Below are positions 1 through 64,000 of a DNA stretch of 64,000 nt, piece after piece. Numbering within the stretch: position 1 is the stretch's first letter; each line of letters begins with the position of its first letter. The notes beneath the pieces are model-generated. The model was given only the letters and a program-made list of their open reading frames with translations. It ran no database searches and was not told the DNA's origin. The position numbers and the translations under genes are program-made. Source of the DNA: Pandoraea norimbergensis (GTDB lineage: Bacteria > Pseudomonadota > Gammaproteobacteria > Burkholderiales > Burkholderiaceae). The stretch is from positions 6,076,001 through 6,140,000 of the forward strand of contig NZ_CP013480.3 in NCBI RefSeq assembly GCF_001465545.3. Direction: 5' to 3'.

Positions 1-205
1 GAATGCCGCCGGCCACGAAGACGAAATCTTCGTTACCTGCTTCGTCCTCGATGCGCACGGCACCCGGCTTGATGCGCGTGATCAGCGGCGTGTGACCGGG
101 CAAAATGCCCAGCTCGCCGGCTTCGCCCGGCAGCGCCACAAAGCGCGCACGACCCGAGAAGATCTGCTCTTCTGCGCTGACGACGTCTACGTGAATGGTT
201 GCCAT
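1..205 (-). CDS. atpC: ATP synthase F1 epsilon subunit (partial, 3' end outside window)
   Basis: Epsilon is the small central-stalk subunit of F1 that couples and inhibits rotation. The visible N-terminus starts [18 protein letters not shown] and continues with the family-typical segment [19 protein letters not shown], both diagnostic of the epsilon beta-sandwich. The start ATG is at 203-205. The gene runs off the left edge, so about half of the expected length of roughly 140 residues is missing. It is the last gene of the atp operon and follows atpD after a 148-bp gap. The assignment is secure; only completeness is limited. Confidence 0.95.
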
Positions 206-353
206 AATCGCTCCCGTTGAGTGTGATGAAGCGGCAGAGGCACTGAGCGCGGTCGTTACCGCCCTCGCCCCGCTACCCCGCCGTTCGACAGTCACCTGCC
301 GGTGCAGCGCAAGTCTCGCGAGAGACTTCCGCCGTCACCCGGCACTCAACCGT

Positions 354-1763
<1,410 letters not shown>

Positions 1764-1806
1764 TCAAATTCATTTCGCCTTGCGGCGCATCGGCCCGTGC
1801 CACCGC

Positions 1807-2694
1807 TTAAACAGCGGCAGCGCCACCCACGATTTCGGACAGTTCCTTCGTAATCGATGCTTGACGGCCCTTGTTGTAGACCATCTGCAATTCACCGATC
1901 ACGGTCTTCGCGTTGTCCGATGCGGCCTTCATGGCCACCATACGGGCGGACTGCTCCGACGCCATGTTCTCTGCGACTGCCTGATACACGACCGCTTCGA
2001 CGTAACGCACCAGCAGGGCATCCACTACCGACTTTGCGTCCGGTTCGTAGATGTAGTCCCACGAATGCGTTGCCGGCACTGCGCTCGCGTCTTCCGATTG
2101 GCCTTCGAACTTCTCGGGCAGCGGCAGCAGTTGTTCGACCACGGTTTCCTGCTTCATCGTGTTGACGAAGCGGTTGTAGGCCAGATACACGGCGTCGAGC
2201 TTGCCTTCGGCATACGCGTCGAGCTGCACCTTCACGGCGCCGATCAACTTGTCGAGGTGCGGGGTGTCGCCCAGTTGCACCACGTGCGACACAACCTTCG
2301 CGCCGATACGGTTCAGGAAACCGAAGCCCTTGCCGCCAATGGCGGTGGCTTCAATCTTCAGACCTTGCGCTTCGATCGCCTTCAGCTTGGTCACCACGGC
2401 ACGCAGCACGTTGGTGTTCAAGCCGCCGCACAGACCCTTGTCCGTCGTCACCACGATGATGCCGGCCGCTTTCGCGTCAGCATGCTTCACCATGAACGGG
2501 TGGTGGTATTCCGGATTCGCCTGGCCCATATGCGCAGCGATCTGGCGTACCTTCTCAGCGTACGGCCGGGCATGGCGCATGCGTTCCTGCGCCTTGCGCA
2601 TCTTCGACGCGGCCACCATTTCCATGGCCTTGGTGATCTTGCGCGTGTTTTGCACGCTCTTGATCTTGCCGCGAATTTCCTTCATTCCAGCCAT
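1807..2694 (-). CDS. atpG: ATP synthase F1 gamma subunit
   Basis: Gamma is the rotating central shaft of F1 and transmits torque from the c-ring to the alpha/beta hexamer. At 295 residues it is slightly longer than the usual 285-291. The N-terminus [20 protein letters not shown] and the helix [16 protein letters not shown] are the family signature; the C-terminal helix includes [20 protein letters not shown]. An AAGGAG ribosome site precedes the first ATG, which supports this start over the internal Met4. It sits between atpA and atpD. Confidence 0.98.
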
Positions 2695-2782
2695 TGCTTA
2701 CTCCTTGTCTCGGCGCGACGTCCGCTCTTGCCTGAACATCGCGCCTTCCCGGGTCCGTTGAATAGTTACCGATTCAACCGGA

Positions 2783-4324
2783 TTAGTAAGCGCCGGTCTT
2801 CTTGAAGTCCTTGATCGCAGCGTGCAGGGCAGCATCGTCGTCCTTCGAGAGATCTTTGGTCTCTTCGATACGGCCGATCAGCGCAGCGTGGCTGGTCTTC
2901 AGAACTTCGCGCAGACCCTTTTCGAACGGCAGGACCTGAGCGATTTCGAGATCGTCCAGATAACCGTTGTTGGCGGCGAACAGCGACACGGCCAGTTCCC
3001 ACACTTGCAGCGGCTGATACTGCGGCTGCTTGAGCAGTTCCGTCACGCGGCGGCCGCGCTCGAGTTGCTTGCGGGTGGCTTCGTCCAGATCCGAAGCGAA
3101 CTGCGCGAACGCAGCCAGCTCACGGTACTGAGCCAAGTCGGTACGGATACCGCCCGACAGCTTCTTGATGACCTTGGTCTGGGCAGCACCACCGACGCGC
3201 GACACCGAAATACCGGCGTTAATTGCCGGACGGATACCTGCGTTGAAGAGGTCGGTTTCCAGGAAGATCTGGCCGTCGGTAATCGAAATCACGTTCGTCG
3301 GAACGAACGCGGTCACGTCACCGGCTTGCGTTTCAATGATCGGCAGTGCGGTCAGCGAGCCGCTTTGGCCCTTGATCGCGCCGTTCGTGAACTTCTCGAC
3401 GTACTCTTCCGAGACGCGAGCGGCACGCTCGAGCAGACGCGAGTGCAGATAGAACACGTCACCCGGGTAAGCTTCACGGCCCGGCGGGCGGCGCAGCAGC
3501 AGCGAGATCTGACGGTACGCCCAAGCTTGCTTGGTCAAGTCGTCATAAATGATCAGCGCGTCTTCGCCGCGGTCGCGGAAGTATTCGCCCATCGTGCAAC
3601 CGGCGTACGGTGCGATGAACTGCATGGCGGCCGAGTCCGAAGCGGTAGCGGTCACGATGATGGTGTATTCCATCGCGCCCATTTCTTCGAGCTTGCGCAC
3701 CACGTTCATGATCGACGAAGCCTTCTGGCCGATCGCGACGTAGACGCAGGTCACGCCCTTGCCCTTTTGCGAAATGATCGTGTCGATGGCCACAGCGGTC
3801 TTACCCGTCTGACGGTCACCAATGATCAGCTCGCGCTGGCCACGGCCGATCGGCACCATGGCGTCGATAGCCTTGGTACCCGTTTGCAGCGGCTGCGACA
3901 CCGACTTACGCCAAATCACGCCCGGGGCAATCTTTTCGATTGCGTCGGTCATCTTGGCGTTGATCGGGCCCTTGCCGTCGATAGGCACGCCCAGCGCGTC
4001 AACGACGCGGCCTTTCAGTTCCGGACCAACCGGCACTTCCAGAATGCGGCCCGTGCACTTGACGGTGTCGCCTTCCGAGATGTGCTCGTATTCACCCAGA
4101 ATCACGGCGCCGACAGAGTCGCGCTCGAGGTTCAGTGCCAGACCGAAGGTGTTGCCCGGGAATTCGAGCATTTCACCTTGCATCACGTCCGACAGGCCAT
4201 GAATGCGGCAGATACCGTCAGTCACCGAAATCACGGTGCCTTCGTTACGGACTTCGGCGCCGCTCTCGAGACCTTGAATCCGGCTCTTGATCAGTTCGCT
4301 GATTTCAGAGGGATTGAGTTGCAT
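2783..4324 (-). CDS. atpA: ATP synthase F1 alpha subunit
   Basis: Non-catalytic nucleotide-binding subunit of the F1 hexamer. At 513 residues it is full length. The P-loop GDRQTGKT is at residues 169-176, and the C-terminal family signature [17 protein letters not shown], with the alpha arginine-finger region, is present. An AGGAG site lies 6-7 nt before the ATG. It is located between atpH and atpG as in nearly all proteobacterial atp operons. Confidence 0.98.
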
Positions 4325-4375
4325 ATGTGCTCCTGATATTCAATTCTTGCCGTCGCAGGCGATTCGCGCCGGCCG

Positions 4376-4906
4376 TCAGGCCGTCAGCGACGTCCGCATG
4401 GCCGCCAGGCGGGCGCGCACCGAAGTGTCCAGCACCTCGTCGCCAACCACCACACGCACGCCACCGATCAGCGACGGGTCTACCGTCACGCTCGGGTTGA
4501 GCTTGCGGCCGAACTTGTGCTCGAGGCCCTTGACCAGCGAGGTCAGTTGCTCACCGTCGAGCGGGAAGGCGCTTTCGATCGTGGCATCCGCCGAACCGGC
4601 GGCGGCGTTCTTCAACGCCTCGAACTGCTCGGCGACTTCCGTCATGGCAGCCAGGCGACCGTTTTCGACCACAGCGGCGACGAAGTTACGCACTTCAGCG
4701 TCGGTCGATTTCACGGCAGCCGTCAGCACGTCGACGACTTGCGCCGGCGTTACCTTGGGATCGTCGGCCAGATTAGCCACTTCGGGAAGCGCTGCCACTT
4801 GCGCCAGTTCGCGCACCAGCTCCGACCAGCGATTCAGATCACCGGCCTTGGCCACGCGGAACAACGCCTCAGCGTACGGACGAGCGATGGTTGCGAGTTC
4901 GGCCAT
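4376..4906 (-). CDS. atpH: ATP synthase F1 delta subunit (OSCP)
   Basis: Delta forms the peripheral-stalk connection at the top of F1. The 176-residue protein starts [20 protein letters not shown], the conserved first helix, and ends with the C-terminal beta region containing [20 protein letters not shown], which is the family PROSITE-type motif. It starts 2 nt after the atpF stop codon, so it is translationally coupled to atpF. Confidence 0.97.
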
Positions 4907-4908
4907 GA

Positions 4909-5379
4909 TCAGAGCTCTGCCTTGAGTTGGTTCAGCAGGTCAGCATGGGCCTTGGCGTCAACTTCACGCTTCAGGATCTGCTCGGCGCCCTTGACTGCCA
5001 GACCGGCAACGTCTTCGCGCAGCGATTCACGGACCTTGACGGCCTGGTTCTCGGCTTCAGCTTTGGCGTTGGCGATGATACGGGCGGCTTCGGCTTGAGC
5101 CTGCTGCTTGATCTCTTCGGCCACGGCTTGCGCGCGCTTTTCAGCGTCGGCAATACGCTTCGCGCCTTCGTCACGGGCTTCCGTGAGGGCTTGCGTGGAG
5201 CGCTTGTTGGCGGCTTCGAGTTCGGCTTTGCCCTTATCGGCAGCAGCCAGACCGTCAGCGATTTTCTTCGCGCGTTCGTCGATAGCCTTGATCAGCGGCG
5301 GCCACACGAACTTCATCGTGAACCATGCCAGGATCAGAAACACGACGGTTTGCGCGAACAGAGTTGCGTTGATGTTCAC
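4909..5379 (-). CDS. atpF: ATP synthase Fo subunit b
   Basis: Subunit b is the membrane-anchored dimeric peripheral stalk. The 156-residue protein has one N-terminal membrane helix (about residues 5-25, [16 protein letters not shown]) followed by a long Ala/Glu/Lys-rich helix typical of the b dimerisation domain. The start codon is GTG at 5377-5379, preceded by AGGGA; translation from it gives the expected [11 protein letters not shown]-terminus. It lies between atpE and atpH. Confidence 0.97.
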
Positions 5380-5501
5380 GGTGTTCCCTTTCGGTGTTGC
5401 GAGTCGATTGGCAAAACAGCGCGCCCCATTGTGCCTGCTGGCTTGGGCGCGCCGTTCATGTCCAGGTCGCGCGGATCAGTGCGCGACCATCCGAAAGAAA
5501 C

Positions 5502-5783
<282 letters not shown>

Positions 5784-5852
5784 TTAGAGACTTGAAACTT
5801 TAAATTTGAAAAACCGAAAAACCGGGAAACACGTAACAACCGCAACAACCGA

Positions 5853-6704
5853 TCAGTGATGGTCGTGCGCCTGGCCGATATACACCAGCGTGAGCATCAT
5901 CATGATGAACGCCTGGAGCAACACGATCAGGATGTGGAAAATCGCCCATGCGGTGCCGGCGATGATATGACCGACAAAACCCAGCACCGACGCATCTGCG
6001 CCAAAACTCCAGATACCGCCCAACAGCGCGATCAGCAGGAACACCAGTTCGCCGGCGTACATATTGCCGAACAGTCGCATACCGAGCGACACGGTCTTGG
6101 CACAGAATTCGATCAGGTTGAGCAGCAGGTTCGGGATCCACAGCAGAAAGTGGTTGCCGAACGGTGCCGTGAACAGCTCATGCATGAAACCGCCCGCGCC
6201 CTTGATCTTGAAGCTGTAGTACAGCATCAGAATCAGCACGCCAACGGCGATACCGAGCGTGCCGTTCAAATCGGCCGTCGGGACAATACGATGGTGGGTA
6301 ATGATCGAGCCGAGGCCGACCCAGCCGATGACCTTCGACGGCAGGTCGACGGGCAACAGGTCCAGCGAGTTCATGAGCGCGACCCAGACAAACACGGTCA
6401 GCGCGAGCGGAGCGATGAAGGCACGATTGCCGTGCACGATGCTCTTCGACTGGTCTTCGACCATCTCGACGAGCATTTCGACCGCAGCCTGGAAACGGCC
6501 CGGCACGCCCGAGGTGGCTTTACGAGCGGCCAACCAAAGCACGAAGCAGCCCAGCGCGCCCATCGCGATCGACCAGAACATGGTGTCCCAATTGATGATC
6601 GAGAAGTCGACGATCTTCGTCTGCGTCGAGCTCGCGAGGTTTTGCAGGTGGTGCGAAATGTACTCCGACGGGTTCGGAGCGTGGCTACCGGCTTCTACTG
6701 ACAT
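5853..6704 (-). CDS. atpB: ATP synthase Fo subunit a
   Basis: Stator channel subunit that passes protons to and from the c-ring. I chose the ATG at 6702-6704 ([20 protein letters not shown]), which matches the usual N-terminus of betaproteobacterial AtpB; the frame is open 11 codons further upstream, but that extension is not family-like. The resulting 283 residues contain five to six membrane helices and the essential-arginine helix [22 protein letters not shown]. The C-terminus ends in a His-rich tail. It follows atpI after 67 bp. Confidence 0.96.
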
Positions 6705-6771
6705 AGCGATCAAACACCCAATTATGAAAATCCGCACACGGCAGCGCGCGACGCGTGAGCGGAATTGACCG

Positions 6772-7275
6772 CTACTTGAATGCCATCGCCAGCCAATAGG
6801 CCTTCAGCGTCAGCACGAAGGTGACCAGCAACGCTACCCAGTGAACTCCCGGGTAACCGAACGCTATGGCCACCAACAACGCAATCGTCGTTGCTACCTT
6901 GACCGCTTCTCCCGCCACTAACGAACCGACGGAGAGGCGATCACCTGAAATTCTTAGCCGCAGCGCAAACAATGCGCCCGGCACCCAACCCATCATTCCG
7001 CCCAGCCATGCAGACACCGCAGCCTCTTGGGGCGATGCCGAGAGTACCCACCAAGCCAGTGTCGCCGCGAGCGACAACAGTACCTGGGCACCCACCACTC
7101 TGAATGGAGTCACACGGGATGCGCGCCCCACATTGGGACCGAACAGGCGCTCGGCCTGCGCACGCGTGAGCGGAACGATTGTTTCTTGCTCCTGCTCGTC
7201 GTCCCAAACATCATCTGTTGCATGCGCCGGCGCTTGCGGTTTCGGTTCCAAGTTCGACCGTATTTCATCGGCCAT
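6772..7275 (-). CDS. atpI: ATP synthase protein I
   Basis: First gene of the atp operon. It encodes a 167-residue protein with an acidic, soluble N-terminal part (about residues 1-55, [12 protein letters not shown]) and four membrane helices. AtpI proteins assist c-ring assembly in some bacteria, and Mg2+ or c-subunit interactions have been reported for the family. Position directly before atpB and the helix pattern ([17 protein letters not shown]) support the call; sequence conservation in this family is low. A good sigma70-like promoter lies upstream. Confidence 0.88.
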
Positions 7276-7338
7276 CTCGTACCTCCCCGCCCGACTCGTG
7301 CAAAACGAATGGGCTCTTCAAGCAGTTAAACCCGCGAG

Positions 7339-7368
7339 ATTTTACGGGAGATTACGAACGCCAGTCAA
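7339..7368 (-). promoter_or_regulatory. Candidate sigma70 promoter of the atp operon
   Basis: On the minus strand TTGACT (7363-7368) is followed after 18 nt by TAAAAT (7339-7344). The implied transcription start lies about 55-60 nt before the atpI ATG. This is the best promoter-like pair between atpI and the upstream permease gene. Confidence 0.6.
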
Positions 7369-7518
7369 TTGAAACACGCAACAAATTCGCCGAAACTGTG
7401 CAGTGCATGCTTCGATTTGGCGCCAACTCTCACGGAGTGCGCATTCTCGCATGGTGCAGCGCGGCATTCGTCCGGAAGGCCGCGCAATCACGACATCTGC
7501 GCCGCTTTGAGGGCATGA

Positions 7519-8694
7519 TCAGACCCATTTCAGGGCAGCGAACCCTAGCCCCAGTGCCACCAGGTAAAACGGTATCGAAATCCAGTGAAAGTGCCACCAG
7601 ATTTTGCTCGATTTCGCCATGCGCAATGCAATTAGGTTGGCTAACGACCCGATCGCCAGGCCAAAGCCCCCGACAGCAACGCCGTGAGCGAGTGCGGGCC
7701 AGTTTTGCGTGTACTCCGCGAGCAAAATCGCTGCGGGCACATTACTGATGAATTGTGACAACACGGCGCCGCCCAGATACGCCGTCAGGGTGCCCGAGAA
7801 GTCCACGTGCCCCAGTAGCGTGCGCACTTCCGGCATCTCGGCCACGCCGCGCAACACCACGAACATCAGCACGAAGATCGTCAGCAGCAACCAGTCGATG
7901 CCAAGCACCGCACTCCGCCGCGCCAGCAACAGCACCACCGCGACCCCGGCACACGCCCAGCCGGCGAGACCGTGATCGGCCAGCGCCACGAATGCCACGA
8001 ACAATACGAGTGCAGTCCACAACAGCGGCCAGCGCACTTCGTGCGATGGCCCCCGTCGCTGAAAATGCAGGGCCCGCGAGTCGAATGCGAACGCACAGAC
8101 GGCCAGCAGAAGCGCCATGAGCGCCACGGTGATCGGCGTCATCATGGCGACGTACCCACCGAAGCCCATCCCGCTGTGCTGCCACAGGAAGAGGTTCTGA
8201 GGGTTACCCAGCGGCGTGAGACTCGACCCGGCGTTGACCGCCAGTGCGAGGAAGATGATCAGCCGCTCGATGCGCACCGGCGCAATGCGAGCGAGCGACA
8301 ACGCCAGCGGCACGACCGCGAACAACGCGACATCGTTAGTAAGCAGCGTGGACAACGCCGCCGCAAAACCCACCATCAACAACGCAAGGCGTCGCTCAGT
8401 GCAAAACCATCGCAACAATCGTTGCGCAAGCCAATCGAGGAAGCCGCTCTGGTCGATGGCCCGCGTAAGCATCAGCAGGCCGGCGAGCGTGAGGATGGTG
8501 TGCTGATCGATGCGCGCAAACAACGCGCCAACACTTGCGGGTCGAAATATCTGTAGCGCGATAAACGCGATCAGCAAAATCACGAGGACGCGATCGCTAC
8601 GCACCCGTTCGAACAACGTGCCCAACGCACCCAATGTGCGCTTCATCAGCGTCAACCGTGCGGGTGCCGTCTGATGCTGCGCGTCATCGGTCAT
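7519..8694 (-). CDS. SLC13/ArsB-NhaD superfamily permease
   Basis: A 391-residue polytopic membrane protein with about 10 helices. The motif NAGSSLTPLGNPQNLFLW (about residues 155-172) is characteristic of the citrate/arsenite/anion permease superfamily (SLC13, ArsB, NhaD), and LLTNDVALFAVVPLAL is the matching first-half motif. Substrate cannot be told from sequence; tricarboxylates, arsenite or Na+/H+ exchange are all possible within the superfamily. It follows parB by only 32 bp, so it may be cotranscribed. No strong ribosome site was seen at the chosen ATG; an in-frame alternative (MKRTLGALG) lies 16 codons downstream. Confidence 0.75.
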   Translation of the reverse strand: MTDDAQHQTAPARLTLMKRTLGALGTLFERVRSDRVLVILLIAFIALQIFRPASVGALFARIDQHTILTLAGLLMLTRAIDQSGFLDWLAQRLLRWFCTERRLALLMVGFAAALSTLLTNDVALFAVVPLALSLARIAPVRIERLIIFLALAVNAGSSLTPLGNPQNLFLWQHSGMGFGGYVAMMTPITVALMALLLAVCAFAFDSRALHFQRRGPSHEVRWPLLWTALVLFVAFVALADHGLAGWACAGVAVVLLLARRSAVLGIDWLLLTIFVLMFVVLRGVAEMPEVRTLLGHVDFSGTLTAYLGGAVLSQFISNVPAAILLAEYTQNWPALAHGVAVGGFGLAIGSLANLIALRMAKSSKIWWHFHWISIPFYLVALGLGFAALKWV

Positions 8695-8726
8695 GTGTGG
8701 ATATTCAGATAATCAGGACACCGACA

Positions 8727-9626
8727 TTATTCGTCACGAATGCGCGCGAGAATGCCGTCGAGCGCATCGAGGCTGCCGAACTCGATGGTGAGCGCACCGG
8801 CGCCCTTGCGGCCGACCTTGATCTTCACGTTCGAGGCGAGCAGATCCGACAATTCTTCTTCGAGACGCGTCACATCGCGACCGCCCTCTTCCGCCGAACG
8901 GCGACGAATGCCATCGCCTTGCGGCTTGAGCGACGCGTTGACAATGCGCTCGGTGTCGCGCACCGACAGTCGCTTGTTCACCACTTGATTGGCGAGCGTA
9001 ATCTGCGTGGCCGCATCGACGGAGAGCAACGCACGCGCGTGCCCCATATCAAGATCGCCTGCGAGCAGCATCGTCTGCACCGGTTGCGCGAGGTTGAGCA
9101 GGCGCAGCAGATTCGACACAGCACTTCGCGAACGGCCGAGCGATTCAGCGGCCTGTTCATGCGTGTAATTGAATTCACCGAGCAGGCGTTGAATGCCCTG
9201 CGCTTCTTCCAGCGGATTCAGATCTTCGCGCTGAATGTTCTCGATGAGCGCCATCGCGGCAGCGGCTTCATCGGGCACATCGCGCACGAGCACAGGCACT
9301 TCCGACAGACCGGCCATGCGGGCGGCACGGAAGCGCCGTTCGCCAGCAATAATTTCGTACTTCTCACCATCGACACGGCGCACGAGAATCGGCTGCATCA
9401 GCCCTTGCGCGCGAATGCTCGCGGCGAGCTCCTGCAATGCGCCTTCATCCATGCGCGTACGCGGCTGGTACTTGCCCGCCTGCAAGCGGTCGAGCGCCAT
9501 CACCGACGGTGCCCCTTCGGCCGAGGCTTCGTCTGCGCCGTTATGGTTATCGGCGTGTGCGCCGAGCAGCGCTTCGAGGCCGCGGCCCAGGCCCTTCTTT
9601 TTGAGTGCGTTGGTCTTGGTCGCCAT
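8727..9626 (-). CDS. parB: Chromosome-partitioning protein ParB (parS-binding CTPase)
   Basis: ParB loads at parS sites and spreads as a CTP-dependent clamp to segregate the origin region. The 299-residue protein has the standard layout: N-terminal GLGRGLEALLG, the CTP-binding box with GERRFRAARMAG, a helix-turn-helix region (EQAAESLGRSRSAVSNLLRL), a linker, and a C-terminal dimerisation domain. It follows parA with 27 bp between them. Its likely targets are visible in this same window: nine parS-like sites at 12,419-15,302. Confidence 0.97.
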   Translation of the reverse strand: MATKTNALKKKGLGRGLEALLGAHADNHNGADEASAEGAPSVMALDRLQAGKYQPRTRMDEGALQELAASIRAQGLMQPILVRRVDGEKYEIIAGERRFRAARMAGLSEVPVLVRDVPDEAAAAMALIENIQREDLNPLEEAQGIQRLLGEFNYTHEQAAESLGRSRSAVSNLLRLLNLAQPVQTMLLAGDLDMGHARALLSVDAATQITLANQVVNKRLSVRDTERIVNASLKPQGDGIRRRSAEEGGRDVTRLEEELSDLLASNVKIKVGRKGAGALTIEFGSLDALDGILARIRDE

Positions 9627-9653
9627 GACAATGCGTTCCTGCGCGAATGCGCC

Positions 9654-10424
9654 TTACATAGTTTGAATGCGCGCGATCATCTCTGCGCCGAATTGCAGAT
9701 ACGCCTGCGCGCCACGCGATGCGGGGTCGAAGACGACGCCGGGCATGCCGTAACTCGGCGCCTCGGCGAGCCGCACATTGCGCGGAATGATCGCGTTGAA
9801 AACCTTGTCGCCGAAGTGCTGCTTGAGCTGCTCCGAGACTTGTTGTTGCAGCGTGATACGCGGATCGAACATCACGCGCAGCAAGCCGATCACCTTCAGG
9901 TCACGGTTCAGATTCGCGTGCACCTGCTTGATCGTATTAACGAGATCTGAGAGCCCTTCGAGCGCGAAGTACTCGCACTGCATCGGAATGATCACGCCGT
10001 GCGCAGCACACAGGCCATTCAGCGTCAGCAGCGAGAGCGTCGGCGGGCAATCGATGAGGACGAAGTCGTATGCGTCGTCCACTTTCTCGAGTGCCTGCTT
10101 GAGGCGCGTATCACGGTTCTCGAGCGACACCAGCTCCACGTCGGCCCCCGCGAGTTCGCGGTTGGCGGGCAACACGTCGTAGTTACCCGTCTCCGAACGC
10201 TGACGGCTCACGCTCACGTCCGTGCCATCGACCAGCACCTCGTAGACGCTCGTCTCGAGCGCGCCCTTGTCGATGCCGCTGCCCATTGTCGCGTTGCCCT
10301 GCGGATCCAGGTCGACCAACAGGACACGCTGTCCGTGCGACGCCAGACCGGCGGCGAGGTTCACCGTGGTGGTCGTCTTGCCGACGCCGCCCTTCTGATT
10401 GGCCACGCAGAAAATTTTCGCCAT
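9654..10424 (-). CDS. parA: Chromosome-partitioning ATPase ParA
   Basis: A 256-residue Walker-type ATPase that pulls ParB-parS complexes over the nucleoid. The deviant Walker A KGGVGKTT is at residues 11-18, and the Walker A' / B segments LLVDLDPQGNAT and FVLIDCPPTL are present. The length and absence of an N-terminal DNA-binding domain fit the chromosomal (Soj) type rather than a plasmid ParA. It is transcribed in the same direction as mnmG-rsmG-lipocalin upstream, after a 184-bp gap that could hold its own promoter. Confidence 0.97.
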   Translation of the reverse strand: MAKIFCVANQKGGVGKTTTTVNLAAGLASHGQRVLLVDLDPQGNATMGSGIDKGALETSVYEVLVDGTDVSVSRQRSETGNYDVLPANRELAGADVELVSLENRDTRLKQALEKVDDAYDFVLIDCPPTLSLLTLNGLCAAHGVIIPMQCEYFALEGLSDLVNTIKQVHANLNRDLKVIGLLRVMFDPRITLQQQVSEQLKQHFGDKVFNAIIPRNVRLAEAPSYGMPGVVFDPASRGAQAYLQFGAEMIARIQTM

Positions 10425-10608
10425 GCCGATGTAGTCCTCCGAATGCTGCCTTGTTCAAGCGCGGTTGATGCTGATGAAGCGGGGTGATGCAGGTCGTGCC
10501 GCCAAGTCGGCGAACGATTCGACAGCATGACATGGTCACGCGGCCGGCCGATGGCTGACTTGCCGATAAATACTGCAAATTCGATGAATTCGATTACCTG
10601 AGCAATGC

Positions 10609-11199
10609 TCAGTTATTGCCGGTGCTGGCTTTCTGGGGCGTCAACACGAGCTTGTCGGTGTCGTAGCCTTGTTTGCGCAACTGCGCGCGCATTTGATTCA
10701 ACGTGTTCTCGTCGATGGTCGGCGTGCGCGACAGGATCCACAGGTACTCGCGGCCCGGCTCTCCGACGGCGGCATACTGATAGTCGCCGTCGAGCACGAT
10801 AACCCAGTAGTTCGCCCAAAGCCAGGGAATCCAGCGCAACCAGTCCGGCGCGAAGGTCACCTTGAAGCGCGCGGTGCCGGTGCCCTGCCCGTCGGTGCGT
10901 GCGAGGCCTGCATCACTCACCCAGGTGCCATCGTCTTTGCGGCACTTGTTCGTGACTTCGATCCGGCCATCGGCGCGCGCTACGTATTCAGCGGTCACGT
11001 CCGACACACATTTTCGCTCGAAGAAATTCGGATAGCGTGCTATTTCGTACCAGGTGCCGACATAACGCGTCTTATCGATCGCCCCGACCGGGCGTACCCG
11101 TGTGGTCAGCGATTCTTGTCCGGTTTGCGCCCAGGCAACGGCGGCGAGCAGCGAAAAACCAACGATCGCAGCACCAATCCAGCGGGTAATTCCGGTCAT
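10609..11199 (-). CDS. Periplasmic lipocalin family protein (Blc-like)
   Basis: A 196-residue protein with a Sec signal peptide (hydrophobic core about residues 8-22, likely cleavage after AWA at residue 24) and the lipocalin signature [17 protein letters not shown]. Bacterial lipocalins such as Blc bind lipids, often lysophospholipids, in the envelope. Unlike Escherichia coli Blc it lacks a lipobox cysteine, so it is probably soluble in the periplasm. Its ATG overlaps the rsmG stop codon by 4 nt (ATGA), so it is translationally coupled to a cytoplasmic rRNA methyltransferase gene, an unexpected partner within the gid-par cluster. Confidence 0.88.
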
Positions 11200-11876
11200 G
11201 CAGCCACCTTCACGCGAAGCAAATGACGCTCGGCGTCGAGGAATGGCACTTGCAGCGGCAAGCGTTCGACCAGCGCGTAACCCGGCGGCAAAGCCAGTTC
11301 ACTCTCGGCGGCGACACCCTTCATAGCCCAGAAGCTGCCTTCGGGCGCCAGCAGATTCTGCCCCAGCGTCACGAAGTCGTTCAGCTCGGCAAAGGCACGC
11401 GACACGATGGCGTCAAAGGCCGCCGGCACTTCCTTGCCGATCACCAGCGACTCCACACGGCCAGTTACGACGGTGAGGTTGGTCAGCTTGAACGTGGCCC
11501 GTGCTTGCGTCAGGAACGCGGTCTTCTTGTGCACGATGTCATTGACCGTCACCTGCCAGTCCGGGCGCACCATGGCCAGCACCACGCCCGGCAACCCGCC
11601 GCCTGAGCCCACGTCAAGTACACGTGAAATCGGCTCACGGTCGAGGCGCGGCAGAATCGAGAGGGAGTCCAGCAGGTGCTTGACGACCATCTGTCGCGGA
11701 TCGCGAATCGAGGTCATCTGCAAAGCGGCATTCCACTTGGCCAGCAACGCCTGAAAATCGAGCAAGCGCACTTGCTGCTCGGGGCTGATCGACAAGCCGA
11801 GTTGTGCGATGCCGTCGGCCAATAGCGTAGCCAGCTCGTTGCCGCCTTGCGCGGCAGTGTTTCTTGAAGCCGTCAT
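11196..11876 (-). CDS. rsmG: 16S rRNA (guanine527-N7)-methyltransferase RsmG
   Basis: Methylates G527 of 16S rRNA using S-adenosylmethionine; the old name is gidB. The 226-residue protein has the SAM-binding loop [12 protein letters not shown] (glycine-rich core at residues 90-97), preceded by [11 protein letters not shown], both typical of RsmG. It follows mnmG by 11 bp, the classic gidA-gidB order near bacterial origins. It overlaps the downstream lipocalin gene by 4 nt. Confidence 0.97.
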
Positions 11877-11887
11877 GTCGTCTCCGG

Positions 11888-13852
11888 TCAGGCGGCGTGC
11901 TGGTCGCCGTCATCGGCGCCCGCACTTGTGTCACCCGACGCGCGACGGCGTCCCAGCCCCTTCTTCAGATGGATCATCAGCAACGAGATCGCCGCCGGTG
12001 TCACCCCGGAGATACGCGACGCTTGCCCCAACGTTTCGGGACGCTGAGCCGCGAGCTTCTGGCGCACTTCTATCGACAGACCCCGCACCTCGTTGTAATC
12101 GATGCTCGCGGGCAGCACGGTGTTCTCATTGGCTTCCTTGCGAACGATCTCGTCGGCCTGACGATCGATGTAGCCTTGATACTTGGCCGCAATCTCGATC
12201 TGTTCACGAATCTGCCCGGCTTGCAGCGGATCGTCGGACAGCGCATTTTCAGGGGCGAGTCGACCGCCCTGCACTGCCATCAGCGCGTCGTAGCTGACTT
12301 CCGGACGACGCAGCAGATCGGCAAGCGAATACTCGTGGTCGATGGCCTTGCCGAGCAACGGCACGGCATCTTCCGCCGGGAATGTCTTGGGATTCACCCA
12401 CGTGGTTTTGAGGCGTTCTGTTTCACGTGAAACAGCATCGCGTTTGCGACAGAAGGCTTCCCAACGAACGTCGTCCACCACACCGAGTTCGCGACCGACT
12501 TCGGTCAGGCGCATGTCGGCATTGTCTTCACGCAGCGACAGGCGGTATTCGGCGCGGCTGGTGAACATGCGATACGGCTCGGACACGCCACGCGTAATCA
12601 GGTCATCCACGAGCACGCCCAGATAGGCCTGATCGCGACGCGGGCACCAGGCTTCGCGGCCCTGCACCTGAAGCGCGGCATTCATACCGGCAAGCAGCCC
12701 CTGTGCCGCGGCTTCTTCGTAACCCGTGGTGCCGTTGATCTGACCGGCAAAGAACAGGCCCGAAATCACACGCGTTTCCAGCGAGCTACGCAGCCCACGC
12801 GGATCGAAGTAGTCGTACTCGATGGCATAGCCGGGACGCAGGATATACGCGTTCTCCATGCCCTTCATCGAGCGGACCAGTTCGAGTTGCACGTCGAAAG
12901 GCAGACTCGTGGAGATGCCGTTCGGATAGAACTCGTTGGTCGTCAGCCCTTCCGGCTCCAGATAGATCTGGTGCGACGTCTTGTCGGCGAAGCGATGAAT
13001 CTTGTCTTCGATCGACGGGCAGTAGCGCGGCCCTACCCCTTCGATCACGCCCGTGTACATCGGCGAGCGGTCGAGCCCCCCACGGATGATGTCGTGCGTG
13101 CGCTCATTGGTATGCGTGACCCAGCACGGCACTTGGCGCGGATGCTGGGCAGCCGAGCCCAAGAACGAGAACACGGGTACCGGATCAAGGTCACCCGGCT
13201 GCTCTTCGAGCACGGAGAAGTCGATTGAACGACCGTCGATACGCGGCGGCGTACCGGTCTTCAAGCGACCTTGCGGGAGTTTCAACTCTTTCAGGCGCGC
13301 CGACAGGCTGATAGCCGCCGGGTCACCGGCGCGACCGCCGACGTAGTTGTTCAAGCCAACGTGAATCTTGCCGTCGAGGAACGTGCCAGCGGTCAGCACC
13401 ACGGCACGAGCGCGGAAGCGCAGCCCAACCTGCGTGATGGCACCGACAACGCGGTCGCCTTCAACGATCAGGTCTTCGACGGCCTGCTGGAACAGCCAGA
13501 GATTCGGCTGATTTTCCAAACGATGACGGATCGCCTGCTTATAGAGAATGCGGTCGGCTTGGGCGCGCGTCGCACGTACGGCCGGCCCTTTCGACGAATT
13601 CAGAATGCGAAACTGGATGCCGCTCTCGTCGGTCGCCGCCGCCATGGCGCCGCCCAGCGCATCGACTTCCTTAACGAGATGGCCCTTGCCAATGCCACCA
13701 ATCGAGGGGTTACAGCTCATCTGACCGAGCGTCTCGATATTGTGGGTAAGCAAAAGGGTTTTACAGCCCATGCGGGCCGAGGCGAGCGCAGCCTCAGTGC
13801 CGGCATGGCCGCCACCCACTACGATCACATCGAACTCGGTTGGATAAAGCAT
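11888..13852 (-). CDS. mnmG: tRNA uridine-34 carboxymethylaminomethyl enzyme MnmG
   Basis: FAD-dependent partner of MnmE in making cmnm5U34 in tRNA anticodons (formerly gidA). I chose the ATG at 13850-13852 ([18 protein letters not shown]), giving 654 residues, the usual family length. The frame is open for another 77 codons upstream, but that stretch translates parS DNA and is not protein-like. The FAD dinucleotide motif GGGHAG is at residues 13-18, with the family signatures [12 protein letters not shown] and [17 protein letters not shown] perfect parS site lies inside the coding sequence (12,419-12,434). Confidence 0.97.
12419..12434 (+). other. parS site 1 (inside mnmG)
   Basis: TGTTTCACGTGAAACA, a perfect 16/16 match to the bacterial parS consensus, located within the mnmG coding sequence. 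It is 1.5 kb from the main cluster. Confidence 0.93.
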
Positions 13853-13900
13853 CGCAATTTTGCCGCGTGCGGCAAACTCTCTGGATTCGGTAATTGCGGA

Positions 13901-13906
13901 ATTATA
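13901..13906 (-). promoter_or_regulatory. Candidate -10 element of the mnmG promoter
   Basis: The minus strand reads TATAAT at 13906-13901, about 50 nt upstream of the mnmG ATG. No convincing -35 hexamer is seen at 16-18 nt spacing. parS-like site 2 (13,941-13,956) lies just upstream of where RNA polymerase would sit. Confidence 0.5.
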
Positions 13907-13940
13907 GCGGTATTGCGATGCATCATTTGTAACCACGCTA

Positions 13941-13956
13941 TGTTTCACGTGGAACG
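13941..13956 (+). other. parS-like site 2
   Basis: TGTTTCACGTGGAACG, 14/16 to the parS consensus, with the CACGTG core intact. It is at the mnmG promoter region. Confidence 0.75.
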
Positions 13957-13983
13957 TGAGTGGAAAACGACGATATTGGAGAC

Positions 13984-13999
13984 TGTTCCACGTGGAACA
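13984..13999 (+). other. parS-like site 3 (perfect palindrome variant)
   Basis: TGTTCCACGTGGAACA is a perfect 16-bp palindrome. It differs from the consensus at the two symmetrical positions 5 and 12. Confidence 0.75.
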
Positions 14000-14082
14000 T
14001 TGGGAAGGTTTGGTGGATTTGAGGAGATATGGCGGTGGATTGCTTGGAGACTGGTTCGTTGAAATGACAGTCACCCCTCTCA

Positions 14083-14098
14083 TGTTTCACGTGAAACA
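14083..14098 (+). other. parS site 4
   Basis: TGTTTCACGTGAAACA, a perfect 16/16 parS match in the gene-free region. Confidence 0.95.
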
Positions 14099-14281
14099 CG
14101 GGGAGTCTAGCGTTCCCGGCGGGCAATCCAGCGTCATTGATCGAGCCCAGTGGGTGTCAGGCCCGTCCGATGACAAACCAAGTTCGCCGGAGAAGCGCCC
14201 TCCCCCGAGTTCGGCGTGCCGTCGACAATGCTCGCGACTAAGGCCAGCGGTAATTGTCCAACCGGTCACGAATGCCCATCA

Positions 14282-14297
14282 CGTTTCACGTGAAACA
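14282..14297 (+). other. parS site 5
   Basis: CGTTTCACGTGAAACA, 15/16 to parS; only the first base differs. Confidence 0.9.
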
Positions 14298-14472
14298 TCG
14301 GAGCGTCGCGCTCCCGGAGGATCAATCCACCGACCGACTCAAAATGAATTCCCCGGATACCAATCCCATCGTCGGCACCGGGCCATCACCAAGCGAAGTC
14401 ATTCAATTCTCCCCATCCATCGCCGTGGCTCCGGCCAACGACAATTGTCGAATCACATCACCGCGCCTTCCA

Positions 14473-14488
14473 TGTTTCACGTGAAACA
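14473..14488 (+). other. parS site 6
   Basis: TGTTTCACGTGAAACA, a perfect 16/16 parS match. Confidence 0.95.
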
Positions 14489-14533
14489 GAGTCCCTCTCT
14501 CCGGACCAATGGCATCTCAGAAATCAAGGCGAG

Positions 14534-14549
14534 AGTTCCACGTGAAACA
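14534..14549 (+). other. parS-like site 7
   Basis: AGTTCCACGTGAAACA. It differs from consensus at position 1 and at position 5, which is degenerate in the Bacillus consensus. Confidence 0.8.
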
Positions 14550-14751
14550 CTGCCCTGAAACCCCAGCGTGATGAGCCACTCGGGAGCCAACCCCGCGCGG
14601 ATCTCAACCTCTGGGCATGTCTCTCGATCTCAAGAGCCTATTCGCGGCGTGCCGGTGCTACCACCCCAATCGCGAGCGCTCCACCGATACCTCCCGCCAA
14701 ATGAACGACTCAATGGCACCCGTCCTGATGAAGTCGTCCACCACCCCACCG

Positions 14752-14767
14752 TGTTTCACGTGAAACG
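14752..14767 (+). other. parS site 8
   Basis: TGTTTCACGTGAAACG, 15/16; only the last base differs. Confidence 0.9.
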
Positions 14768-14975
14768 AAAGCGCTTCTCGACAGGAGCGTCTCAATGCGA
14801 ACACGTCGCGGGGAATCAGAATCCGAAAACCCGTGACACGCGAGATTTGGCGCAAGACCGGAGCGAGACCGATATGCCGCAGGCAGGGGGAATAGCTCGG
14901 CACTTCGATAGCAGCAACAAACTCATGGAACATGCTTTCCCCTCTGCCCTGCGCGGACAAACGCATCCACCCCGG

Positions 14976-14996
14976 CATCCACATCCACATCCACAT
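14976..14996 (+). repeat. Short tandem repeat of CATCCA (3.5 copies)
   Basis: Three and a half copies of the hexamer CATCCA. Each unit junction contains ATCCACA or ATCCACAT, that is 7 of 9 bases of a DnaA box, so the array could act as closely spaced weak DnaA sites (inference). Confidence 0.6.
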
Positions 14997-15130
14997 GAGA
15001 AATACCAAGATGCCGTGTTCCCGAACCCGAGACCGAATTCGAGAATGAAGCACCTACTCCACCCCGGTATCAAATCAAACCGGCCAACACCGTGAATACG
15101 GAAATTCAGAGACACACGACCTGAACATCC

Positions 15131-15160
15131 ATCCAGTAACGTTGCCGTCGATCACTGGAT
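15131..15160. repeat. Inverted repeat ATCCAGT / ACTGGAT in origin region
   Basis: ATCCAGT (15,131-15,137) is followed after 16 nt by its reverse complement ACTGGAT (15,154-15,160). The right arm is also the start of the duplicated 18-mer. Confidence 0.5.
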
Positions 15161-15279
15161 GCAAACACAGGACCGCAGCCACCAAAGATAGCGACGCAAC
15201 AAGACGCAATCACCCAGCGCTCCCCAACTGCGAAATCCACCTCGGAGATTTTCATCTCGACCACTGGATGCAACCACAG
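15153..15279 (+). repeat. Duplicated 18-mer flanking 91 bp
   Basis: CACTGGATGCAAACACAG at 15,153-15,170 recurs as CACTGGATGCAACCACAG at 15,262-15,279, 17 of 18 bases identical. They lie between the parS cluster and the DnaA boxes. No known protein site was recognised. Confidence 0.7.
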
Positions 15280-15286
15280 CACTGCG

Positions 15287-15302
15287 CGTTCCACGTGAAA
15301 CC
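15287..15302 (+). other. parS-like site 9 (weak)
   Basis: CGTTCCACGTGAAACC, 13/16 with the core CACGTGAAAC intact. It is the site closest to the DnaA boxes. Confidence 0.65.
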
Positions 15303-15448
15303 CATCGCACGTATCCATTCCCCACAACCGAGGCATTGCGCGTTACCGCTAACGTGAGCGGCAACCACCAAAAACCACAATCGTGTTCGCCAAAACACAA
15401 CGCACCGGCGGTACAACTTCATCGACTAAAGTACGAGCGCACTCCCCG

Positions 15449-15457
15449 TTATCCACA
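15449..15457 (+). other. DnaA box (perfect)
   Basis: TTATCCACA, exact match to the strong DnaA-box consensus. Confidence 0.85.
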
Positions 15458-15501
15458 TCACTCGACACCCACGCAAAACCTCAAACAAGAAATTGCTTTT
15501 C

Positions 15502-15510
15502 TGTGGATAA
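15502..15510 (-). other. DnaA box (perfect)
   Basis: TGTGGATAA on the plus strand, that is TTATCCACA on the minus strand. It is in opposite orientation to the box 45 bp to the left. Confidence 0.85.
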
Positions 15511-15596
15511 CCCTAAGCGACGAATTCACTCGAAAATCGTAAAAATCGCCAAACCCCTTATTGCGGCAGTGCGCCATAGATTTGCGCGTTGCATAA

Positions 15597-15605
15597 CTAT
15601 CCACA
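15597..15605 (+). other. DnaA box (one mismatch)
   Basis: CTATCCACA, one base from TTATCCACA. Confidence 0.65.
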
Positions 15606-15611
15606 AGCAAC

Positions 15612-15620
15612 TGTGAATAA
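15612..15620 (-). other. DnaA box (degenerate consensus match)
   Basis: TGTGAATAA, read on the minus strand as TTATTCACA, which fits TTWTNCACA. Confidence 0.7.
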
Positions 15621-15635
15621 GTGAGTTCTCGTTGT

Positions 15636-15644
15636 CGTGGATAA
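15636..15644 (-). other. DnaA box (one mismatch)
   Basis: CGTGGATAA, read on the minus strand as TTATCCACG, one base from consensus. Confidence 0.65.
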
Positions 15645-15773
15645 CTCGCTTTTTGGATCGTCCGGAAATTGGGGCCGGATCATATTCGCGACAATCTTTC
15701 ATTGCCACCCGACGCCACAAAAAAAGCCCCGTCACCTCTCCGACGTCATCACAACTCGCGCTCAACACACCGC

Positions 15774-15802
15774 CATAAAAAAACCCGCCGGGAGGCGGGT
15801 TT
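15774..15802 (-). terminator. Rho-independent terminator after livF (cluster 1)
   Basis: AAACCCGCC (15,781-15,789) pairs with GGCGGGTTT (15,794-15,802) around a 4-nt loop. On the minus strand the stem is followed by a run of Ts. It lies 54 bp after the livF stop and insulates the origin region from liv transcription. Confidence 0.85.
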
Positions 15803-15856
15803 CTTGTTCAACGTCGGCAAGGACATGCCGCGCCAGATACGCATGCTTCAGCAGTA

Positions 15857-16603
15857 TCAGGCAGCCTTCTTTGCCAGCCCCAGATACGTCTCGATCACCT
15901 TCGGGTTGCTCGCCAGCTCTTGTGCAGGGCCTTCCAGCGCCAGCTCACCCGTCTCGATCACGTAACCGTAGTCAGCCACCTGCAAGGCCGCCCGGGCATT
16001 CTGCTCGATCAGCAGCGTTGCCACGCCCGTCTTGCGCAAGTCGTTGATGATGTGGAAGATTTCCTTCACGATCAGCGGCGCAAGCCCAAGGCTCGGCTCG
16101 TCGAGCATCAGCAGTTGCGGCTTGGCCATCAACGCGCGGCCCACCGCCAGCATCTGGCGCTCACCGCCCGACAGCGTACCGGCCTGCTGCACGCGGCGCT
16201 CTTTCAGGCGCGGAAACAGCGCGTAGACCACTTCCATCTGATCGAGGAAGTTCTTCTCCCCGGCCTTCTTGCGGCGGTACGCGCCGAGCAGCAGGTTGTC
16301 TTCGACCGTCATCGTCGAGAACAACTCGCGCTTCTCCGGCACCAGACACATGCCGCGCGCCACGCGCGTCTCGATGCTCAGCGCCGACATCTCGTGGCCG
16401 AGATACGCCACGCTGCCGCGGCTCGAACCGTTGTGCGGCAGCGCGCCCATGATCGCGTTGAGCATGCTCGACTTGCCTGCGCCGTTCGGACCGATCACCG
16501 TGACGATCTGACCGGCTTCCACGCGCAGGTGAGCCCCATGTACTGCCTCGACCTTGCCGTAGGCTACCGCCAGGTCCTTGACCTCCAGAATCGCCTCTGC
16601 CAT
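15857..16603 (-). CDS. livF: Branched-chain-type (HAAT) ABC transporter ATP-binding protein LivF, cluster 1
   Basis: A 248-residue ATPase of the Liv/HAAT importer. It has Walker A GPNGAGKS, the signature LSGGERQMLAVGRAL, and Walker B LLMLDEPSLGLAP, all intact, plus the LivF-type C-terminal segment. The ATG at 16,601-16,603 overlaps the stop of livMG (TGATG) and is preceded by GGAGGAG; a GTG one codon earlier is possible. It is the last gene of the livH-livMG-livF operon, which is followed by a terminator. Substrate is uncertain: HAAT systems take branched-chain amino acids, but also amides and aromatic acids. Confidence 0.93.
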   Translation of the reverse strand: MAEAILEVKDLAVAYGKVEAVHGAHLRVEAGQIVTVIGPNGAGKSSMLNAIMGALPHNGSSRGSVAYLGHEMSALSIETRVARGMCLVPEKRELFSTMTVEDNLLLGAYRRKKAGEKNFLDQMEVVYALFPRLKERRVQQAGTLSGGERQMLAVGRALMAKPQLLMLDEPSLGLAPLIVKEIFHIINDLRKTGVATLLIEQNARAALQVADYGYVIETGELALEGPAQELASNPKVIETYLGLAKKAA

Positions 16604-18399
16604 CACTCCACTCCTCCGAGGTACGCCTCGAGCACCGCCGGGTTCTTCTGCACGTCTTCGGGCAGCCCCTCGGCGATCTTGGTGCCGAACTCCATCACCA
16701 CCAGGTGATCGGTCAGGTTCATCACGAAATCCATGTCGTGCTCGACCAGCAGCACGCTCATGCCTTCATCTTTGAGCTTGCGCAGCAAATCGCCCAGCGC
16801 CTGCTTCTCTTTGTAACGCAAGCCAGCGGCCGGCTCGTCGAGCAACAGCAGTGTCGGATCGCACGCCAGTGCCCGCGCAATTTCCAGAATCCGTTGCTGC
16901 CCCAGCGCGAGACTGCCCGCTTCGTCATACATGTGCGCGCCAAGGCCCACACGCTCGATCTGCTTCGCAGCTTCGTGCAGCAGCATGGCCTCTTCATGGC
17001 GGTCCAGACGCAGCACGCTCGACCACACACCGCCCTGCGGACGCCGGCGCAGGCCGTTCTTATCACGCAGATACGCGCCGATCGCCACGTTCTCCAGCAC
17101 GCTCATATGCGGCATCAAGCGCACGTGCTGGAAGGTCCGGCCGATACCGCGCTTGACGATCTCACGCGACGGCAGACGATCGATCCGCTCGCCGAGGAAC
17201 GAAATCTCACCGCGCGTGGCCTGCAACACCCCGGTCACGAGATTGAACGTGGTCGACTTGCCGGCGCCGTTCGGACCGATCAGACCGACGATTTCACCGG
17301 CCTTCACTTCGAACGACACATCGTTGACCGCCACCAGCCCGCCGAACTCCTTGCGCGCCTTCTCCAGCTTGAGCACCACTTCGCCCACGGCCGGCTTGGC
17401 ACGATGGCCCAACGCGTCCGCTTGCTCAGGGGCCCGGGCCACACGGCGTGCCGGGAAGATCTTCGCGAAGAACGGCCACACGCCATCGCGTGCGTATTGC
17501 AGCAGCAACACCAGCAGCACCCCGAAGACGATCGTCTCGAAGTTACCGTTAGCACCCAGCAACACCGGCAGGATGTTTTGCAGGTAGTCCTTGAGCACCG
17601 TCAGGATCGCGGCCCCCAGCACAGCGCCCCAGACGTGCGAGACGCCGCCCACCACCGCCATGAACAGGTACTCGATGCCGTGATTCAGGTTGAACGGCGT
17701 CGGGTTCACGGCACGTTGCAAGTGCGCGTACAGCCAGCCCGAAATCGCGGCGAGCACGGCGGCGTAGACGAACACCACCACCTTCATCCACGCGGTGTTC
17801 ACGCCCATGGCTTCGGCCATCACGCCGCCACCCTTGAGCGCGCGAATCGCACGGCCCTGACGCGAATCCAGCAGGTTCTTGACCGACACCACCGCCAGCA
17901 CCACGACCACCCAGATCAGATAGAACATCTGACGCCCGCTCGCCAATTCGACGCCGAACACGTTGATGGTCGGAATGTCGTTCAGGCCGTCGTACTTGCC
18001 GAGGAACTCAAGGTTGCCGAACAGGTAGTACAGCGCCAAGCCCCACGCGATCGTACCGAGCGGCAGGAAGTGGCCCGACAGACGCATGGTGATCGCGCCG
18101 ATCACGAGCGCCGCAGCGGCCGTGATGACGATGCCGACCACCAGACCGAGCCACGGCGAAGCGCCGTAGGCCGTCGTCAGATAAGCCGTCGCATAGGCAC
18201 CCAGACCGACGAACGCGGCCTGACCGAACGACGTCATGCCGGCCACACCCGTGAGCAATACCAGACCGATGGCCACGATGCTGTAGAGGCCGATGTAATT
18301 GAGCAGCGTCACCCAGTATTCGGGCAGACGTACCGGCGCAGGCAGTACCGGCAACACGGCCAGTAGCACCAGAAAAATCAGGAAGTATTTGTTTTTCAT
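16603..18399 (-). CDS. Fused LivM permease - LivG ATPase, cluster 1
   Basis: A 598-residue fusion of two Liv transporter parts. Residues about 1-310 are a LivM permease with 8-10 membrane helices and the motif GLVLLTGVAGMTSFGQAAF. A charged linker (about 315-340) leads to a LivG ATPase with Walker A GPNGAGKST (Lys381), a signature region LALGQQR in place of LSGGQ, and Walker B LLLLDEPAAGL. The fusion ties one ATPase covalently to one permease of the heterodimer. It lies between livH and livF with short gaps or overlaps on both sides. Such fusions occur in Burkholderiales, so this is not likely to be an assembly artefact. Confidence 0.93.
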   Translation of the reverse strand: MKNKYFLIFLVLLAVLPVLPAPVRLPEYWVTLLNYIGLYSIVAIGLVLLTGVAGMTSFGQAAFVGLGAYATAYLTTAYGASPWLGLVVGIVITAAAALVIGAITMRLSGHFLPLGTIAWGLALYYLFGNLEFLGKYDGLNDIPTINVFGVELASGRQMFYLIWVVVVLAVVSVKNLLDSRQGRAIRALKGGGVMAEAMGVNTAWMKVVVFVYAAVLAAISGWLYAHLQRAVNPTPFNLNHGIEYLFMAVVGGVSHVWGAVLGAAILTVLKDYLQNILPVLLGANGNFETIVFGVLLVLLLQYARDGVWPFFAKIFPARRVARAPEQADALGHRAKPAVGEVVLKLEKARKEFGGLVAVNDVSFEVKAGEIVGLIGPNGAGKSTTFNLVTGVLQATRGEISFLGERIDRLPSREIVKRGIGRTFQHVRLMPHMSVLENVAIGAYLRDKNGLRRRPQGGVWSSVLRLDRHEEAMLLHEAAKQIERVGLGAHMYDEAGSLALGQQRILEIARALACDPTLLLLDEPAAGLRYKEKQALGDLLRKLKDEGMSVLLVEHDMDFVMNLTDHLVVMEFGTKIAEGLPEDVQKNPAVLEAYLGGVE

Positions 18400-18417
18400 T
18401 CTGTGGTCCGCCCCGGC

Positions 18418-19473
18418 TTATTCCTCGTCCTCTTCCACGTGCTTGCTTGTGAGCGACAGCCACAGCAGCACCGGAAGGATCATCGTGAACACGATGACCT
18501 CTTTGTACGCACTCGCCCAGAACGACGAGTACGACTCAAGCAGGCCCACGAGAATGGCGCCGAGCGCCGCGACCGGGTAACTCACCAGACCACCGATGAT
18601 CGCGCCCACGAAGCCCTTCAGACCGATCAGGAAGCCCGACTCGTAATAGATGGTCGTGATCGGTGCAATCAGAATGCCGCACAGCACACCCAGTGCCGCC
18701 GCCAGCGTGAACGCCAACCGCCCGGCCTGCACGGTGCCGATACCGACCAGACGCGCGCCCAGACGATTCACGGCGGTTGCGCGCAGTGCCTTGCCCGAGA
18801 GCGAACGGTCGAAGTAGAAGTACAGCGCCAGAATCATGACCACCGACACCCCGAGCACCCACAGACTCTGGCCCGAGATCATCACCGAGCCGATGTTGTA
18901 GCTGGCATCCGAGAACGGCTGCGTGCGCGAGCCTTCGGCACCGAACATCACCAGACCCAGCCCGGTCAGCGCAAAGTGCACACCCACCGAGACGATCAGC
19001 AGCAGCAGCGTGCTCGCTTCGGCCAGCGGTTGATAGGCCAGGCGATAGAGCATCGGCCCCATCGGCACGACCAGCAGCAGCGTGATGGCGATCTGCACGA
19101 GCATCGGCAGCGTCATCGGTGCCAGCGCCTTCACGACGAAGAACACGGCAATCGGGAACACCAGATACTTGCCCGCCAGCACCGGCACCAGTCGGCCCGC
19201 GAGCTTGCGGCGTTCGCTATGGCGCAACACACCGGCCGTCTCCACGATGAACGTGCACACGCCCATGGCCACGAGCAGCCAGCTGGTCAGCGGGAATTTC
19301 TGGGTTTGCAGGGCCGCGAGCGTGAGTGCGCCATACGACACGAACTCGCCCTGCGGAATAAAGATGACGCGGGTAACGGAGAACACCAGTACGAGGGCCA
19401 ATGCCAGCAAGGCATAAATCGCACCCGTAGTGATGCCGTCCTGCGCCAGGATGGCGGCAATCGAAAGATCCAT
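18418..19473 (-). CDS. livH: HAAT ABC transporter permease LivH, cluster 1
   Basis: A 351-residue inner-membrane permease of the LivH type, with motifs GAIYALLALALVLVFSVTRVIFIPQGEFV at the N-terminus and GIGTVQAGRLAFTLAAALG plus GALVSYP-like segments at the C-terminus. I chose the ATG at 19,471-19,473 (MDLSIAAILAQDG) because GAGAGGAG lies directly upstream; 40 further upstream codons are open but basic and not family-like. There is an insertion of about 40 residues after the third helix (SERRKLAGRLVPVLAGKY). It heads the livH-livMG-livF operon. Confidence 0.92.
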   Translation of the reverse strand: MDLSIAAILAQDGITTGAIYALLALALVLVFSVTRVIFIPQGEFVSYGALTLAALQTQKFPLTSWLLVAMGVCTFIVETAGVLRHSERRKLAGRLVPVLAGKYLVFPIAVFFVVKALAPMTLPMLVQIAITLLLVVPMGPMLYRLAYQPLAEASTLLLLIVSVGVHFALTGLGLVMFGAEGSRTQPFSDASYNIGSVMISGQSLWVLGVSVVMILALYFYFDRSLSGKALRATAVNRLGARLVGIGTVQAGRLAFTLAAALGVLCGILIAPITTIYYESGFLIGLKGFVGAIIGGLVSYPVAALGAILVGLLESYSSFWASAYKEVIVFTMILPVLLWLSLTSKHVEEDEE

Positions 19474-19504
19474 GCTCCTCTCACTTCGTTTGAGTACTTC
19501 TTGA

Positions 19505-19526
19505 ACCGGCTGGCGAGACAGCCGGT
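19505..19526 (-). promoter_or_regulatory. Inverted repeat in the livH 5' leader
   Basis: ACCGGCTG (19,505-19,512) and CAGCCGGT (19,519-19,526) form a perfect 8-bp stem around a 6-nt loop, about 32 nt upstream of the livH ATG. It could be a leader hairpin or an operator; the remainder of 19,474-19,807 holds AT-rich, promoter-like sequence near 19,610-19,645 but no gene. Confidence 0.45.
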
Positions 19527-19807
19527 GTGATGCACGGCGCGGCGCGCTGCCGCCCCGTTCCCCTTCACTTCGACACACCCTCCCGGTCTCCAAGGAGTGA
19601 TGCAGCGAATTATGAATTGTATAAACGGTTATGCATTGGTAAAACCCGGGTGACTACTGAGATAACGCCCGTCCCGTTGTCACCCGCCCTTCACAAATCG
19701 ACCGGTCAGGCACCCCGCCTGCGTCGACAACCCCGGACAACATCAGCCAACCACCGCCGACATTAGGGCTTCACACCCCAACGTCCGGCAACACATATGC
19801 GTACAAG

Positions 19808-20308
19808 TCAAGGCCCAGCCTTGCGGCGGCGGCGCGGCTTGGCCGGCAGCGATGGCGCTTCGGCCAGCACTTCAGGCGGCAACGCCTCGCGTACCACGTC
19901 AAGCAGGCGGTAGATTTCGGCGAGCGTGTCGCGCCCGACCTTGTCTTCCAGATAGCCGTATCGCTCCTCGACCAACGGGCCGAGTTTCTTGCACAAGGCC
20001 CGGCTCGCCGGCGTCAGCGACACCATGACCCGGCGTTGATCGGAAGACACACGCTTGCGCAGAATCAGGCCTGCGGCCTCCATGCGCTCCAGCATGCCCG
20101 ACAGGCTCGGGCTGAGAATGCAGCACTCCCGTGCCACTTGCCCGATTTCCATCTCCCCCGATTCACTGTCATTTACGGTACGGATCACGCGCCATTGCTG
20201 CTCGGTGATGTCGTAACGATTGAGCAAGGGCCGGAACAGCCCCATCACCGCTTCACGCGACTGCAACAACACCAGAGATAGATTGCGGTGCTCGAATTCA
20301 CCCGTCAT
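19808..20308 (-). CDS. MarR-family transcriptional regulator (HpaR-like)
   Basis: A 166-residue winged-helix repressor. The N-terminal part LSLVLLQSREAVMGLFRPLLNRYDITEQQWRVIRTV resembles HpaR/HpcR, the regulators of homoprotocatechuate degradation, and the wing region SSDQRRVMVSLT is typical of MarR proteins. The C-terminus is a basic tail (KPRRRRK). No aromatic catabolic genes are in the window. It lies between the liv cluster-1 operon and a separate binding-protein gene on the same strand, so it may control transporter uptake of an aromatic or amino-acid-like compound (inference). Confidence 0.85.
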   Translation of the reverse strand: MTGEFEHRNLSLVLLQSREAVMGLFRPLLNRYDITEQQWRVIRTVNDSESGEMEIGQVARECCILSPSLSGMLERMEAAGLILRKRVSSDQRRVMVSLTPASRALCKKLGPLVEERYGYLEDKVGRDTLAEIYRLLDVVREALPPEVLAEAPSLPAKPRRRRKAGP

Positions 20309-20441
20309 GGATTTACGCTCGAAAGGATCGCGCGGACAGCCCCCCGGCTGCGGCGATCAGGTTGGGACAACGCGGCCTCTCATGTGCCGCTCGTTTCGCA
20401 TGTCCTGCCGACTCTTTGCGAAGCGCGAAACTACCACGCTC

Positions 20442-20467
20442 AAAAAAAACGGGCGCGAACGCCCGTT
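20442..20467 (-). terminator. Rho-independent terminator after the binding-protein gene
   Basis: AACGGGCG (20,448-20,455) pairs with CGCCCGTT (20,460-20,467) around CGAA; the minus strand continues into TTTTTTT. It separates the binding-protein gene from the marR gene. Confidence 0.85.
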
Positions 20468-20552
20468 CTTCCGCCCAAACTCACGCCGGGCGCAGATACC
20501 GCAGATGAGAAAGCGGAGCATGCCTGAGTGCTATAGGCAGCCCCGCGGCGTA

Positions 20553-21698
20553 TCAGTTCGCCAATTTCCACTTGCCGTCGACGATTTGCACCATCACGCG
20601 CGAGCGCTGGTCCAGACCGTTGTGGTCGTTTTTGCTCATATTGAAGATACCGGCGGTGCCCGGCATTTCCTTCACGTTTTCCAGCGCTTCACGCAGTGCG
20701 GCGCGGAATTCCGGGGTGCCCGGCTTAGCTTTCTTGAGCGCGACCGGAATGGCCGTTTGCAGCAGCAGACCGCCGTCCCAGGCGTGGCCGCCGAAGGTCG
20801 AGATCGAACCGGCGCCGTAGGCCTTCTCGTAAGTGGCCTTGTACGCGGCAGCCGACTTCTTCACCGGGTTGTCCGCCGGCAGTTGGTCGACGACGAGCAG
20901 CGGGCCCGCCGGCAGGAACGTGCCTTCGCAGTCCTTGCCGCACACGCGCAGGAAGTCGTTGTTCGCCACACCGTGCGTCTGATACAGCTTGCCCTTATAG
21001 CCGCGTTCCTTGAGCGAGCGTTGCGGCAGTGCGGCCGGCGTGCCCGAACCGGCGATCAGCACGGCGTCCGGGTTCGCACCCATGATCTTGAGCGTCTGAC
21101 CGGTCACCGACGTGTCGGCGCGGTTGAAGCGTTCGTTCGCAACGATCTTGATCTTGTTCAGGTCGGCGGCCTTCAGGAATTCCTTGTACCAGCCTTCGCC
21201 GTACGCATCCGAGAAGCCGATGAACGCGGCGGTCTTCACGCCCGTGTCAGCCATGTGCTTGGCAATGGCGGTGGCCATCAGAATGTCGTTCTGCGGCGTC
21301 TTGAACGACCAGGCGCGCTTGGCATCCATCGGTTCGACGATGGCAGCCCCTGCGGCCATCGAGATCACCGGCGTCTGCGTTTCCGCAGCCACGTCGACCA
21401 TCGCCAGCGAGTTCGGCGTGACCGTCGAGCCGAGCACGGCGTCGACGTGATCTTCGCTGATGAGCTTGCGCATGTTCTTCACGGCGGTCGTGGTGTCGGT
21501 CGCATCGTCGAGCACGATGTACTGCACCGTCTGCCCTGCGATCGTCTTCGGCATCAGCGAGATCGTGTTCTTCTCGGGAATGCCCAGCGATGCCGCGGGA
21601 CCCGTCGCCGACAGCGACACGCCAATCTTCACTTGAGCGTGCGCGACGCCCGCAGCCAGCATCATCGCCGATGCCATGCACAGCAACTTCAGTTTCAT
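20553..21698 (-). CDS. HAAT ABC transporter periplasmic substrate-binding protein (LivK-like), cluster 1
   Basis: A 381-residue binding protein with a signal peptide (MKLKLLCMASAMMLAAGVAHA, cleavage after AHA at about residue 21) and a mature start QVKIGVSLSATGPAASLGIPEKN, typical of type I periplasmic amino-acid-binding proteins. I chose the ATG at 21,696-21,698, which has GAGGAG upstream; the frame is open 57 codons further without family similarity. It has its own terminator and a palindromic operator upstream, so it is expressed separately from livH-livMG-livF. Whether it feeds that permease is an inference from proximity. Confidence 0.9.
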   Translation of the reverse strand: MKLKLLCMASAMMLAAGVAHAQVKIGVSLSATGPAASLGIPEKNTISLMPKTIAGQTVQYIVLDDATDTTTAVKNMRKLISEDHVDAVLGSTVTPNSLAMVDVAAETQTPVISMAAGAAIVEPMDAKRAWSFKTPQNDILMATAIAKHMADTGVKTAAFIGFSDAYGEGWYKEFLKAADLNKIKIVANERFNRADTSVTGQTLKIMGANPDAVLIAGSGTPAALPQRSLKERGYKGKLYQTHGVANNDFLRVCGKDCEGTFLPAGPLLVVDQLPADNPVKKSAAAYKATYEKAYGAGSISTFGGHAWDGGLLLQTAIPVALKKAKPGTPEFRAALREALENVKEMPGTAGIFNMSKNDHNGLDQRSRVMVQIVDGKWKLAN

Positions 21699-21741
21699 TT
21701 GGGTCTCCTCACAAAATTTCGAATTCGTTCTTCTTACATTA

Positions 21742-21759
21742 ACCGACCGCTCAGTCGGT
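21742..21759. promoter_or_regulatory. TetR-type operator candidate upstream of the binding-protein gene
   Basis: ACCGAC CGCTCA GTCGGT is an 18-bp inverted repeat, 44 bp upstream of the start codon and in the likely promoter. The arms resemble the ACCGAC/GTCGGT half-sites of many TetR-family operators. No tetR gene is in the window. Confidence 0.5.
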
Positions 21760-21872
21760 GAATTGCCGCCCATCTTACGGGCACCCGTACCGTCTCGTAA
21801 AGTGCGGTTTCCCCAAATGTGGCAATTGCCACAAGGGGTTTTCCCGGCATGTTGCACTGCGAAGGCCAAAAC

Positions 21873-22652
21873 CTAGCGCAGGAAGGCATCGTAACCCGTC
21901 TTCAGGATCAATACGCCAACCACACAAAGGAACATCCGGCGCACGAAACCGACACCGTGCCGCAGCGCGAGACGGCTACCGATCTGACTGCCCAGCACAT
22001 TCATCACAGCCATGCCCAGCCCGAGCTGCCACCACACGTGACCGCCCATGCCGAAGAGCAGCAAGGCGGCCAGATTTGTCGCCACGTTGACGATCTTCGA
22101 GGACGCCGAGGCATTGACGAAATCCTGTCCGAACAGCCGCACGAACAGGAACACGAGAAAGCTGCCCGTGCCCGGGCCGAAGAAACCGTCGTAGAAGCCG
22201 ATAGCCGCCCCTACCCCCACGGCGGCAAGGGTGACCCCCGTGCCACCTTTGACAGGCGCGTGTACCGTCCCGAAATCCTTCTTGCGCAGGGTATAGATCG
22301 CCACGCCAACCAGCACGAACGGCAGCAGCTTGCGCAGCGCATCGGCGGGCAGATGGGTGACGGCAAACGCGCCGCAGAACGAAAAGACGAACGCCGTCAC
22401 CGTCGCGGGCAGCAGGATCGCCCAGCGCAGTTGCACGCCACGAGCGAATCGCCACGCCGCCGACGCAGTGCCCCAGACACCGGCCATCTTGTTGGTGCCC
22501 AGCAACAGCGGTGGCGCGGCGTTGGGAAAGACGGCGAAGAGCGTGGGCACGGCGATGAGTCCGCCACCGCCCACGACGGCATCGACGAGACCGGCGAGAA
22601 ACGCCCCGCCGGCCAACATCAAGAGATCAGGGAGCGCCAGCGTGGTCAGCAT
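21873..22652 (-). CDS. TSUP family membrane transporter (TauE/SafE)
   Basis: A 259-residue polytopic protein with about eight membrane helices in two repeats. AGLVDAVVGGGGLIAVPTLF in the first half and GFYDGFFGPGTGSFLVFLFV in the second half are the conserved glycine/proline motifs of the TauE/SafE (TSUP) family, which exports sulfite, sulfoacetate and related anions. The exact substrate is unknown. The gene stands alone, 174 bp upstream of the binding-protein gene and on the same strand. Confidence 0.9.
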   Translation of the reverse strand: MLTTLALPDLLMLAGGAFLAGLVDAVVGGGGLIAVPTLFAVFPNAAPPLLLGTNKMAGVWGTASAAWRFARGVQLRWAILLPATVTAFVFSFCGAFAVTHLPADALRKLLPFVLVGVAIYTLRKKDFGTVHAPVKGGTGVTLAAVGVGAAIGFYDGFFGPGTGSFLVFLFVRLFGQDFVNASASSKIVNVATNLAALLLFGMGGHVWWQLGLGMAVMNVLGSQIGSRLALRHGVGFVRRMFLCVVGVLILKTGYDAFLR

Positions 22653-22918
22653 GGCGAGCGTCCCGGACCTGCGTTAAATGGGGCAATGAGCGAAGCAATG
22701 CGATCAATAGCGGGAAGCATGGGGGAATGAAGGCATGCGCCGGGAATGACCGGCGCCAGAATGGGAATCACACGGAATATGGCGGCGAACGCTGTGGAGA
22801 ACAGCGCGAAAGCCAGCGCGGCTTGCGGCGAGAGGTGACGCGAGACGTGACGCAAAAAGTGAAGCGCGACGTGGCGCGCGAGCGCAGTGAAAAGCACGAT
22901 GTCGAAGCACAATATAAA
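22653..22918. other. Intergenic region without supported gene
   Basis: Between the TSUP gene and the liv cluster-2 terminator. It holds imperfect repeats of GACGTG/GTGACG around 22,835-22,890. A short minus-strand open frame (about 98 codons, ending inside the TSUP gene) has no ribosome site and starts inside the terminator hairpin, so it is not called. Confidence 0.5.
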
Positions 22919-22950
22919 AAGCGCTGTTGGAGCATTCTCCAACAGCGCTT
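22919..22950 (-). terminator. Terminator of liv cluster 2
   Basis: A perfect 14-bp stem: AAGCGCTGTTGGAG (22,919-22,932) and its complement (22,937-22,950) around CATT. On the minus strand TTTTTATATT follows; on the plus strand CCTTTTT follows, so it may act in both directions. It lies about 220 bp past the livM stop. Confidence 0.85.
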
Positions 22951-23172
22951 CCTTTTTGGCGGTGCGCGTTATCGCGCTTATTGTCTCCTCGTTCCTCGCC
23001 CCTATATCCTGCTGTGACGCGAACTAGGGGTGAGAATAAAGGAGCACCCAATGCACCACAAGTCAGCATTTACCCCTACGGATGGGCATTTTTCCGACAT
23101 TCGTGCGCCGGGGTGGCGCTGGGCACCGGTCAGACGCCCCAATTCGGTGCAATCCCCGGCATCCGTTGGCTG

Positions 23173-24183
23173 TCATGACTGTTGCGCCACACCCCGGAAG
23201 AACTTGCTGCGCGCGATCAATTCCCCCACCAACCCGCGCCGGAACGCCAGCACGCAGATGATGAAGATCGCGCCGATGACGATCGTCACCGACTCGCCGA
23301 GCGTCTGGAACCACGTCACGCCGGTAGCCGTCGCCAGCCAGTTGCCGATGTCGCCCAGCTTGTTCTCCAGCACGATGATCAGCACGGCACCGACCACCGG
23401 TCCGAGCATCGTGCCGAGGCCGCCGACGAGCGTCATCAGAATCACCATGCCCGACATCGTCCAGTGCACGTCGGTCAACGTCTCGAAGCCCAGCACCACC
23501 GTCTTGGTCGATCCCGCGAGTGCCGCCAGCGTGGCCGACAAAACAAACGCCAGCAGCTTGAACCGGTCGACGTCGTAACCCAGCGAGATGGCGCGCGGTT
23601 CGTTCTCCTTGATCGCCTTGAGCACCTGACCGAACGGCGAGTGCACCACGCGCATGATGAGCAGGAAACCGAGCGCGCAGATCGCCAACACCACGTAGTA
23701 CAGCGTGAGGTCCGAGTCGAGCGGCAACACACCGAACAGGCTGCCGCGCGGCACGCCTTGCAGACCGTCTTCCCCGCCCGTGAACGGCGCTTGCAGACAC
23801 AGGAAGTACAGCATCTGCGCGAGGGCCAGCGTGATCATCGCGAAGTAGATGCCCTGACGCCGGATCGCCAGCAAACCGATCACCAGCCCCAGTGCCGCAC
23901 CCGCCACCATGCCGGCAAGAATGCCGACTTCCGGCGTGAAGCCGAGGTTGCGAATCGCGTAGCCCGTCACATACCCTGCGCTGCCGAAGAACGCGGCGTG
24001 CCCGAACGACAGCAGCCCGGTAAAGCCCAACAGCAGATTGAACGCACAGGCGAACAGCGCGAAGCACAACACCTTCATCACGAAGACCGGATACGCCCCG
24101 GCAAACGGTGCCGCGATCAGCGCCAGTAGCAGGAGCGCATAAAGCACCCGCTGATGCACCCGTTGTTTCATACGTTGTTGCAT
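23173..24183 (-). CDS. livM: HAAT ABC transporter permease LivM, cluster 2
   Basis: A 336-residue inner-membrane permease. The motif FNLLLGFTGLLSFGHAAFFG (about residues 48-67) and the cytoplasmic coupling segment SPFGQVLKAIKENEPRAISLGYD are diagnostic of LivM. It is last in the operon livG-livF-livK-livH-livM and begins 11 bp after livH. The order and the two permease types indicate a heterodimeric channel. A strong terminator follows. Confidence 0.93.
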   Translation of the reverse strand: MQQRMKQRVHQRVLYALLLLALIAAPFAGAYPVFVMKVLCFALFACAFNLLLGFTGLLSFGHAAFFGSAGYVTGYAIRNLGFTPEVGILAGMVAGAALGLVIGLLAIRRQGIYFAMITLALAQMLYFLCLQAPFTGGEDGLQGVPRGSLFGVLPLDSDLTLYYVVLAICALGFLLIMRVVHSPFGQVLKAIKENEPRAISLGYDVDRFKLLAFVLSATLAALAGSTKTVVLGFETLTDVHWTMSGMVILMTLVGGLGTMLGPVVGAVLIIVLENKLGDIGNWLATATGVTWFQTLGESVTIVIGAIFIICVLAFRRGLVGELIARSKFFRGVAQQS

Positions 24184-24194
24184 TGCTGTGCCCC

Positions 24195-25079
24195 TTACTT
24201 TTGTTTGCCGAACAGCCCTGCCGGGCGCAGCAGCAGCACGATCACCATGATCACGAACACCACGGTCGCCGACGCTTCCGGGTAGAACACCTTCGTGAAG
24301 CCTTCGATCACACCCAACATCAGACCGGTGATGATCGAGCCCATGATCGAGCCCATACCGCCGATCACGACCACTGCGAACACGGTGATGATCATCGACT
24401 GGCCCATCAGCGGCGAGATCTGGATGACCGGTGCGGCGAGCACGCCCGCAAATGCGGCCAGCCCGACACCGAAGCCGTACGTCAGCGTAATCATGAGCGG
24501 CACGTTCACACCGAACGCCTCAACGAGCTTCGGGTTTTCCGTGCCCGCGCGCAGATACGCGCCGATCTTCGTCTTCTCGATCACGAACCACGTGGCGAAG
24601 CACACGATCAGCGAAGCCACCACGACCCAGCCACGATAGTTCGGCATGAACATGAAGCCGAGATTGGTCGCGCCCGACAGAATTTCAGGCGCGTCGTAAG
24701 GCTGCCCGGACACGCCGAACATCGAACGGAACACACCTTCCAGAACGAGCGTGATACCAAACGTGAGCAACAGCCCGTAGAGGTGATCGAGCTTGTAAAT
24801 CCAGCGCAGCATCGTGCGCTCGATGATGATGCCGATAATGCCCACCACGATCGGGGCGAGAATCAGCATGACCCAGTAATTGAGGCCAAGATAGTTGCCG
24901 CCCATCCAGGCGAGCATGGCACCCAGCATGAACAACGCGCCGTGCGCGAAGTTGATCACGTTGAGCAGACCGAAAATCACCGCCAGGCCAAGACTCAGCA
25001 TGGCGTAAAACGAGCCATTCACCAGTCCCAGCAGCAGTTGGCTCAACAGCGCCGGCAGGGGGATGCCTAGTAATTCCAT
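24195..25079 (-). CDS. livH: HAAT ABC transporter permease LivH, cluster 2
   Basis: A 294-residue permease with the LivH N-terminus LLGLVNGSFYAMLSLGLAVIFGLLNVINFAHGALFMLGA. I chose the ATG at 25,077-25,079 (MELLGIPLPALLSQL) for agreement with the family; an in-frame GTG 13 codons upstream adds MSRRGLSPRESIS, which is not conserved. The ribosome site is weak. It lies between the binding-protein gene and livM. Confidence 0.92.
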   Translation of the reverse strand: MELLGIPLPALLSQLLLGLVNGSFYAMLSLGLAVIFGLLNVINFAHGALFMLGAMLAWMGGNYLGLNYWVMLILAPIVVGIIGIIIERTMLRWIYKLDHLYGLLLTFGITLVLEGVFRSMFGVSGQPYDAPEILSGATNLGFMFMPNYRGWVVVASLIVCFATWFVIEKTKIGAYLRAGTENPKLVEAFGVNVPLMITLTYGFGVGLAAFAGVLAAPVIQISPLMGQSMIITVFAVVVIGGMGSIMGSIITGLMLGVIEGFTKVFYPEASATVVFVIMVIVLLLRPAGLFGKQK

Positions 25080-25167
25080 CGAAATCGATTCTCTGGGAGA
25101 AAGACCGCGACGGGACACACGTCCCGCCGCTTTTCAGTGCACTGTCAGATGACGATGCGAACCCGGC

Positions 25168-26373
25168 TTACTTCTTCATCAACGGGCAGGTCGATTCCGC
25201 CACGGTGGTGAACGCCTTGTCGCCCGGAATCGTCGCGACCACCTTGTAGTAGTCCCACGGCTCTTTCGATTCCTTCTTCGACTTCACTTGCATCAGGTAC
25301 ATGTCGTGGACCATCGTGCCGTCCTTGCGGATGTAGCCCTTGCTATACATGTCGTCGATCTTGATCTTGTGCAGCTCGTCCATCACCTTGTCGGCGTCGG
25401 TGCTGCCGGCGGCCTGCACCGCCTTCAGATACGTCATCGTGGCCGAGTAGTCACCCGCTTGCAGGCTCGACGGCATCTTGCGCATCTTGTCGAAGTAGCG
25501 CTTGGCGAAGGCACGGGTCTTGTCGTCCTTGTCCCAGTACCAGCTGTCCGTCAGGTACATGCCTTCGGTGTTGTCCAGACCGAGCGAGTGAATGTCGTTG
25601 ATGAACACCAGCAGACCGGCGATCTGCATCTTGCCCTTGACGCCGAATTCCTTGGCGGCCTTGATCGCGTTAATGGTGTCGCCACCGGCATTGGCCAGAC
25701 CCAGCACCTGTGCACCCGACGACTGCGCCTGCAACAGGTACGACGAGAAGTCCGACGCCGAGAGCGGGTGCTTGACCGCGCCCTTGACCGTGCCGCCATT
25801 GGCCTTGACCACGTCGGCCGTTGCCTTCTCCAGCGCATGACCGAACGCATAGTCGGCGGTCAGGAAGAACCACGACTTGCCGCCCGCCTTGACCACGGCC
25901 GAGCCGGTGCCGCGTGCGAGTGCGACGGTGTCATACGCGTAGTGCACGCCGTACGGCTGGCACTGATCGTTGGTGAGGGCGTCCGAGCCGGCACCCACGT
26001 TGATGTAGACCTTCTTCTTCTCGGCCGAGACCTTGTTCATCGCAAGGCCGGTACCCGAGTTGGTACCGCCGATGAGCATGTCGACGCCGCCGCGATCGAA
26101 CCATTCGCGCGCTTTCGACGCGGCCACGTCGGCCTTGTTCTGGTGATCGGCCGTGACCAGTTCGATCGGCTTGCCGAGCACCTTGCCGCCGAAGTCGGAG
26201 ATTGCCATCTTGATGGCTTCCGCACCGCCTTGTCCGTCGATATCGGTGTACAGACCCGACATGTCGGTAATGAAACCGATCTTCACCGTGTTGCCATCGG
26301 CCTGGGCCTGCGAGGCCATTGCCGCAAAACCGATCGCAGCCGCAACCGCCAACGCCTTCATCCGCATCGTCAT
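25168..26373 (-). CDS. HAAT ABC transporter periplasmic binding protein (LivK-like), cluster 2
   Basis: A 401-residue type I periplasmic binding protein with a signal peptide (MTMRMKALAVAAAIGFAAMASQAQA, cleavage about residue 25). The mature protein starts DGNTVKIGFITDMSGLYTDIDG. I chose the ATG at 26,371-26,373, which has AAGGAGAC upstream. It is the third gene of the livGFKHM operon. The sequence SWFFLTADYAFGHALEKAT is typical of HAAT proteins for non-branched substrates, so the ligand need not be leucine; I cannot name it. Confidence 0.92.
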   Translation of the reverse strand: MTMRMKALAVAAAIGFAAMASQAQADGNTVKIGFITDMSGLYTDIDGQGGAEAIKMAISDFGGKVLGKPIELVTADHQNKADVAASKAREWFDRGGVDMLIGGTNSGTGLAMNKVSAEKKKVYINVGAGSDALTNDQCQPYGVHYAYDTVALARGTGSAVVKAGGKSWFFLTADYAFGHALEKATADVVKANGGTVKGAVKHPLSASDFSSYLLQAQSSGAQVLGLANAGGDTINAIKAAKEFGVKGKMQIAGLLVFINDIHSLGLDNTEGMYLTDSWYWDKDDKTRAFAKRYFDKMRKMPSSLQAGDYSATMTYLKAVQAAGSTDADKVMDELHKIKIDDMYSKGYIRKDGTMVHDMYLMQVKSKKESKEPWDYYKVVATIPGDKAFTTVAESTCPLMKK

Positions 26374-26462
26374 CTTCGTCTCCTTCGTGGATTTATATCG
26401 CCTGGGTCCATCGCCCGGCGTGCGCGCCATGCAACGCACGGCAACGCGCCGGGTAGCTCACC

Positions 26463-27212
26463 TCATACGCCCAACAATTCGTGCAGCACCGGCATCTTCG
26501 TTTCCAGCTCGGGCGCGCCAAAGCGCTCCACGATCTTGCCGTGCTCCATCACATAGAAGCGATCGGCAAGCGGTGCTGCAAAACGGAAATTCTGTTCGAC
26601 CATCACGATCGTGTAACCCCGCGATTTGAGCGTGGTAATCATGCGGGCAAGTGTCTGCACGATGACCGGTGCGAGACCTTCCGAAATCTCGTCGAGCAGC
26701 AGCAGATTCGCGCCCGTGCGCAGAATGCGCGCGACGGCCAGCATCTGTTGTTCGCCGCCCGAGAGTCGCGTGCCCTGACTATGACGACGCTCTTTCAAGT
26801 TGGGGAACATGTCGTAGATCTCTTCGATCGACATGCCCTTGCCGCCGTCTTCGCGCCGATTGCCGCGCATGCCGATATACGGCGGCAGCATCAGGTTCTC
26901 TTCGCACGACAGGCTCGCGAAGATGCCGCGCTCTTCAGGGCAGTAGCCCACGCCGTGATGCGCGACCTTATAGGTCGGCAGATGAATCGTTTCTTCGCCG
27001 GCCACACGAATCGAGCCCTGACGCTGACCGGTCAGGCCCATGATCGCGCGCAGCGTGGTGGTGCGGCCCGCACCGTTGCGACCGAGCAGCGTGACGACTT
27101 CGCCACGGCCCACGGTCAGATCCACGCCGTGCAGGATGTGCGATTCGCCGTACCAGGCTTGCAGTCCTTCGACTTCGAGTGCGGGCACATTGCCGCCGCC
27201 GTTACCGTACAT
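26463..27212 (-). CDS. livF: HAAT ABC transporter ATP-binding protein LivF, cluster 2 (Arg in Walker A)
   Basis: A 249-residue LivF-type ATPase. The signature LSGGEQQMLAVARIL and Walker B LLLLDEISEGLAP are present, but the Walker A loop reads GRNGAGRTT with Arg50 in place of the lysine that contacts the ATP phosphates. The DNA (CGC codon) is clear. I chose the ATG at 27,210-27,212, which has GTGAGGA as ribosome site; a GTG overlapping the livG stop lies four codons upstream. The partner LivG of the same operon keeps a normal GPNGAGKTT. The enzyme may work asymmetrically, with one impaired site (inference). Confidence 0.9.
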   Translation of the reverse strand: MYGNGGGNVPALEVEGLQAWYGESHILHGVDLTVGRGEVVTLLGRNGAGRTTTLRAIMGLTGQRQGSIRVAGEETIHLPTYKVAHHGVGYCPEERGIFASLSCEENLMLPPYIGMRGNRREDGGKGMSIEEIYDMFPNLKERRHSQGTRLSGGEQQMLAVARILRTGANLLLLDEISEGLAPVIVQTLARMITTLKSRGYTIVMVEQNFRFAAPLADRFYVMEHGKIVERFGAPELETKMPVLHELLGV

Positions 27213-27220
27213 AGCCGTCC

Positions 27221-28000
27221 TCACCCGTGGGCTCCCTGCAATTCGCTGTCCGCGGTGCCCATATAGGCTTCCATCACTTGCGGATTCTTCGAGACTTCGT
27301 GATACGGCCCTTCGGCCAGCACCTCACCGCGTTGCAGCACGGTGATGGTGTCGGAGATGCCGGCCACCACGTTCATGTTGTGTTCGACCATCAGAATCGT
27401 GCGGCCGACCGACACCTTCTTGATGAGTGCCGTCACACGATCCACGTCTTCGTGACCCATGCCTTGCGTGGGTTCATCGAGCAACATTAGTTCGGGTTCC
27501 ATAGCAAGTGTGGTGGCGATTTCCAGCGCACGCTTGCGGCCGTAGGGCAACTCGACGGTGAGGGTGTGAGCGAATTCGGTGAGTCCGACTTCAGCGAGCA
27601 ACTCCATGGCGCGCGCATCGAGCTGATGCAGCGAATCGCTGCTGCGCCAGAAGTGGAATGCCGTGCCGAGGTTGCGTTGCAGGCCGATGCGCACGTTCTC
27701 CAGCACCGACAGGTGCGGGAACACGGCAGAGATCTGGAACGAGCGGATGATGCCGCGCCGCGCGATCTGCGCAGGGGCTTCACGCGTGATGTCTTCGCCG
27801 TTGAACGTGATGGTGCCGGCGCTCGGCACTAGGAATTTGGTGAGCAGGTTGAAGCAGGTCGTCTTGCCTGCGCCATTCGGCCCGATGAGTGCGTGAATGG
27901 TGCCGCGCGCAACGCGCAGGTCGACCCCGTTCACGGCGGTGAAGCCACGAAACTCTTTGGTGAGTCCGCGGGTTTCGAGAATGTAATCGTTGTTCGCCAT
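27221..28000 (-). CDS. livG: HAAT ABC transporter ATP-binding protein LivG, cluster 2
   Basis: A 259-residue ATPase with an intact Walker A GPNGAGKTT, the signature LPYGRKRALEIATTLA in place of LSGGQ, and Walker B LMLLDEPTQGMGHED. The C-terminal extension with EVSKNPQVMEAYMG is the LivG signature. I chose the ATG at 27,998-28,000 with AGGAGA upstream; a 23-codon upstream extension lacks similarity. It is the first gene of the livGFKHM operon. The promoter must lie in 28,001-28,450. Confidence 0.92.
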   Translation of the reverse strand: MANNDYILETRGLTKEFRGFTAVNGVDLRVARGTIHALIGPNGAGKTTCFNLLTKFLVPSAGTITFNGEDITREAPAQIARRGIIRSFQISAVFPHLSVLENVRIGLQRNLGTAFHFWRSSDSLHQLDARAMELLAEVGLTEFAHTLTVELPYGRKRALEIATTLAMEPELMLLDEPTQGMGHEDVDRVTALIKKVSVGRTILMVEHNMNVVAGISDTITVLQRGEVLAEGPYHEVSKNPQVMEAYMGTADSELQGAHG

Positions 28001-28447
28001 GTCTCCTGCCACATTCCTGGTTGGCGGTGTGAGGCGATTGGTTGGCCCCGGCACCATCGTCTGTGACAACCGCGAGGCACTCAGGTGACGCTGTCATTTG
28101 CGTTGCCCGACGAATCTCTCGCGTCCCTCGCGTCGCGCCGAATTCTTGGTTCGGTCGCACATAGGGAAACGTTATTGTGGGCGGATTGCTGCAACGCGAT
28201 CATTGGGATTTGCACTAGGCTTCGCACCCCTTGAAACACGCATGTCTGCACGTGTTGCAGACCACTCGGTAACAATGCGCACGCACCTCTCCCGGCCTTG
28301 TGGCATAAGGCTTTTGCGGCACACGCAAATGCAGGTGCGATAGCTAAATTCGATGAGCGCGCAGCGGGGTGCGCGACCAACATTAGGTATTACTACGTAA
28401 GTTTTAGCGGCGAGCCGGAGAAATCCGGAAATCCGGAAAGACAGATA
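28001..28447. other. Intergenic region upstream of livG cluster 2
   Basis: No supported gene. It should contain the promoter of the livGFKHM operon, but I could not pick a convincing -35/-10 pair. Confidence 0.5.
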
Positions 28448-28487
28448 ACGCGCTGACGTTCGCTCCACGGCGAACGATTCAGCGCGT
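28448..28487 (-). terminator. Hairpin after the GMC oxidoreductase gene
   Basis: ACGCGCTGACGTTCGC pairs imperfectly with GCGAACGATTCAGCGCGT across a short loop. It lies about 45 bp after the stop codon on the minus strand. The following T-tract is weak (TTATCTGT), so termination is likely but not certain. Confidence 0.5.
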
Positions 28488-28532
28488 CCAGACATCCCCA
28501 CGACATCGACTTCATATCGATGTCCGGCACTG

Positions 28533-30167
28533 TCACCGCCCTGCTTTTCGCGCCGCGCGAATCATGTCGCTCGCGCGCTCGGCGATCATGATCGTCGGCG
28601 AATTGGTGTTACCTGAGGTGATCACCGGCATGACGGAGGCATCCACCACGCGCAGGTTCTGCACGCCGCGCACGCGAAGTTCGGCGTCGACCACCGCATT
28701 GCGATCGTCGGCGCGTCCCATGCGACACGTCCCTACCGGATGGAAGATCGTCGTGCCGATATCCCCCGCAGCGCGCTTCAGATCCTCATCGCTCTGATAC
28801 GACGGCCCCGGCAGATACTCGCGCGGCTCGTAGCGCGCAAATGCCGGCGCGCCCACGATGCGGCGTGTGAGCTTGATGGCATCGGCGGCCACCGCAAGGT
28901 CGGCTTCCGTCGACAGGTAGTGCGGTGCGATGGCCGGCGCTACACGCGCGTCGGGCGACGTCAAATGCACATTGCCGCGCGACGTCGGTCGCAGGTTGCA
29001 TACCGACGCCGTGAACGCATTGAACTTGTGCAGCGGCTCGCCGAACTTGTCGAGCGAGAGCGGCTGCACGTGGTATTCGAGATCGGGTCGCGCCACGTCT
29101 TCGCGGCTCTTCGCAAACGCGCCCAGTTGCGACGGTGCCATACTCATCGGCCCGCGCTGCGCGAACGCATACTGCATGCCGATCTTGAGCTTTCCCCACA
29201 GACTGTTTGCAGTGAGATTGAGCGTCGTGACGCCGCGCAACTTGTACACCGTGCGCAATTGCAGATGGTCCTGCAAGTTCTCGCCGACACCGGGCAGATC
29301 GGACACGACGTCGATACCGAAACCCCGCAGACGCTCGCCATCGCCAATGCCCGATACCTCAAGTAGATGCGGCGAATTCACCGCGCCCGCCGCGAGAATG
29401 ACTTCGGCACGCGCGAGTGCCGTGTAGTCGTCATTACCACCGCGATACGCCACGCCCGTGCAACGCGTGCCTTCGAACAACAGCTTGCTCACGCTCGCGC
29501 CCGTAATCACCGTCAGATTCGGTCGCTCGCTGGCCGGTCGCAGAAAGCCCTTCGCCGCACTCCAGCGCACACCGCGCCGCTGATTCACTTCGAAGTAGCC
29601 GATGCCGAAGTTATCGCCGCGATTGAAGTCGTCGGTTTTGGGGATGCCCATTTGCTCGGCGGCATCGGCGAAAGAATCGAGCACGCGCCACGACAAGCGC
29701 TGCTTCTCGACGCGCCATTCGCCGCCGCTGCCGTGAAATTCCGAACCGCCTTTGTAGTGATCTTCGCTGCGCTTGAACAGCGGCAGCACGTTGTCCCAAC
29801 GCCAGCCATCGTCGCCGGTCGCGTCGGCCCACACATCGTAATCTTCGCGCTGACCGCGCATGTAGATCATGCCGTTGATCGACGAACTGCCGCCCAGCAC
29901 ACGGCCGCGCGGATACGCGAGCGAGCGGCCATTCAGGCCCGCTTCGGCTTGCGTGCGATAGAGCCAGTCGGTGCGCGGATTGCCGATGCAATACAGATAG
30001 CCGACGGGAATGTGAATCCAGTGATAGTCGTCTTTGCCGCCCGCTTCGAGCAGCAGCACGTTGACGTCACGGTCCTGCGTCAGACGATTGGCCAACACGC
30101 AGCCGGCCGATCCTGCCCCCACGATCACGTAATCGAAGGTCTCTTCCTTTGCAGCCTGCTTGCTCAT
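28533..30167 (-). CDS. GMC-family FAD-dependent oxidoreductase, probable 3-hydroxypropionate dehydrogenase (HpdH-like)
   Basis: A 544-residue choline-dehydrogenase-like flavoprotein. The FAD-binding motif VIVGAGSAGCVLANRL is at the N-terminus, the GMC signature GRVLGGSSSINGMIYMRG follows, and the catalytic pair is His476 (FHPVGTCRMG) and the SGNTN asparagines near residue 520. It oxidises an alcohol group while reducing FAD. It follows mmsA by 140 bp on the same strand, and a LysR gene is divergent. That arrangement matches HpdH/MmsA/HpdR, in which a GMC enzyme oxidises 3-hydroxypropionate to malonate semialdehyde (inference); choline dehydrogenase or another alcohol dehydrogenase remains possible. 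Confidence 0.82.
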   Translation of the reverse strand: MSKQAAKEETFDYVIVGAGSAGCVLANRLTQDRDVNVLLLEAGGKDDYHWIHIPVGYLYCIGNPRTDWLYRTQAEAGLNGRSLAYPRGRVLGGSSSINGMIYMRGQREDYDVWADATGDDGWRWDNVLPLFKRSEDHYKGGSEFHGSGGEWRVEKQRLSWRVLDSFADAAEQMGIPKTDDFNRGDNFGIGYFEVNQRRGVRWSAAKGFLRPASERPNLTVITGASVSKLLFEGTRCTGVAYRGGNDDYTALARAEVILAAGAVNSPHLLEVSGIGDGERLRGFGIDVVSDLPGVGENLQDHLQLRTVYKLRGVTTLNLTANSLWGKLKIGMQYAFAQRGPMSMAPSQLGAFAKSREDVARPDLEYHVQPLSLDKFGEPLHKFNAFTASVCNLRPTSRGNVHLTSPDARVAPAIAPHYLSTEADLAVAADAIKLTRRIVGAPAFARYEPREYLPGPSYQSDEDLKRAAGDIGTTIFHPVGTCRMGRADDRNAVVDAELRVRGVQNLRVVDASVMPVITSGNTNSPTIMIAERASDMIRAARKAGR

Positions 30168-30307
30168 TCCCGCCTGTCTCCGTCGATGGCGCAGCGTTCG
30201 CCAGATAGCGACGCCGGCTCTGGTGCGGCGCCCGAGTGGGGTGGACTGCCGCCACCACCATCGGGTTCATTTTTATCGTGTCGTGTGACGCAGTCTATCC
30301 CGTCGCG

Positions 30308-31816
30308 CTACTTCGCCACCGGCATGGTGAATTCCGCGCCCTTCGCGATGCTGTCCGGCCAACGCTGCATCACGCTCTTGAAGCGCGTGTAAAAACGAAC
30401 GCCTTCTTCACCATAAGCATGGTGGTCGCCAAACAACGAGCGCTTCCATCCGCCGAACGACTGCCACGCCATCGGCACCGGAATCGGCACGTTGATGCCG
30501 ACCATGCCGATCTTCACCTGACGCGAGAACGCACGCGCCACGCCGCCATCGCTCGTGAAGCACGACACGCCGTTGCCGTACTCGTGCGCATTGACGAGGT
30601 CGATGGCCGCTGCGAGATCGGGCACACGCACCACCGCGAGCACCGGCCCGAAAATTTCTTCGCGATAAATCGTCATGTCGGACGTCACGTGATCGAACAG
30701 CGTGCCGCCGATGAAAAAGCCCTTCTCGTGTCCCGGCACCTGCAAGCCGCGACCGTCGACCAGCAACTCGGCCCCCGCTTTCACGCCCTCGGCGATATAG
30801 CCCTCGATCTTCGCCTTGTGCGCGCCCGTGACGACGGGGCCCATCTCCGACGCGTCGTCAGAACCCGGCCCGATGCGCAGCGCCTTCACGCGCGGCACCA
30901 GCGCCTCGACGAGGCGATCGGCCACCTGCCCCACCGCAACCGCGACCGAAATCGCCATGCACCGCTCGCCGGCCGAACCGTAGGCGGCACCGATCAACGC
31001 ATCGACCGCCTGATCGAGATCGGCATCGGGCATCACCACGAGGTGGTTCTTCGCGCCGCCGAGCGCCTGCACGCGCTTGCCGCGTCGCGTGCCTTCCGTG
31101 TAGATGTATTCGGCAATCGGCGTGGAGCCCACGAACGACAGCGCTTCCACGTCGGGGTGCGCGAGCAGCGCATCGACCGCAACCTTGTCGCCCTGCACCA
31201 CGTTGAACACACCATCGGGCAGGCCCGCTTCACGCAGCAATTCCGCCATCAACAGACTCGCCGACGGGTCGCGCTCGGACGGTTTGAGCACGAACGTATT
31301 GCCGCACGCGATCGCCACCGGGAACATCCACATCGGCACCATCGCGGGGAAGTTAAACGGGGTGATGCCGGCGCACACACCGACCGGCTGACGCAGATGC
31401 CAGTTGTCGATGCCGCCGCCGATGTTGTCGCTGTGCTTGCCCATCAGCAACTGCGGCGCGCCGCACGCGTATTCGACGATCTCGATGCCGCGCGTGACTT
31501 CGCCACGAGCGTCGGAAAACACCTTGCCGTGCTCGCGCGAGATGATCCGGGCGAGGTCGTCCTGATGTGCGTCGAGCAGCGCCTTGAACTTGAACAGCAC
31601 GCGGGCGCGCTTGAGCGGCGCCGTTTCCGACCACGCGGGCAAGGCCGCCTTCGCTGCGGCGACCGCGGCGTCGACATCCGCCTCGCTTGCCAGCGCCACT
31701 CGGGCCGTCACGGCGCCTTCCGCGGGGTTGTACACATCGGCAAAGCGCTCGCTGCGGCCGGCCACCTGCTGGCCGCCAATGAAGTGCTGCACGGTTGCAA
31801 TATCAGCGCTACTCAT
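30308..31816 (-). CDS. mmsA: Methylmalonate-semialdehyde dehydrogenase (CoA-acylating) MmsA
   Basis: A 502-residue aldehyde dehydrogenase of the MmsA branch: the segment [20 protein letters not shown], the motif [16 protein letters not shown] and the catalytic Cys286 in GERCMAIS are distinctive. It converts malonate or methylmalonate semialdehyde to acetyl-CoA or propionyl-CoA. I chose the ATG at 31,814-31,816 ([12 protein letters not shown]); 80 open codons upstream cover the promoter and are not conserved. It is divergent from a LysR gene and shares a 238-bp intergenic region with a perfect operator-like palindrome. Confidence 0.93.
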
Positions 31817-31964
31817 GTTGGTTTTCCCTGAATCCGGTCTCTGCGTGGAATGGCAAGATGGCGGGAGTTGACGTTGTGCCGCACCGCAACACAACGCTAT
31901 TCGCCAAAGTGATTGCCTAGCGTACTGCCGGACGGCGGTGCGATCCAATGAGAAATTATGAAAA

Positions 31965-31989
31965 GCAATATAAGATGCCCTTATATTGC
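31965..31989. promoter_or_regulatory. LysR-type operator between lysR and mmsA
   Basis: GCAATATAAG (31,965-31,974) and CTTATATTGC (31,980-31,989) are a perfect 10-bp inverted repeat around ATGCC. The core ATAAG-N5-CTTAT has the size of a LysR T-N11-A box. It is 65 bp before the lysR ATG and about 150 bp before the mmsA ATG. Confidence 0.8.
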
Positions 31990-32054
31990 GGGGCATGAAG
32001 CGGTGGATTTCTGCGCTTCGCTGCCCCGTTTCAACGCTCTCTGCCTGCCGTCGC

Positions 32055-32930
32055 ATGGAACTCGCTCATCTTCGCGCCTTCGTCGCCATCGCCCATGAGG
32101 GCAACCTCACGCGTGCCGCGCAGCGCCTGCATCTCACGCAGCCGGCCGTCAGCCTGCAAGTCAAAGCGCTTCAAGAGGCCCTGCGCCTCACGCTCTTCAC
32201 ACGCACCGCTCAAGGGCTGGCGCTGACGCGCGACGGACAGGCGTTGCTCCCGCTCGCCGAACGCATGCTGGCCGCGCTGGCCGATCTGCAACAAGCGGCG
32301 GGCGCGTTGCGTGAAACGGTGCGCGGCCGGTTGCGCATCGGCACGATCCTCGATCCGGAATTCACGCGGCTGGGCGCCTTTCTCAAGCGTCTGGTTGAGT
32401 CGTACCCACAGATTGAAACGGCGCTGCGCCACGGCATGTCCGGCTCGGTGTTGCAACAGATTGCTCGCGGCGAGCTGGACGTGGGCTTCTATCTAGGCCG
32501 TCCCGAGGGCGATCGCTTTCACACGATTACCCTCACGCCGTTCTCCTATCAGGTGCTCGCCCCGGCGGGCTGGCGCGAGCGCGTGGCCCGGCGCGGCTGG
32601 CGCGAGCTGGCCGCCCTGCCGTGGATCTGGACACCGCCCGAGTCCGCCCACAACCGCCTGCTCTCGGCGCTGTTCGGTGCATTGGGCGTCTCACCGGTGA
32701 AGGTGGCCGAGGTCGATCAGGAGCCGTCGATGCTCGATCTGGTGAAATCCGGCATCGGCCTGTCGCTCATGCGCGACTCGATTGCGCTGCGCGAAGCCCG
32801 CGCCCACGGGCTGGTCATTGCCGACGGCGTAGCCGTGCCCACTGAACTCACCTTCGTCACGCTGGCCGCCCGCCGGGAGGAACCCGCCATTGCCGCTGCG
32901 CTGCAACTGGTCGCGGCGGTCTGGGCGTGA
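32055..32930 (+). CDS. LysR-family transcriptional regulator (HpdR-like)
   Basis: A 291-residue LysR-type regulator. The helix-turn-helix (about residues 10-50) reads [24 protein letters not shown], followed by an effector-binding domain with [10 protein letters not shown] and SGIGLSLM motifs. I chose the ATG at 32,055 ([13 protein letters not shown]), which is the usual LysR N-terminus; an upstream in-frame extension overlaps the promoter and is unlikely. It is divergent from mmsA and probably controls mmsA and the GMC gene from the shared inverted repeat. Comparison with HpdR would test the assignment. Confidence 0.88.
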
Positions 32931-33189
32931 CAGAATACCGGCGGCTGGAAAGTGGCTGTAAAGCGGCTGAAAGATGGCTGAAATAGCAGCCGAATCACCA
33001 CCAGACGTGGCCTCAGAGCCCGCAAAAGCCGCTACCCGAACACGCGAGGCCCCCGCAATTCATTCCCATGACACGGTTTTCCACCGGGATGCCTGTCATG
33101 TCGAATCGTCACTGAAGTTCTACAATTCAGAGTCCGCCCCTACCCATTTGAACGGGGCAGGCGCTTGTCTCTCTACAAGGATGTTGATC

Positions 33190-34578
33190 ATGTCTGTGAG
33201 AATGGAACGCGATACTTTCGGCGAAATTGCAGTGCCTGCCGATCGTCTTTGGGGTGCGCAAACGCAGCGTTCGCTGCAAAACTTCAAGATTTCCTCGGAA
33301 AAGATGCCGCGCGAGCTCGTGCGCGCACTGGCTCGCGTCAAGCGCGCCGCCGCCGAAGTCAACAAGGGTCTGGGCGTGCTCGACGCCAAGAAGGCCGATG
33401 CCATCATCAAGGCCGCCGACGAAGTCGTCGCCGGTCAGCATGACGACGAATTCCCGCTGGCCGTGTGGCAGACCGGCTCGGGCACGCAGTCGAACATGAA
33501 CATGAATGAAGTGCTCGCCAACCGTGCCAGCGAACTGCTCGGCGGCGTGCGCGGCGAAGAGCGTCTCGTGCACCCCAACGACGACGTGAACAAGGGCCAG
33601 TCGTCGAACGACGTGTTCCCGACCGCCATGAGCGTGGCCGCCCTCGACGCGCTGATCAACCACCTCAAGCCGAGCGTCGGCCAACTGCGCGACACGCTCG
33701 CCGCGAAGGCCCACGCGTACGACAACATCGTCAAGATCGGCCGCACCCACCTGCAAGACGCCACGCCGCTCACGCTCGGTCAGGAAATCTCAGGCTGGGT
33801 CGCGCAGATCGATCACGGCCTGAAGCACGTCGACGACGCCCTGCCCCACGTAGCAGAGCTCGCGCTCGGCGGCACCGCCGTGGGCACGGGCCTGAACGCC
33901 CATCCGGAATTCGCGCAGAAAGTGGCGGAAGCACTCGCCCGCGACACCGGCCTGCCGTTCATCACCGCCCCGAACAAGTTCGAAGCGCTCGCCGCCAACG
34001 ACGCCATCGTCAATGCGCACGGCACGTTGAAGACGCTCGCTGCCAGTCTGATGAAGATTGCCAACGACGTGCGCTGGCTCGCCAGCGGCCCGCGCTGCGG
34101 CATCGGCGAATTGCAGATTCCGGAAAACGAGCCGGGCAGCTCGATCATGCCGGGCAAGGTCAACCCGACCCAATGCGAAGCGATGACCATGCTCTGCTGT
34201 CAGGTGCTGGGCAACGATGTGGCGATCAACATCGGCGGCTCGATGGGCAACTTCGAGCTGAACGTGTTCAAGCCGATGCTCATCCACAACTTCCTGCAAA
34301 GCGTGCGCGTGCTGGCCGACGGCTCGGTGAGCTTCAACGATAACTGCGCCATCGGTATCGAGCCTAACCGCGCCCGCATCGGCAACCTGCTCGAAGAGTC
34401 GCTCATGCTGGTGACGGCGCTCAATCCGCACATCGGCTACGACAAGGCGGCTGCCATCGCCAAGAAGGCGCACAAGGAAGGCACCACGCTCAAGGCAGCG
34501 GCACTGGCCTTGGGCCACGTCACGTCCGAGCAGTTCGACGCCTGGGTGCGCCCGGAGCAAATGGTTGGCAAGCGCTAA
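33190..34578 (+). CDS. fumC: Class II fumarate hydratase FumC
   Basis: Interconverts fumarate and malate in the TCA cycle; the class II enzyme is an oxygen-stable tetramer without an iron-sulfur cluster. The 462-residue protein has the superfamily signature [11 protein letters not shown] at residues 316-326, the [15 protein letters not shown] region, and [11 protein letters not shown] chose the ATG at 33,190 ([13 protein letters not shown]), preceded by AAGGA at 8-nt spacing; an open extension upstream lacks similarity. It stands alone, following the LysR gene by 259 bp, of which 33,060-33,180 likely contains the promoter. Confidence 0.96.
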
Positions 34579-34631
34579 GCATTACGCTGATTAAGCTGCC
34601 ACCCTAACGCTCACAGGAGACCCCGCCGCGC

Positions 34632-35534
34632 ATGCCCATCTCGCCGTTGCCGCCACTGCACTGTCTCGTCGCGTTCGACGCTGCCGTGCGGCACGCGAGC
34701 TTCACCCGCGCGGCGGCGGAGCTCAATCTCACGCAAAGCGCGGTCAGCCGTCAGATCGCGCAGCTTGAAGAATTTCTCGGCCGCACGCTCTTTACCCGCG
34801 AACATCGCACGCTGCGCCTCACCGTCGCAGGCCAGCGCTACGCCGAGCAGATTCAACGCCTGCTCAACGAATGTGCCGAGGCTACCGCCGACCTGATGAA
34901 GCGTCGCGGCGACCTCGAATTGACCGTTGCCTGCTCATCCGGCGTCGCCGTGTTGTGGATGACCCCGCAACTCATGCGCTTTCGCGCGGCCCACCCCGAC
35001 GTCAAGATTCGCGTGATCGTCAAAGACGGCCTCACCTCGCTCTCCGCGTCGGAGTTCGATCTCGGCGTCTATTACGTGCGAAACGATCTGCCGCCCGACT
35101 TCGCGGGCCGGCGGCTCTTCGACGAAGAAGTCTTTCCCGTCTGTTCCCCCGCCTATCTCGACGGCCGCACGCTCAAACCCGCCGATCTCGTCAACGAAAC
35201 GCTGCTCTTCATCGAAGACGGTCAGCGCAAGTGGATGTCGTGGCAGGACTGGTTCGAGCTGCAAGGCGTGAGCGCGCCAAAATCGCCACGCATGGTCAGC
35301 GCCAATTACTATCCACTGCTCGTGCAGATGGCCATCGAAGGCGGCGGGCTGGTGATGGGCTGGCGTCACATGATCGACCCCTGCCTTGAGGCGGGCCTGC
35401 TCGTCCCGGCGTGCGACGCACGTGCGAGTCTGGGCGGCGGCTACTATCTCGTGTGGCCTGCCGAGCGCCATGAGCATGCGGCAGCCCGAATTTTCCGCAA
35501 TTGGATTTACTCGCAAACCCGTTTGCCGTCATAG
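34632..35534 (+). CDS. LysR-family transcriptional regulator (GcvA-like)
   Basis: A 300-residue LysR-type regulator. Its N-terminus, PPLHCLVAFDAAVRHASFTRAAAELNLTQSAVSRQIAQLE, is of the GcvA/AmpR subclass. The effector domain includes SEFDLGVYYVRNDLPPDFAGRRLFDEEVFPVCSP. It starts 53 bp after fumC on the same strand and precedes an MFS transporter and an amidohydrolase gene, also on the plus strand, so it may regulate these two. Its effector is unknown. Confidence 0.87.
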   Translation: MPISPLPPLHCLVAFDAAVRHASFTRAAAELNLTQSAVSRQIAQLEEFLGRTLFTREHRTLRLTVAGQRYAEQIQRLLNECAEATADLMKRRGDLELTVACSSGVAVLWMTPQLMRFRAAHPDVKIRVIVKDGLTSLSASEFDLGVYYVRNDLPPDFAGRRLFDEEVFPVCSPAYLDGRTLKPADLVNETLLFIEDGQRKWMSWQDWFELQGVSAPKSPRMVSANYYPLLVQMAIEGGGLVMGWRHMIDPCLEAGLLVPACDARASLGGGYYLVWPAERHEHAAARIFRNWIYSQTRLPS

Positions 35535-35555
35535 GGTTAGAGGGCATCTGACAAA

Positions 35556-35582
35556 GTTGCCATGCGCTGCACGCATGGCAAC
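35556..35582. promoter_or_regulatory. Perfect inverted repeat downstream of the GcvA-like gene
   Basis: GTTGCCATGCG (35,556-35,566) and CGCATGGCAAC (35,572-35,582) form a perfect 11-bp stem around CTGCA. It lies 22 bp after the lysR stop and 168 bp before the MFS start. There is no adjacent T-run, so it could be an operator for the transporter operon rather than a terminator (inference). Confidence 0.55.
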
Positions 35583-35749
35583 ATGCGGAATTATCGTTTT
35601 TCCTGTCATTTTGTCTGACCTATGTTGTGGTTCATCCGCGCATGTTCGTGCCGTAGGGCGAACGTGATCCGACAAAAAAGCAGGCGTATTACCGGCATGA
35701 CGTGACTTCTCGCACGCAACGGACGCCACCCATCCTCCGGGAGACCCAG

Positions 35750-37039
35750 ATGCAGGCGACGTACGCAGTGCCTCAAGCCAACCTGGACCGCCAACGCCGT
35801 CACGCCATTGTGGCGACGGTGATCGGCAATGGTCTGGAATGGTTCGACTTCACCGTCTATAGCTTCTTCGCGGCGATTATCGCCAAGCAATTCTTCCCCA
35901 CCGGCGACGACCTCTCGTCGTTCCTGCTGGCCGTGGCCACCTTCGGCGTGGGCTTCTTCATGCGCCCGGTCGGCGGCATCGTGCTCGGCGTGTATTCCGA
36001 TCGCGTCGGCCGCAAGGCTGCGCTGTCGCTCACCATCCTGTTGATGGCAGCGGGCACGGCGATGATCGGTCTCGCACCGACCTACGACCAGATCGGTCTG
36101 GCCGCCCCCGTGATCATCGTGCTCGCACGTTTGCTGCAAGGCTTCTCGGCCGGCGGCGAAATGGGCGGTGCGACGGCGTTCCTCACCGAATATGCACCGG
36201 CGAATCAGCGCGCCTATTACTCCGCATGGATTCAGTCGAGCATCGGCTTTGCCGTGCTGCTCGGCGCGGCCGTGGGCACGTTCGTGACGACAGAACTCGA
36301 CAAGGCGTCGCTCGAATCGTGGGGCTGGCGTGTGCCGTTCATCGTGGGCATGCTGATCGGCCCGGTCGGTTTCTACATCCGTAGCAAGGTCGATGAGACG
36401 CCGACGTTCCAGCACGCCGAGAAGTCGAATACGCCGCTGCGCGACGTGTTCTCGAAGTACCCGCGCGAAACGCTCGCAAGCTTCTCGATGGTCGTGCTGT
36501 GGACGATCTGCACCTACGTGCTGCTGTTCTACATGCCGACGTATGCCCAACGCGTGCTGAAGTTGCCGGCCGCCAATGGCTTCACCGCCGGCATGGTGGG
36601 CGGCGCCATGATTCTGGTGTTCGCACCGGTCGTGGGACGTCTGGCAGACCGCTACGGCCGCCGTCCGTTCCTGTCGGGCTCGGCGCTGATGATTCTGTTG
36701 CTCGCATGGCCGATGTTCACGTATCTGAACGTGGCCCCGGGTCTGCAATCGCTGCTGACGTTCCAGATCGTGTTCGGCCTGCTCATCGCCTGTTACACGG
36801 GCCCGATTCTCGCGGCATTCTCGGAGCTGTTCCCGCCCCAGGTGCTGTCGACCGGCCTGTCGGTGGCGTACAACTTCGCGGTCACGATCTTCGGCGGCTT
36901 CGCTGCGCTCATCATCACGTGGCTGATCGCCCGCACGGGCAGCAACATGGCCCCGGCGATCTACGTGATCATCGCGGCGGCCATCAGCTTCGTGGGTACC
37001 CGCTTCGTTAAGCCGCTGCCGTACAAAACGAAGGCCTGA
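35750..37039 (+). CDS. MFS metabolite:H+ symporter (MHS family)
   Basis: A 429-residue 12-helix transporter. The first helix begins VIGNGLEWFDFTVYSFFAAIIAKQFFP, and the loop motif GVYSDRVGRKAALSLTI between helices 2 and 3 is the MFS A-motif; the LLQGFSAGGEMGGATAFLTEYAP segment is characteristic of the MHS (ProP/KgtP/ShiA) family. I chose the ATG at 35,750 with GGGAG upstream. It is followed by a terminator and then an amidohydrolase, so the substrate may be an amide or dipeptide-like compound or its product (inference). Confidence 0.9.
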   Translation: MQATYAVPQANLDRQRRHAIVATVIGNGLEWFDFTVYSFFAAIIAKQFFPTGDDLSSFLLAVATFGVGFFMRPVGGIVLGVYSDRVGRKAALSLTILLMAAGTAMIGLAPTYDQIGLAAPVIIVLARLLQGFSAGGEMGGATAFLTEYAPANQRAYYSAWIQSSIGFAVLLGAAVGTFVTTELDKASLESWGWRVPFIVGMLIGPVGFYIRSKVDETPTFQHAEKSNTPLRDVFSKYPRETLASFSMVVLWTICTYVLLFYMPTYAQRVLKLPAANGFTAGMVGGAMILVFAPVVGRLADRYGRRPFLSGSALMILLLAWPMFTYLNVAPGLQSLLTFQIVFGLLIACYTGPILAAFSELFPPQVLSTGLSVAYNFAVTIFGGFAALIITWLIARTGSNMAPAIYVIIAAAISFVGTRFVKPLPYKTKA

Positions 37040-37050
37040 TCGTTTTATAG

Positions 37051-37081
37051 AAAAGGCGCGCCCTCACCGGCGCGCCTTTTT
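37051..37081 (+). terminator. Rho-independent terminator after the MFS gene
   Basis: AAAAGGCGCGCC (37,051-37,062) pairs with GGCGCGCCTTTT (37,069-37,080) around CTCACC, ending in TTTTT. It lies 12 bp after the stop codon, so the amidohydrolase gene downstream is probably transcribed partly by its own promoter or by read-through. Confidence 0.88.
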
Positions 37082-37156
37082 GTCATTTCGCTGAATTTCG
37101 CTGCAAATCGCTGCACCTCTGCACCAACACTCCAACAACGTCCAAGGAACTCCCCC

Positions 37157-38389
37157 ATGTCCGTTACCCTGCTTCGCGGCGGCAATGTGCTCGACGCTGC
37201 CGCCGGCCGCTTGCTCGCGCGCCACGACGTCGCCATCGAGGGCAACCGCATCACCGCCGTCTCCGCGACGCCGCTCGACATCGATGGTGCGACCGTCATC
37301 GACGTGACCGGCAAGACCGTCATGCCCGGCCTGATCGACTGCCACGTGCACGTCCTCGCCTCGCATCCGAACCTCGGCACCAACGCCAGCCAGCCCAACG
37401 TGCTGACCGTGCTCAAGTCGCTGCCGATCATGCAAGGCATGCTCAATCGAGGCTTCACGACCGTGCGTGACGCGGGCGGTGCTGACTGGGCGCTGCAACA
37501 AGCCATCGAACAAGGCGTGATCCCGGGCCCGCGTATTTTCCCGTCGGGCAAGGCGCTTTCGCAGACCGGCGGTCACGGCGATTTCCGCCCGCGCAGCGAC
37601 ACGCTGGAGCCGTGTTCGTGTGCGTTCCGTGCGGGTGCGATCGGCCGTGTCGTTGATGGTGTCGATCCGATTCGTCTGGCCGTGCGCGAAGAAATCCAAA
37701 TGGGCGCCACGCAGATCAAGCTGATGGCGTCGGGCGGTGTCGCGTCGCCGGTCGATCCGATTGCGAACACGCAATATTCGGAAGACGAAATCCGCGCAGC
37801 GGTGGCGGAAGCCGAAGCCGCGCAAACGTATGTGATGGCCCACGCGTACACGCCGAAGGCGATCGCACGCGCCGTGCGCTGCGGCGTGCGCACCATCGAG
37901 CACGGCAACCTGTGCGATGCCGAGACGGCCAAGCTCATGGCCGAGAAAGGCGCGTATGTAGTGCCCACGCTCGTGACGTATGACGCACTCGCCAAGGACG
38001 GCGAATCGCTGGGCCTGCCGCCTGAATCGGTAGCGAAGGTCGAGAGCGTGCAACGTGCGGGCCGCGAGTCGCTGTCGATCTATCGCGACGCGGGCGTGAA
38101 GATGGGCTTCGGCTCCGACCTGCTGGGCGACATGCACAAGTACCAGTCGGATGAACTGACGATTCGCGCCGACGTGCTTGGCGCTGCCGACACGCTGCGC
38201 TCGGCAACCGTCATCGGTGCCGAGATTCTGAATCGCGTGGGCGAGCTGGGCGTGATCGCCCCGGGCGCACTCGCCGACGTGCTCGTCGTCGACGGTAATC
38301 CGCTGGAGACCATCGGCGTGCTGACCGGTCAGGGCGTAGGCATTCAGTGGGTGTTCAAGGACGGCAAGGTCGCGAAGCAGCCGAAGTAA
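37157..38389 (+). CDS. Metal-dependent amidohydrolase (prolidase/dipeptidase-like)
   Basis: A 410-residue amidohydrolase-superfamily enzyme. Metal ligands are visible in order: DCHVHVL (His-x-His), the lysine in KLMASGG, H in MAHAYT, H in IEHGN, and the late Asp in GFGSDLL. The pattern and length resemble Xaa-Arg/Xaa-Pro dipeptidase and imidazolonepropionase-like members of the superfamily; the exact substrate is not identifiable. It lies 117 bp after the MFS transporter. A 15-bp bidirectional terminator follows. Confidence 0.85.
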   Translation: MSVTLLRGGNVLDAAAGRLLARHDVAIEGNRITAVSATPLDIDGATVIDVTGKTVMPGLIDCHVHVLASHPNLGTNASQPNVLTVLKSLPIMQGMLNRGFTTVRDAGGADWALQQAIEQGVIPGPRIFPSGKALSQTGGHGDFRPRSDTLEPCSCAFRAGAIGRVVDGVDPIRLAVREEIQMGATQIKLMASGGVASPVDPIANTQYSEDEIRAAVAEAEAAQTYVMAHAYTPKAIARAVRCGVRTIEHGNLCDAETAKLMAEKGAYVVPTLVTYDALAKDGESLGLPPESVAKVESVQRAGRESLSIYRDAGVKMGFGSDLLGDMHKYQSDELTIRADVLGAADTLRSATVIGAEILNRVGELGVIAPGALADVLVVDGNPLETIGVLTGQGVGIQWVFKDGKVAKQPK

Positions 38390-38423
38390 TTGCCGCTGCG
38401 ACATCGCTTTCGATGGCATGAAG

Positions 38424-38458
38424 AAAACGCCGTGACGTTCTACACGTCACGGCGTTTT
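38424..38458. terminator. Bidirectional terminator between convergent genes
   Basis: AAAACGCCGTGACGT (38,424-38,438) pairs with ACGTCACGGCGTTTT (38,444-38,458) around TCTAC. A-tract and T-tract flanks serve both strands, between the amidohydrolase (plus) and the anion transporter (minus). Confidence 0.87.
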
Positions 38459-38489
38459 GCATTGCGTGGCGACGCTGATGTGTTGTGAC

Positions 38490-39869
38490 CTATCGCCACA
38501 ACGTCCATGCAAATGCGGTGATAACGACCACGCAAATCAGATTGATGAAAAAGCCTGACTGCACCATCCGACGTTGTGGCACTTGCCCGGTGCCGAACAC
38601 GATGGCGTTGGGTGGTGTCGCCACCGGCAGCATAAAGGCACACGACGCACCGATACCGATCACCATCGTGAGCAACGCCTCTGGAAATCCTAAGGATACC
38701 GAAATAGTTGCAAAGATCGGCACCAGAATTGCGGCGCTTGCGGTGTTACTGGTGAGTTCGGTCAGAAACACAATGAACGCCGCAGTGATCAACAGGACCG
38801 CCAGTGTGTGGCTCATCGCAAAGACGCTTGAAACGCCCTCCGCCATCACCACACTCGCGCCGGAATTTCGCAGCACCACGCTCAACGTTAAACCGCCACC
38901 GAACAACAACAGCACGCCCCAATCGGTGTGCTCCTGAATCTGCTTCCAGCTCGCCACGCCAGTCATGCCGATCAAGACCGCCGCTGACAACGCAATGAGC
39001 GTATCCAGTTGCTTTACGCCACCGAGTAACTGGCTGATCTGCTGACTGAAGATCCAGCTGAGTACCGTGCCGGAAAAGATCGTCACAGCGACGACGCGTT
39101 GTGTGGTCCAGACCATGGGTTCCGTTGTCGTCTCGATCCGATGGTCTAGTCGCGGACGCAGCACGACGTAGATCGTCACCACCATCAGCGGCAACAACAC
39201 CGCCACCAGCGGCACACCAAATTTCGCCCACGTCAGAAAGTCGATACCCAGATGCGTGGCCACCATCGCATTGGGCACGCTGCCGACGATAGTGCCCAAG
39301 CCGCCGATGTTGGCGCTGTATGCGATACCGAGCAGCAGGAAGGTCACCGTGTTGCGGTCTTCACGCGTGTCGAGTTGCGCGAGGATGCCGAGTGCGAGCG
39401 GCAACATCATCGACGTCGTCGAGGTGTTGTTCACCCACATCGACATCGCAGCCGTCGCCCCGAACAACATCCACGCCGCGCGGCTCATGCGTCCGCCCGC
39501 CAGATGCAACAGACGGTTGGCGAGAAAGCGGTCGAGTCCCTGCACGCGCAGGGCCGTTGCCAGCGCGAAACCGCCGAAGAACAGAAACACGATGGGATGC
39601 GCAAACGACTGCAATGCCGCCGGTGTTTCCAGAATGCCCAGCAAAACCGCCAGCACAGGCACCATCAGCGCGGTCATGGTGAGATGCACCGCTTCTGAAA
39701 GCCACAGCACCGCGACGAACGCGGCCAATGCGAGACCTCGGTTGGTTTTGTCTTCGAACGGCAAGACAAGAATCATCGTCACCATCATCAGGGCACTGGC
39801 GGCCAGCACCCACATATCGCGTGTGGACACGGCCCAGGTGCGTGCCACCTTTCCAACAATATCGTTCAT
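38490..39869 (-). CDS. DASS/SLC13 family anion transporter
   Basis: A 459-residue membrane protein with about 12 helices. The substrate-site motif MWVNNTSTTSMMLPLALG in the first half and CAFMLPVATPPNAIVFG in the second half, which is the SLC13 signature, identify a dicarboxylate/sulfate type (DASS) transporter. An SNT motif occurs in TELTSNTASAAILVP. Likely substrates are C4-dicarboxylates, tricarboxylates or sulfate; sequence alone does not decide. It is convergent with the amidohydrolase. Confidence 0.88.
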   Translation of the reverse strand: MNDIVGKVARTWAVSTRDMWVLAASALMMVTMILVLPFEDKTNRGLALAAFVAVLWLSEAVHLTMTALMVPVLAVLLGILETPAALQSFAHPIVFLFFGGFALATALRVQGLDRFLANRLLHLAGGRMSRAAWMLFGATAAMSMWVNNTSTTSMMLPLALGILAQLDTREDRNTVTFLLLGIAYSANIGGLGTIVGSVPNAMVATHLGIDFLTWAKFGVPLVAVLLPLMVVTIYVVLRPRLDHRIETTTEPMVWTTQRVVAVTIFSGTVLSWIFSQQISQLLGGVKQLDTLIALSAAVLIGMTGVASWKQIQEHTDWGVLLLFGGGLTLSVVLRNSGASVVMAEGVSSVFAMSHTLAVLLITAAFIVFLTELTSNTASAAILVPIFATISVSLGFPEALLTMVIGIGASCAFMLPVATPPNAIVFGTGQVPQRRMVQSGFFINLICVVVITAFAWTLWR

Positions 39870-40247
39870 CTCCTGATACCTCGATCCCTATAGTCATTTT
39901 GGTTGGCGGCGCCCGGACCGCTTTGGGGGGGTGATCGAGGGCCACACGGCGAGCTCTCCAACCGCTTTACATCCAGCGAAGCAAAGCAGCAGTGACTCGC
40001 GCGCGTACGTTAGATGGCTATTTGCCGAAGTAACGCCAAGGGAAAAGGCCCAAACACGTTTTGGGCGGGGAATCAGGGTGGGAGCGCAGAGGGGACTGGC
40101 AATGTCCACTTGGCGAAACATGAACAGGGAAACCGAAAGCGCGTCGCTTCGAACGGCCGAAGAATTGGCCCCGCTACGTCAGATAGCGCAGGCACGTGAC
40201 GAAGCATTTCCTGATACCGAGAACGCCGTCAGAGGACGCTACTCAAC
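39870..40247. other. Intergenic region; possible short leader ORF
   Basis: No clear gene. A short plus-strand frame starting at 40,102 (MSTWRNMNRETESASLRTAE) has a better ribosome site (GAGGGG, 7 nt upstream) than the next gene and overlaps its start in another frame; it runs to 40,413. It may be a translated leader or chance. The base composition here is lower in GC than the flanking genes. Confidence 0.35.
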
Positions 40248-41381
40248 ATGTCATCCGAATTTTCATTCACCCCATGGAAACCCTGGAGTTCAGATGTGTA
40301 TTCACCGTTGGACGCGTCGCTGCTCGACGCCCAAGTCCATCCCCCCTCGGTCGCCGGAGGTCGATCGACCAATGCGCTCCATCGCGACATCGTCGCAAAG
40401 CTTGAGGGAATGAAAAACGTCGCATGGCAACTGGGCGAAAGCCGTTTCGAAGCAGTGCCGGCAGCGCAAATCGATGCGGCGATCGACGGTCTTGCCAAAG
40501 CGATGAGGAAGATCGATGAGACGGTATGGGACAAGACGAGCACGCCGGGACGTCATCTCAATCCGCTGCATTGCTTTCGTCGGTATGCGCGCAAACAGAG
40601 TGATGTACGCGACACGAAAGAATTATCAAAGTCTGCCCGCCATCTTCACGAGAGCCTGCAGCAGATCGACGGTGCTTTGAACGGTCTGTTGAATACCACG
40701 TCGACGTTGTGCGATGGCAAGGAAAGCGCGGACAACGTTGTGACGCAGGCCAATTTGATCAGTGACGTGCGAACGCATCTCGACGCCGCCCGCAGATGCC
40801 TGCCCTCGTCAAAGAATCGGTTCAACACAAAGGCCGTGGTGGTCGCATTGCTTGCGGCCGCGTCGATAGCCATCACGGTCTGCGCGTTTGTCGCATCCGG
40901 CGGGACCATCGCTGCCGCGCTCTTTGCAATCGGTATCGCAGTCACGTTAGCCAGTTCGATCAACACCATCCTCAACCAACGCTTTTACCAACGCGACACC
41001 GGCTGGAACGAGTTGTCCAAAGCCGTGGACAAGCTACACGATCTGACCATCACACAACTGGAGCAACGCATGAACACCGTAAATTCCTATCGCACGCTCA
41101 AAGGCATCGAACATCTCACACAAGAAACTGGAAACTTGCGCAATGACATCGGTCATGTCAGACGCGCAACGGATAGTATCGACAAACGAACGACAACGAT
41201 GGGGAATGACATCGCGGGGCTTCGTGCCGCATTTACCGGTCACAGTAGTGACCTCGCCGACATTCGAACCACGCTCAATGGGCAGAGCAACGACATCAGC
41301 AACCTTCGTTCCTCAATGGACGCGATGAATGCCACGATGGAGCGCATGCGAAAAGATTTTGAAGCTGCCCGCTTGACGTAA
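40248..41381 (+). CDS. Unrecognised two-helix membrane/coiled-coil protein
   Basis: A 377-residue protein that I do not recognise. Residues about 1-100 are soluble; about 195-242 form a hydrophobic hairpin of two helices (AVVVALLAAASIAITVCAFV and AAALFAIGIAVTLASSINTI), after which the C-terminal ~120 residues are predicted coiled coil with repeated NDI units (GNLRNDIGHV, GNDIAGLRAAF, SSDLADIRTTL, SNDISNLRSSM). No signal peptide is seen. This layout recalls type III secretion translocators or effectors and membrane-tethered coiled-coil proteins, but no secretion genes are nearby. The gene is lower in GC than its neighbours, suggesting acquisition. The ribosome site is weak. Confidence 0.55.
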   Translation: MSSEFSFTPWKPWSSDVYSPLDASLLDAQVHPPSVAGGRSTNALHRDIVAKLEGMKNVAWQLGESRFEAVPAAQIDAAIDGLAKAMRKIDETVWDKTSTPGRHLNPLHCFRRYARKQSDVRDTKELSKSARHLHESLQQIDGALNGLLNTTSTLCDGKESADNVVTQANLISDVRTHLDAARRCLPSSKNRFNTKAVVVALLAAASIAITVCAFVASGGTIAAALFAIGIAVTLASSINTILNQRFYQRDTGWNELSKAVDKLHDLTITQLEQRMNTVNSYRTLKGIEHLTQETGNLRNDIGHVRRATDSIDKRTTTMGNDIAGLRAAFTGHSSDLADIRTTLNGQSNDISNLRSSMDAMNATMERMRKDFEAARLT

Positions 41382-41396
41382 ATTTGATGGCATCAA

Positions 41397-41427
41397 GAAA
41401 AAGGGGCAGCCCTCGCGGACTGCCCCT
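41397..41427 (-). terminator. Terminator after trpS
   Basis: AGGGGCAG (41,402-41,409) pairs with CTGCCCCT (41,420-41,427). On the minus strand the stem is followed by TTTTTCTT. It lies about 60 bp after the trpS stop, and its other side is near the plus-strand gene end. Confidence 0.8.
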
Positions 41428-41487
41428 CTCGACATCTGCAGCGCGTGCTTCACATGAATATCGCGCTTGTGTCTTGCTCGTAAGACG

Positions 41488-42516
41488 TTACTTCTTCCAG
41501 CCCGGTGTGACGAATACCGAGCGCACGTCATCCAGCGTTTGCGACACAGTTTCGCGGGCCCGTTCGGTGCCGGCGCGCAGCATATCCCACACGTATTCCG
41601 GGTTCTTCGCGAACTCCTCGCGGCGCTCACGCATCGGACGCAGCATCTCTTGCAGACGCTCTTCCAGACGCGCCTTCACCTTCGAGTCGCCCAGACCGCC
41701 ACGCACGTAGTGGTCCTTCATCGCTTGCACGCCTTCCTTGTCTTCATCGAACGCATCGAGATACGCAAACGCGACGTTGCCTTCCAGATGGCCCGGGTCT
41801 TCCACGCGCAGGTGCAGCGGATCGGTGTAGCAGTTCTTCACGGCTTTGCGAATCTCGTCCGGCGACGACGAAATGTTGATCACATTGCCGAGCGACTTGC
41901 TCATCTTCGCCTTGCCGTCGATCCCCGGCAGACGGCCGATCGGCGGCACGAGGGCTTTCGTTTCAACCAGAATTTCGCGATCGGCCAGACGGTTCAGACG
42001 CCGCACGATTTCGTTCGTCTGCTCGATCATCGGCAGTTGGTCTTCGCCCACCGGCACCAGCGTTGCGCGGAATGCCGTGATGTCGGCGGCCTGGCTCACC
42101 GGATAGGTGAGGAAGCCGGCCGGAATATCGCGTTCGAAGTTACGCAGCCCGATTTCCTGCTTCACGGTCGGGTTGCGCTCGAGGCGCGCCACCGTGACGA
42201 GGTTCAGGTAATAGAAGGTGAGTTCGGTAAGCTCGGGCAGCCACGTCTGCACGCAGATGGTGGTCACGTCCGGGTCGATGCCGACGGCCAGATAATCGAG
42301 CGCCACTTCCGAGACATTGCGATGCACCTTGCCGCGATCATCCGTGTTGTCGGTGAGCGCCTGCGCGTCGGCCACGAGGACGAATTGCTTGTATTCGTGC
42401 TGATAAGCGACGCGGTTCTTCAGACTGCCGACGTAGTGACCCAGGTGCAGCGGGCCAGTCGGGCGGTCACCCGTGAGAATGACCTTGCGGTCCGCAGGCG
42501 ACTTCGAAACACTCAT
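41488..42516 (-). CDS. trpS: Tryptophanyl-tRNA synthetase TrpS
   Basis: Class I aminoacyl-tRNA synthetase that charges tRNA-Trp. The HIGH-type motif is HLGH at residues 24-27 and the KMSKS loop is KMSKS at 204-208, both intact; the 342-residue length is normal for the bacterial enzyme. I chose the ATG at 42,514-42,516 ([11 protein letters not shown]), preceded by GGAGAG; upstream in-frame extension is not conserved. It is a single gene with terminators before and after. Confidence 0.96.
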
Positions 42517-42750
42517 TTTTCTCTCCATAATCAACCGCTTACTCAACCGGTTACTTAGCACATTGGTGGGCTGACCACACCCGCCAAGCCGCGCCAAAAC
42601 CCTCCGTCGCATGCTCAGCGGGCATCGAGTCTACCCACTCGCGTAAACCGTAACTCCCGAATGGTAGCGCGTTGGCCGGATGCCGGTATGGAAACGGCGT
42701 TGTGGGGTGGCAATTCAGATCGCGCTGGAGGACCGCTTTGCGCGGCCCAA

Positions 42751-42787
42751 TAAAAATGCCGTTCAGTCTTGCCACTGAACGGCATTT
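42751..42787 (-). terminator. Terminator after the indolepyruvate oxidoreductase gene
   Basis: AAATGCCGTTCAGT (42,754-42,767) pairs with ACTGAACGGCATTT (42,774-42,787) around CTTGCC, followed on the minus strand by TTTATT. It is 44 bp past the stop codon at 42,831. Confidence 0.85.
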
Positions 42788-42830
42788 GCCAGCTTATCAC
42801 CTGCGGATTGCAACGTCGGATGTCGCCCGC

Positions 42831-45800
42831 TTAGCGCGCCGTCACCACCGGAATGCCCTTGAGGGACTTGCCGCTGCTGCGCGCGTGGGCCAGTGCCTCG
42901 GTCACCGCGTCACCGGTGGCCGGTGTCACGTCGAGACGACCGGCAATGGTCGCCTCGACACGTTTCGCCATCACCAGATTCGCCAGCTTCACATGGCCGT
43001 AGCCGCGAATCTTTGCCGGGACTTCCGCCAATGCCGCCACATCCGCCAGCGTCTCGGCATTCAGACCTGCCAGCGCCTGACCGATGGTCGCACGGTAGTC
43101 CGCAATCAACTGACGCTCCATGCGGCGCTCCAGCGTGTAGCCGAACACATCGAGGGCACCGCCACGCAGGCCGCGCAGCTTCGCCATGCCGCGCAACACG
43201 GGCCACAACCACGGGCCGATCGTGACCTTCTTCGGGGCACCACCGTCCTTGCCGCGCGCGATGAGCGGCGGGGCCATGTGGAACTCCAGACGGAAGTCGC
43301 GCCCCGGCTTGCCGTCGAACGTCTCGCCCAGCGCATCGGTGAACGACGTCTCGGCATACAGACGCGCCACTTCATACTCGTCCTTGTACGCCATCAGACG
43401 CGAAAGCTGCTGCGCCACGGCGCGCGACACACGGCCCGGTGCACCCGCCACGCGCGTTTCCGCATCGGCGACCTGCTTCACAAAGCTCGCAAACTGCGCC
43501 GCATACGCCGCGCTCTGATACTTCGTCAGCAAATCGACGCGGTGTGCGACGAGTTCGTCGAACGACATGTCCGCCGCCACCGGCGCATGCACCGGCTGAT
43601 TCACGGCCTTGGCCGTCGTTTGCGTCAGTGCCGTCGGATCACCCGCTGCGAGGCGGCCAATGGCCAGCGCCAACTGGTTCATCGGCACGGCAACGTTGTT
43701 CAGTTCGATCGCACGTTGCAGCGCGTCCAGCGACACCGGCACGAGACCCAGTTGCCACGCAAAGCCGAGCATGATGATGTTCGCGCCCATCGTGTCGCCG
43801 AGGAAGCGCTGCGCCAACGCCTGCGCGTCGCACGCGTCGAGCTTCTCGTTGCCGGCCGCATGACGCATCTTCGCGAGCAACGCGTCGGCATGCAGGTTGG
43901 CATCGGGGTTCTGCACGAACGTCGCGTTCGGAATGGCATGCGTGTTGACCACCACACGCGTGCGGTCGCGGCGCACGGTTTGCAGCGCATCGGCGCTCGC
44001 CCCCACGACCATGTCGCAGGCCAGCAGCACGTCGGCCTGCTGCGTGTCGATACGCACCTGATTGAGTGCCTGCGGCGTATTAGCAAAGCGCACGAACGAC
44101 AGCACAGCGCCACCCTTCTGCGCAAAACCCATGAAGTCGAGCACCGAAGCGCTCTTGCCTTCGAGGTGCGCCGCCATCGTGATGAGCGCGCCAATCGTAA
44201 CCACGCCCGTGCCACCCACACCCGTGACCATGATGTCGAACGGTGCATCGCCAGCAAGTGCAGCCGGCTGCGGCAGCGCGTTCAGACGCCCTTCAAACGC
44301 CGCCTGATCGAACGCCGCAGCGAGCGCCTTCTTCAGCGCCGCACCCTTGACCGAGACGAAGCTCGGGCAGAAGCCGTTCACGCACGAAAAGTCCTTGTTG
44401 CACGACGATTGATCGATGCGGCGCTTGCGGCCCATCGCCGTTTCCACCGGCTCGACCGACAGGCAGTTCGAGGCCACGCCGCAATCGCCGCAGCCTTCGC
44501 AAACGGCTTCGTTGATGAATAGACGGCGATCCGGATTCGGGAATTCGTTTTTCTTCCGACGACGGCGTTTTTCCGCCGCGCAAGTCTGGTCGTAGATGAG
44601 CACGGTCGCGCCCGCAATCTCGCGCAGCTCGCGCTGCACGGCGTCGAGTTCGCTGCGGTGATGGAACGTCGTGCCCTTCGGAAACTGACCTTCGTGTCCG
44701 ACGTATTTCTCGGGCTCGTCGCTCACCACCACCAGCTTGGCGATCCCTTCGGCCTCGACCTGACGCGCAATCTGCGGCACCGAAATCGAACCGTCGACGG
44801 GTTGCCCGCCGGTCATCGCCACGGCGTCGTTGTAGAGAATCTTGTAGGTGATGTTCGCCTTCGAGGCGACCGCCTGACGAATGGCAAGCAGGCCCGAGTG
44901 GAAGTACGTGCCGTCGCCCAGATTCTGGAAAACGTGCGGACGTTTGGTGAAGTTCGAATGCGCGGCCCAGTCGACACCTTCGCCACCCATCTGAATCAGG
45001 CCCGTGGTGTCGCGGTCCATCCACGACGCCATGAAGTGGCAACCGATACCCGCCTGCGCAATGGAGCCGTCAGGCACCTTGGTCGACGTGTTGTGCGGGC
45101 AGCCCGAGCAGAAATACGGCACGCGGCGCACGCCATCGGCTTCGTTCGAGAGGATGTCGTGCGCCACGAGATCGACCACGCGCTCGCGACGATCGAGCGA
45201 CGGGCGATGCTTCGCGATCCATTCGGCAAATACCGGCAATACGCGCGACGGACGCAGTTCGCCGAGTGCGGACAGCAGCGCGCGGCCCTCGGTGTCGGTC
45301 TTGCCAAGCACGATGGGGCGCGAGCCGGTCGTGCGGTTGTACAGGTATTGCTTGATCTGCTGCTCGACCACCGGGCCCTTCTCTTCGATGACGAGAATTT
45401 CCGTGAGGCCGGCCACAAAGCTGTCGAGACGCGACATCTCCAGCGGGAACGACTGCCCTACCTTGTAGATGCGCACACCGGCGGCGGCGAGGTCTTCGAT
45501 GGTGATGTCCAGACGGCGCAGCGTCTCCATCAAGTCGAGGTGCGCCTTGCCGCAGGTGACGATACCGATGTCGGCGTCCGGCGTGGGGGCAATCCACTTG
45601 TCGATGCTATTCACGCGAGCGAACGCGCGCACGGCGTCGAGCTTGGCAGCCAGACGCGTCTCGAGCGCGAGGCTCGGCAGGTCGGGCCAGCGGTTGTGTA
45701 GACCGCCTTCAGGCGTCACGTAATCGAGCGGTTCGGCCCAGTCGGTGCGGATCTTGTCGAGGTCGACGGTGCCGCGCGACTCCACGGTTTCCGAAATCGC

Positions 45801-46448
45801 CTTGAGGCCCGCCCACGCACCGGAGAAGCGCGACAGTGCATAGCCGTAGAGACCGAATTCGACGAGCTCACCGATGTCGGCGGGGTTTAGTACGGGCATG
45901 CTCCACGACATCATCGTGAAGTCACTCTGGTGCGGCATCGACGACGACACGCAGCCGTGATCGTCCCCCGCCACCACGAGTACACCACCGTGGCGCGACG
46001 CACCGTAGGCATTGCCGTGCTTGAGCGCATCGCCCGCGCGATCGACTCCCGGGCCTTTGCCGTACCACATGCCAAACACACCTTCGACGGTGCGCTCCGG
46101 GTCGTCTTCCACGCGTTGCGTGCCCATGACGGCCGTGCCGCCGAGCTCTTCGTTGATCGCCGGCAGAAACTTGACCTTGGCCGCGTCGAGCAGCTTCTTG
46201 GCCTTCCACAGTTGCTGATCCACGCCGCCGAGCGGCGAGCCGCGATAACCGCTGATGAAGCCCGCCGTGTTCAGGCCGCGCGCGGCGTCCAACTGGTGTT
46301 GCATCAGCAAAATGCGCACGAGCGCTTGCGTGCCGGTCAGGAAAATCTGACCACGGCGTGCGGTGAGCGCGTCGGAGAGCTGATAGTCGGGATGGGCCAG
46401 CGGGTTGGCCGTGGGCGTCGCAAGCGCGGCGCGCATGGGGGCATTCAT
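42831..46448 (-). CDS. Indolepyruvate ferredoxin oxidoreductase, fused type
   Basis: A 1205-residue enzyme combining the TPP-dependent alpha and gamma parts of the 2-oxoacid ferredoxin oxidoreductase family in one chain, as in many betaproteobacteria. It oxidatively decarboxylates aryl pyruvates from aromatic amino-acid breakdown to aryl-acyl-CoA. A dicluster-type iron-sulfur region is centred on CEGCGDCGVASNC and CNKDFSCVNGFC at about residues 648-690. The N-terminal part starts MNAPMRAALATP and includes ISGYRGSPLGGVDQQ. It is divergent from an Lrp/AsnC regulator, the usual partner. Confidence 0.92.
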   Translation of the reverse strand: MNAPMRAALATPTANPLAHPDYQLSDALTARRGQIFLTGTQALVRILLMQHQLDAARGLNTAGFISGYRGSPLGGVDQQLWKAKKLLDAAKVKFLPAINEELGGTAVMGTQRVEDDPERTVEGVFGMWYGKGPGVDRAGDALKHGNAYGASRHGGVLVVAGDDHGCVSSSMPHQSDFTMMSWSMPVLNPADIGELVEFGLYGYALSRFSGAWAGLKAISETVESRGTVDLDKIRTDWAEPLDYVTPEGGLHNRWPDLPSLALETRLAAKLDAVRAFARVNSIDKWIAPTPDADIGIVTCGKAHLDLMETLRRLDITIEDLAAAGVRIYKVGQSFPLEMSRLDSFVAGLTEILVIEEKGPVVEQQIKQYLYNRTTGSRPIVLGKTDTEGRALLSALGELRPSRVLPVFAEWIAKHRPSLDRRERVVDLVAHDILSNEADGVRRVPYFCSGCPHNTSTKVPDGSIAQAGIGCHFMASWMDRDTTGLIQMGGEGVDWAAHSNFTKRPHVFQNLGDGTYFHSGLLAIRQAVASKANITYKILYNDAVAMTGGQPVDGSISVPQIARQVEAEGIAKLVVVSDEPEKYVGHEGQFPKGTTFHHRSELDAVQRELREIAGATVLIYDQTCAAEKRRRRKKNEFPNPDRRLFINEAVCEGCGDCGVASNCLSVEPVETAMGRKRRIDQSSCNKDFSCVNGFCPSFVSVKGAALKKALAAAFDQAAFEGRLNALPQPAALAGDAPFDIMVTGVGGTGVVTIGALITMAAHLEGKSASVLDFMGFAQKGGAVLSFVRFANTPQALNQVRIDTQQADVLLACDMVVGASADALQTVRRDRTRVVVNTHAIPNATFVQNPDANLHADALLAKMRHAAGNEKLDACDAQALAQRFLGDTMGANIIMLGFAWQLGLVPVSLDALQRAIELNNVAVPMNQLALAIGRLAAGDPTALTQTTAKAVNQPVHAPVAADMSFDELVAHRVDLLTKYQSAAYAAQFASFVKQVADAETRVAGAPGRVSRAVAQQLSRLMAYKDEYEVARLYAETSFTDALGETFDGKPGRDFRLEFHMAPPLIARGKDGGAPKKVTIGPWLWPVLRGMAKLRGLRGGALDVFGYTLERRMERQLIADYRATIGQALAGLNAETLADVAALAEVPAKIRGYGHVKLANLVMAKRVEATIAGRLDVTPATGDAVTEALAHARSSGKSLKGIPVVTAR

Positions 46449-46659
46449 CGTGTATCTCCTGATCCCCGTGCGGCCCGTTCCAGCATCTTGCGATCAGAGA
46501 AATGATCAATGCGGGCCGTGCTTCGGGGGCGTGTCGTTATGTTCGTTGTCGCGCCCGGCCCAGCAGGACAGGCGAGCGTCCGTATGGAAGCAGTGTATGG
46601 GGAGGCAGGAGAAAGATTTTTACTATTTCACTCGGTTTGGCGCAGAATAAGAAACGTTC

Positions 46660-46669
46660 ATTTCGAAAT
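46660..46669. promoter_or_regulatory. Palindrome ATTTCGAAAT upstream of lrp
   Basis: A perfect 10-bp palindrome 16 bp upstream of the lrp start codon, in the intergenic region shared with the indolepyruvate oxidoreductase gene. It is a candidate Lrp-family binding site. Confidence 0.5.
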
Positions 46670-46672
46670 AGG

Positions 46673-46688
46673 CCATTTTGCAAAATGG
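46673..46688. promoter_or_regulatory. Palindrome CCATTTTGCAAAATGG over the lrp start codon
   Basis: A perfect 16-bp palindrome that includes the ATG (46,685-46,687) of the lrp-family gene. A regulator bound here would block both transcription and translation start, suggesting autoregulation. Together with the 10-bp palindrome 4 bp away it makes a two-part operator. Confidence 0.6.
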
Positions 46689-47146
46689 AATTACTCGACA
46701 ACTTTGCGCGGCAGATCCTGCGCCTCTTGCAGATCGATTCGCGCCGTTCGGCGCAGGAACTCTCGGAAAACGTCGGGCTGTCGGCGACCCCGTGCTGGCG
46801 GCGCATCAAGGAGATGGAGCAGAACGGTGTGATCCAACGCTACACGGTGCTGCTCGATCGCGAGAAGCTCGGGCTGCACGTGTGCGCGCTGGCGCATGTG
46901 CAACTCACGCGCCACACGGAAGGCGGCACGGAACAGTTCGAGCGCGAGATCCGCACCTGCCCTGAGGTGACGGAGTGCTACAGCACCACCGGCGAGGCCG
47001 ACTACATCCTGAAAATCGTAGCGCCCGACATCAAGGCGTACGACGCCTTCCTGCACGAGCACATCTTCCGCCTGCCCGCCGTCGCCCACGTCAAAACCAG
47101 CGTGGTGCTGCGCGAAATCAAGTTCGATACCAGCCTGCCGGTCTGA
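46685..47146 (+). CDS. Lrp/AsnC family transcriptional regulator
   Basis: A 153-residue regulator starting MELLDNFARQILRLLQIDSRRSAQELSENVGLSATPCWRRIKEME, the usual Lrp/AsnC helix-turn-helix, with a C-terminal ligand-binding (RAM) domain including CPEVTECYSTTGEADYILKIVA. I chose this start for family length; the frame is open 61 codons further but is not conserved. The upstream context has no good Shine-Dalgarno; the start is buried in a palindrome. It is divergent from the indolepyruvate oxidoreductase gene, and probably senses amino acids to control aromatic amino-acid use. Confidence 0.92.
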   Translation: MELLDNFARQILRLLQIDSRRSAQELSENVGLSATPCWRRIKEMEQNGVIQRYTVLLDREKLGLHVCALAHVQLTRHTEGGTEQFEREIRTCPEVTECYSTTGEADYILKIVAPDIKAYDAFLHEHIFRLPAVAHVKTSVVLREIKFDTSLPV

Positions 47147-47246
47147 CGCCAAGCACGATCACAAGGCGGGGTTCCCAGACGCCGCCGTGCCTTGCCGCTC
47201 CTTCCCGCTCCTTCCCGCCCATTGACACCGTCGAGGAAATTCCCCC

Positions 47247-47275
47247 TTGACGCCGGTTTCATTTATCGTTAAAAA
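47247..47275 (+). promoter_or_regulatory. Candidate sigma70 promoter of the heme uptake operon
   Basis: TTGACG (47,247-47,252) and TAAAAA (47,270-47,275) are spaced by 17 nt. The Fur box starts at the -10 element. Confidence 0.65.
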
Positions 47276-47292
47276 TGCGAATGATTCTTATT
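47274..47292 (+). promoter_or_regulatory. Fur box
   Basis: AATGCGAATGATTCTTATT closely follows the Fur-box pattern (AATGCGAATGATTATCATT in many Gram-negatives) with the palindromic GAATGATTC-type core. It overlaps the -10 region of the heme operon promoter, so iron-bound Fur would repress the operon. Confidence 0.8.
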
Positions 47293-47460
47293 TAAGTTCG
47301 TTGTCCCGAGGCCGAAAAACATGCGGCCGGGTGGCACGAGATTTCGCCAGCCGCGCCTGCCAGCGTGTTTCGCCCGGTCGTTTTCGACATCGGGGGAACA
47401 CGACGATTGCCACGAGCGCTTGCCAGCCAGCAACGGGGTTTTTTGCACTGGGAGCCAGCA

Positions 47461-49965
47461 GTGAAGCAGTCGTCGAGCGGCGGGGACCGCCAATTTGTCA
47501 TGACCACGCGCCGGGGAAACGGCGCCAACCCTTCGATTCGTGCCAGCCGCATCGCCGGCAACCGTATCGAAGACTCGCGTAGCGAACGCGCTCGTGAGAA
47601 CCACCGGCGTCTGCGTCCGCTGGTGCGTGCGGTGTTTGCCGCTGTCTGGCTGCCTGCCGGGCTCACCGCCGGAATGACTGCCGCGTATGCGCAGCAGGCA
47701 CCGGCGCAGGCTCAGGCTCAGGTCGAAACGACGGCTGCGACAGGCACGGCGGCCCAATCCGTCCCGGCCGTCCAGCTCGCGCAGGCATCACCCAAGGCAC
47801 CGTTGCAGCTCGCCGAGGCCAACCTCAGAGAGGTGAACGTCACGGCCACGCGCACGCGCACCGAATCGGACCGCACACCGGCCTCGATCTCGGTCATCAC
47901 CGATCAGGATCTCGAAGAGCAGCAGGCGCAAGACATCAAGGAAGCGTTGCGCTACGAGCCCGGCGTCACCGTGCGCCGCGCGCCCTATCGCCCCGGTTCC
48001 GCGGCATTGGGCGGCGGGCGTGACGGCAATTCCAGCATCAACATCCGAGGTCTCGAAGGCAACCGCGTCGCCCTTTTCGAAGACGGCATCCGCATGCCGT
48101 CCGGCTACTCGTTCGGCCCGCTCGAAGCGGGTCGCGGCGACTACATGAGCATGGACATCCTGCGCCGCATCGAAATTCTGCGCGGCCCGGCGTCGTCCCT
48201 CTACGGCAGCGACGGTCTGACCGGCGTGGTCAACTTCCTGACCAAAGACCCGCAGGACCTGCTCGACACTTTCGGCAAGTCGACTTACTTCTCGCTGCGC
48301 CCGTACTACAACTCGATGGACCGCAGCTTCGGCACCACCGCTCAAGCCGCCTGGGGCGGCGAGCAGTGGCAGGGCATGGTGATCATCGACGGCAACAAGG
48401 GGCACGAGCTCGACAGCAAGGGCACCAACAACTCCGCCAGCACGGCACGCACGACCGCCAATCCGCAGGACAGCAATGGCGACTCGGTGCTGGGCAAGCT
48501 CGTGTTCAAGGCCACGCCGAGCTCCACCTTCAAGCTCACGGCGGAGAACGTGCGCCGCCGTGTGGACACGCAGGTGTTGTCGGCGGTGAACCCGCCCACG
48601 ACGCTGGGTCTAGCCACCAGCGATCGTCTCGAACGTAATCGTGTCAGCCTCGACTACGACTTCAACGACGCATCGCAAGCGTATGTGCAGAACGCTCACG
48701 CGTTGCTGTACTTCCAGGATGCGAAGAACAACCAGTACGCGTATGAAAATCGCACGGCGGGTGCCCGCACGCGCGACAACACGTACAAGGAGCGCACCAT
48801 CGGCGGTTCACTGCAAGCCGAGAGCAACTTCGCGACCGGCCCGCTCGCGCACAAACTGGTGTACGGCACCGATGCCAGCAGCGCGTTCATCACGAGCTAT
48901 CGCAACGGCACCGTGCCGGGTGCTGGTGAATCGTTCCCGAACAAGGCGTTCCCGGATACCGACTACACCCTCTTCGGCGCGTTCTTGCAGGACGAAATCC
49001 GTTACGGCGCACTGACCGTCACGCCGGGCATCCGCTACGACGCGTACTGGCTCTCGCCGAAACAGAACGACCCGTTGTACGTCTCGCAATCGGCTAACGG
49101 TAAGCCGGTTGCGCCGACCTCGTCGAACGACTCGGCGTTCTCGCCGCGTCTGGCAATCATGTATGAAATCGCCCCGTCGCTGATTCCGTATGTGCAGTAC
49201 GCACGCGGCTTCCGCACGCCGACCCCCGATCAGGTCAACAACGGTTTCTCGAACCCGCTGTACGGCTACATGTCGATCGCCAACCCGAACCTGAAACCGG
49301 AAACGAGCGACACGGTCGAGCTGGGTCTGCGCGGGCGTCTGGCCACCACGTTGGGGCCAGTCACGTATAGCACCGCCGTGTTTGCCGGCAACTATCGCAA
49401 CTTCATCTCGCAGCAGAACATCAGCGGCTCGGGCCGCCCGAACGATCCGCTCATCTATCAGTACGTGAACTTCAGCCGCGCCCGCATTCAGGGCTGGGAA
49501 GGCCGTGCCACGTGGGCGCTCAAGGGCGGTGTAACGCTGCGTACGGCGATGGCCTACACGCACGGCACCACCGAGGACGAAGGCTCGAGCAGCCAGCCGC
49601 TCAACACCATCAACCCGTTCTCGATGGTGCTCGGCGTGCGCTATGAACCGAACAGCACGTGGTTCGCGCAAGCCGACCTGCTCTTCCAGGCCGCCAAGTC
49701 GCAAAGCCAGATCGCCAAGACCTGCACGTCGGGTATGCAGCAAAACCAGACCTGCTGGGCGCCGGGGTCGTCGATCGTGCTCGACCTGTCGGGTGGATAT
49801 CACATCAACAAGCACGCCACGGTTTATGCGGGCGTCTACAACGTGTTCGACCGCAAGTACTGGAACTGGTCGGACGTGCGCAACATCGCCGAAACGTCGA
49901 ACGTGAAGGACGCGTATTCGGCACCGGGCCGCAGCGTGGCTGTGAGCCTGAAATTGCAGTACTGA
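47461..49965 (+). CDS. TonB-dependent heme/hemoglobin receptor
   Basis: An outer-membrane beta-barrel receptor that imports heme with energy from TonB-ExbBD. The 834-residue product from the GTG at 47,461 (GGGAG six nt upstream) has a long basic n-region, a signal helix ending at about AAYAQQ, a TonB-box/plug region (REVNVTATRTRTESDRTPASISVIT) and barrel with FRTPTPDQVNNGF and the NPNLKPETSDTVELGLRG box of heme receptors, and a C-terminal aromatic residue (LKLQY). An ATG at 47,500 is an alternative start. It is first in a Fur-regulated operon with hmuSTUV downstream. Confidence 0.9.
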   Translation: MKQSSSGGDRQFVMTTRRGNGANPSIRASRIAGNRIEDSRSERARENHRRLRPLVRAVFAAVWLPAGLTAGMTAAYAQQAPAQAQAQVETTAATGTAAQSVPAVQLAQASPKAPLQLAEANLREVNVTATRTRTESDRTPASISVITDQDLEEQQAQDIKEALRYEPGVTVRRAPYRPGSAALGGGRDGNSSINIRGLEGNRVALFEDGIRMPSGYSFGPLEAGRGDYMSMDILRRIEILRGPASSLYGSDGLTGVVNFLTKDPQDLLDTFGKSTYFSLRPYYNSMDRSFGTTAQAAWGGEQWQGMVIIDGNKGHELDSKGTNNSASTARTTANPQDSNGDSVLGKLVFKATPSSTFKLTAENVRRRVDTQVLSAVNPPTTLGLATSDRLERNRVSLDYDFNDASQAYVQNAHALLYFQDAKNNQYAYENRTAGARTRDNTYKERTIGGSLQAESNFATGPLAHKLVYGTDASSAFITSYRNGTVPGAGESFPNKAFPDTDYTLFGAFLQDEIRYGALTVTPGIRYDAYWLSPKQNDPLYVSQSANGKPVAPTSSNDSAFSPRLAIMYEIAPSLIPYVQYARGFRTPTPDQVNNGFSNPLYGYMSIANPNLKPETSDTVELGLRGRLATTLGPVTYSTAVFAGNYRNFISQQNISGSGRPNDPLIYQYVNFSRARIQGWEGRATWALKGGVTLRTAMAYTHGTTEDEGSSSQPLNTINPFSMVLGVRYEPNSTWFAQADLLFQAAKSQSQIAKTCTSGMQQNQTCWAPGSSIVLDLSGGYHINKHATVYAGVYNVFDRKYWNWSDVRNIAETSNVKDAYSAPGRSVAVSLKLQY

Positions 49966-50107
49966 CCGATCGAATCGTCAGTTTGACGAGATTTTTCGCG
50001 AGATCCGATTAGTCAGATAAGTCAGACCCAGTCAGACGATGTGCCCGCCGCCGTGCGGGCACGTGCCAGCCACCTGCCAGCAAGCTACCGCAACAAAGGA
50101 ATTTGCC

Positions 50108-51214
50108 ATGATGAACGCTCAAAACGCCTCCGCGACCGCCTCCGCCACCAAGCCGGTCTTTCCCGCCCTCGCCGACGTCACCCGTCTGCGCAGCGAATTC
50201 CAACGCCTGAAATCCGAGCAGAACCTGCGCGATCGCGACGCTGCGGCGGCGCTCGGCGTGTCGGAAGGCGAGACGGTCGCCGCGTTTGTCGGCGAACACG
50301 TCGTGCGCCTGCGCCCGGACTTCATCGAAATTGTCGAAGCCCTGCCCACGCTGGGCCGAGTGATGGCGCTCACGCGCAACAACGCTGCCGTGCACGAGAA
50401 AGACGGCCCGTACGAGAAGCTCTCGCACAACGGCACCATCGGTCTCGGCCTCGGCAAGGAACTCGATCTGCGCATCTTCTATCACCAGTGGGCCTTCGGC
50501 TACGCCGTGGAAACGCCGACTGACAACGGTCCGCGCCGCTCGCTGCAATTCTTCGACAAGACCGGCACGGCCGTGCACAAGATGTTCCTGCGCGATCACA
50601 GCGACGTGGCCGCATTCGAAGCCCTCGTCGCCAAATTCCGCGCTGACGATCAGACGCCCGGCGAACACGTGGTTGCCGCCGACGCCCCGAAAGCCGAGAC
50701 GCCCGACGCCGACATCGACGTCGCCGCGTTCCAGCGCGATTGGCTCGCCATGACCGATACGCACCAGTTCTTCGACATGCTCCGCCGTCACGGCGTGTCG
50801 CGCGCACAGGCCCTGCGTCTGGCACCCGCCGATCACGCACAAAGCATTCCCGCGTCGTCGGTGCGCGCGCTGCTCGAAGATGCCGCCGGCACCGATCTGC
50901 CGATCATGGTCTTCGTCGGCAACGCCGGCATGATCCAGATTCACACCGGCCCGGTGAAGAACATCCGCGTGATGGGCCCGTGGGTCAACGTACTCGACCC
51001 GGGCTTCAACCTGCACCTGCGCGAAGACCTCGTCGACACCGCATGGATCGTGCGCAAGCCGACCTCCGACGGCATCGTGTCGTCGCTGGAACTGCTCGAC
51101 GCGTCGGGCATGGTGATCGCCATGTTCTTCGGCGAACGCAAACCGGGTCAGGCCGAACGCGAAGACTGGCGCGAGACGCTGGGTCGTGTGGCCGCCGCTG
51201 GAGCCACCGCGTGA
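50108..51214 (+). CDS. hmuS: Hemin-degrading factor HmuS/ChuX-like
   Basis: A 368-residue cytoplasmic protein of the HemS/HmuS/ChuS family that binds heme delivered by HmuTUV and breaks or traffics it. The conserved segments LTRNNAAVHEKDGPYEKLSHNGTIGLGLGKELDLRIFYHQWAFGYAVE and IMVFVGNAGMIQIHTGPVKNI are present, in two tandem repeats. I chose the ATG at 50,108 with AAAGGAA seven nt upstream. It follows the receptor by 142 bp and runs into hmuT with a 4-nt overlap if the GTG start of hmuT is used. Confidence 0.9.
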   Translation: MMNAQNASATASATKPVFPALADVTRLRSEFQRLKSEQNLRDRDAAAALGVSEGETVAAFVGEHVVRLRPDFIEIVEALPTLGRVMALTRNNAAVHEKDGPYEKLSHNGTIGLGLGKELDLRIFYHQWAFGYAVETPTDNGPRRSLQFFDKTGTAVHKMFLRDHSDVAAFEALVAKFRADDQTPGEHVVAADAPKAETPDADIDVAAFQRDWLAMTDTHQFFDMLRRHGVSRAQALRLAPADHAQSIPASSVRALLEDAAGTDLPIMVFVGNAGMIQIHTGPVKNIRVMGPWVNVLDPGFNLHLREDLVDTAWIVRKPTSDGIVSSLELLDASGMVIAMFFGERKPGQAEREDWRETLGRVAAAGATA

Positions 51215-51243
51215 AAACGACATTCGACGCACGTGAGGCCGTC

Positions 51244-52203
51244 ATGGACACGTCATCGGGCACGTCATCGATTACTGCGGCACGCGTGCCGGCCAAGCCT
51301 GCCCGGCGTGCCCTGCTCGCGGGCGGTGCCGCCCTTGCAGCGGGCGCATGGCTCTCGCCCTTCTCCATGATCGCTTCGGCGCGGGCGGCAACGGCCGCCG
51401 TGCCCGCCAACGCCGCTGGCCCGAAGCGGGTCATCGTCGCAGGCGGCGCGCTGACGGAGATCGTCTACGCACTCGGCGCGCAGGACCGCGTGGTCGCCAA
51501 CGACCTGACGAGCCTGTACCCCGAAGCCGCGACCAAGCTGCCCAAGATCGGTTATCTGCGCACGCTCTCGGCTGAGGGCGTGCTGTCGTTGCATCCCGAT
51601 CTGCTGCTCGCCGGTGCGGAAGCCGGACCGCCGAATGTGCTGACGCAAATTGCGGCGGCCGGCGTACCGGTGAAACGCTTCACGCACGGCTACACCGCCG
51701 AACTGGTGCGCGACAACATTCGTGATGTCGCCACCGCGTTGCGCGTGAATGACGACGGTGCGCGCGTGGCCAATCGCTTCATGGCGGACTGGCAGAAGGC
51801 ACGCGACGAGATCGCCCAACGCTATGGCAAGCAACGTCGCCCGCGTGTGTTGTTCATCTTGGGTCACACCGGCAATCAGGTGATGGTCGCGGGGCAAGAT
51901 ACCGCCGCCGACGCGATGCTCGCCTTCGCCGGTGCCGAGAATGCGTTGAGCGGTTTCACGGGGTATCGCCCGCTGACGGCAGAAGCTGCCGTCGCGGCAC
52001 AGCCCGACGTGCTGCTGACCACCACGACCGGTCCGTCCAGTGTCGATCCTGCCGCCACGCTGCTGGCACACCCCGGGCTGGCGAATACGCCTGCCGGACG
52101 TGCCAAACGTGTCGTGAGCTTCGACGCGCTCTATTTGCTCGGTTTCGGCCCGCGCCTGCCGCAAGCGGTTGCCGAACTGGCGCAGCGCGTGCACGCGGCG
52201 TAA
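51244..52203 (+). CDS. hmuT: Heme ABC transporter periplasmic binding protein HmuT
   Basis: A 319-residue periplasmic binding protein of the class III (TroA-like) type used for heme. The N-terminus (KPARRALLAGGAALAAGAWLSP) carries a twin arginine, so export may be via Tat. The mature part has GALTEIVYALGAQDRVVANDLTSLYP and KLPKIGYLRTLSAEGVLSLHPDLLLA, typical of HmuT. I chose the ATG at 51,244 with GTGAGG upstream; a GTG at 51,211 overlapping the hmuS stop (GTGA) would add 11 residues. It lies between hmuS and hmuU. Confidence 0.88.
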   Translation: MDTSSGTSSITAARVPAKPARRALLAGGAALAAGAWLSPFSMIASARAATAAVPANAAGPKRVIVAGGALTEIVYALGAQDRVVANDLTSLYPEAATKLPKIGYLRTLSAEGVLSLHPDLLLAGAEAGPPNVLTQIAAAGVPVKRFTHGYTAELVRDNIRDVATALRVNDDGARVANRFMADWQKARDEIAQRYGKQRRPRVLFILGHTGNQVMVAGQDTAADAMLAFAGAENALSGFTGYRPLTAEAAVAAQPDVLLTTTTGPSSVDPAATLLAHPGLANTPAGRAKRVVSFDALYLLGFGPRLPQAVAELAQRVHAA

Positions 52204-52234
52204 AGCTGCTATTGGTCCGCTATTGAACAAAGAC

Positions 52235-53350
52235 ATGTCAGCCGCTCCCCCGATCAACACAACCAATACGCTCAACACCCTCACGCAACCTGCGACCGGC
52301 ATCGCTCGCCGACGTCCACCGCGTTGGCTGGTGATGACGGTACTCGTCACACTGCTTGCGCTGGCGGTGCTCACGGCGCTATGTGGCGGCGCGTATCGGA
52401 TTGCCCCCAGCGAGGCCATCATGGCGCTGTTTCGCGGCGCCAGTGGCGATTTTGCGCAGGATCAGGCGCGCAGCGTGATGTTGCAGATCCGTCTGCCGCG
52501 CATCGTGCTCGGCATCCTCGTGGGTGCCGGGTTCGGCGCAGCGGGTGCGGCGTTGCAGGCACTCTTTCGCAACCCGCTTGCCGATCCCGGTCTGATCGGT
52601 GTGGCGAGCGGTGCGGCGCTGGGTGCCGCCGGGGTCATCGTGATGGGCGGCGTGTTGTTGCCTGCCGCGCTCGCCGCGTCCCTCGGTCTCTGGATGCTGC
52701 CGCTGGCGGCGTTCGTCGGTGCGCTCGGTGTCACCGCACTTGTCTACCGGCTTGCGGCCGGACGGGGGCGTCTCGCGTTGCCATTGTTGTTGCTCGCTGG
52801 GATTGCGATCAATGCGATCTCCGGCGCCGCCATCGGCTTGCTGACGTATCTCGCTAACGACACACAACTGCGCACGCTCACGTTCTGGACGCTCGGCAGT
52901 CTGGGCGGTGCGCAATGGTCGATGCTGGCCGTGATCGTGTGGCCGGTGGCGTTGGGCATCATCGTGCTGGCGAGCCAGTGCCGCTCGCTCAATGCGCTGC
53001 TGCTCGGCGAAGCGGAAGCCTTGCACTTGGGTGTGGCCGTGCAGTCGGTGAAGCGTCGCGTGATGGTGGCGTGTGCATTGTGCGTTGGCGCGCTGGTGGC
53101 GTCGAGCGGGATGATCGGCTTCATCGGCCTGATCGCGCCGCATATCGTGCGCTTGGTGGTCGGTCCCGATCCGCGTGCGGTGTTGCCGGCGGCGGCGCTG
53201 TTCGGCGCGATTCTGACGCTGCTCGCCGATCTGGTGGCGCGCACGTGGGTCTCACCGGCCGAATTGCCGCTCGGCATTCTGACGGCGCTGCTGGGGGCGC
53301 CCTTCTTCCTCATGCTGCTGTGGCGACGCCGTGGCCAGTTCGGGCTGTAG
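52235..53350 (+). CDS. hmuU: Heme ABC transporter permease HmuU
   Basis: A 371-residue FecCD-family permease with about ten membrane helices. The conserved segments LRLPRIVLGILVGAGFGAAGAALQALFRNPLADPGLIGVASGAALGA (LPRI, RNPLADP-type motif) and GFIGLIAPHIVRLVVGPD are typical. It starts 31 bp after hmuT and is followed by hmuV after 42 bp, in the order TUV of the hmu operons. Confidence 0.93.
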   Translation: MSAAPPINTTNTLNTLTQPATGIARRRPPRWLVMTVLVTLLALAVLTALCGGAYRIAPSEAIMALFRGASGDFAQDQARSVMLQIRLPRIVLGILVGAGFGAAGAALQALFRNPLADPGLIGVASGAALGAAGVIVMGGVLLPAALAASLGLWMLPLAAFVGALGVTALVYRLAAGRGRLALPLLLLAGIAINAISGAAIGLLTYLANDTQLRTLTFWTLGSLGGAQWSMLAVIVWPVALGIIVLASQCRSLNALLLGEAEALHLGVAVQSVKRRVMVACALCVGALVASSGMIGFIGLIAPHIVRLVVGPDPRAVLPAAALFGAILTLLADLVARTWVSPAELPLGILTALLGAPFFLMLLWRRRGQFGL

Positions 53351-53392
53351 AACGGGACCGAAACGTGCAACGACACCCGACAGGAATTCAAT

Positions 53393-54283
53393 ATGCTTAG
53401 CGCCCACGATCTGACCATTGCCCACACCGATTCGCCCGTGCTCGACGGCCTGTCGCTCGATATCCGTCCCGGCGAATTGCTGGTCTTGCTTGGACGCAAT
53501 GGCGCAGGCAAGAGCACGTTGCTCAAGGCGCTCGCCGGTGAGCCAATGTCGCCGCGTGCGCGCGTGTCTGGCGCCATTACGCTCAATGGCGCGCATCTCG
53601 CGCAATACACCACGGCAGCGCTGGCTCGGTTGCGCGCTGTGTTGCCGCAAACGGCGCAGTTGTCGTTTCCGTTCAGCGCGCTGGAAATCGTGACGATGGG
53701 ACGTTTGCCGTTCGCCACACCGCGACGCGGCAACGCACGGGGTGCGAGCGATACGGAGATTGCAACAGCGGCGCTGGAGCGCGTAGGGGCGGGGTCCTTG
53801 CTGCATCGCGACGTGACGACGTTGTCCGGTGGCGAATGGGCACGCGTGCAGTTCGCGCGGGTGCTGGCGCAGTTGTGGCCATCGGATGCTTCGGATGCTT
53901 CGGATGCTTCGGGTGCTTCGGGTGCGTCGAAGGAGACGGCGGCTTCAGTACCACGCTATCTGCTGCTCGACGAGCCGACGGCGGCGCTCGACCTCGCGCA
54001 TCAGCATCATTTGCTGTCTCTCACACGTGAGCTCGCGAAGTCATGGGGATTCGGTGCGATGGCGATCGTGCACGACGTCAACCTCGCGGCGCGCCATGCC
54101 GACCGGATGGCGCTGCTGGCCGACGGCCGCATTCTTGCGACAGGCACGCCGCGCGAGATCATGCGCGCCGATCTGATCGAGCAGACGCTCGGTCTGCCGG
54201 TGCATGTGATTACGCCCAACCTCGCGCACCTTTCTCATGTCTCTGCGGGGGCGGCGGGCGTGCCGATTGCGCTACCGGCGTAG
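53393..54283 (+). CDS. hmuV: Heme ABC transporter ATP-binding protein HmuV
   Basis: A 296-residue FecE/HmuV-type ATPase: Walker A GRNGAGKST, signature LSGGEWARVQFARVLAQL, Walker B YLLLDEPTAALD, and a switch histidine in AIVHDVNLAA. It energises heme import through HmuU. Between the signature and Walker B a low-complexity Ser-Asp-Ala tract of about 15 residues (five 9-bp DNA repeats at 53,884-53,928) is inserted. It is the last gene of the heme operon. Confidence 0.92.
   Translation: MLSAHDLTIAHTDSPVLDGLSLDIRPGELLVLLGRNGAGKSTLLKALAGEPMSPRARVSGAITLNGAHLAQYTTAALARLRAVLPQTAQLSFPFSALEIVTMGRLPFATPRRGNARGASDTEIATAALERVGAGSLLHRDVTTLSGGEWARVQFARVLAQLWPSDASDASDASGASGASKETAASVPRYLLLDEPTAALDLAHQHHLLSLTRELAKSWGFGAMAIVHDVNLAARHADRMALLADGRILATGTPREIMRADLIEQTLGLPVHVITPNLAHLSHVSAGAAGVPIALPA
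53884..53928 (+). repeat. Tandem 9-bp coding repeat (GGATGCTTC) in hmuV
   Basis: Five 9-bp units: three identical GGATGCTTC, one GGGTGCTTC and one GGGTGCGTC. The product is SDA/SGA repeats, and unit changes would keep the frame. Confidence 0.85.
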
Positions 54284-54294
54284 TCAATCGCCAC

Positions 54295-55266
54295 TCAAGC
54301 TTCCGGCACGCCGTCCTTTTTGAGATTGGCCCGTGCGCACAGCACGGCGGCCAGATCCCAAAGCGCGTAACCCACGCTCTTGAACAGCACCGGGCCGCTG
54401 GCGCGGAAACGGTCGGGGGTGATGATGGCGTCCATCAACGGTGCGGCACGGCCCCAGTCGATCGCGGCGTGCAGCAAATCGCCAGCTTCGTGTTTGACTT
54501 CCCACGTGTCGACCACCAGCGTGCCGCGCACGGCGGCATCGCGGCACAACTGCGGTGGCAGTTCTCGCATGTCGGGGCGGAACGCACCGACACCCGCGAC
54601 AAAAATGTCGTCTCGCCACCGCATCGCATCACTGTCGGGCAACACCGGCTCGCTGCTCGTGGTGGCCGTGATGACGATGCTCACCGTACTCAGCACCGGC
54701 TCAATGGCATCAACAACCGTCGCCTCCACACCAAGCGTCGCGGCATGATCGGCCAACGCATGCGCACGCTCCGGGCTGCGCGAGAAAATCATGAAGTGAC
54801 GGGTGCCCATACCGGCCGCAAAGGCTTCGAGATGCGCACGCGCCTGCACACCCGCGCCGACGATCAGCACCGGGCCCTGCGGTCGCGGCGCAAACTTGCG
54901 TGCGGCAAACAGTGTGACGGCTGCCGTACGGCGCCCGGTCACCGTGGGTCCGTCGAGCAACATCAGACGCTCGCCGGTGTGCGGATCGAACACCATCACT
55001 TCGCCGATGATCGACGGCTTGCCCGCGCGACAGTTCTCGGGATGCACCGTGATGTGCTTGGTCATCGCAACATCGCGATTGGTGGCGGGCATGACCAGCA
55101 GCACACCGCCGCGACGGCCGCGTTCAGGTTCGGTCAGGGGAAAATGCAGACGCTCCGGCGCACGCGCCGTGCCCGAGCGCATCTCCATGAGCATGGCCTC
55201 GATACCATCGGCCAATTGCGGATAGGGTAGCAACTGCGCAGTTTGACGCGCATCCAGCGTGATCAT
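54295..55266 (-). CDS. Ornithine cyclodeaminase/mu-crystallin family protein
   Basis: A 323-residue NAD(P)-dependent enzyme of the OCD/mu-crystallin family. The dinucleotide motif VLIVGAGVQARAHLEAF lies at about residues 132-148; the catalytic lysine region AMTKHITVHPEN precedes it. The family includes ornithine cyclodeaminase, ketimine and delta-1-pyrroline-2-carboxylate reductases, and opine-like enzymes; the substrate cannot be fixed here. It is convergent with hmuV, 11 bp apart, and not part of the heme operon. Confidence 0.85.
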   Translation of the reverse strand: MITLDARQTAQLLPYPQLADGIEAMLMEMRSGTARAPERLHFPLTEPERGRRGGVLLVMPATNRDVAMTKHITVHPENCRAGKPSIIGEVMVFDPHTGERLMLLDGPTVTGRRTAAVTLFAARKFAPRPQGPVLIVGAGVQARAHLEAFAAGMGTRHFMIFSRSPERAHALADHAATLGVEATVVDAIEPVLSTVSIVITATTSSEPVLPDSDAMRWRDDIFVAGVGAFRPDMRELPPQLCRDAAVRGTLVVDTWEVKHEAGDLLHAAIDWGRAAPLMDAIITPDRFRASGPVLFKSVGYALWDLAAVLCARANLKKDGVPEA

Positions 55267-55496
55267 CGATGTGTCTCCGCTACAGGGCGTGTACGCACAG
55301 TCCGATGGCGTTTCGACTCGCTACCGACACATCGCGTCACGTATTGCCAACATTGCTATGTCTGATTTTTAGTGTAGCGCGCATCGCGTCGACGCGTCTG
55401 CTTCATCAAAAATTAATCAGGGCAATCCTTGTGGCGGAATAAGCACATCCCGAGCAGATTCCAGGCGCATGTAATCCATGAGCAGCGCACATGCGC

Positions 55497-57809
55497 TCAG
55501 CGACTCGCATTGCGCATGCGCTTGCCGTCATTCACGCTCGCTCCGCGTACCTCGAAACGAACGCTATCGCGCACCGTGCCCGACGCATCGACGAGTTCGA
55601 GCGTATGACGTCCCGGCCACGGCAACCAACTCACGCGGGCACTGCCACTCAACGGCTTGCCATCGAGTCGCCACGCCGCTCCCTTGGGCCATGCCGCAGC
55701 CACCTGAAACCACAGACGCTGGTTGGCCGGGGGGATATCGGGGTCGAGCGCGACGATCGTGCCGTCGGCCGGACCGGAAATGCGCCACAGCGGTCCGCCC
55801 GGCGCTTTCGATGCGAGCGACGACAAGGCAATGGTGCTTTGCCCGGTGCCCGCGAGAAACCACTCTTCGCGCGCGGGTTCGACGTGTTCGGCATACTGCA
55901 CTGCGACATGCTCCACGCCCGCCGGTGGCGTTGGTGGCAAGCTGGCCGTGCGGCGGTGCAGATAGTCCATCACGCGATGCCAGATCGGTGCGGCCCCCGA
56001 GACACCGGAGACGTCCCACATCGGCGCACCGTCCGCATTCCCCACCCAGACACCGACCGTATAGCGGCGCGAATAGCCCACTGCCCAGTTGTCGCGCATG
56101 TCCTTGCTTGTCCCGGTTTTGACGGCGGTCCAGTAGCGCGTGGAGAGCGGACTATCGAGCCCGAACGTGCGCGTGCGCGCCTGCCGGTCGGAGAGCATGT
56201 CGGACACGATGAAACTCACCTGCGGTGAGAAAACGGACGTGCGTACGTTGGCGTTGGCGTTGGCGTTGGCGTTGGCGTTGGCGTTGGCGTTGGCGTTGGC
56301 GTTGGCAGCGAGTTTGCCGGTGCCGGTGCGGGATACCAGCGGCATCTGATCCTGCGTGCCGCTCGCCACGCCATTGTTGGCCAACGCGCGATAGGCATTC
56401 GTCAGCGAGAGTAGCGTGACGTCGGCGCTACCCAGTGCAAGACTAAAACCGTAGTAGTCGCCGCTTTGCGTCAGCGGCAAACCCAACGACACCAGCGTCT
56501 GCGCGAAACGGCGCGGCGTCACCATCACCAACGTGCGCACCGCAGGCACGTTCAACGACGACGCGAGTGCCGTGCGCGCGCTGACCCAGCCCTTGAAGTG
56601 GCGGTCGTAATTCTGCGGGATGTACAAACCGCCACCCGTCGGCAAGTCGAGCGGCGAATCGTCGAGCAACGTCGCCGCCGTGATCCGCTGTTCAGCGATT
56701 GCCTGCGCGTACAGGAAAGGCTTGAGCGTCGAACCCGCCTGACGTAGCGAAGTCACCCCATCGACCTGTGCCGCCGCCGAGAGCGCGCCTGACGAACCGA
56801 CCCACGCGAGAATCTCGCCACTGGCGTTGTCGATGACCACCAGCGCACCATCCTGCACGTTACGCGAACGCCCGGGCGCACCAAGCTCACGCAGCGTCTG
56901 TTGCAGCGTGGTGACGGCCATGCGTTGAAGATTCGCGTCGAGCGTACTCGTCAGTCGCGTTCCTGCCGGTGGCCGGCTCGCAGCGAACACACGGCGTGCG
57001 AAATGCGGTGCCAGATTAACCGCGTCGCGCGTGGTCATGACGGCCGCAGGACGTGAGAACACAAGTTGCGTGTAACCCTCAAGTCCGTTGCAGTCGTTGG
57101 CCGCCCCTCCCGCACCGCCCTGCGCCATATCGCGGAGAATGCCGCACGCGCGTTGCGACACCCGTGCAGCTGGCGCATTCGGTGCACGCAACAACGCCAC
57201 GGCTATCGCGGACTCGCGTGCGTCCAGTCCGATCGGCAGCTTGCCGAAGAGCGTCTGCGACACCGCCGAGAGCCCAACCAGTTCTCCCCGGAATGGCACG
57301 AGATTCAGATACGCTTCGAGAATCTGATCCTTGCGCCAGCGTTGTTCCAGCCACACCGCCGTCGCGGCCTGACCGACCTTCTGCGTCATCGAGCGATTGC
57401 GCGTGTTCGGCCGCAAATCGTCGTCGAGCAAACCTGCCAACTGCATCGTCAGCGTCGATGCACCGCGCGTTCGTGAGTGCCATAGATTGCCCCACGCCGC
57501 CGCCGCAACGCCCCGCCAGTCGACGCCACTGTGCTCGTAGAAGCGCTTGTCTTCGGAGACGATCAACGCCTGTCGAAACGCGGGCGATACATCGGCCAGC
57601 GTGACCCAATCGCCACGTTGCGCGCGCATGTCGGCACGCAAACGCTGTAACGGCTGCCCGTGTCGGTCGAGCAAGATCCAGTCGGACGCGCGCCAATCCT
57701 GCCGCACCTCATCGAACGACGGCACAGCATGCGCGGGCTGCACCGCCTGTAGCGTGCACAGCGCGAGCGCGACGACGGCCGACGCCGCCAGACGACGAAG
57801 ATCAGGCAC
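55497..57809 (-). CDS. pbpC: Penicillin-binding protein 1C (PbpC)
   Basis: A bifunctional-type peptidoglycan glycosyltransferase/transpeptidase. The glycosyltransferase domain has SEDKRFYEHSGVDWRG and ASTLTMQLAG; the transpeptidase has STLK, SSLN and KTGTS motifs; a C-terminal BiPBP-type domain follows. I chose the GTG at 57,807-57,809 (MPDLRRLAASAVVALALCT), with GGAGAC eight nt upstream, which yields a clean signal anchor and 770 residues; the longer frame overlaps the YhhN tail. An (AN)10 tract from a GTTGGC repeat interrupts the transpeptidase domain between SSLN and KTGTS. It is downstream of a YhhN gene and an alpha-2-macroglobulin, the usual partner. Confidence 0.9.
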   Translation of the reverse strand: MPDLRRLAASAVVALALCTLQAVQPAHAVPSFDEVRQDWRASDWILLDRHGQPLQRLRADMRAQRGDWVTLADVSPAFRQALIVSEDKRFYEHSGVDWRGVAAAAWGNLWHSRTRGASTLTMQLAGLLDDDLRPNTRNRSMTQKVGQAATAVWLEQRWRKDQILEAYLNLVPFRGELVGLSAVSQTLFGKLPIGLDARESAIAVALLRAPNAPAARVSQRACGILRDMAQGGAGGAANDCNGLEGYTQLVFSRPAAVMTTRDAVNLAPHFARRVFAASRPPAGTRLTSTLDANLQRMAVTTLQQTLRELGAPGRSRNVQDGALVVIDNASGEILAWVGSSGALSAAAQVDGVTSLRQAGSTLKPFLYAQAIAEQRITAATLLDDSPLDLPTGGGLYIPQNYDRHFKGWVSARTALASSLNVPAVRTLVMVTPRRFAQTLVSLGLPLTQSGDYYGFSLALGSADVTLLSLTNAYRALANNGVASGTQDQMPLVSRTGTGKLAANANANANANANANANANANVRTSVFSPQVSFIVSDMLSDRQARTRTFGLDSPLSTRYWTAVKTGTSKDMRDNWAVGYSRRYTVGVWVGNADGAPMWDVSGVSGAAPIWHRVMDYLHRRTASLPPTPPAGVEHVAVQYAEHVEPAREEWFLAGTGQSTIALSSLASKAPGGPLWRISGPADGTIVALDPDIPPANQRLWFQVAAAWPKGAAWRLDGKPLSGSARVSWLPWPGRHTLELVDASGTVRDSVRFEVRGASVNDGKRMRNASR
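56247..56306 (-). repeat. Hexanucleotide repeat (GTTGGC)10 inside pbpC
   Basis: Ten perfect GTTGGC units on the plus strand encode (Ala-Asn)10 on the minus strand. The unit is two codons long, so slippage changes length but not frame. Confidence 0.93.
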
Positions 57810-58599
57810 TGCGAGCGTCTCCACTATTTCCACCACCGCCACCACTTTCACCGCTTTCAGCGCGTCCACTGCTGCTGCCGTTTCCGGTGTTTGCACCAGA
57901 AGCGCGTACGTCATTGCCCGGGCGTTTGGCCAAGATTCCAGCCGTGAGCAGCAACTGCGCCAACGCGTAGAGAATCCAGATGGCGTATTCCTGTGCAGGC
58001 ACGCTGCCAACGAAGCGGGTGGTGCCGATCAGCGCATCCGAAACGGTGAATAGCAGCGCACCGACGGCAGCCCATTCGCCCCCGACACCAGCGAGCAGCG
58101 CCGCCGATGCCATCATCGCCAGTACGATCACGTAACAGGCCACGGGGGCCTTCAATTCGCCCATACCGGGCCAGTACATCACGTAGGCGAGCGCCGCCGT
58201 GATCCACACCAGCACAATCGCAACCCGATGCCATGCGGGCACTTGCGACCACCGGCGTCGCACGCGCCAGAACAGAACGAAGTAAGCAAGATGCGCCAAC
58301 AGGAACGCGCCGAGTCCAAGCACAAAGCCCTGTGCCATTCCCGGCAATGCCAGCAGCACATCCCCCGCCCCCGAGAAGACCAACGCCGCGCACAACCACA
58401 CGCGCTCGCGGTGTTCCCGGTGATAGAGCGCCGCGAACAGCAACATCACACACAGGAAGACCTTGGCGACGGCCTGATCGGGATACGGCGCACCGCGCAA
58501 CGACACCGCATAGGCGGCCCCGGCGGCCGCCGCGAGCCACCAGAAGCGCCGTGCTTCGCGCGGCATCGCCGCCGCAGGCTGGAAGAAGTTCGACGTCAT
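57802..58599 (-). CDS. YhhN family membrane protein (lysoplasmalogenase-like)
   Basis: A 265-residue protein with about eight membrane helices. The segments VFSGAGDVLLALPG and LFTVSDALIGTTRFVG carry the Asp residues conserved in the YhhN/TMEM86 family, some members of which hydrolyse lysoplasmalogens. The C-terminal ~35 residues are Ser/Gly-rich low complexity. I chose the ATG at 58,597-58,599 with GAGGG upstream. The stop overlaps the pbpC GTG start by 8 nt, so the genes are coupled; the alpha-2-macroglobulin gene ends 19 bp upstream. A link to envelope defence is an inference. Confidence 0.85.
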   Translation of the reverse strand: MTSNFFQPAAAMPREARRFWWLAAAAGAAYAVSLRGAPYPDQAVAKVFLCVMLLFAALYHREHRERVWLCAALVFSGAGDVLLALPGMAQGFVLGLGAFLLAHLAYFVLFWRVRRRWSQVPAWHRVAIVLVWITAALAYVMYWPGMGELKAPVACYVIVLAMMASAALLAGVGGEWAAVGALLFTVSDALIGTTRFVGSVPAQEYAIWILYALAQLLLTAGILAKRPGNDVRASGANTGNGSSSGRAESGESGGGGGNSGDARSA

Positions 58600-58618
58600 T
58601 GCGCCCTCAAGCTCCGAT

Positions 58619-61600
58619 TCATTTGGCCGGAATGACCTGCACCACAGCGTTGGGCGACTCGCCATACATGGCCGGTTCGTACATCGCTTCGACACGCGTC
58701 GGCGGTGTCGCAAACTTGCCGACGTTGTTCAACCGCACGGTGTACTCGATGCGATGCTGGCCCTTCGGCAGATAGTCGTAGTACGCGCGGTAAGCATCCT
58801 GCGCGCGTTCTTCGAATGCCGGCATGGCGCCTTCGCTGCGCTCGCCCTGTGTCGCAATGGCGGAGTCACGGCCCAGCCCGCCACCCAGTACCGTTGCACC
58901 GCCCGGCAGCGGATCGCTCACCACCACCCAGCGCATATCCGCCTGCGCATCAATATCGAGACGCACACGCAGCACGGCACCGCGCATATAGCTATCGCCC
59001 GATTTGTCCGCCGCATCCTGCACCTGCACGCTGCGCGTGACCCGATAGCCGGCCGAGAACGGTGCCTTGAGCGGTACCGCCGCAAGACTCTGGATCGTCG
59101 CCCACGGTTTGCCCGCGCCGGTCTGGTCAAGACGCAACACGTCGCGGCCATTGTCGGCGCCCGTGGCAGCCTGCGCGAGCCACGGCAGCGATACCGCAGG
59201 CGGCACCGTGCCCGCTTTCAGCTTGTCCCAGTCGACCGTTTGCACGCCACCGCTCGTCTGGTTGTCGCGCTGCCATTGGATCGCCGTCTGGCCCGTCGGC
59301 GTGTCGCGTTCGAAACGTGCCGAGAAGCGATCCACGGCCAGCCCACCCCACACGTTCGCCGTGGTCGTCGACCACGCGCCGCGCGACTGCAAGCCAAGCA
59401 ACCCGATGACGAGACGCGGCATTTCATCCTTCCATGCCGGGTTTGCGTTCATCAGCAGCGCCAGTCGCGCCGCGTTGGTTTCCGGGCCCACCATCAGCCA
59501 CCAGAGCCCGTCGCTGGACTGCGTCGAGAAGCCCACTCGCGTGCCCTGATACGACAGCCGCGCCCGCAGAATCTGCTCGGCCTGCGCCATTTGCTCCGCG
59601 CGCTGCGGCACATCGGGCAAGCGTTGCAGAATCGCGTACCAATCGATGACGGCCGAGGTCGGCCAGTCGTTCGGCGCAATCGTCAGCGAACTCAGCATCC
59701 GAGCGTTGGCGCGGCCATAACGCGACAGCGCTTCGATCGCCGTGAGCTTACGCAGCGTCAGGTCGTCGCGCGGTGCCCAGAACTTGCGAGTCAGGCGACC
59801 TTCGACAAACGCCGCCAGCCCGTCTTGCATGCGCGCAAGCGCATCATCCGGAATGGCGTACGCCGGGTCGAGTGCCTTGGCTTCATTGCTCACCGCCAGC
59901 AGATAGGCCGTCAGCGTGTCGCTGCCTTGATTGGCAAAACCTTCCTGCGGCGGGAAGTAACTGGCCAGACCGTCTTCGTCGAGATACGACGGCAACGTCC
60001 CGGTCACCCGCTTCCACTGCGCGACATCACGCAAGCCCAGCGCCTTCGACGCCTGTTGTTCGAGGCACGCATACGGATACAACTCGAACCAGCGTTTCAC
60101 CCCCGGCAACCCTTGCGACAGTCGCGGCTGCAAGCTGACGCGAACGCCGCCTCGCAACTTACCTGTGCTGTCGGCCACGGCACCGGCAGGCGCCGCCATC
60201 GGCAACGTGAGGCTGCCCTCCACTTGCGTGAGAACCGACTGCTGAACGCTCGCGGGCAATGCCGGCTGAATGTCCTGGCCGACCTTGATCGCATCGCTCG
60301 CCGCTGCCGCGCCACTCACACCGGGTGCCTGTGCGGAGACTTCCCAGAGCACGCGTTGCGCGCGGGTATCCGCCAGCCCAGTCGGCGCGGTGACTTCCCA
60401 CGCCACTTCGCGCGATTCGCCCGCCGGCACGTCGATGCGTTGCGGTGCCAGCGTGAGTTGCGTCGCACGGGCGGTCAATTGCACCTGCATGGCGTGCTGC
60501 GTCGTGTTGCGTACCGTGAATTGCGCGCGATAGTTGTCACCCTCGCGCACCAGCGGCGGCAGCCCCGAGATCAGTTGCAAATCCTGCGTGGTGCGGATCG
60601 TCGCCGTGCCCGTGCCGAACCAGCCGAGCGCCTTGGCACTCGAATCGCCCGGTTTACCGTCGTCGGCAATTGCCACAATACGGAAGCTCGATATCGCGTC
60701 GTTGAGCGGCACATCGACGCTCGCCTCGCCCTTGTCGTCGAGTACCACGCGCGGCTGCCACAGCAGCAATGTGTCGAACAGCTCACGCGTCGGGCTCTTG
60801 CCGCCACCACCGCCGGCCGGCACCGCCTTGCGGCCATAGTGTCTGCGGCCGATGATCTCCATCTGCGCCGTGGCAGTCGTCACGCTATAGCTGCGGCGCT
60901 GCCACATGGCGTCGAGCAGATTCCAGCTGGTGTTCGGCGCCAGCTCCAGCAGCGCCTCGTCCACGGCGGCGAGCGCCACTTCAGACCCCGCCGGCATCGG
61001 CTTGCCGTCCGGCTGCGTCACCTTGATGCGCACCTTGGCATGACCGCGAACCGGGTAGGTCGCCGCATCCGGTTTCACTTCGACGCCAAGACGCTGGCCA
61101 GCCGTGCCCACACGAAGCTCCGTCACCCCGAAGCGATACGCGGGTTTGCCCAGATCGACCAGCCCCGTGGGCGCCTGATATTCGCGTCCCTCGTACCAGA
61201 ACGCCCGGAACCATTCGAGCGGCTGTTTCCAGCCCCACTGGAAGAAGGAATACCAAGGCACTTCGTGAATGCGTCCACGCACCGCCAGCACCGAAACATA
61301 GACGTTCGGGCCCCACGACGGATCGACCTTCAGCGAGATGTTCGGCTCCTTCCCTGAAATCTCCATCGTGCGCGTCTCGATCACGCCCTCGCGTTCGATC
61401 GACACGAGTACGGTCGCCGTACGGAACGGCATGCGCACCTGCAACTTGGCCGTCTCACCCGGCTCGTAGTTGCGGCGCTCAGGCAGTACATCCATGCGAT
61501 CGGTGTTGTCGCCGCCGAACCACACTTCACCGCGTCCGGTCACCCAGACGCTGGTCGTGGCCGTGCTCAGATTGCTCTTGTCGTCCTTGGCCTGCGCGAC

Positions 61601-64000
61601 CAGTGTGATTTCGCCCGGCTGGGTGAGCGACACATCGCACGACAGCAGCCCGCGATCGTCAGTCTTGCCGCTGCATACGGTCCCGAGATCCTTGACCTCG
61701 GTGCGGTTGTCATAGGCGTAGAAGCCCCCCACCATCCGCTTGCGACTGCTGGTGGTAATGCGCGCCTCAGCACGCACATCCATCGCCACGCCGGCCTTGG
61801 GCTTGCCTTGCAGATCCAGCGCGATCGCCTTTACGGGCAGCTTGTTGGTCACCGACACCCAGCTTTCACTGCGCACGCCCGTAATCAGATTGGCGGGCCA
61901 CAGCGTGCCGTTGCCGCGTAGCGTCTGAATCTCGCCATTCGGATCGGCAAAGCTCGCTTCCAGCACCAGATCGCTCGGCCGATCGACCTTCGGCAGATCC
62001 TTGAGCGTGAGACTGCCCGCCCCATTGCGATCGAGCACCAGCCGCTGCTTGTCGGCGACGAGCTTCTGGTCGCTCGCCCCAGCGCCATCGTCGCCATTCT
62101 GGTCATCATCATCCGACGCCCCCGTCTGTGCCGACGGCGGACGATAGGGCGTGAAGCTGAAATCGTCATATCCGTCGAACGTGAGATCGCGCGGACGCAA
62201 CAACGCGGACACGCGTACCGGCAGATTCCCCGCCGGGCCACCTGCCACGTAGTTCACCTGCACATTTAATGGCGCTTCTGTCTTGTTGATGAGCGGCGAC
62301 TTCGCCGCGTCGCGCACGCCGATGCTGCCCGCCAACACCGGCAGGCGGAAGGCTTCGACACGGAAACGACCGGCATCGAGCGACGCCGGGTAATTCGGTG
62401 GCCGCTTGTCGCCATCGGCGTAGTCGAGCGAGACCGAGTACTCGCCAAGCTTGGCGCCTTGCGGAATCTGGAACGAGTTCTCCGCCAGCCGGCCATTGCG
62501 CCAGGTCACGGGCAACGTATAGGTCTGCCCCGATCCCTCATGCGTGATGGTCAGTTGCGACGGCAAGCCACCGGGCAACGACAGGCCTTGCATCGTTTCC
62601 TGACGGATGAAGTGCTTCATCGAGACGGTTTCGCCGACACGGAACAACATGCGGTCGAACACCGTTTGTGCTCGCACGGTCGGGCTGCTGCCGCCATCGG
62701 TCGGCACGTGGAAACGCCACGGCTCGATGCCGCGATTCCAGTCCGACGAAACAAATGCCATGTCGGGGTCATCGCCCTTCGTGCGAGCAACGACGAAGTA
62801 GCCCGACCGGCTGGTCCTCTCGCAGTACTTGTAGCTCTCGAACGGCTTGTCGATCTTCGCGACACCCGTCTTGTCGGTCACGGCAGTGCCGACTTCATTG
62901 CCGTCGCAATCGAGCACACGCACGCTGGCGTTGGGCACGGGCTGCCCTTTGTCGAGCGTCGTCACCCAAGCCACAGCGTTATCACGGCCCATCTTGAAGT
63001 GCACACCAAGGTTGGTCACAAGCACGGTGGTACGCACATACATCGGCACCGCTTTACCCAGCAGCGCCGCCGCCAGTGAAGGCGATGCGAGCTCCACCAC
63101 GTAGAAACCCGGTTTCTGGAACGGGATACCGACGACCTCGAACGGACGCGGGTCTTTCTCCTTCGGCACCGGCAACGTCAGGGCCTGCACGCCCGGCAGG
63201 CCCGAGAGCAGCGACAGGCTGCGCGTGTCGTAACGCGTCACCTTGTTTTCGACAATGGCGGCAGCGTTCGGACCGAAGCTGTCCTTGGCGGCCGGCGCCG
63301 TGAGGATCGACGGCATGTCTCCGGCAATCTGCTTGCGCGTCATCCATGTCTCGTCGAAACGGCGCACTCGCGACAGCCACTCCAGCACCTGCGTGTCGTC
63401 CTCTACGCGCAGTTGCAAGGTGCGCCCGTTGGCGGCCGCTTCTCCCGCGACGCCAAGACCGTTGATCTGCAACGACGGTTCGACCTTGCGCAACGTGACG
63501 GGCAACATCGGCGGCATACCGGGTTCAGCAAAACGCTCGACGATACCGAACGGCGCCGCGGCAAACTTCGCCAGCGGCGGCATCGTCGACGTCTTGGTAT
63601 GCAGCGGGAACTCACCGGCATTGGCCAGCGGACGTCCGCTGTCATCGGCGAAGCCCTTCGGCAGCGTAATGGTCAGTTCCGCTTTCTCGGGAAACGGTGC
63701 ATCGAACGTCACGTCGGTCACACTGGCCGAGCGATCCGTGGCATCCATCTTCGGACTGCGCTCTGCCCCCGCGCCGGTAACGCGCAGCTTGGCAGCCATC
63801 TCTCGTGCGACCGGCGAGTTGAACGTCAGTCGCAGCGGACGCAATGGGGTGCACGGCGCATTGGCGTTCTCGCGCTCGCAACTGAAGCTGGCGGTGAAGG
63901 GTTCACGCACCTCATATTCGAACGGGCGCGCCTTGCGCGTCGCCACGCCGGACGGCGTCGCGATGCCCGCGCCCCAGACCAGATGCATCTTCGCGCCAGC
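58619..64000 (-). CDS. Alpha-2-macroglobulin family protein (partial, 5' end outside window)
   Basis: A bacterial alpha-2-macroglobulin (YfhM-type) that traps proteases in the periplasm. At least 1793 residues are in the window and the frame is open to the right edge, so the signal peptide and true start are missing. The MG1-type domains, bait-region and a thioester motif CLEQ (YPYACLEQQASKALGL, DNA about 60,056-60,067) are seen; the thioester covalently captures attackers after bait cleavage. The protein ends AMYGESPNAVVQVIPAK. It is followed by yhhN and pbpC, the known pairing of alpha-2-macroglobulin with a cell-wall repair enzyme. Confidence 0.92.
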   Translation of the reverse strand, partial: AGAKMHLVWGAGIATPSGVATRKARPFEYEVREPFTASFSCERENANAPCTPLRPLRLTFNSPVAREMAAKLRVTGAGAERSPKMDATDRSASVTDVTFDAPFPEKAELTITLPKGFADDSGRPLANAGEFPLHTKTSTMPPLAKFAAAPFGIVERFAEPGMPPMLPVTLRKVEPSLQINGLGVAGEAAANGRTLQLRVEDDTQVLEWLSRVRRFDETWMTRKQIAGDMPSILTAPAAKDSFGPNAAAIVENKVTRYDTRSLSLLSGLPGVQALTLPVPKEKDPRPFEVVGIPFQKPGFYVVELASPSLAAALLGKAVPMYVRTTVLVTNLGVHFKMGRDNAVAWVTTLDKGQPVPNASVRVLDCDGNEVGTAVTDKTGVAKIDKPFESYKYCERTSRSGYFVVARTKGDDPDMAFVSSDWNRGIEPWRFHVPTDGGSSPTVRAQTVFDRMLFRVGETVSMKHFIRQETMQGLSLPGGLPSQLTITHEGSGQTYTLPVTWRNGRLAENSFQIPQGAKLGEYSVSLDYADGDKRPPNYPASLDAGRFRVEAFRLPVLAGSIGVRDAAKSPLINKTEAPLNVQVNYVAGGPAGNLPVRVSALLRPRDLTFDGYDDFSFTPYRPPSAQTGASDDDDQNGDDGAGASDQKLVADKQRLVLDRNGAGSLTLKDLPKVDRPSDLVLEASFADPNGEIQTLRGNGTLWPANLITGVRSESWVSVTNKLPVKAIALDLQGKPKAGVAMDVRAEARITTSSRKRMVGGFYAYDNRTEVKDLGTVCSGKTDDRGLLSCDVSLTQPGEITLVAQAKDDKSNLSTATTSVWVTGRGEVWFGGDNTDRMDVLPERRNYEPGETAKLQVRMPFRTATVLVSIEREGVIETRTMEISGKEPNISLKVDPSWGPNVYVSVLAVRGRIHEVPWYSFFQWGWKQPLEWFRAFWYEGREYQAPTGLVDLGKPAYRFGVTELRVGTAGQRLGVEVKPDAATYPVRGHAKVRIKVTQPDGKPMPAGSEVALAAVDEALLELAPNTSWNLLDAMWQRRSYSVTTATAQMEIIGRRHYGRKAVPAGGGGGKSPTRELFDTLLLWQPRVVLDDKGEASVDVPLNDAISSFRIVAIADDGKPGDSSAKALGWFGTGTATIRTTQDLQLISGLPPLVREGDNYRAQFTVRNTTQHAMQVQLTARATQLTLAPQRIDVPAGESREVAWEVTAPTGLADTRAQRVLWEVSAQAPGVSGAAAASDAIKVGQDIQPALPASVQQSVLTQVEGSLTLPMAAPAGAVADSTGKLRGGVRVSLQPRLSQGLPGVKRWFELYPYACLEQQASKALGLRDVAQWKRVTGTLPSYLDEDGLASYFPPQEGFANQGSDTLTAYLLAVSNEAKALDPAYAIPDDALARMQDGLAAFVEGRLTRKFWAPRDDLTLRKLTAIEALSRYGRANARMLSSLTIAPNDWPTSAVIDWYAILQRLPDVPQRAEQMAQAEQILRARLSYQGTRVGFSTQSSDGLWWLMVGPETNAARLALLMNANPAWKDEMPRLVIGLLGLQSRGAWSTTTANVWGGLAVDRFSARFERDTPTGQTAIQWQRDNQTSGGVQTVDWDKLKAGTVPPAVSLPWLAQAATGADNGRDVLRLDQTGAGKPWATIQSLAAVPLKAPFSAGYRVTRSVQVQDAADKSGDSYMRGAVLRVRLDIDAQADMRWVVVSDPLPGGATVLGGGLGRDSAIATQGERSEGAMPAFEERAQDAYRAYYDYLPKGQHRIEYTVRLNNVGKFATPPTRVEAMYEPAMYGESPNAVVQVIPAK

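Follow-up and report, generated by a model that had tools for sequence, protein, structure and literature searches.

The window (the whole 64-kb stretch of DNA that was analysed) contains a cluster of parS-type sites beside parB, parA, rsmG, and mnmG (Table 1). The preliminary description had recognized this gene neighbourhood, and Pfam domains matched all four genes. The ParB translation contains a GERRFRA box, which we take to have a part in CTP binding. The gap upstream of mnmG ends at an ABC transporter ATPase gene, presumably livF, whose product scored just below the cut-off for BCA_ABC_TP_C (24.8 of 25.5). The TATAAT that we noticed by eye in this gap was not reported by a promoter scan.

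Table 1. Features of the parS locus, with positions in the window.
Feature	Position	Strand	Remarks
parB	8727..9626	-	Pfam ParB_N, HTH_ParB, ParB_C
parA	9654..10424	-	Pfam AAA_31
rsmG	11196..11876	-	Pfam GidB
mnmG	11888..13853	-	Pfam GIDA; start is the ATG of MLYPTEF, picked by eye
parS, perfect 16-mer	12419..12434		inside mnmG
TATAAT, possible -10 box of mnmG	13901..13906	-	by eye; the nearer parS pair starts with a site ~35 bp away
parS variant, positions 12 and 16 changed	13941..13956		first of pair upstream of mnmG
parS variant, positions 5 and 12 changed	13984..13999		second of pair, 43 bp apart
parS, perfect	14083..14098
parS, position 1 changed	14282..14297
parS, perfect	14473..14488
parS variant, positions 1 and 5 changed	14534..14549
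parS, position 16 changed	14752..14767
Distal parS variant, positions 1, 5, and 16 changed	15287..15302		recurs at the same place in the genus
DnaA-box module	15449..15644		five 9-mers with at most one mismatch to TTATCCACA, two perfect
livF-type ABC transporter ATPase gene	15857..16606	-	distal border of the gap; Pfam ABC_tran above cut-off

There are exactly nine parS-type sites in the window, between 12,419 and 15,302. These are all of the matches to TGTTTCACGTGAAACA with at most three mismatches; dinucleotide-shuffled versions of the 64-kb window had a mean of 0.26 such sites (maximum of 3 in 100). Eight of the nine are within 1,362 bp of the gap between mnmG (5' end at 13,853) and livF (3' end at 15,857). 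This gap appears to be non-coding because its inner spacers matched those of two relatives, G022 and G015, in 34-35% of columns (48% ungapped), which is about the level of shuffled spacers, whereas the start of mnmG and livF were 95-97% identical to the same genomes. The number of sites, their positions, and the placement of eight of them in gene-free DNA were therefore as the preliminary description had given them. Its division into three perfect sites, three with one or two changes, and three weaker ones was right for the perfect sites (12,419, 14,083, and 14,473) and slightly off for the others: there is one mismatch at 14,282 and 14,752, there are two at 13,941, 13,984, and 14,534, and there are three at 15,287.

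The sites are confined to this locus. All nine exact matches to GTTYCACGTGRAAC in the 6.17-Mb genome were in the cluster. Allowing up to three mismatches to TGTTTCACGTGAAACA, there were 20 sites in the whole genome, and all eight with at most two mismatches were in the window. Among the 12 with three mismatches, just the one at 15,287 had the GTTYCACGTGRAAC form. With the pattern reversed as a control, the count was 8. A genome-wide search, proposed earlier as a check, thus did not find many equally good sites across the chromosome, and the sites look like the parS of the adjoining parAB, gathered in one place at a density that is high for the family.

The substitutions in the sites fit the published specificity of ParB. 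Variation among the nine sites is restricted to four positions, namely 1, 5 (T>C), 12 (A>G), and 16, which are described as tolerated by ParBc1 of B. cenocepacia in SPR imaging (PMC5450999). We collected 224 sites with at most four mismatches from the mnmG-livF gaps of 32 genomes of the genus, contig ends included (shuffled gaps had 1.56 such sites, with a maximum of 5 in 50). Counting related copies separately, and with the sites chosen by similarity, 292 of 321 substitutions were at positions 1, 5, 12, and 16. Positions 5 and 12 together had 79, of which 77 were T>C or A>G. The other 29 of the 321 were elsewhere, and therefore not every parS copy is protected. The idea that graded site quality sets the strength of ParB loading did not hold up well: it is weakly founded because the variants change tolerated positions alone. 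The site at 15,287 has a triple change, and combinations of that kind were not found among the tests in the available text of PMC5450999.

High numbers of parS sites were frequent in the genus and rare in the rest of the family. We compared the 32 genomes of the genus (Pandoraea) with 366 others of the family. At least five sites (at most one mismatch) were present in 20 of the 32 and in 3 of the 366, and the number of GTTYCACGTGRAAC-form sites per genome of the genus ranged from 1 to 14. Eighty Burkholderiales loci had 0-4 sites (at most two mismatches), some of these loci being too short to reach mnmG. The high counts in G325 come from two four-site groups that are 4.1 Mb apart, perhaps a duplicated locus. 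Six genomes (G002, G004, G006, G008, G011, and G029) are broken within the gap; we read the contig ends for these, and some of their sites may have been counted twice or overlooked. In G007 and G017 the livF border was not found on the same contig. A midpoint-rooted tree, in which G017 is a long branch, grouped 27 genomes (support 98/97) and 23 genomes (93/95).

Several of the sites are conserved at the DNA level. All 32 genomes of the genus have a perfect copy of the site inside mnmG, which is probably an ancestral site of the family; it lies within the longest run of mnmG that is invariant across these genomes (18 columns; the next is 8). Many other Burkholderiaceae loci have one site at the corresponding distance. 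The proximal pair was found again, with a spacing of 41-43 bp, in most of the genus, and its flanks were 98-99% identical to G022 and G015; CGTTCCACGTGAAACC-type sites are close to the livF end in many relatives. Between the window genome (G000) and G022, the inner spacers were 34% identical, and 8 and 7 sites, respectively, were retained. Replacement or decay of the inner spacers with retention of parS in the window species would imply that several sites are held by selection. Spacer replacement was not uniform, as the distal ~500 bp of the gap still aligned at 62% with G022 and G015, and the inner parts of the gap in those two aligned at 86%.

In many relatives the sites are in tandem arrays. 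TRF found arrays with a period of 184-279 bp in the mnmG-livF gap of 17 of the 32 genomes, and the unit typically holds one parS. Neighbouring units were often 0.8-0.99 identical within arrays and 0.44-0.67 at array edges (shuffled means of 0.49-0.54). The best match of a unit was in its own genome for 70 of 94 (label shuffles gave 4.1), and units were more similar within species than between species. The window's own array had no TRF array, no match to the stem-loop profile described below, and no detectable tandem period; its spacers were 0.58 and 0.54 identical to each other (shuffled mean of 0.51). We therefore infer its tandem origin from the relatives, and the four-species subclade of the window may have gained its sites in another way.

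The array units contain a covarying stem-loop of ~85 bp that is also scattered through the genomes of relatives. It is in the repeated unit of 23 of the 27 genomes of the high-copy clade and was matched (E≤0.01) in 27 of the 32 genomes, with just one weak match each in G000, G015, G019, and G022. In G031, G021, and G027, numerous matches lie outside the parS array. We looked at 18 stem-loop loci: in nine, every element was outside stop-to-stop frames of at least 100 codons, and nine overlapped such a frame. Six overlapping frames were scanned; five had no Pfam match, and the match in the sixth was beyond the stem-loop element. We rejected a known RNA, as the four Rfam matches, in four loci, were all below gathering scores. 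The tandem units of the relatives, like the DnaA-box module at the livF end of the gap, were absent from the preliminary description.

Based on these results, we believe that the nine sites are very probably the chromosomal centromere of the host. We put at about 85% the probability that they are a canonical ParABS parS set, that the high copy number arose by tandem duplication in one clade, and that the sites were kept by selection. At the nine candidate sites, ParB dimers would bind the parS palindromes, load as CTP-dependent clamps, and spread onto flanking DNA, and ParA would move the ParB-loaded region, giving early segregation after replication from an oriC ~54 kb away. High copy number would be a trait of one clade of the genus, in which the parS upstream of mnmG was locally duplicated in tandem, with the dispersed REP-like stem-loop carried along in the unit. 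Unequal recombination may homogenise the copies within a species, in a satellite-like manner, in ~17 genomes of the clade, and in the window species the inner spacers were presumably replaced or decayed while the parS sites were left. The most likely benefit would be to increase the ParB load at a single place or to make it more robust.

The canonical ParABS centromere is of a known kind, and its satellite-like form is new. M. xanthus is described as having 22 parS in 3 kb (PMC3899335) and C. glutamicum as having 10 in 35 kb, 73 kb from oriC (PMC7083940). As those clusters are described, the locus resembles them in having many parS copies clustered close to parAB or the origin, at ~54 kb from oriC in the window genome. 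In contrast to them, compared by their reported site number and placement, the relatives have tandem units of 184-279 bp, a conserved stem-loop, and species-specific periods, and copy number varies inside one genus. The 16-mer and the parAB neighbourhood are the same as in other Burkholderiaceae (the parS type of B. cenocepacia chromosome 1), whose centromeres have two to four sites rather than nine. Among plasmids, F sopC is a repeat-type centromere with a 43-bp unit. Like sopC and, as described, pSM19035, the arrays have tandem units each with a site for the partition protein; unlike the plasmid centromeres, they are chromosomal, with a unit ~5 times that of sopC and ParB and parS of the chromosomal type. 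REP and BIME elements are short imperfect palindromes that are dispersed and in small tandem groups. The stem-loop of the relatives has this form and distribution, but it is co-amplified with parS in the relatives and missing from the window's own locus.

A satellite-like repeat array at the centromere in many close relatives is unusual for a bacterial chromosome, and in open-licence papers nothing on-topic was found on parS, chromosome segregation, or repetitive extragenic palindromic elements in Pandoraea. These prokaryotic centromere repeats are alike within species and different between them, as in eukaryotic satellites. With 1 to 14 sites at one orthologous place, the genus allows sister species to be compared for copy number, unit spacing, and ParB load, and this bears on why chromosomes range from one parS to over twenty.

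In a recast form of the preliminary idea, we consider it possible, but only tentatively, that the number of sites rather than their grading sets ParB load or DNA condensation, and that the clade passed a threshold in going from ~2 to at least 5 sites. Condensation force in magnetic tweezers is reported to increase with parS number, with a minimum of 5-7 sites (PMC8299390), and genomes with the DnaA-box module have 4-13 gap sites (at most four mismatches) plus one in mnmG. More ParB per cluster is reported in C. glutamicum with ten sites than with one (PMC7083940), and the persistence of parS among changed spacers points the same way. However, the authors of PMC8299390, in the available text, relate the requirement for 5-7 sites to the minimum force of the assay, and copy number differs widely among close species, as drift would give. 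Moreover, one parS is reported to be (nearly) enough in C. glutamicum (PMC7083940) and sufficient in P. aeruginosa, so copy number need not matter.

The extra sites could also be a neutral by-product, although we think that they probably are not. Slippage or unequal crossing-over, together with the palindromic dispersed repeat, would have multiplied the parS upstream of mnmG, with the extras tolerated but unneeded. The species-specific periods and copy numbers, with units similar within species, are consistent with this, as are the small tandem groups without parS that the stem-loop forms elsewhere. Another genus of the family has a 370-bp x 7.6 array with seven sites upstream of mnmG; six of the seven cores are changed (CATGTG or CATATG), as if amplified without need, and there was no stem-loop match. 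Against a neutral origin, parS sites are still present where the spacers are near random (the window's own clade and the weakly repetitive arrays of G024, G005, and G013), and the changes spare the positions critical for ParB.

The DnaA-box module is a feature of the genomes with many sites. It has boxes at 15,449, 15,502, 15,597, 15,612, and 15,636 (five in 196 bp), and a module of similar geometry was present in 27 of the 27 genomes with at least four gap sites and in none of the 5 others. Where blastn aligned it within the genus, identity was 78-94% over 139-367 bp. The module was 94-96% identical to G022 and G015, whose inner spacers are not alignable, and it had no blastn match at the 80 Burkholderiales loci. 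It is unlikely that tandem parS, the REP-like hairpin, and a newly gained module form a composite in which ParB load goes beyond the condensation threshold and DnaA is held or tuned; if true, replication control would be tied to segregation at the centromere. In E. coli, mnmG adjoins oriC. That arrangement, the density of boxes, and the distribution and conservation of the module would suit a replication element (a second oriC, a former one, or a site that titrates DnaA) with parS as companions, but this is very doubtful, since GC skew has no turn at the locus and, in each of three genomes (G000, G020, and G021), has its minimum at a distance of 55-61 kb, the co-occurrence of module and sites hangs on a single tree branch, and clusters of at least three boxes are no rarity, being present at 8 of 80 family loci (that of L080 directly beside its parS sites).

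The skew also led us to reject the parS gap as the main oriC, which most likely lies ~54 kb from the parS cluster; measured from the oriC candidate, the nine sites are 54-57 kb away, and measured from dnaA, ~77-80 kb. The module showed no significant resemblance to this candidate (9 and 21 of 300 shuffles reached the scores on the two strands), and we rejected the module as a copy of it. A plasmid or phage source was likewise rejected: the module had no blastn match in either collection, and the gap had none in plasmids. We also rejected the gap as a remnant of gene loss. A FabK-like gene (weak similarity, 81.7 bits against a cut-off of 453) is between mnmG and livF in just G030, G025, and G023; in the rest of the genus, the genes that match it best are 66-68% identical and at other places, and we do not regard it as ancestral in the gap.

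By its sequence, the window locus is very probably a ParABS centromere. All nine parS-like sites of the preliminary description were recovered at the coordinates it claimed in a search allowing up to three mismatches from TGTTTCACGTGAAACA, against 0.26 expected. Eight are in the intergenic gap between mnmG and livF, and the ninth is inside mnmG. We ran the genome-wide search for further sites that had been suggested and found nine exact matches to GTTYCACGTGRAAC in the whole genome (a single contig of 6,167,370 bp, of which the window covers 6,076,001-6,140,000); the nine window sites all have this form (9/9), indicating that there are none elsewhere. The looser search gave 20 sites genome-wide, the nine in the window and 11 that were changed at other positions.

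Features of the window and of comparison loci (L numbers are extracted loci, G numbers genomes, G000 being the window's own)
Feature	Position	Strand	Remarks
parB, parA, lipocalin-like ORF, rsmG, mnmG		minus	gene order beside the array
Lipocalin-like ORF	10609-11199	minus	between rsmG and parA; putative family name, by eye from the protein sequence
Gap, 2 kb			beyond mnmG; then a livF-type gene
DnaA-box module	15,449-15,644		five 9-mers up to 1 mismatch from TTATCCACA; downstream of livF, livF end of gap
Likeliest oriC	L012:5680-6030 = G000 6,145,680-6,146,030		four DnaA boxes and an AT-rich stretch; ~22 kb from dnaA
Gap array, G011			234 bp x 5.2
Gap array, G006			225 bp x 4.9
Gap array, G031			225 bp x 4.8
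Gap array, G026			228 bp x 6.6
Gap array, G027			266 bp x 4.4
Gap array, G009			279 bp x 3.3
Gap array, G021			189 bp x 5.3; units carry the distal site type (like the site at 15,287)
Gap array, G016			184 bp x 1.9; weakest of 17, one site
Array upstream of mnmG, G247	L249:2980-5822		370 bp x 7.6
Dispersed stem-loop copies	L231-L248		some clustered in short tandem runs; may be a REP-type family in this genus

Three lines of evidence favor the sites as real ParB targets: invariance of the mnmG site, the pattern of substitutions, and retention of sites despite spacer change. The site in mnmG was identical in all 32 genomes of the genus set, and the invariant stretch that contains it, at 18 columns, was the longest in the mnmG alignment (the next was 8). 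The mnmG-livF gaps had 224 sites with up to four mismatches (mean of 1.56 in shuffled gaps), carrying 321 substitutions in total, counts that are not independent since the gap copies are related by descent. Most (292) were at positions 1, 5, 12, and 16. Positions 5 and 12 together had 79 changes, 77 of them T>C or A>G. Burkholderia cenocepacia ParBc1 is reported to tolerate symmetrical changes at these four positions in SPR imaging (PMC5450999). The other 29 substitutions count against the sites being ParB targets. In the cross-species alignment that had also been proposed, the inner spacers had diverged between the window's species and its sister G022 (34% of columns matched, 48% of ungapped columns) and the sites were retained (eight and seven, respectively). 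Identity was 99% in the proximal part, 62% in the distal 500 bp, and 94% in the DnaA-box module, and comparison with the other sister species, G015, gave a similar picture. The inner parts of G022 and G015 were 86% identical, indicating that spacer replacement was not general.

parS copy number probably rose through tandem duplication in one clade. At least one site with up to one mismatch was found in 389 of 398 family genomes, and genomes with at least five numbered 20 of 32 in the genus versus 3 of 366 outside it (G169 with five, G247 with six, and G325 with eight). Matches to GTTYCACGTGRAAC ranged from 1 to 14 per genus genome. The genus, probably Pandoraea, has 32 genomes in this set, a reduced one of 1.2 Mb among them, and its named relatives are Paraburkholderia, Burkholderia, Caballeronia, Cupriavidus, and Ralstonia. 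Among 80 named parB loci, sites with up to two mismatches numbered 0 (5 loci), 1 (3), 2 (39), 3 (20), or 4 (13), counts affected by some loci stopping short of mnmG. We found no open-licence paper on parS in this genus. A dense cluster is already known from Myxococcus xanthus (22 in 3 kb; PMC3899335), condensation in vitro required 5-7 sites (PMC8299390), and a single parS was nearly sufficient in Corynebacterium glutamicum (PMC7083940).

Tandem Repeats Finder detected a gap array with a period of 184-279 bp in 17 of the 32 genus genomes, a 38-bp repeat in its place in G028, and no tandem array in the gap of 14, including G000. Adjacent units were often 0.8-0.99 identical with the 16-mer excluded (shuffled means of 0.49-0.54), dropping to 0.44-0.67 at array edges. 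A single similarity component took in 95 of the 145 units cut, from 22 genomes. Where a genome contributed two or more of these units (94 units in all), 70 had their best match in their own genome, versus 4.1 with shuffled labels. This likeness would be a mark of concerted evolution; recent shared ancestry of the copies predicts the same. Six of the 32 assemblies break within the gap, as expected of repeats. A whole-unit profile matched the centromere in 23 genomes that form one group (support 93/95) and gave no centromere match in the window's subclade of four genomes. The window's species may represent a late stage, with spacers altered and sites left.

Tandem growth of parS has happened more than once, based on two genomes from elsewhere in the family. 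The array of G247, which belongs to another genus, has seven parS-like sites, six carrying T within the core, as CATGTG or CATATG, and gave no match in a stem-loop search; G169 has four sites spaced 34-41 bp apart. This recurrence, with cores that are not always expected to be good binders, favors duplication pressure as the source of copies and selection as the filter. Separately, a gene with weak FabK similarity is in the mnmG-livF interval of G030, G025, and G023 only (L190:937-2202).

Besides parS, the best-kept part of the repeat unit was an imperfect inverted repeat of ~85 bp with a conserved loop. In 39 copies hand-picked from 233 profile hits (which include weak and reverse-strand hits), 93.4% of cells paired, falling to 24-44% when the partner strand was slid, a control biased toward the structure, which was itself taken from the same alignment. 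Both sides had changed in 13 of 19 pairs (7.5 in shuffles, 0/500 reaching 13); further pair types were not unusual (25 versus 22.9 shuffled, 71/500). A covariance model found the stem-loop in 27 of the 32 genus genomes (E up to 0.01); the four genomes of the window's subclade, included in this count, each have a single weak copy (in G000, at 1,474,807). G031, G021, and G027 have many copies away from the array. We read 18 dispersed loci (seven, six, and four from these genomes, respectively, and one from G000): 17 were without a parS-like site (up to four mismatches), elements were all clear of long open frames in nine and overlapped one in nine, and six overlapped frames that were scanned had no domain over the element. 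Based on these results, the stem-loop seems to behave as a dispersed REP-like repeat drawn into parS amplification.

The DnaA-box module was present with similar geometry in all 27 genus genomes with at least four gap sites and absent from the other five (G028, G030, G025, G023, and G017), which have one to three. About 140 bp were strongly conserved in an alignment from 22 of the 27 (rows L163 and L173 are shortened sequences). blastn with the module found no match in the 80 family loci, nor in plasmids or phages. In the tree, array and module fall on one branch (support 98/97), making their link a single event, and the association may be coincidence. Some cluster of at least three DnaA boxes was found in eight of the 80 loci; that of a Pusillimonas locus (L080:6231-6496; three DnaA-box-like 9-mers from 6,231) adjoins its parS sites at 6,298, 6,428, and 6,496.

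We rejected the module as main origin: GC skew minima in G000, G020, and G021 were 55-61 kb off, 2-8 kb past another conserved DnaA-box region. This other region (6,145,680-6,146,030 in G000), close to the skew minimum, is the likeliest oriC, and was matched in 31 of the 32 genus genomes (27 near full length at 85% or more, four diverged or partial). The G000 minimum is shallow and stays nearly flat until ~65 kb beyond the record start; G020 and G021 contain an extra cluster of four boxes ~1 kb upstream of dnaA, and oriC might therefore be there instead. Elsewhere in G000, six DnaA-box-like 9-mers are within ~230 bp, on one strand only (C1 128,596-128,827), and five 273-aa frames (C1 14,027; 557,700; 1,167,427; 3,397,662; 5,716,548) score identically for a DnaA-type ATPase domain and probably represent a single insertion-sequence helper gene in several copies.
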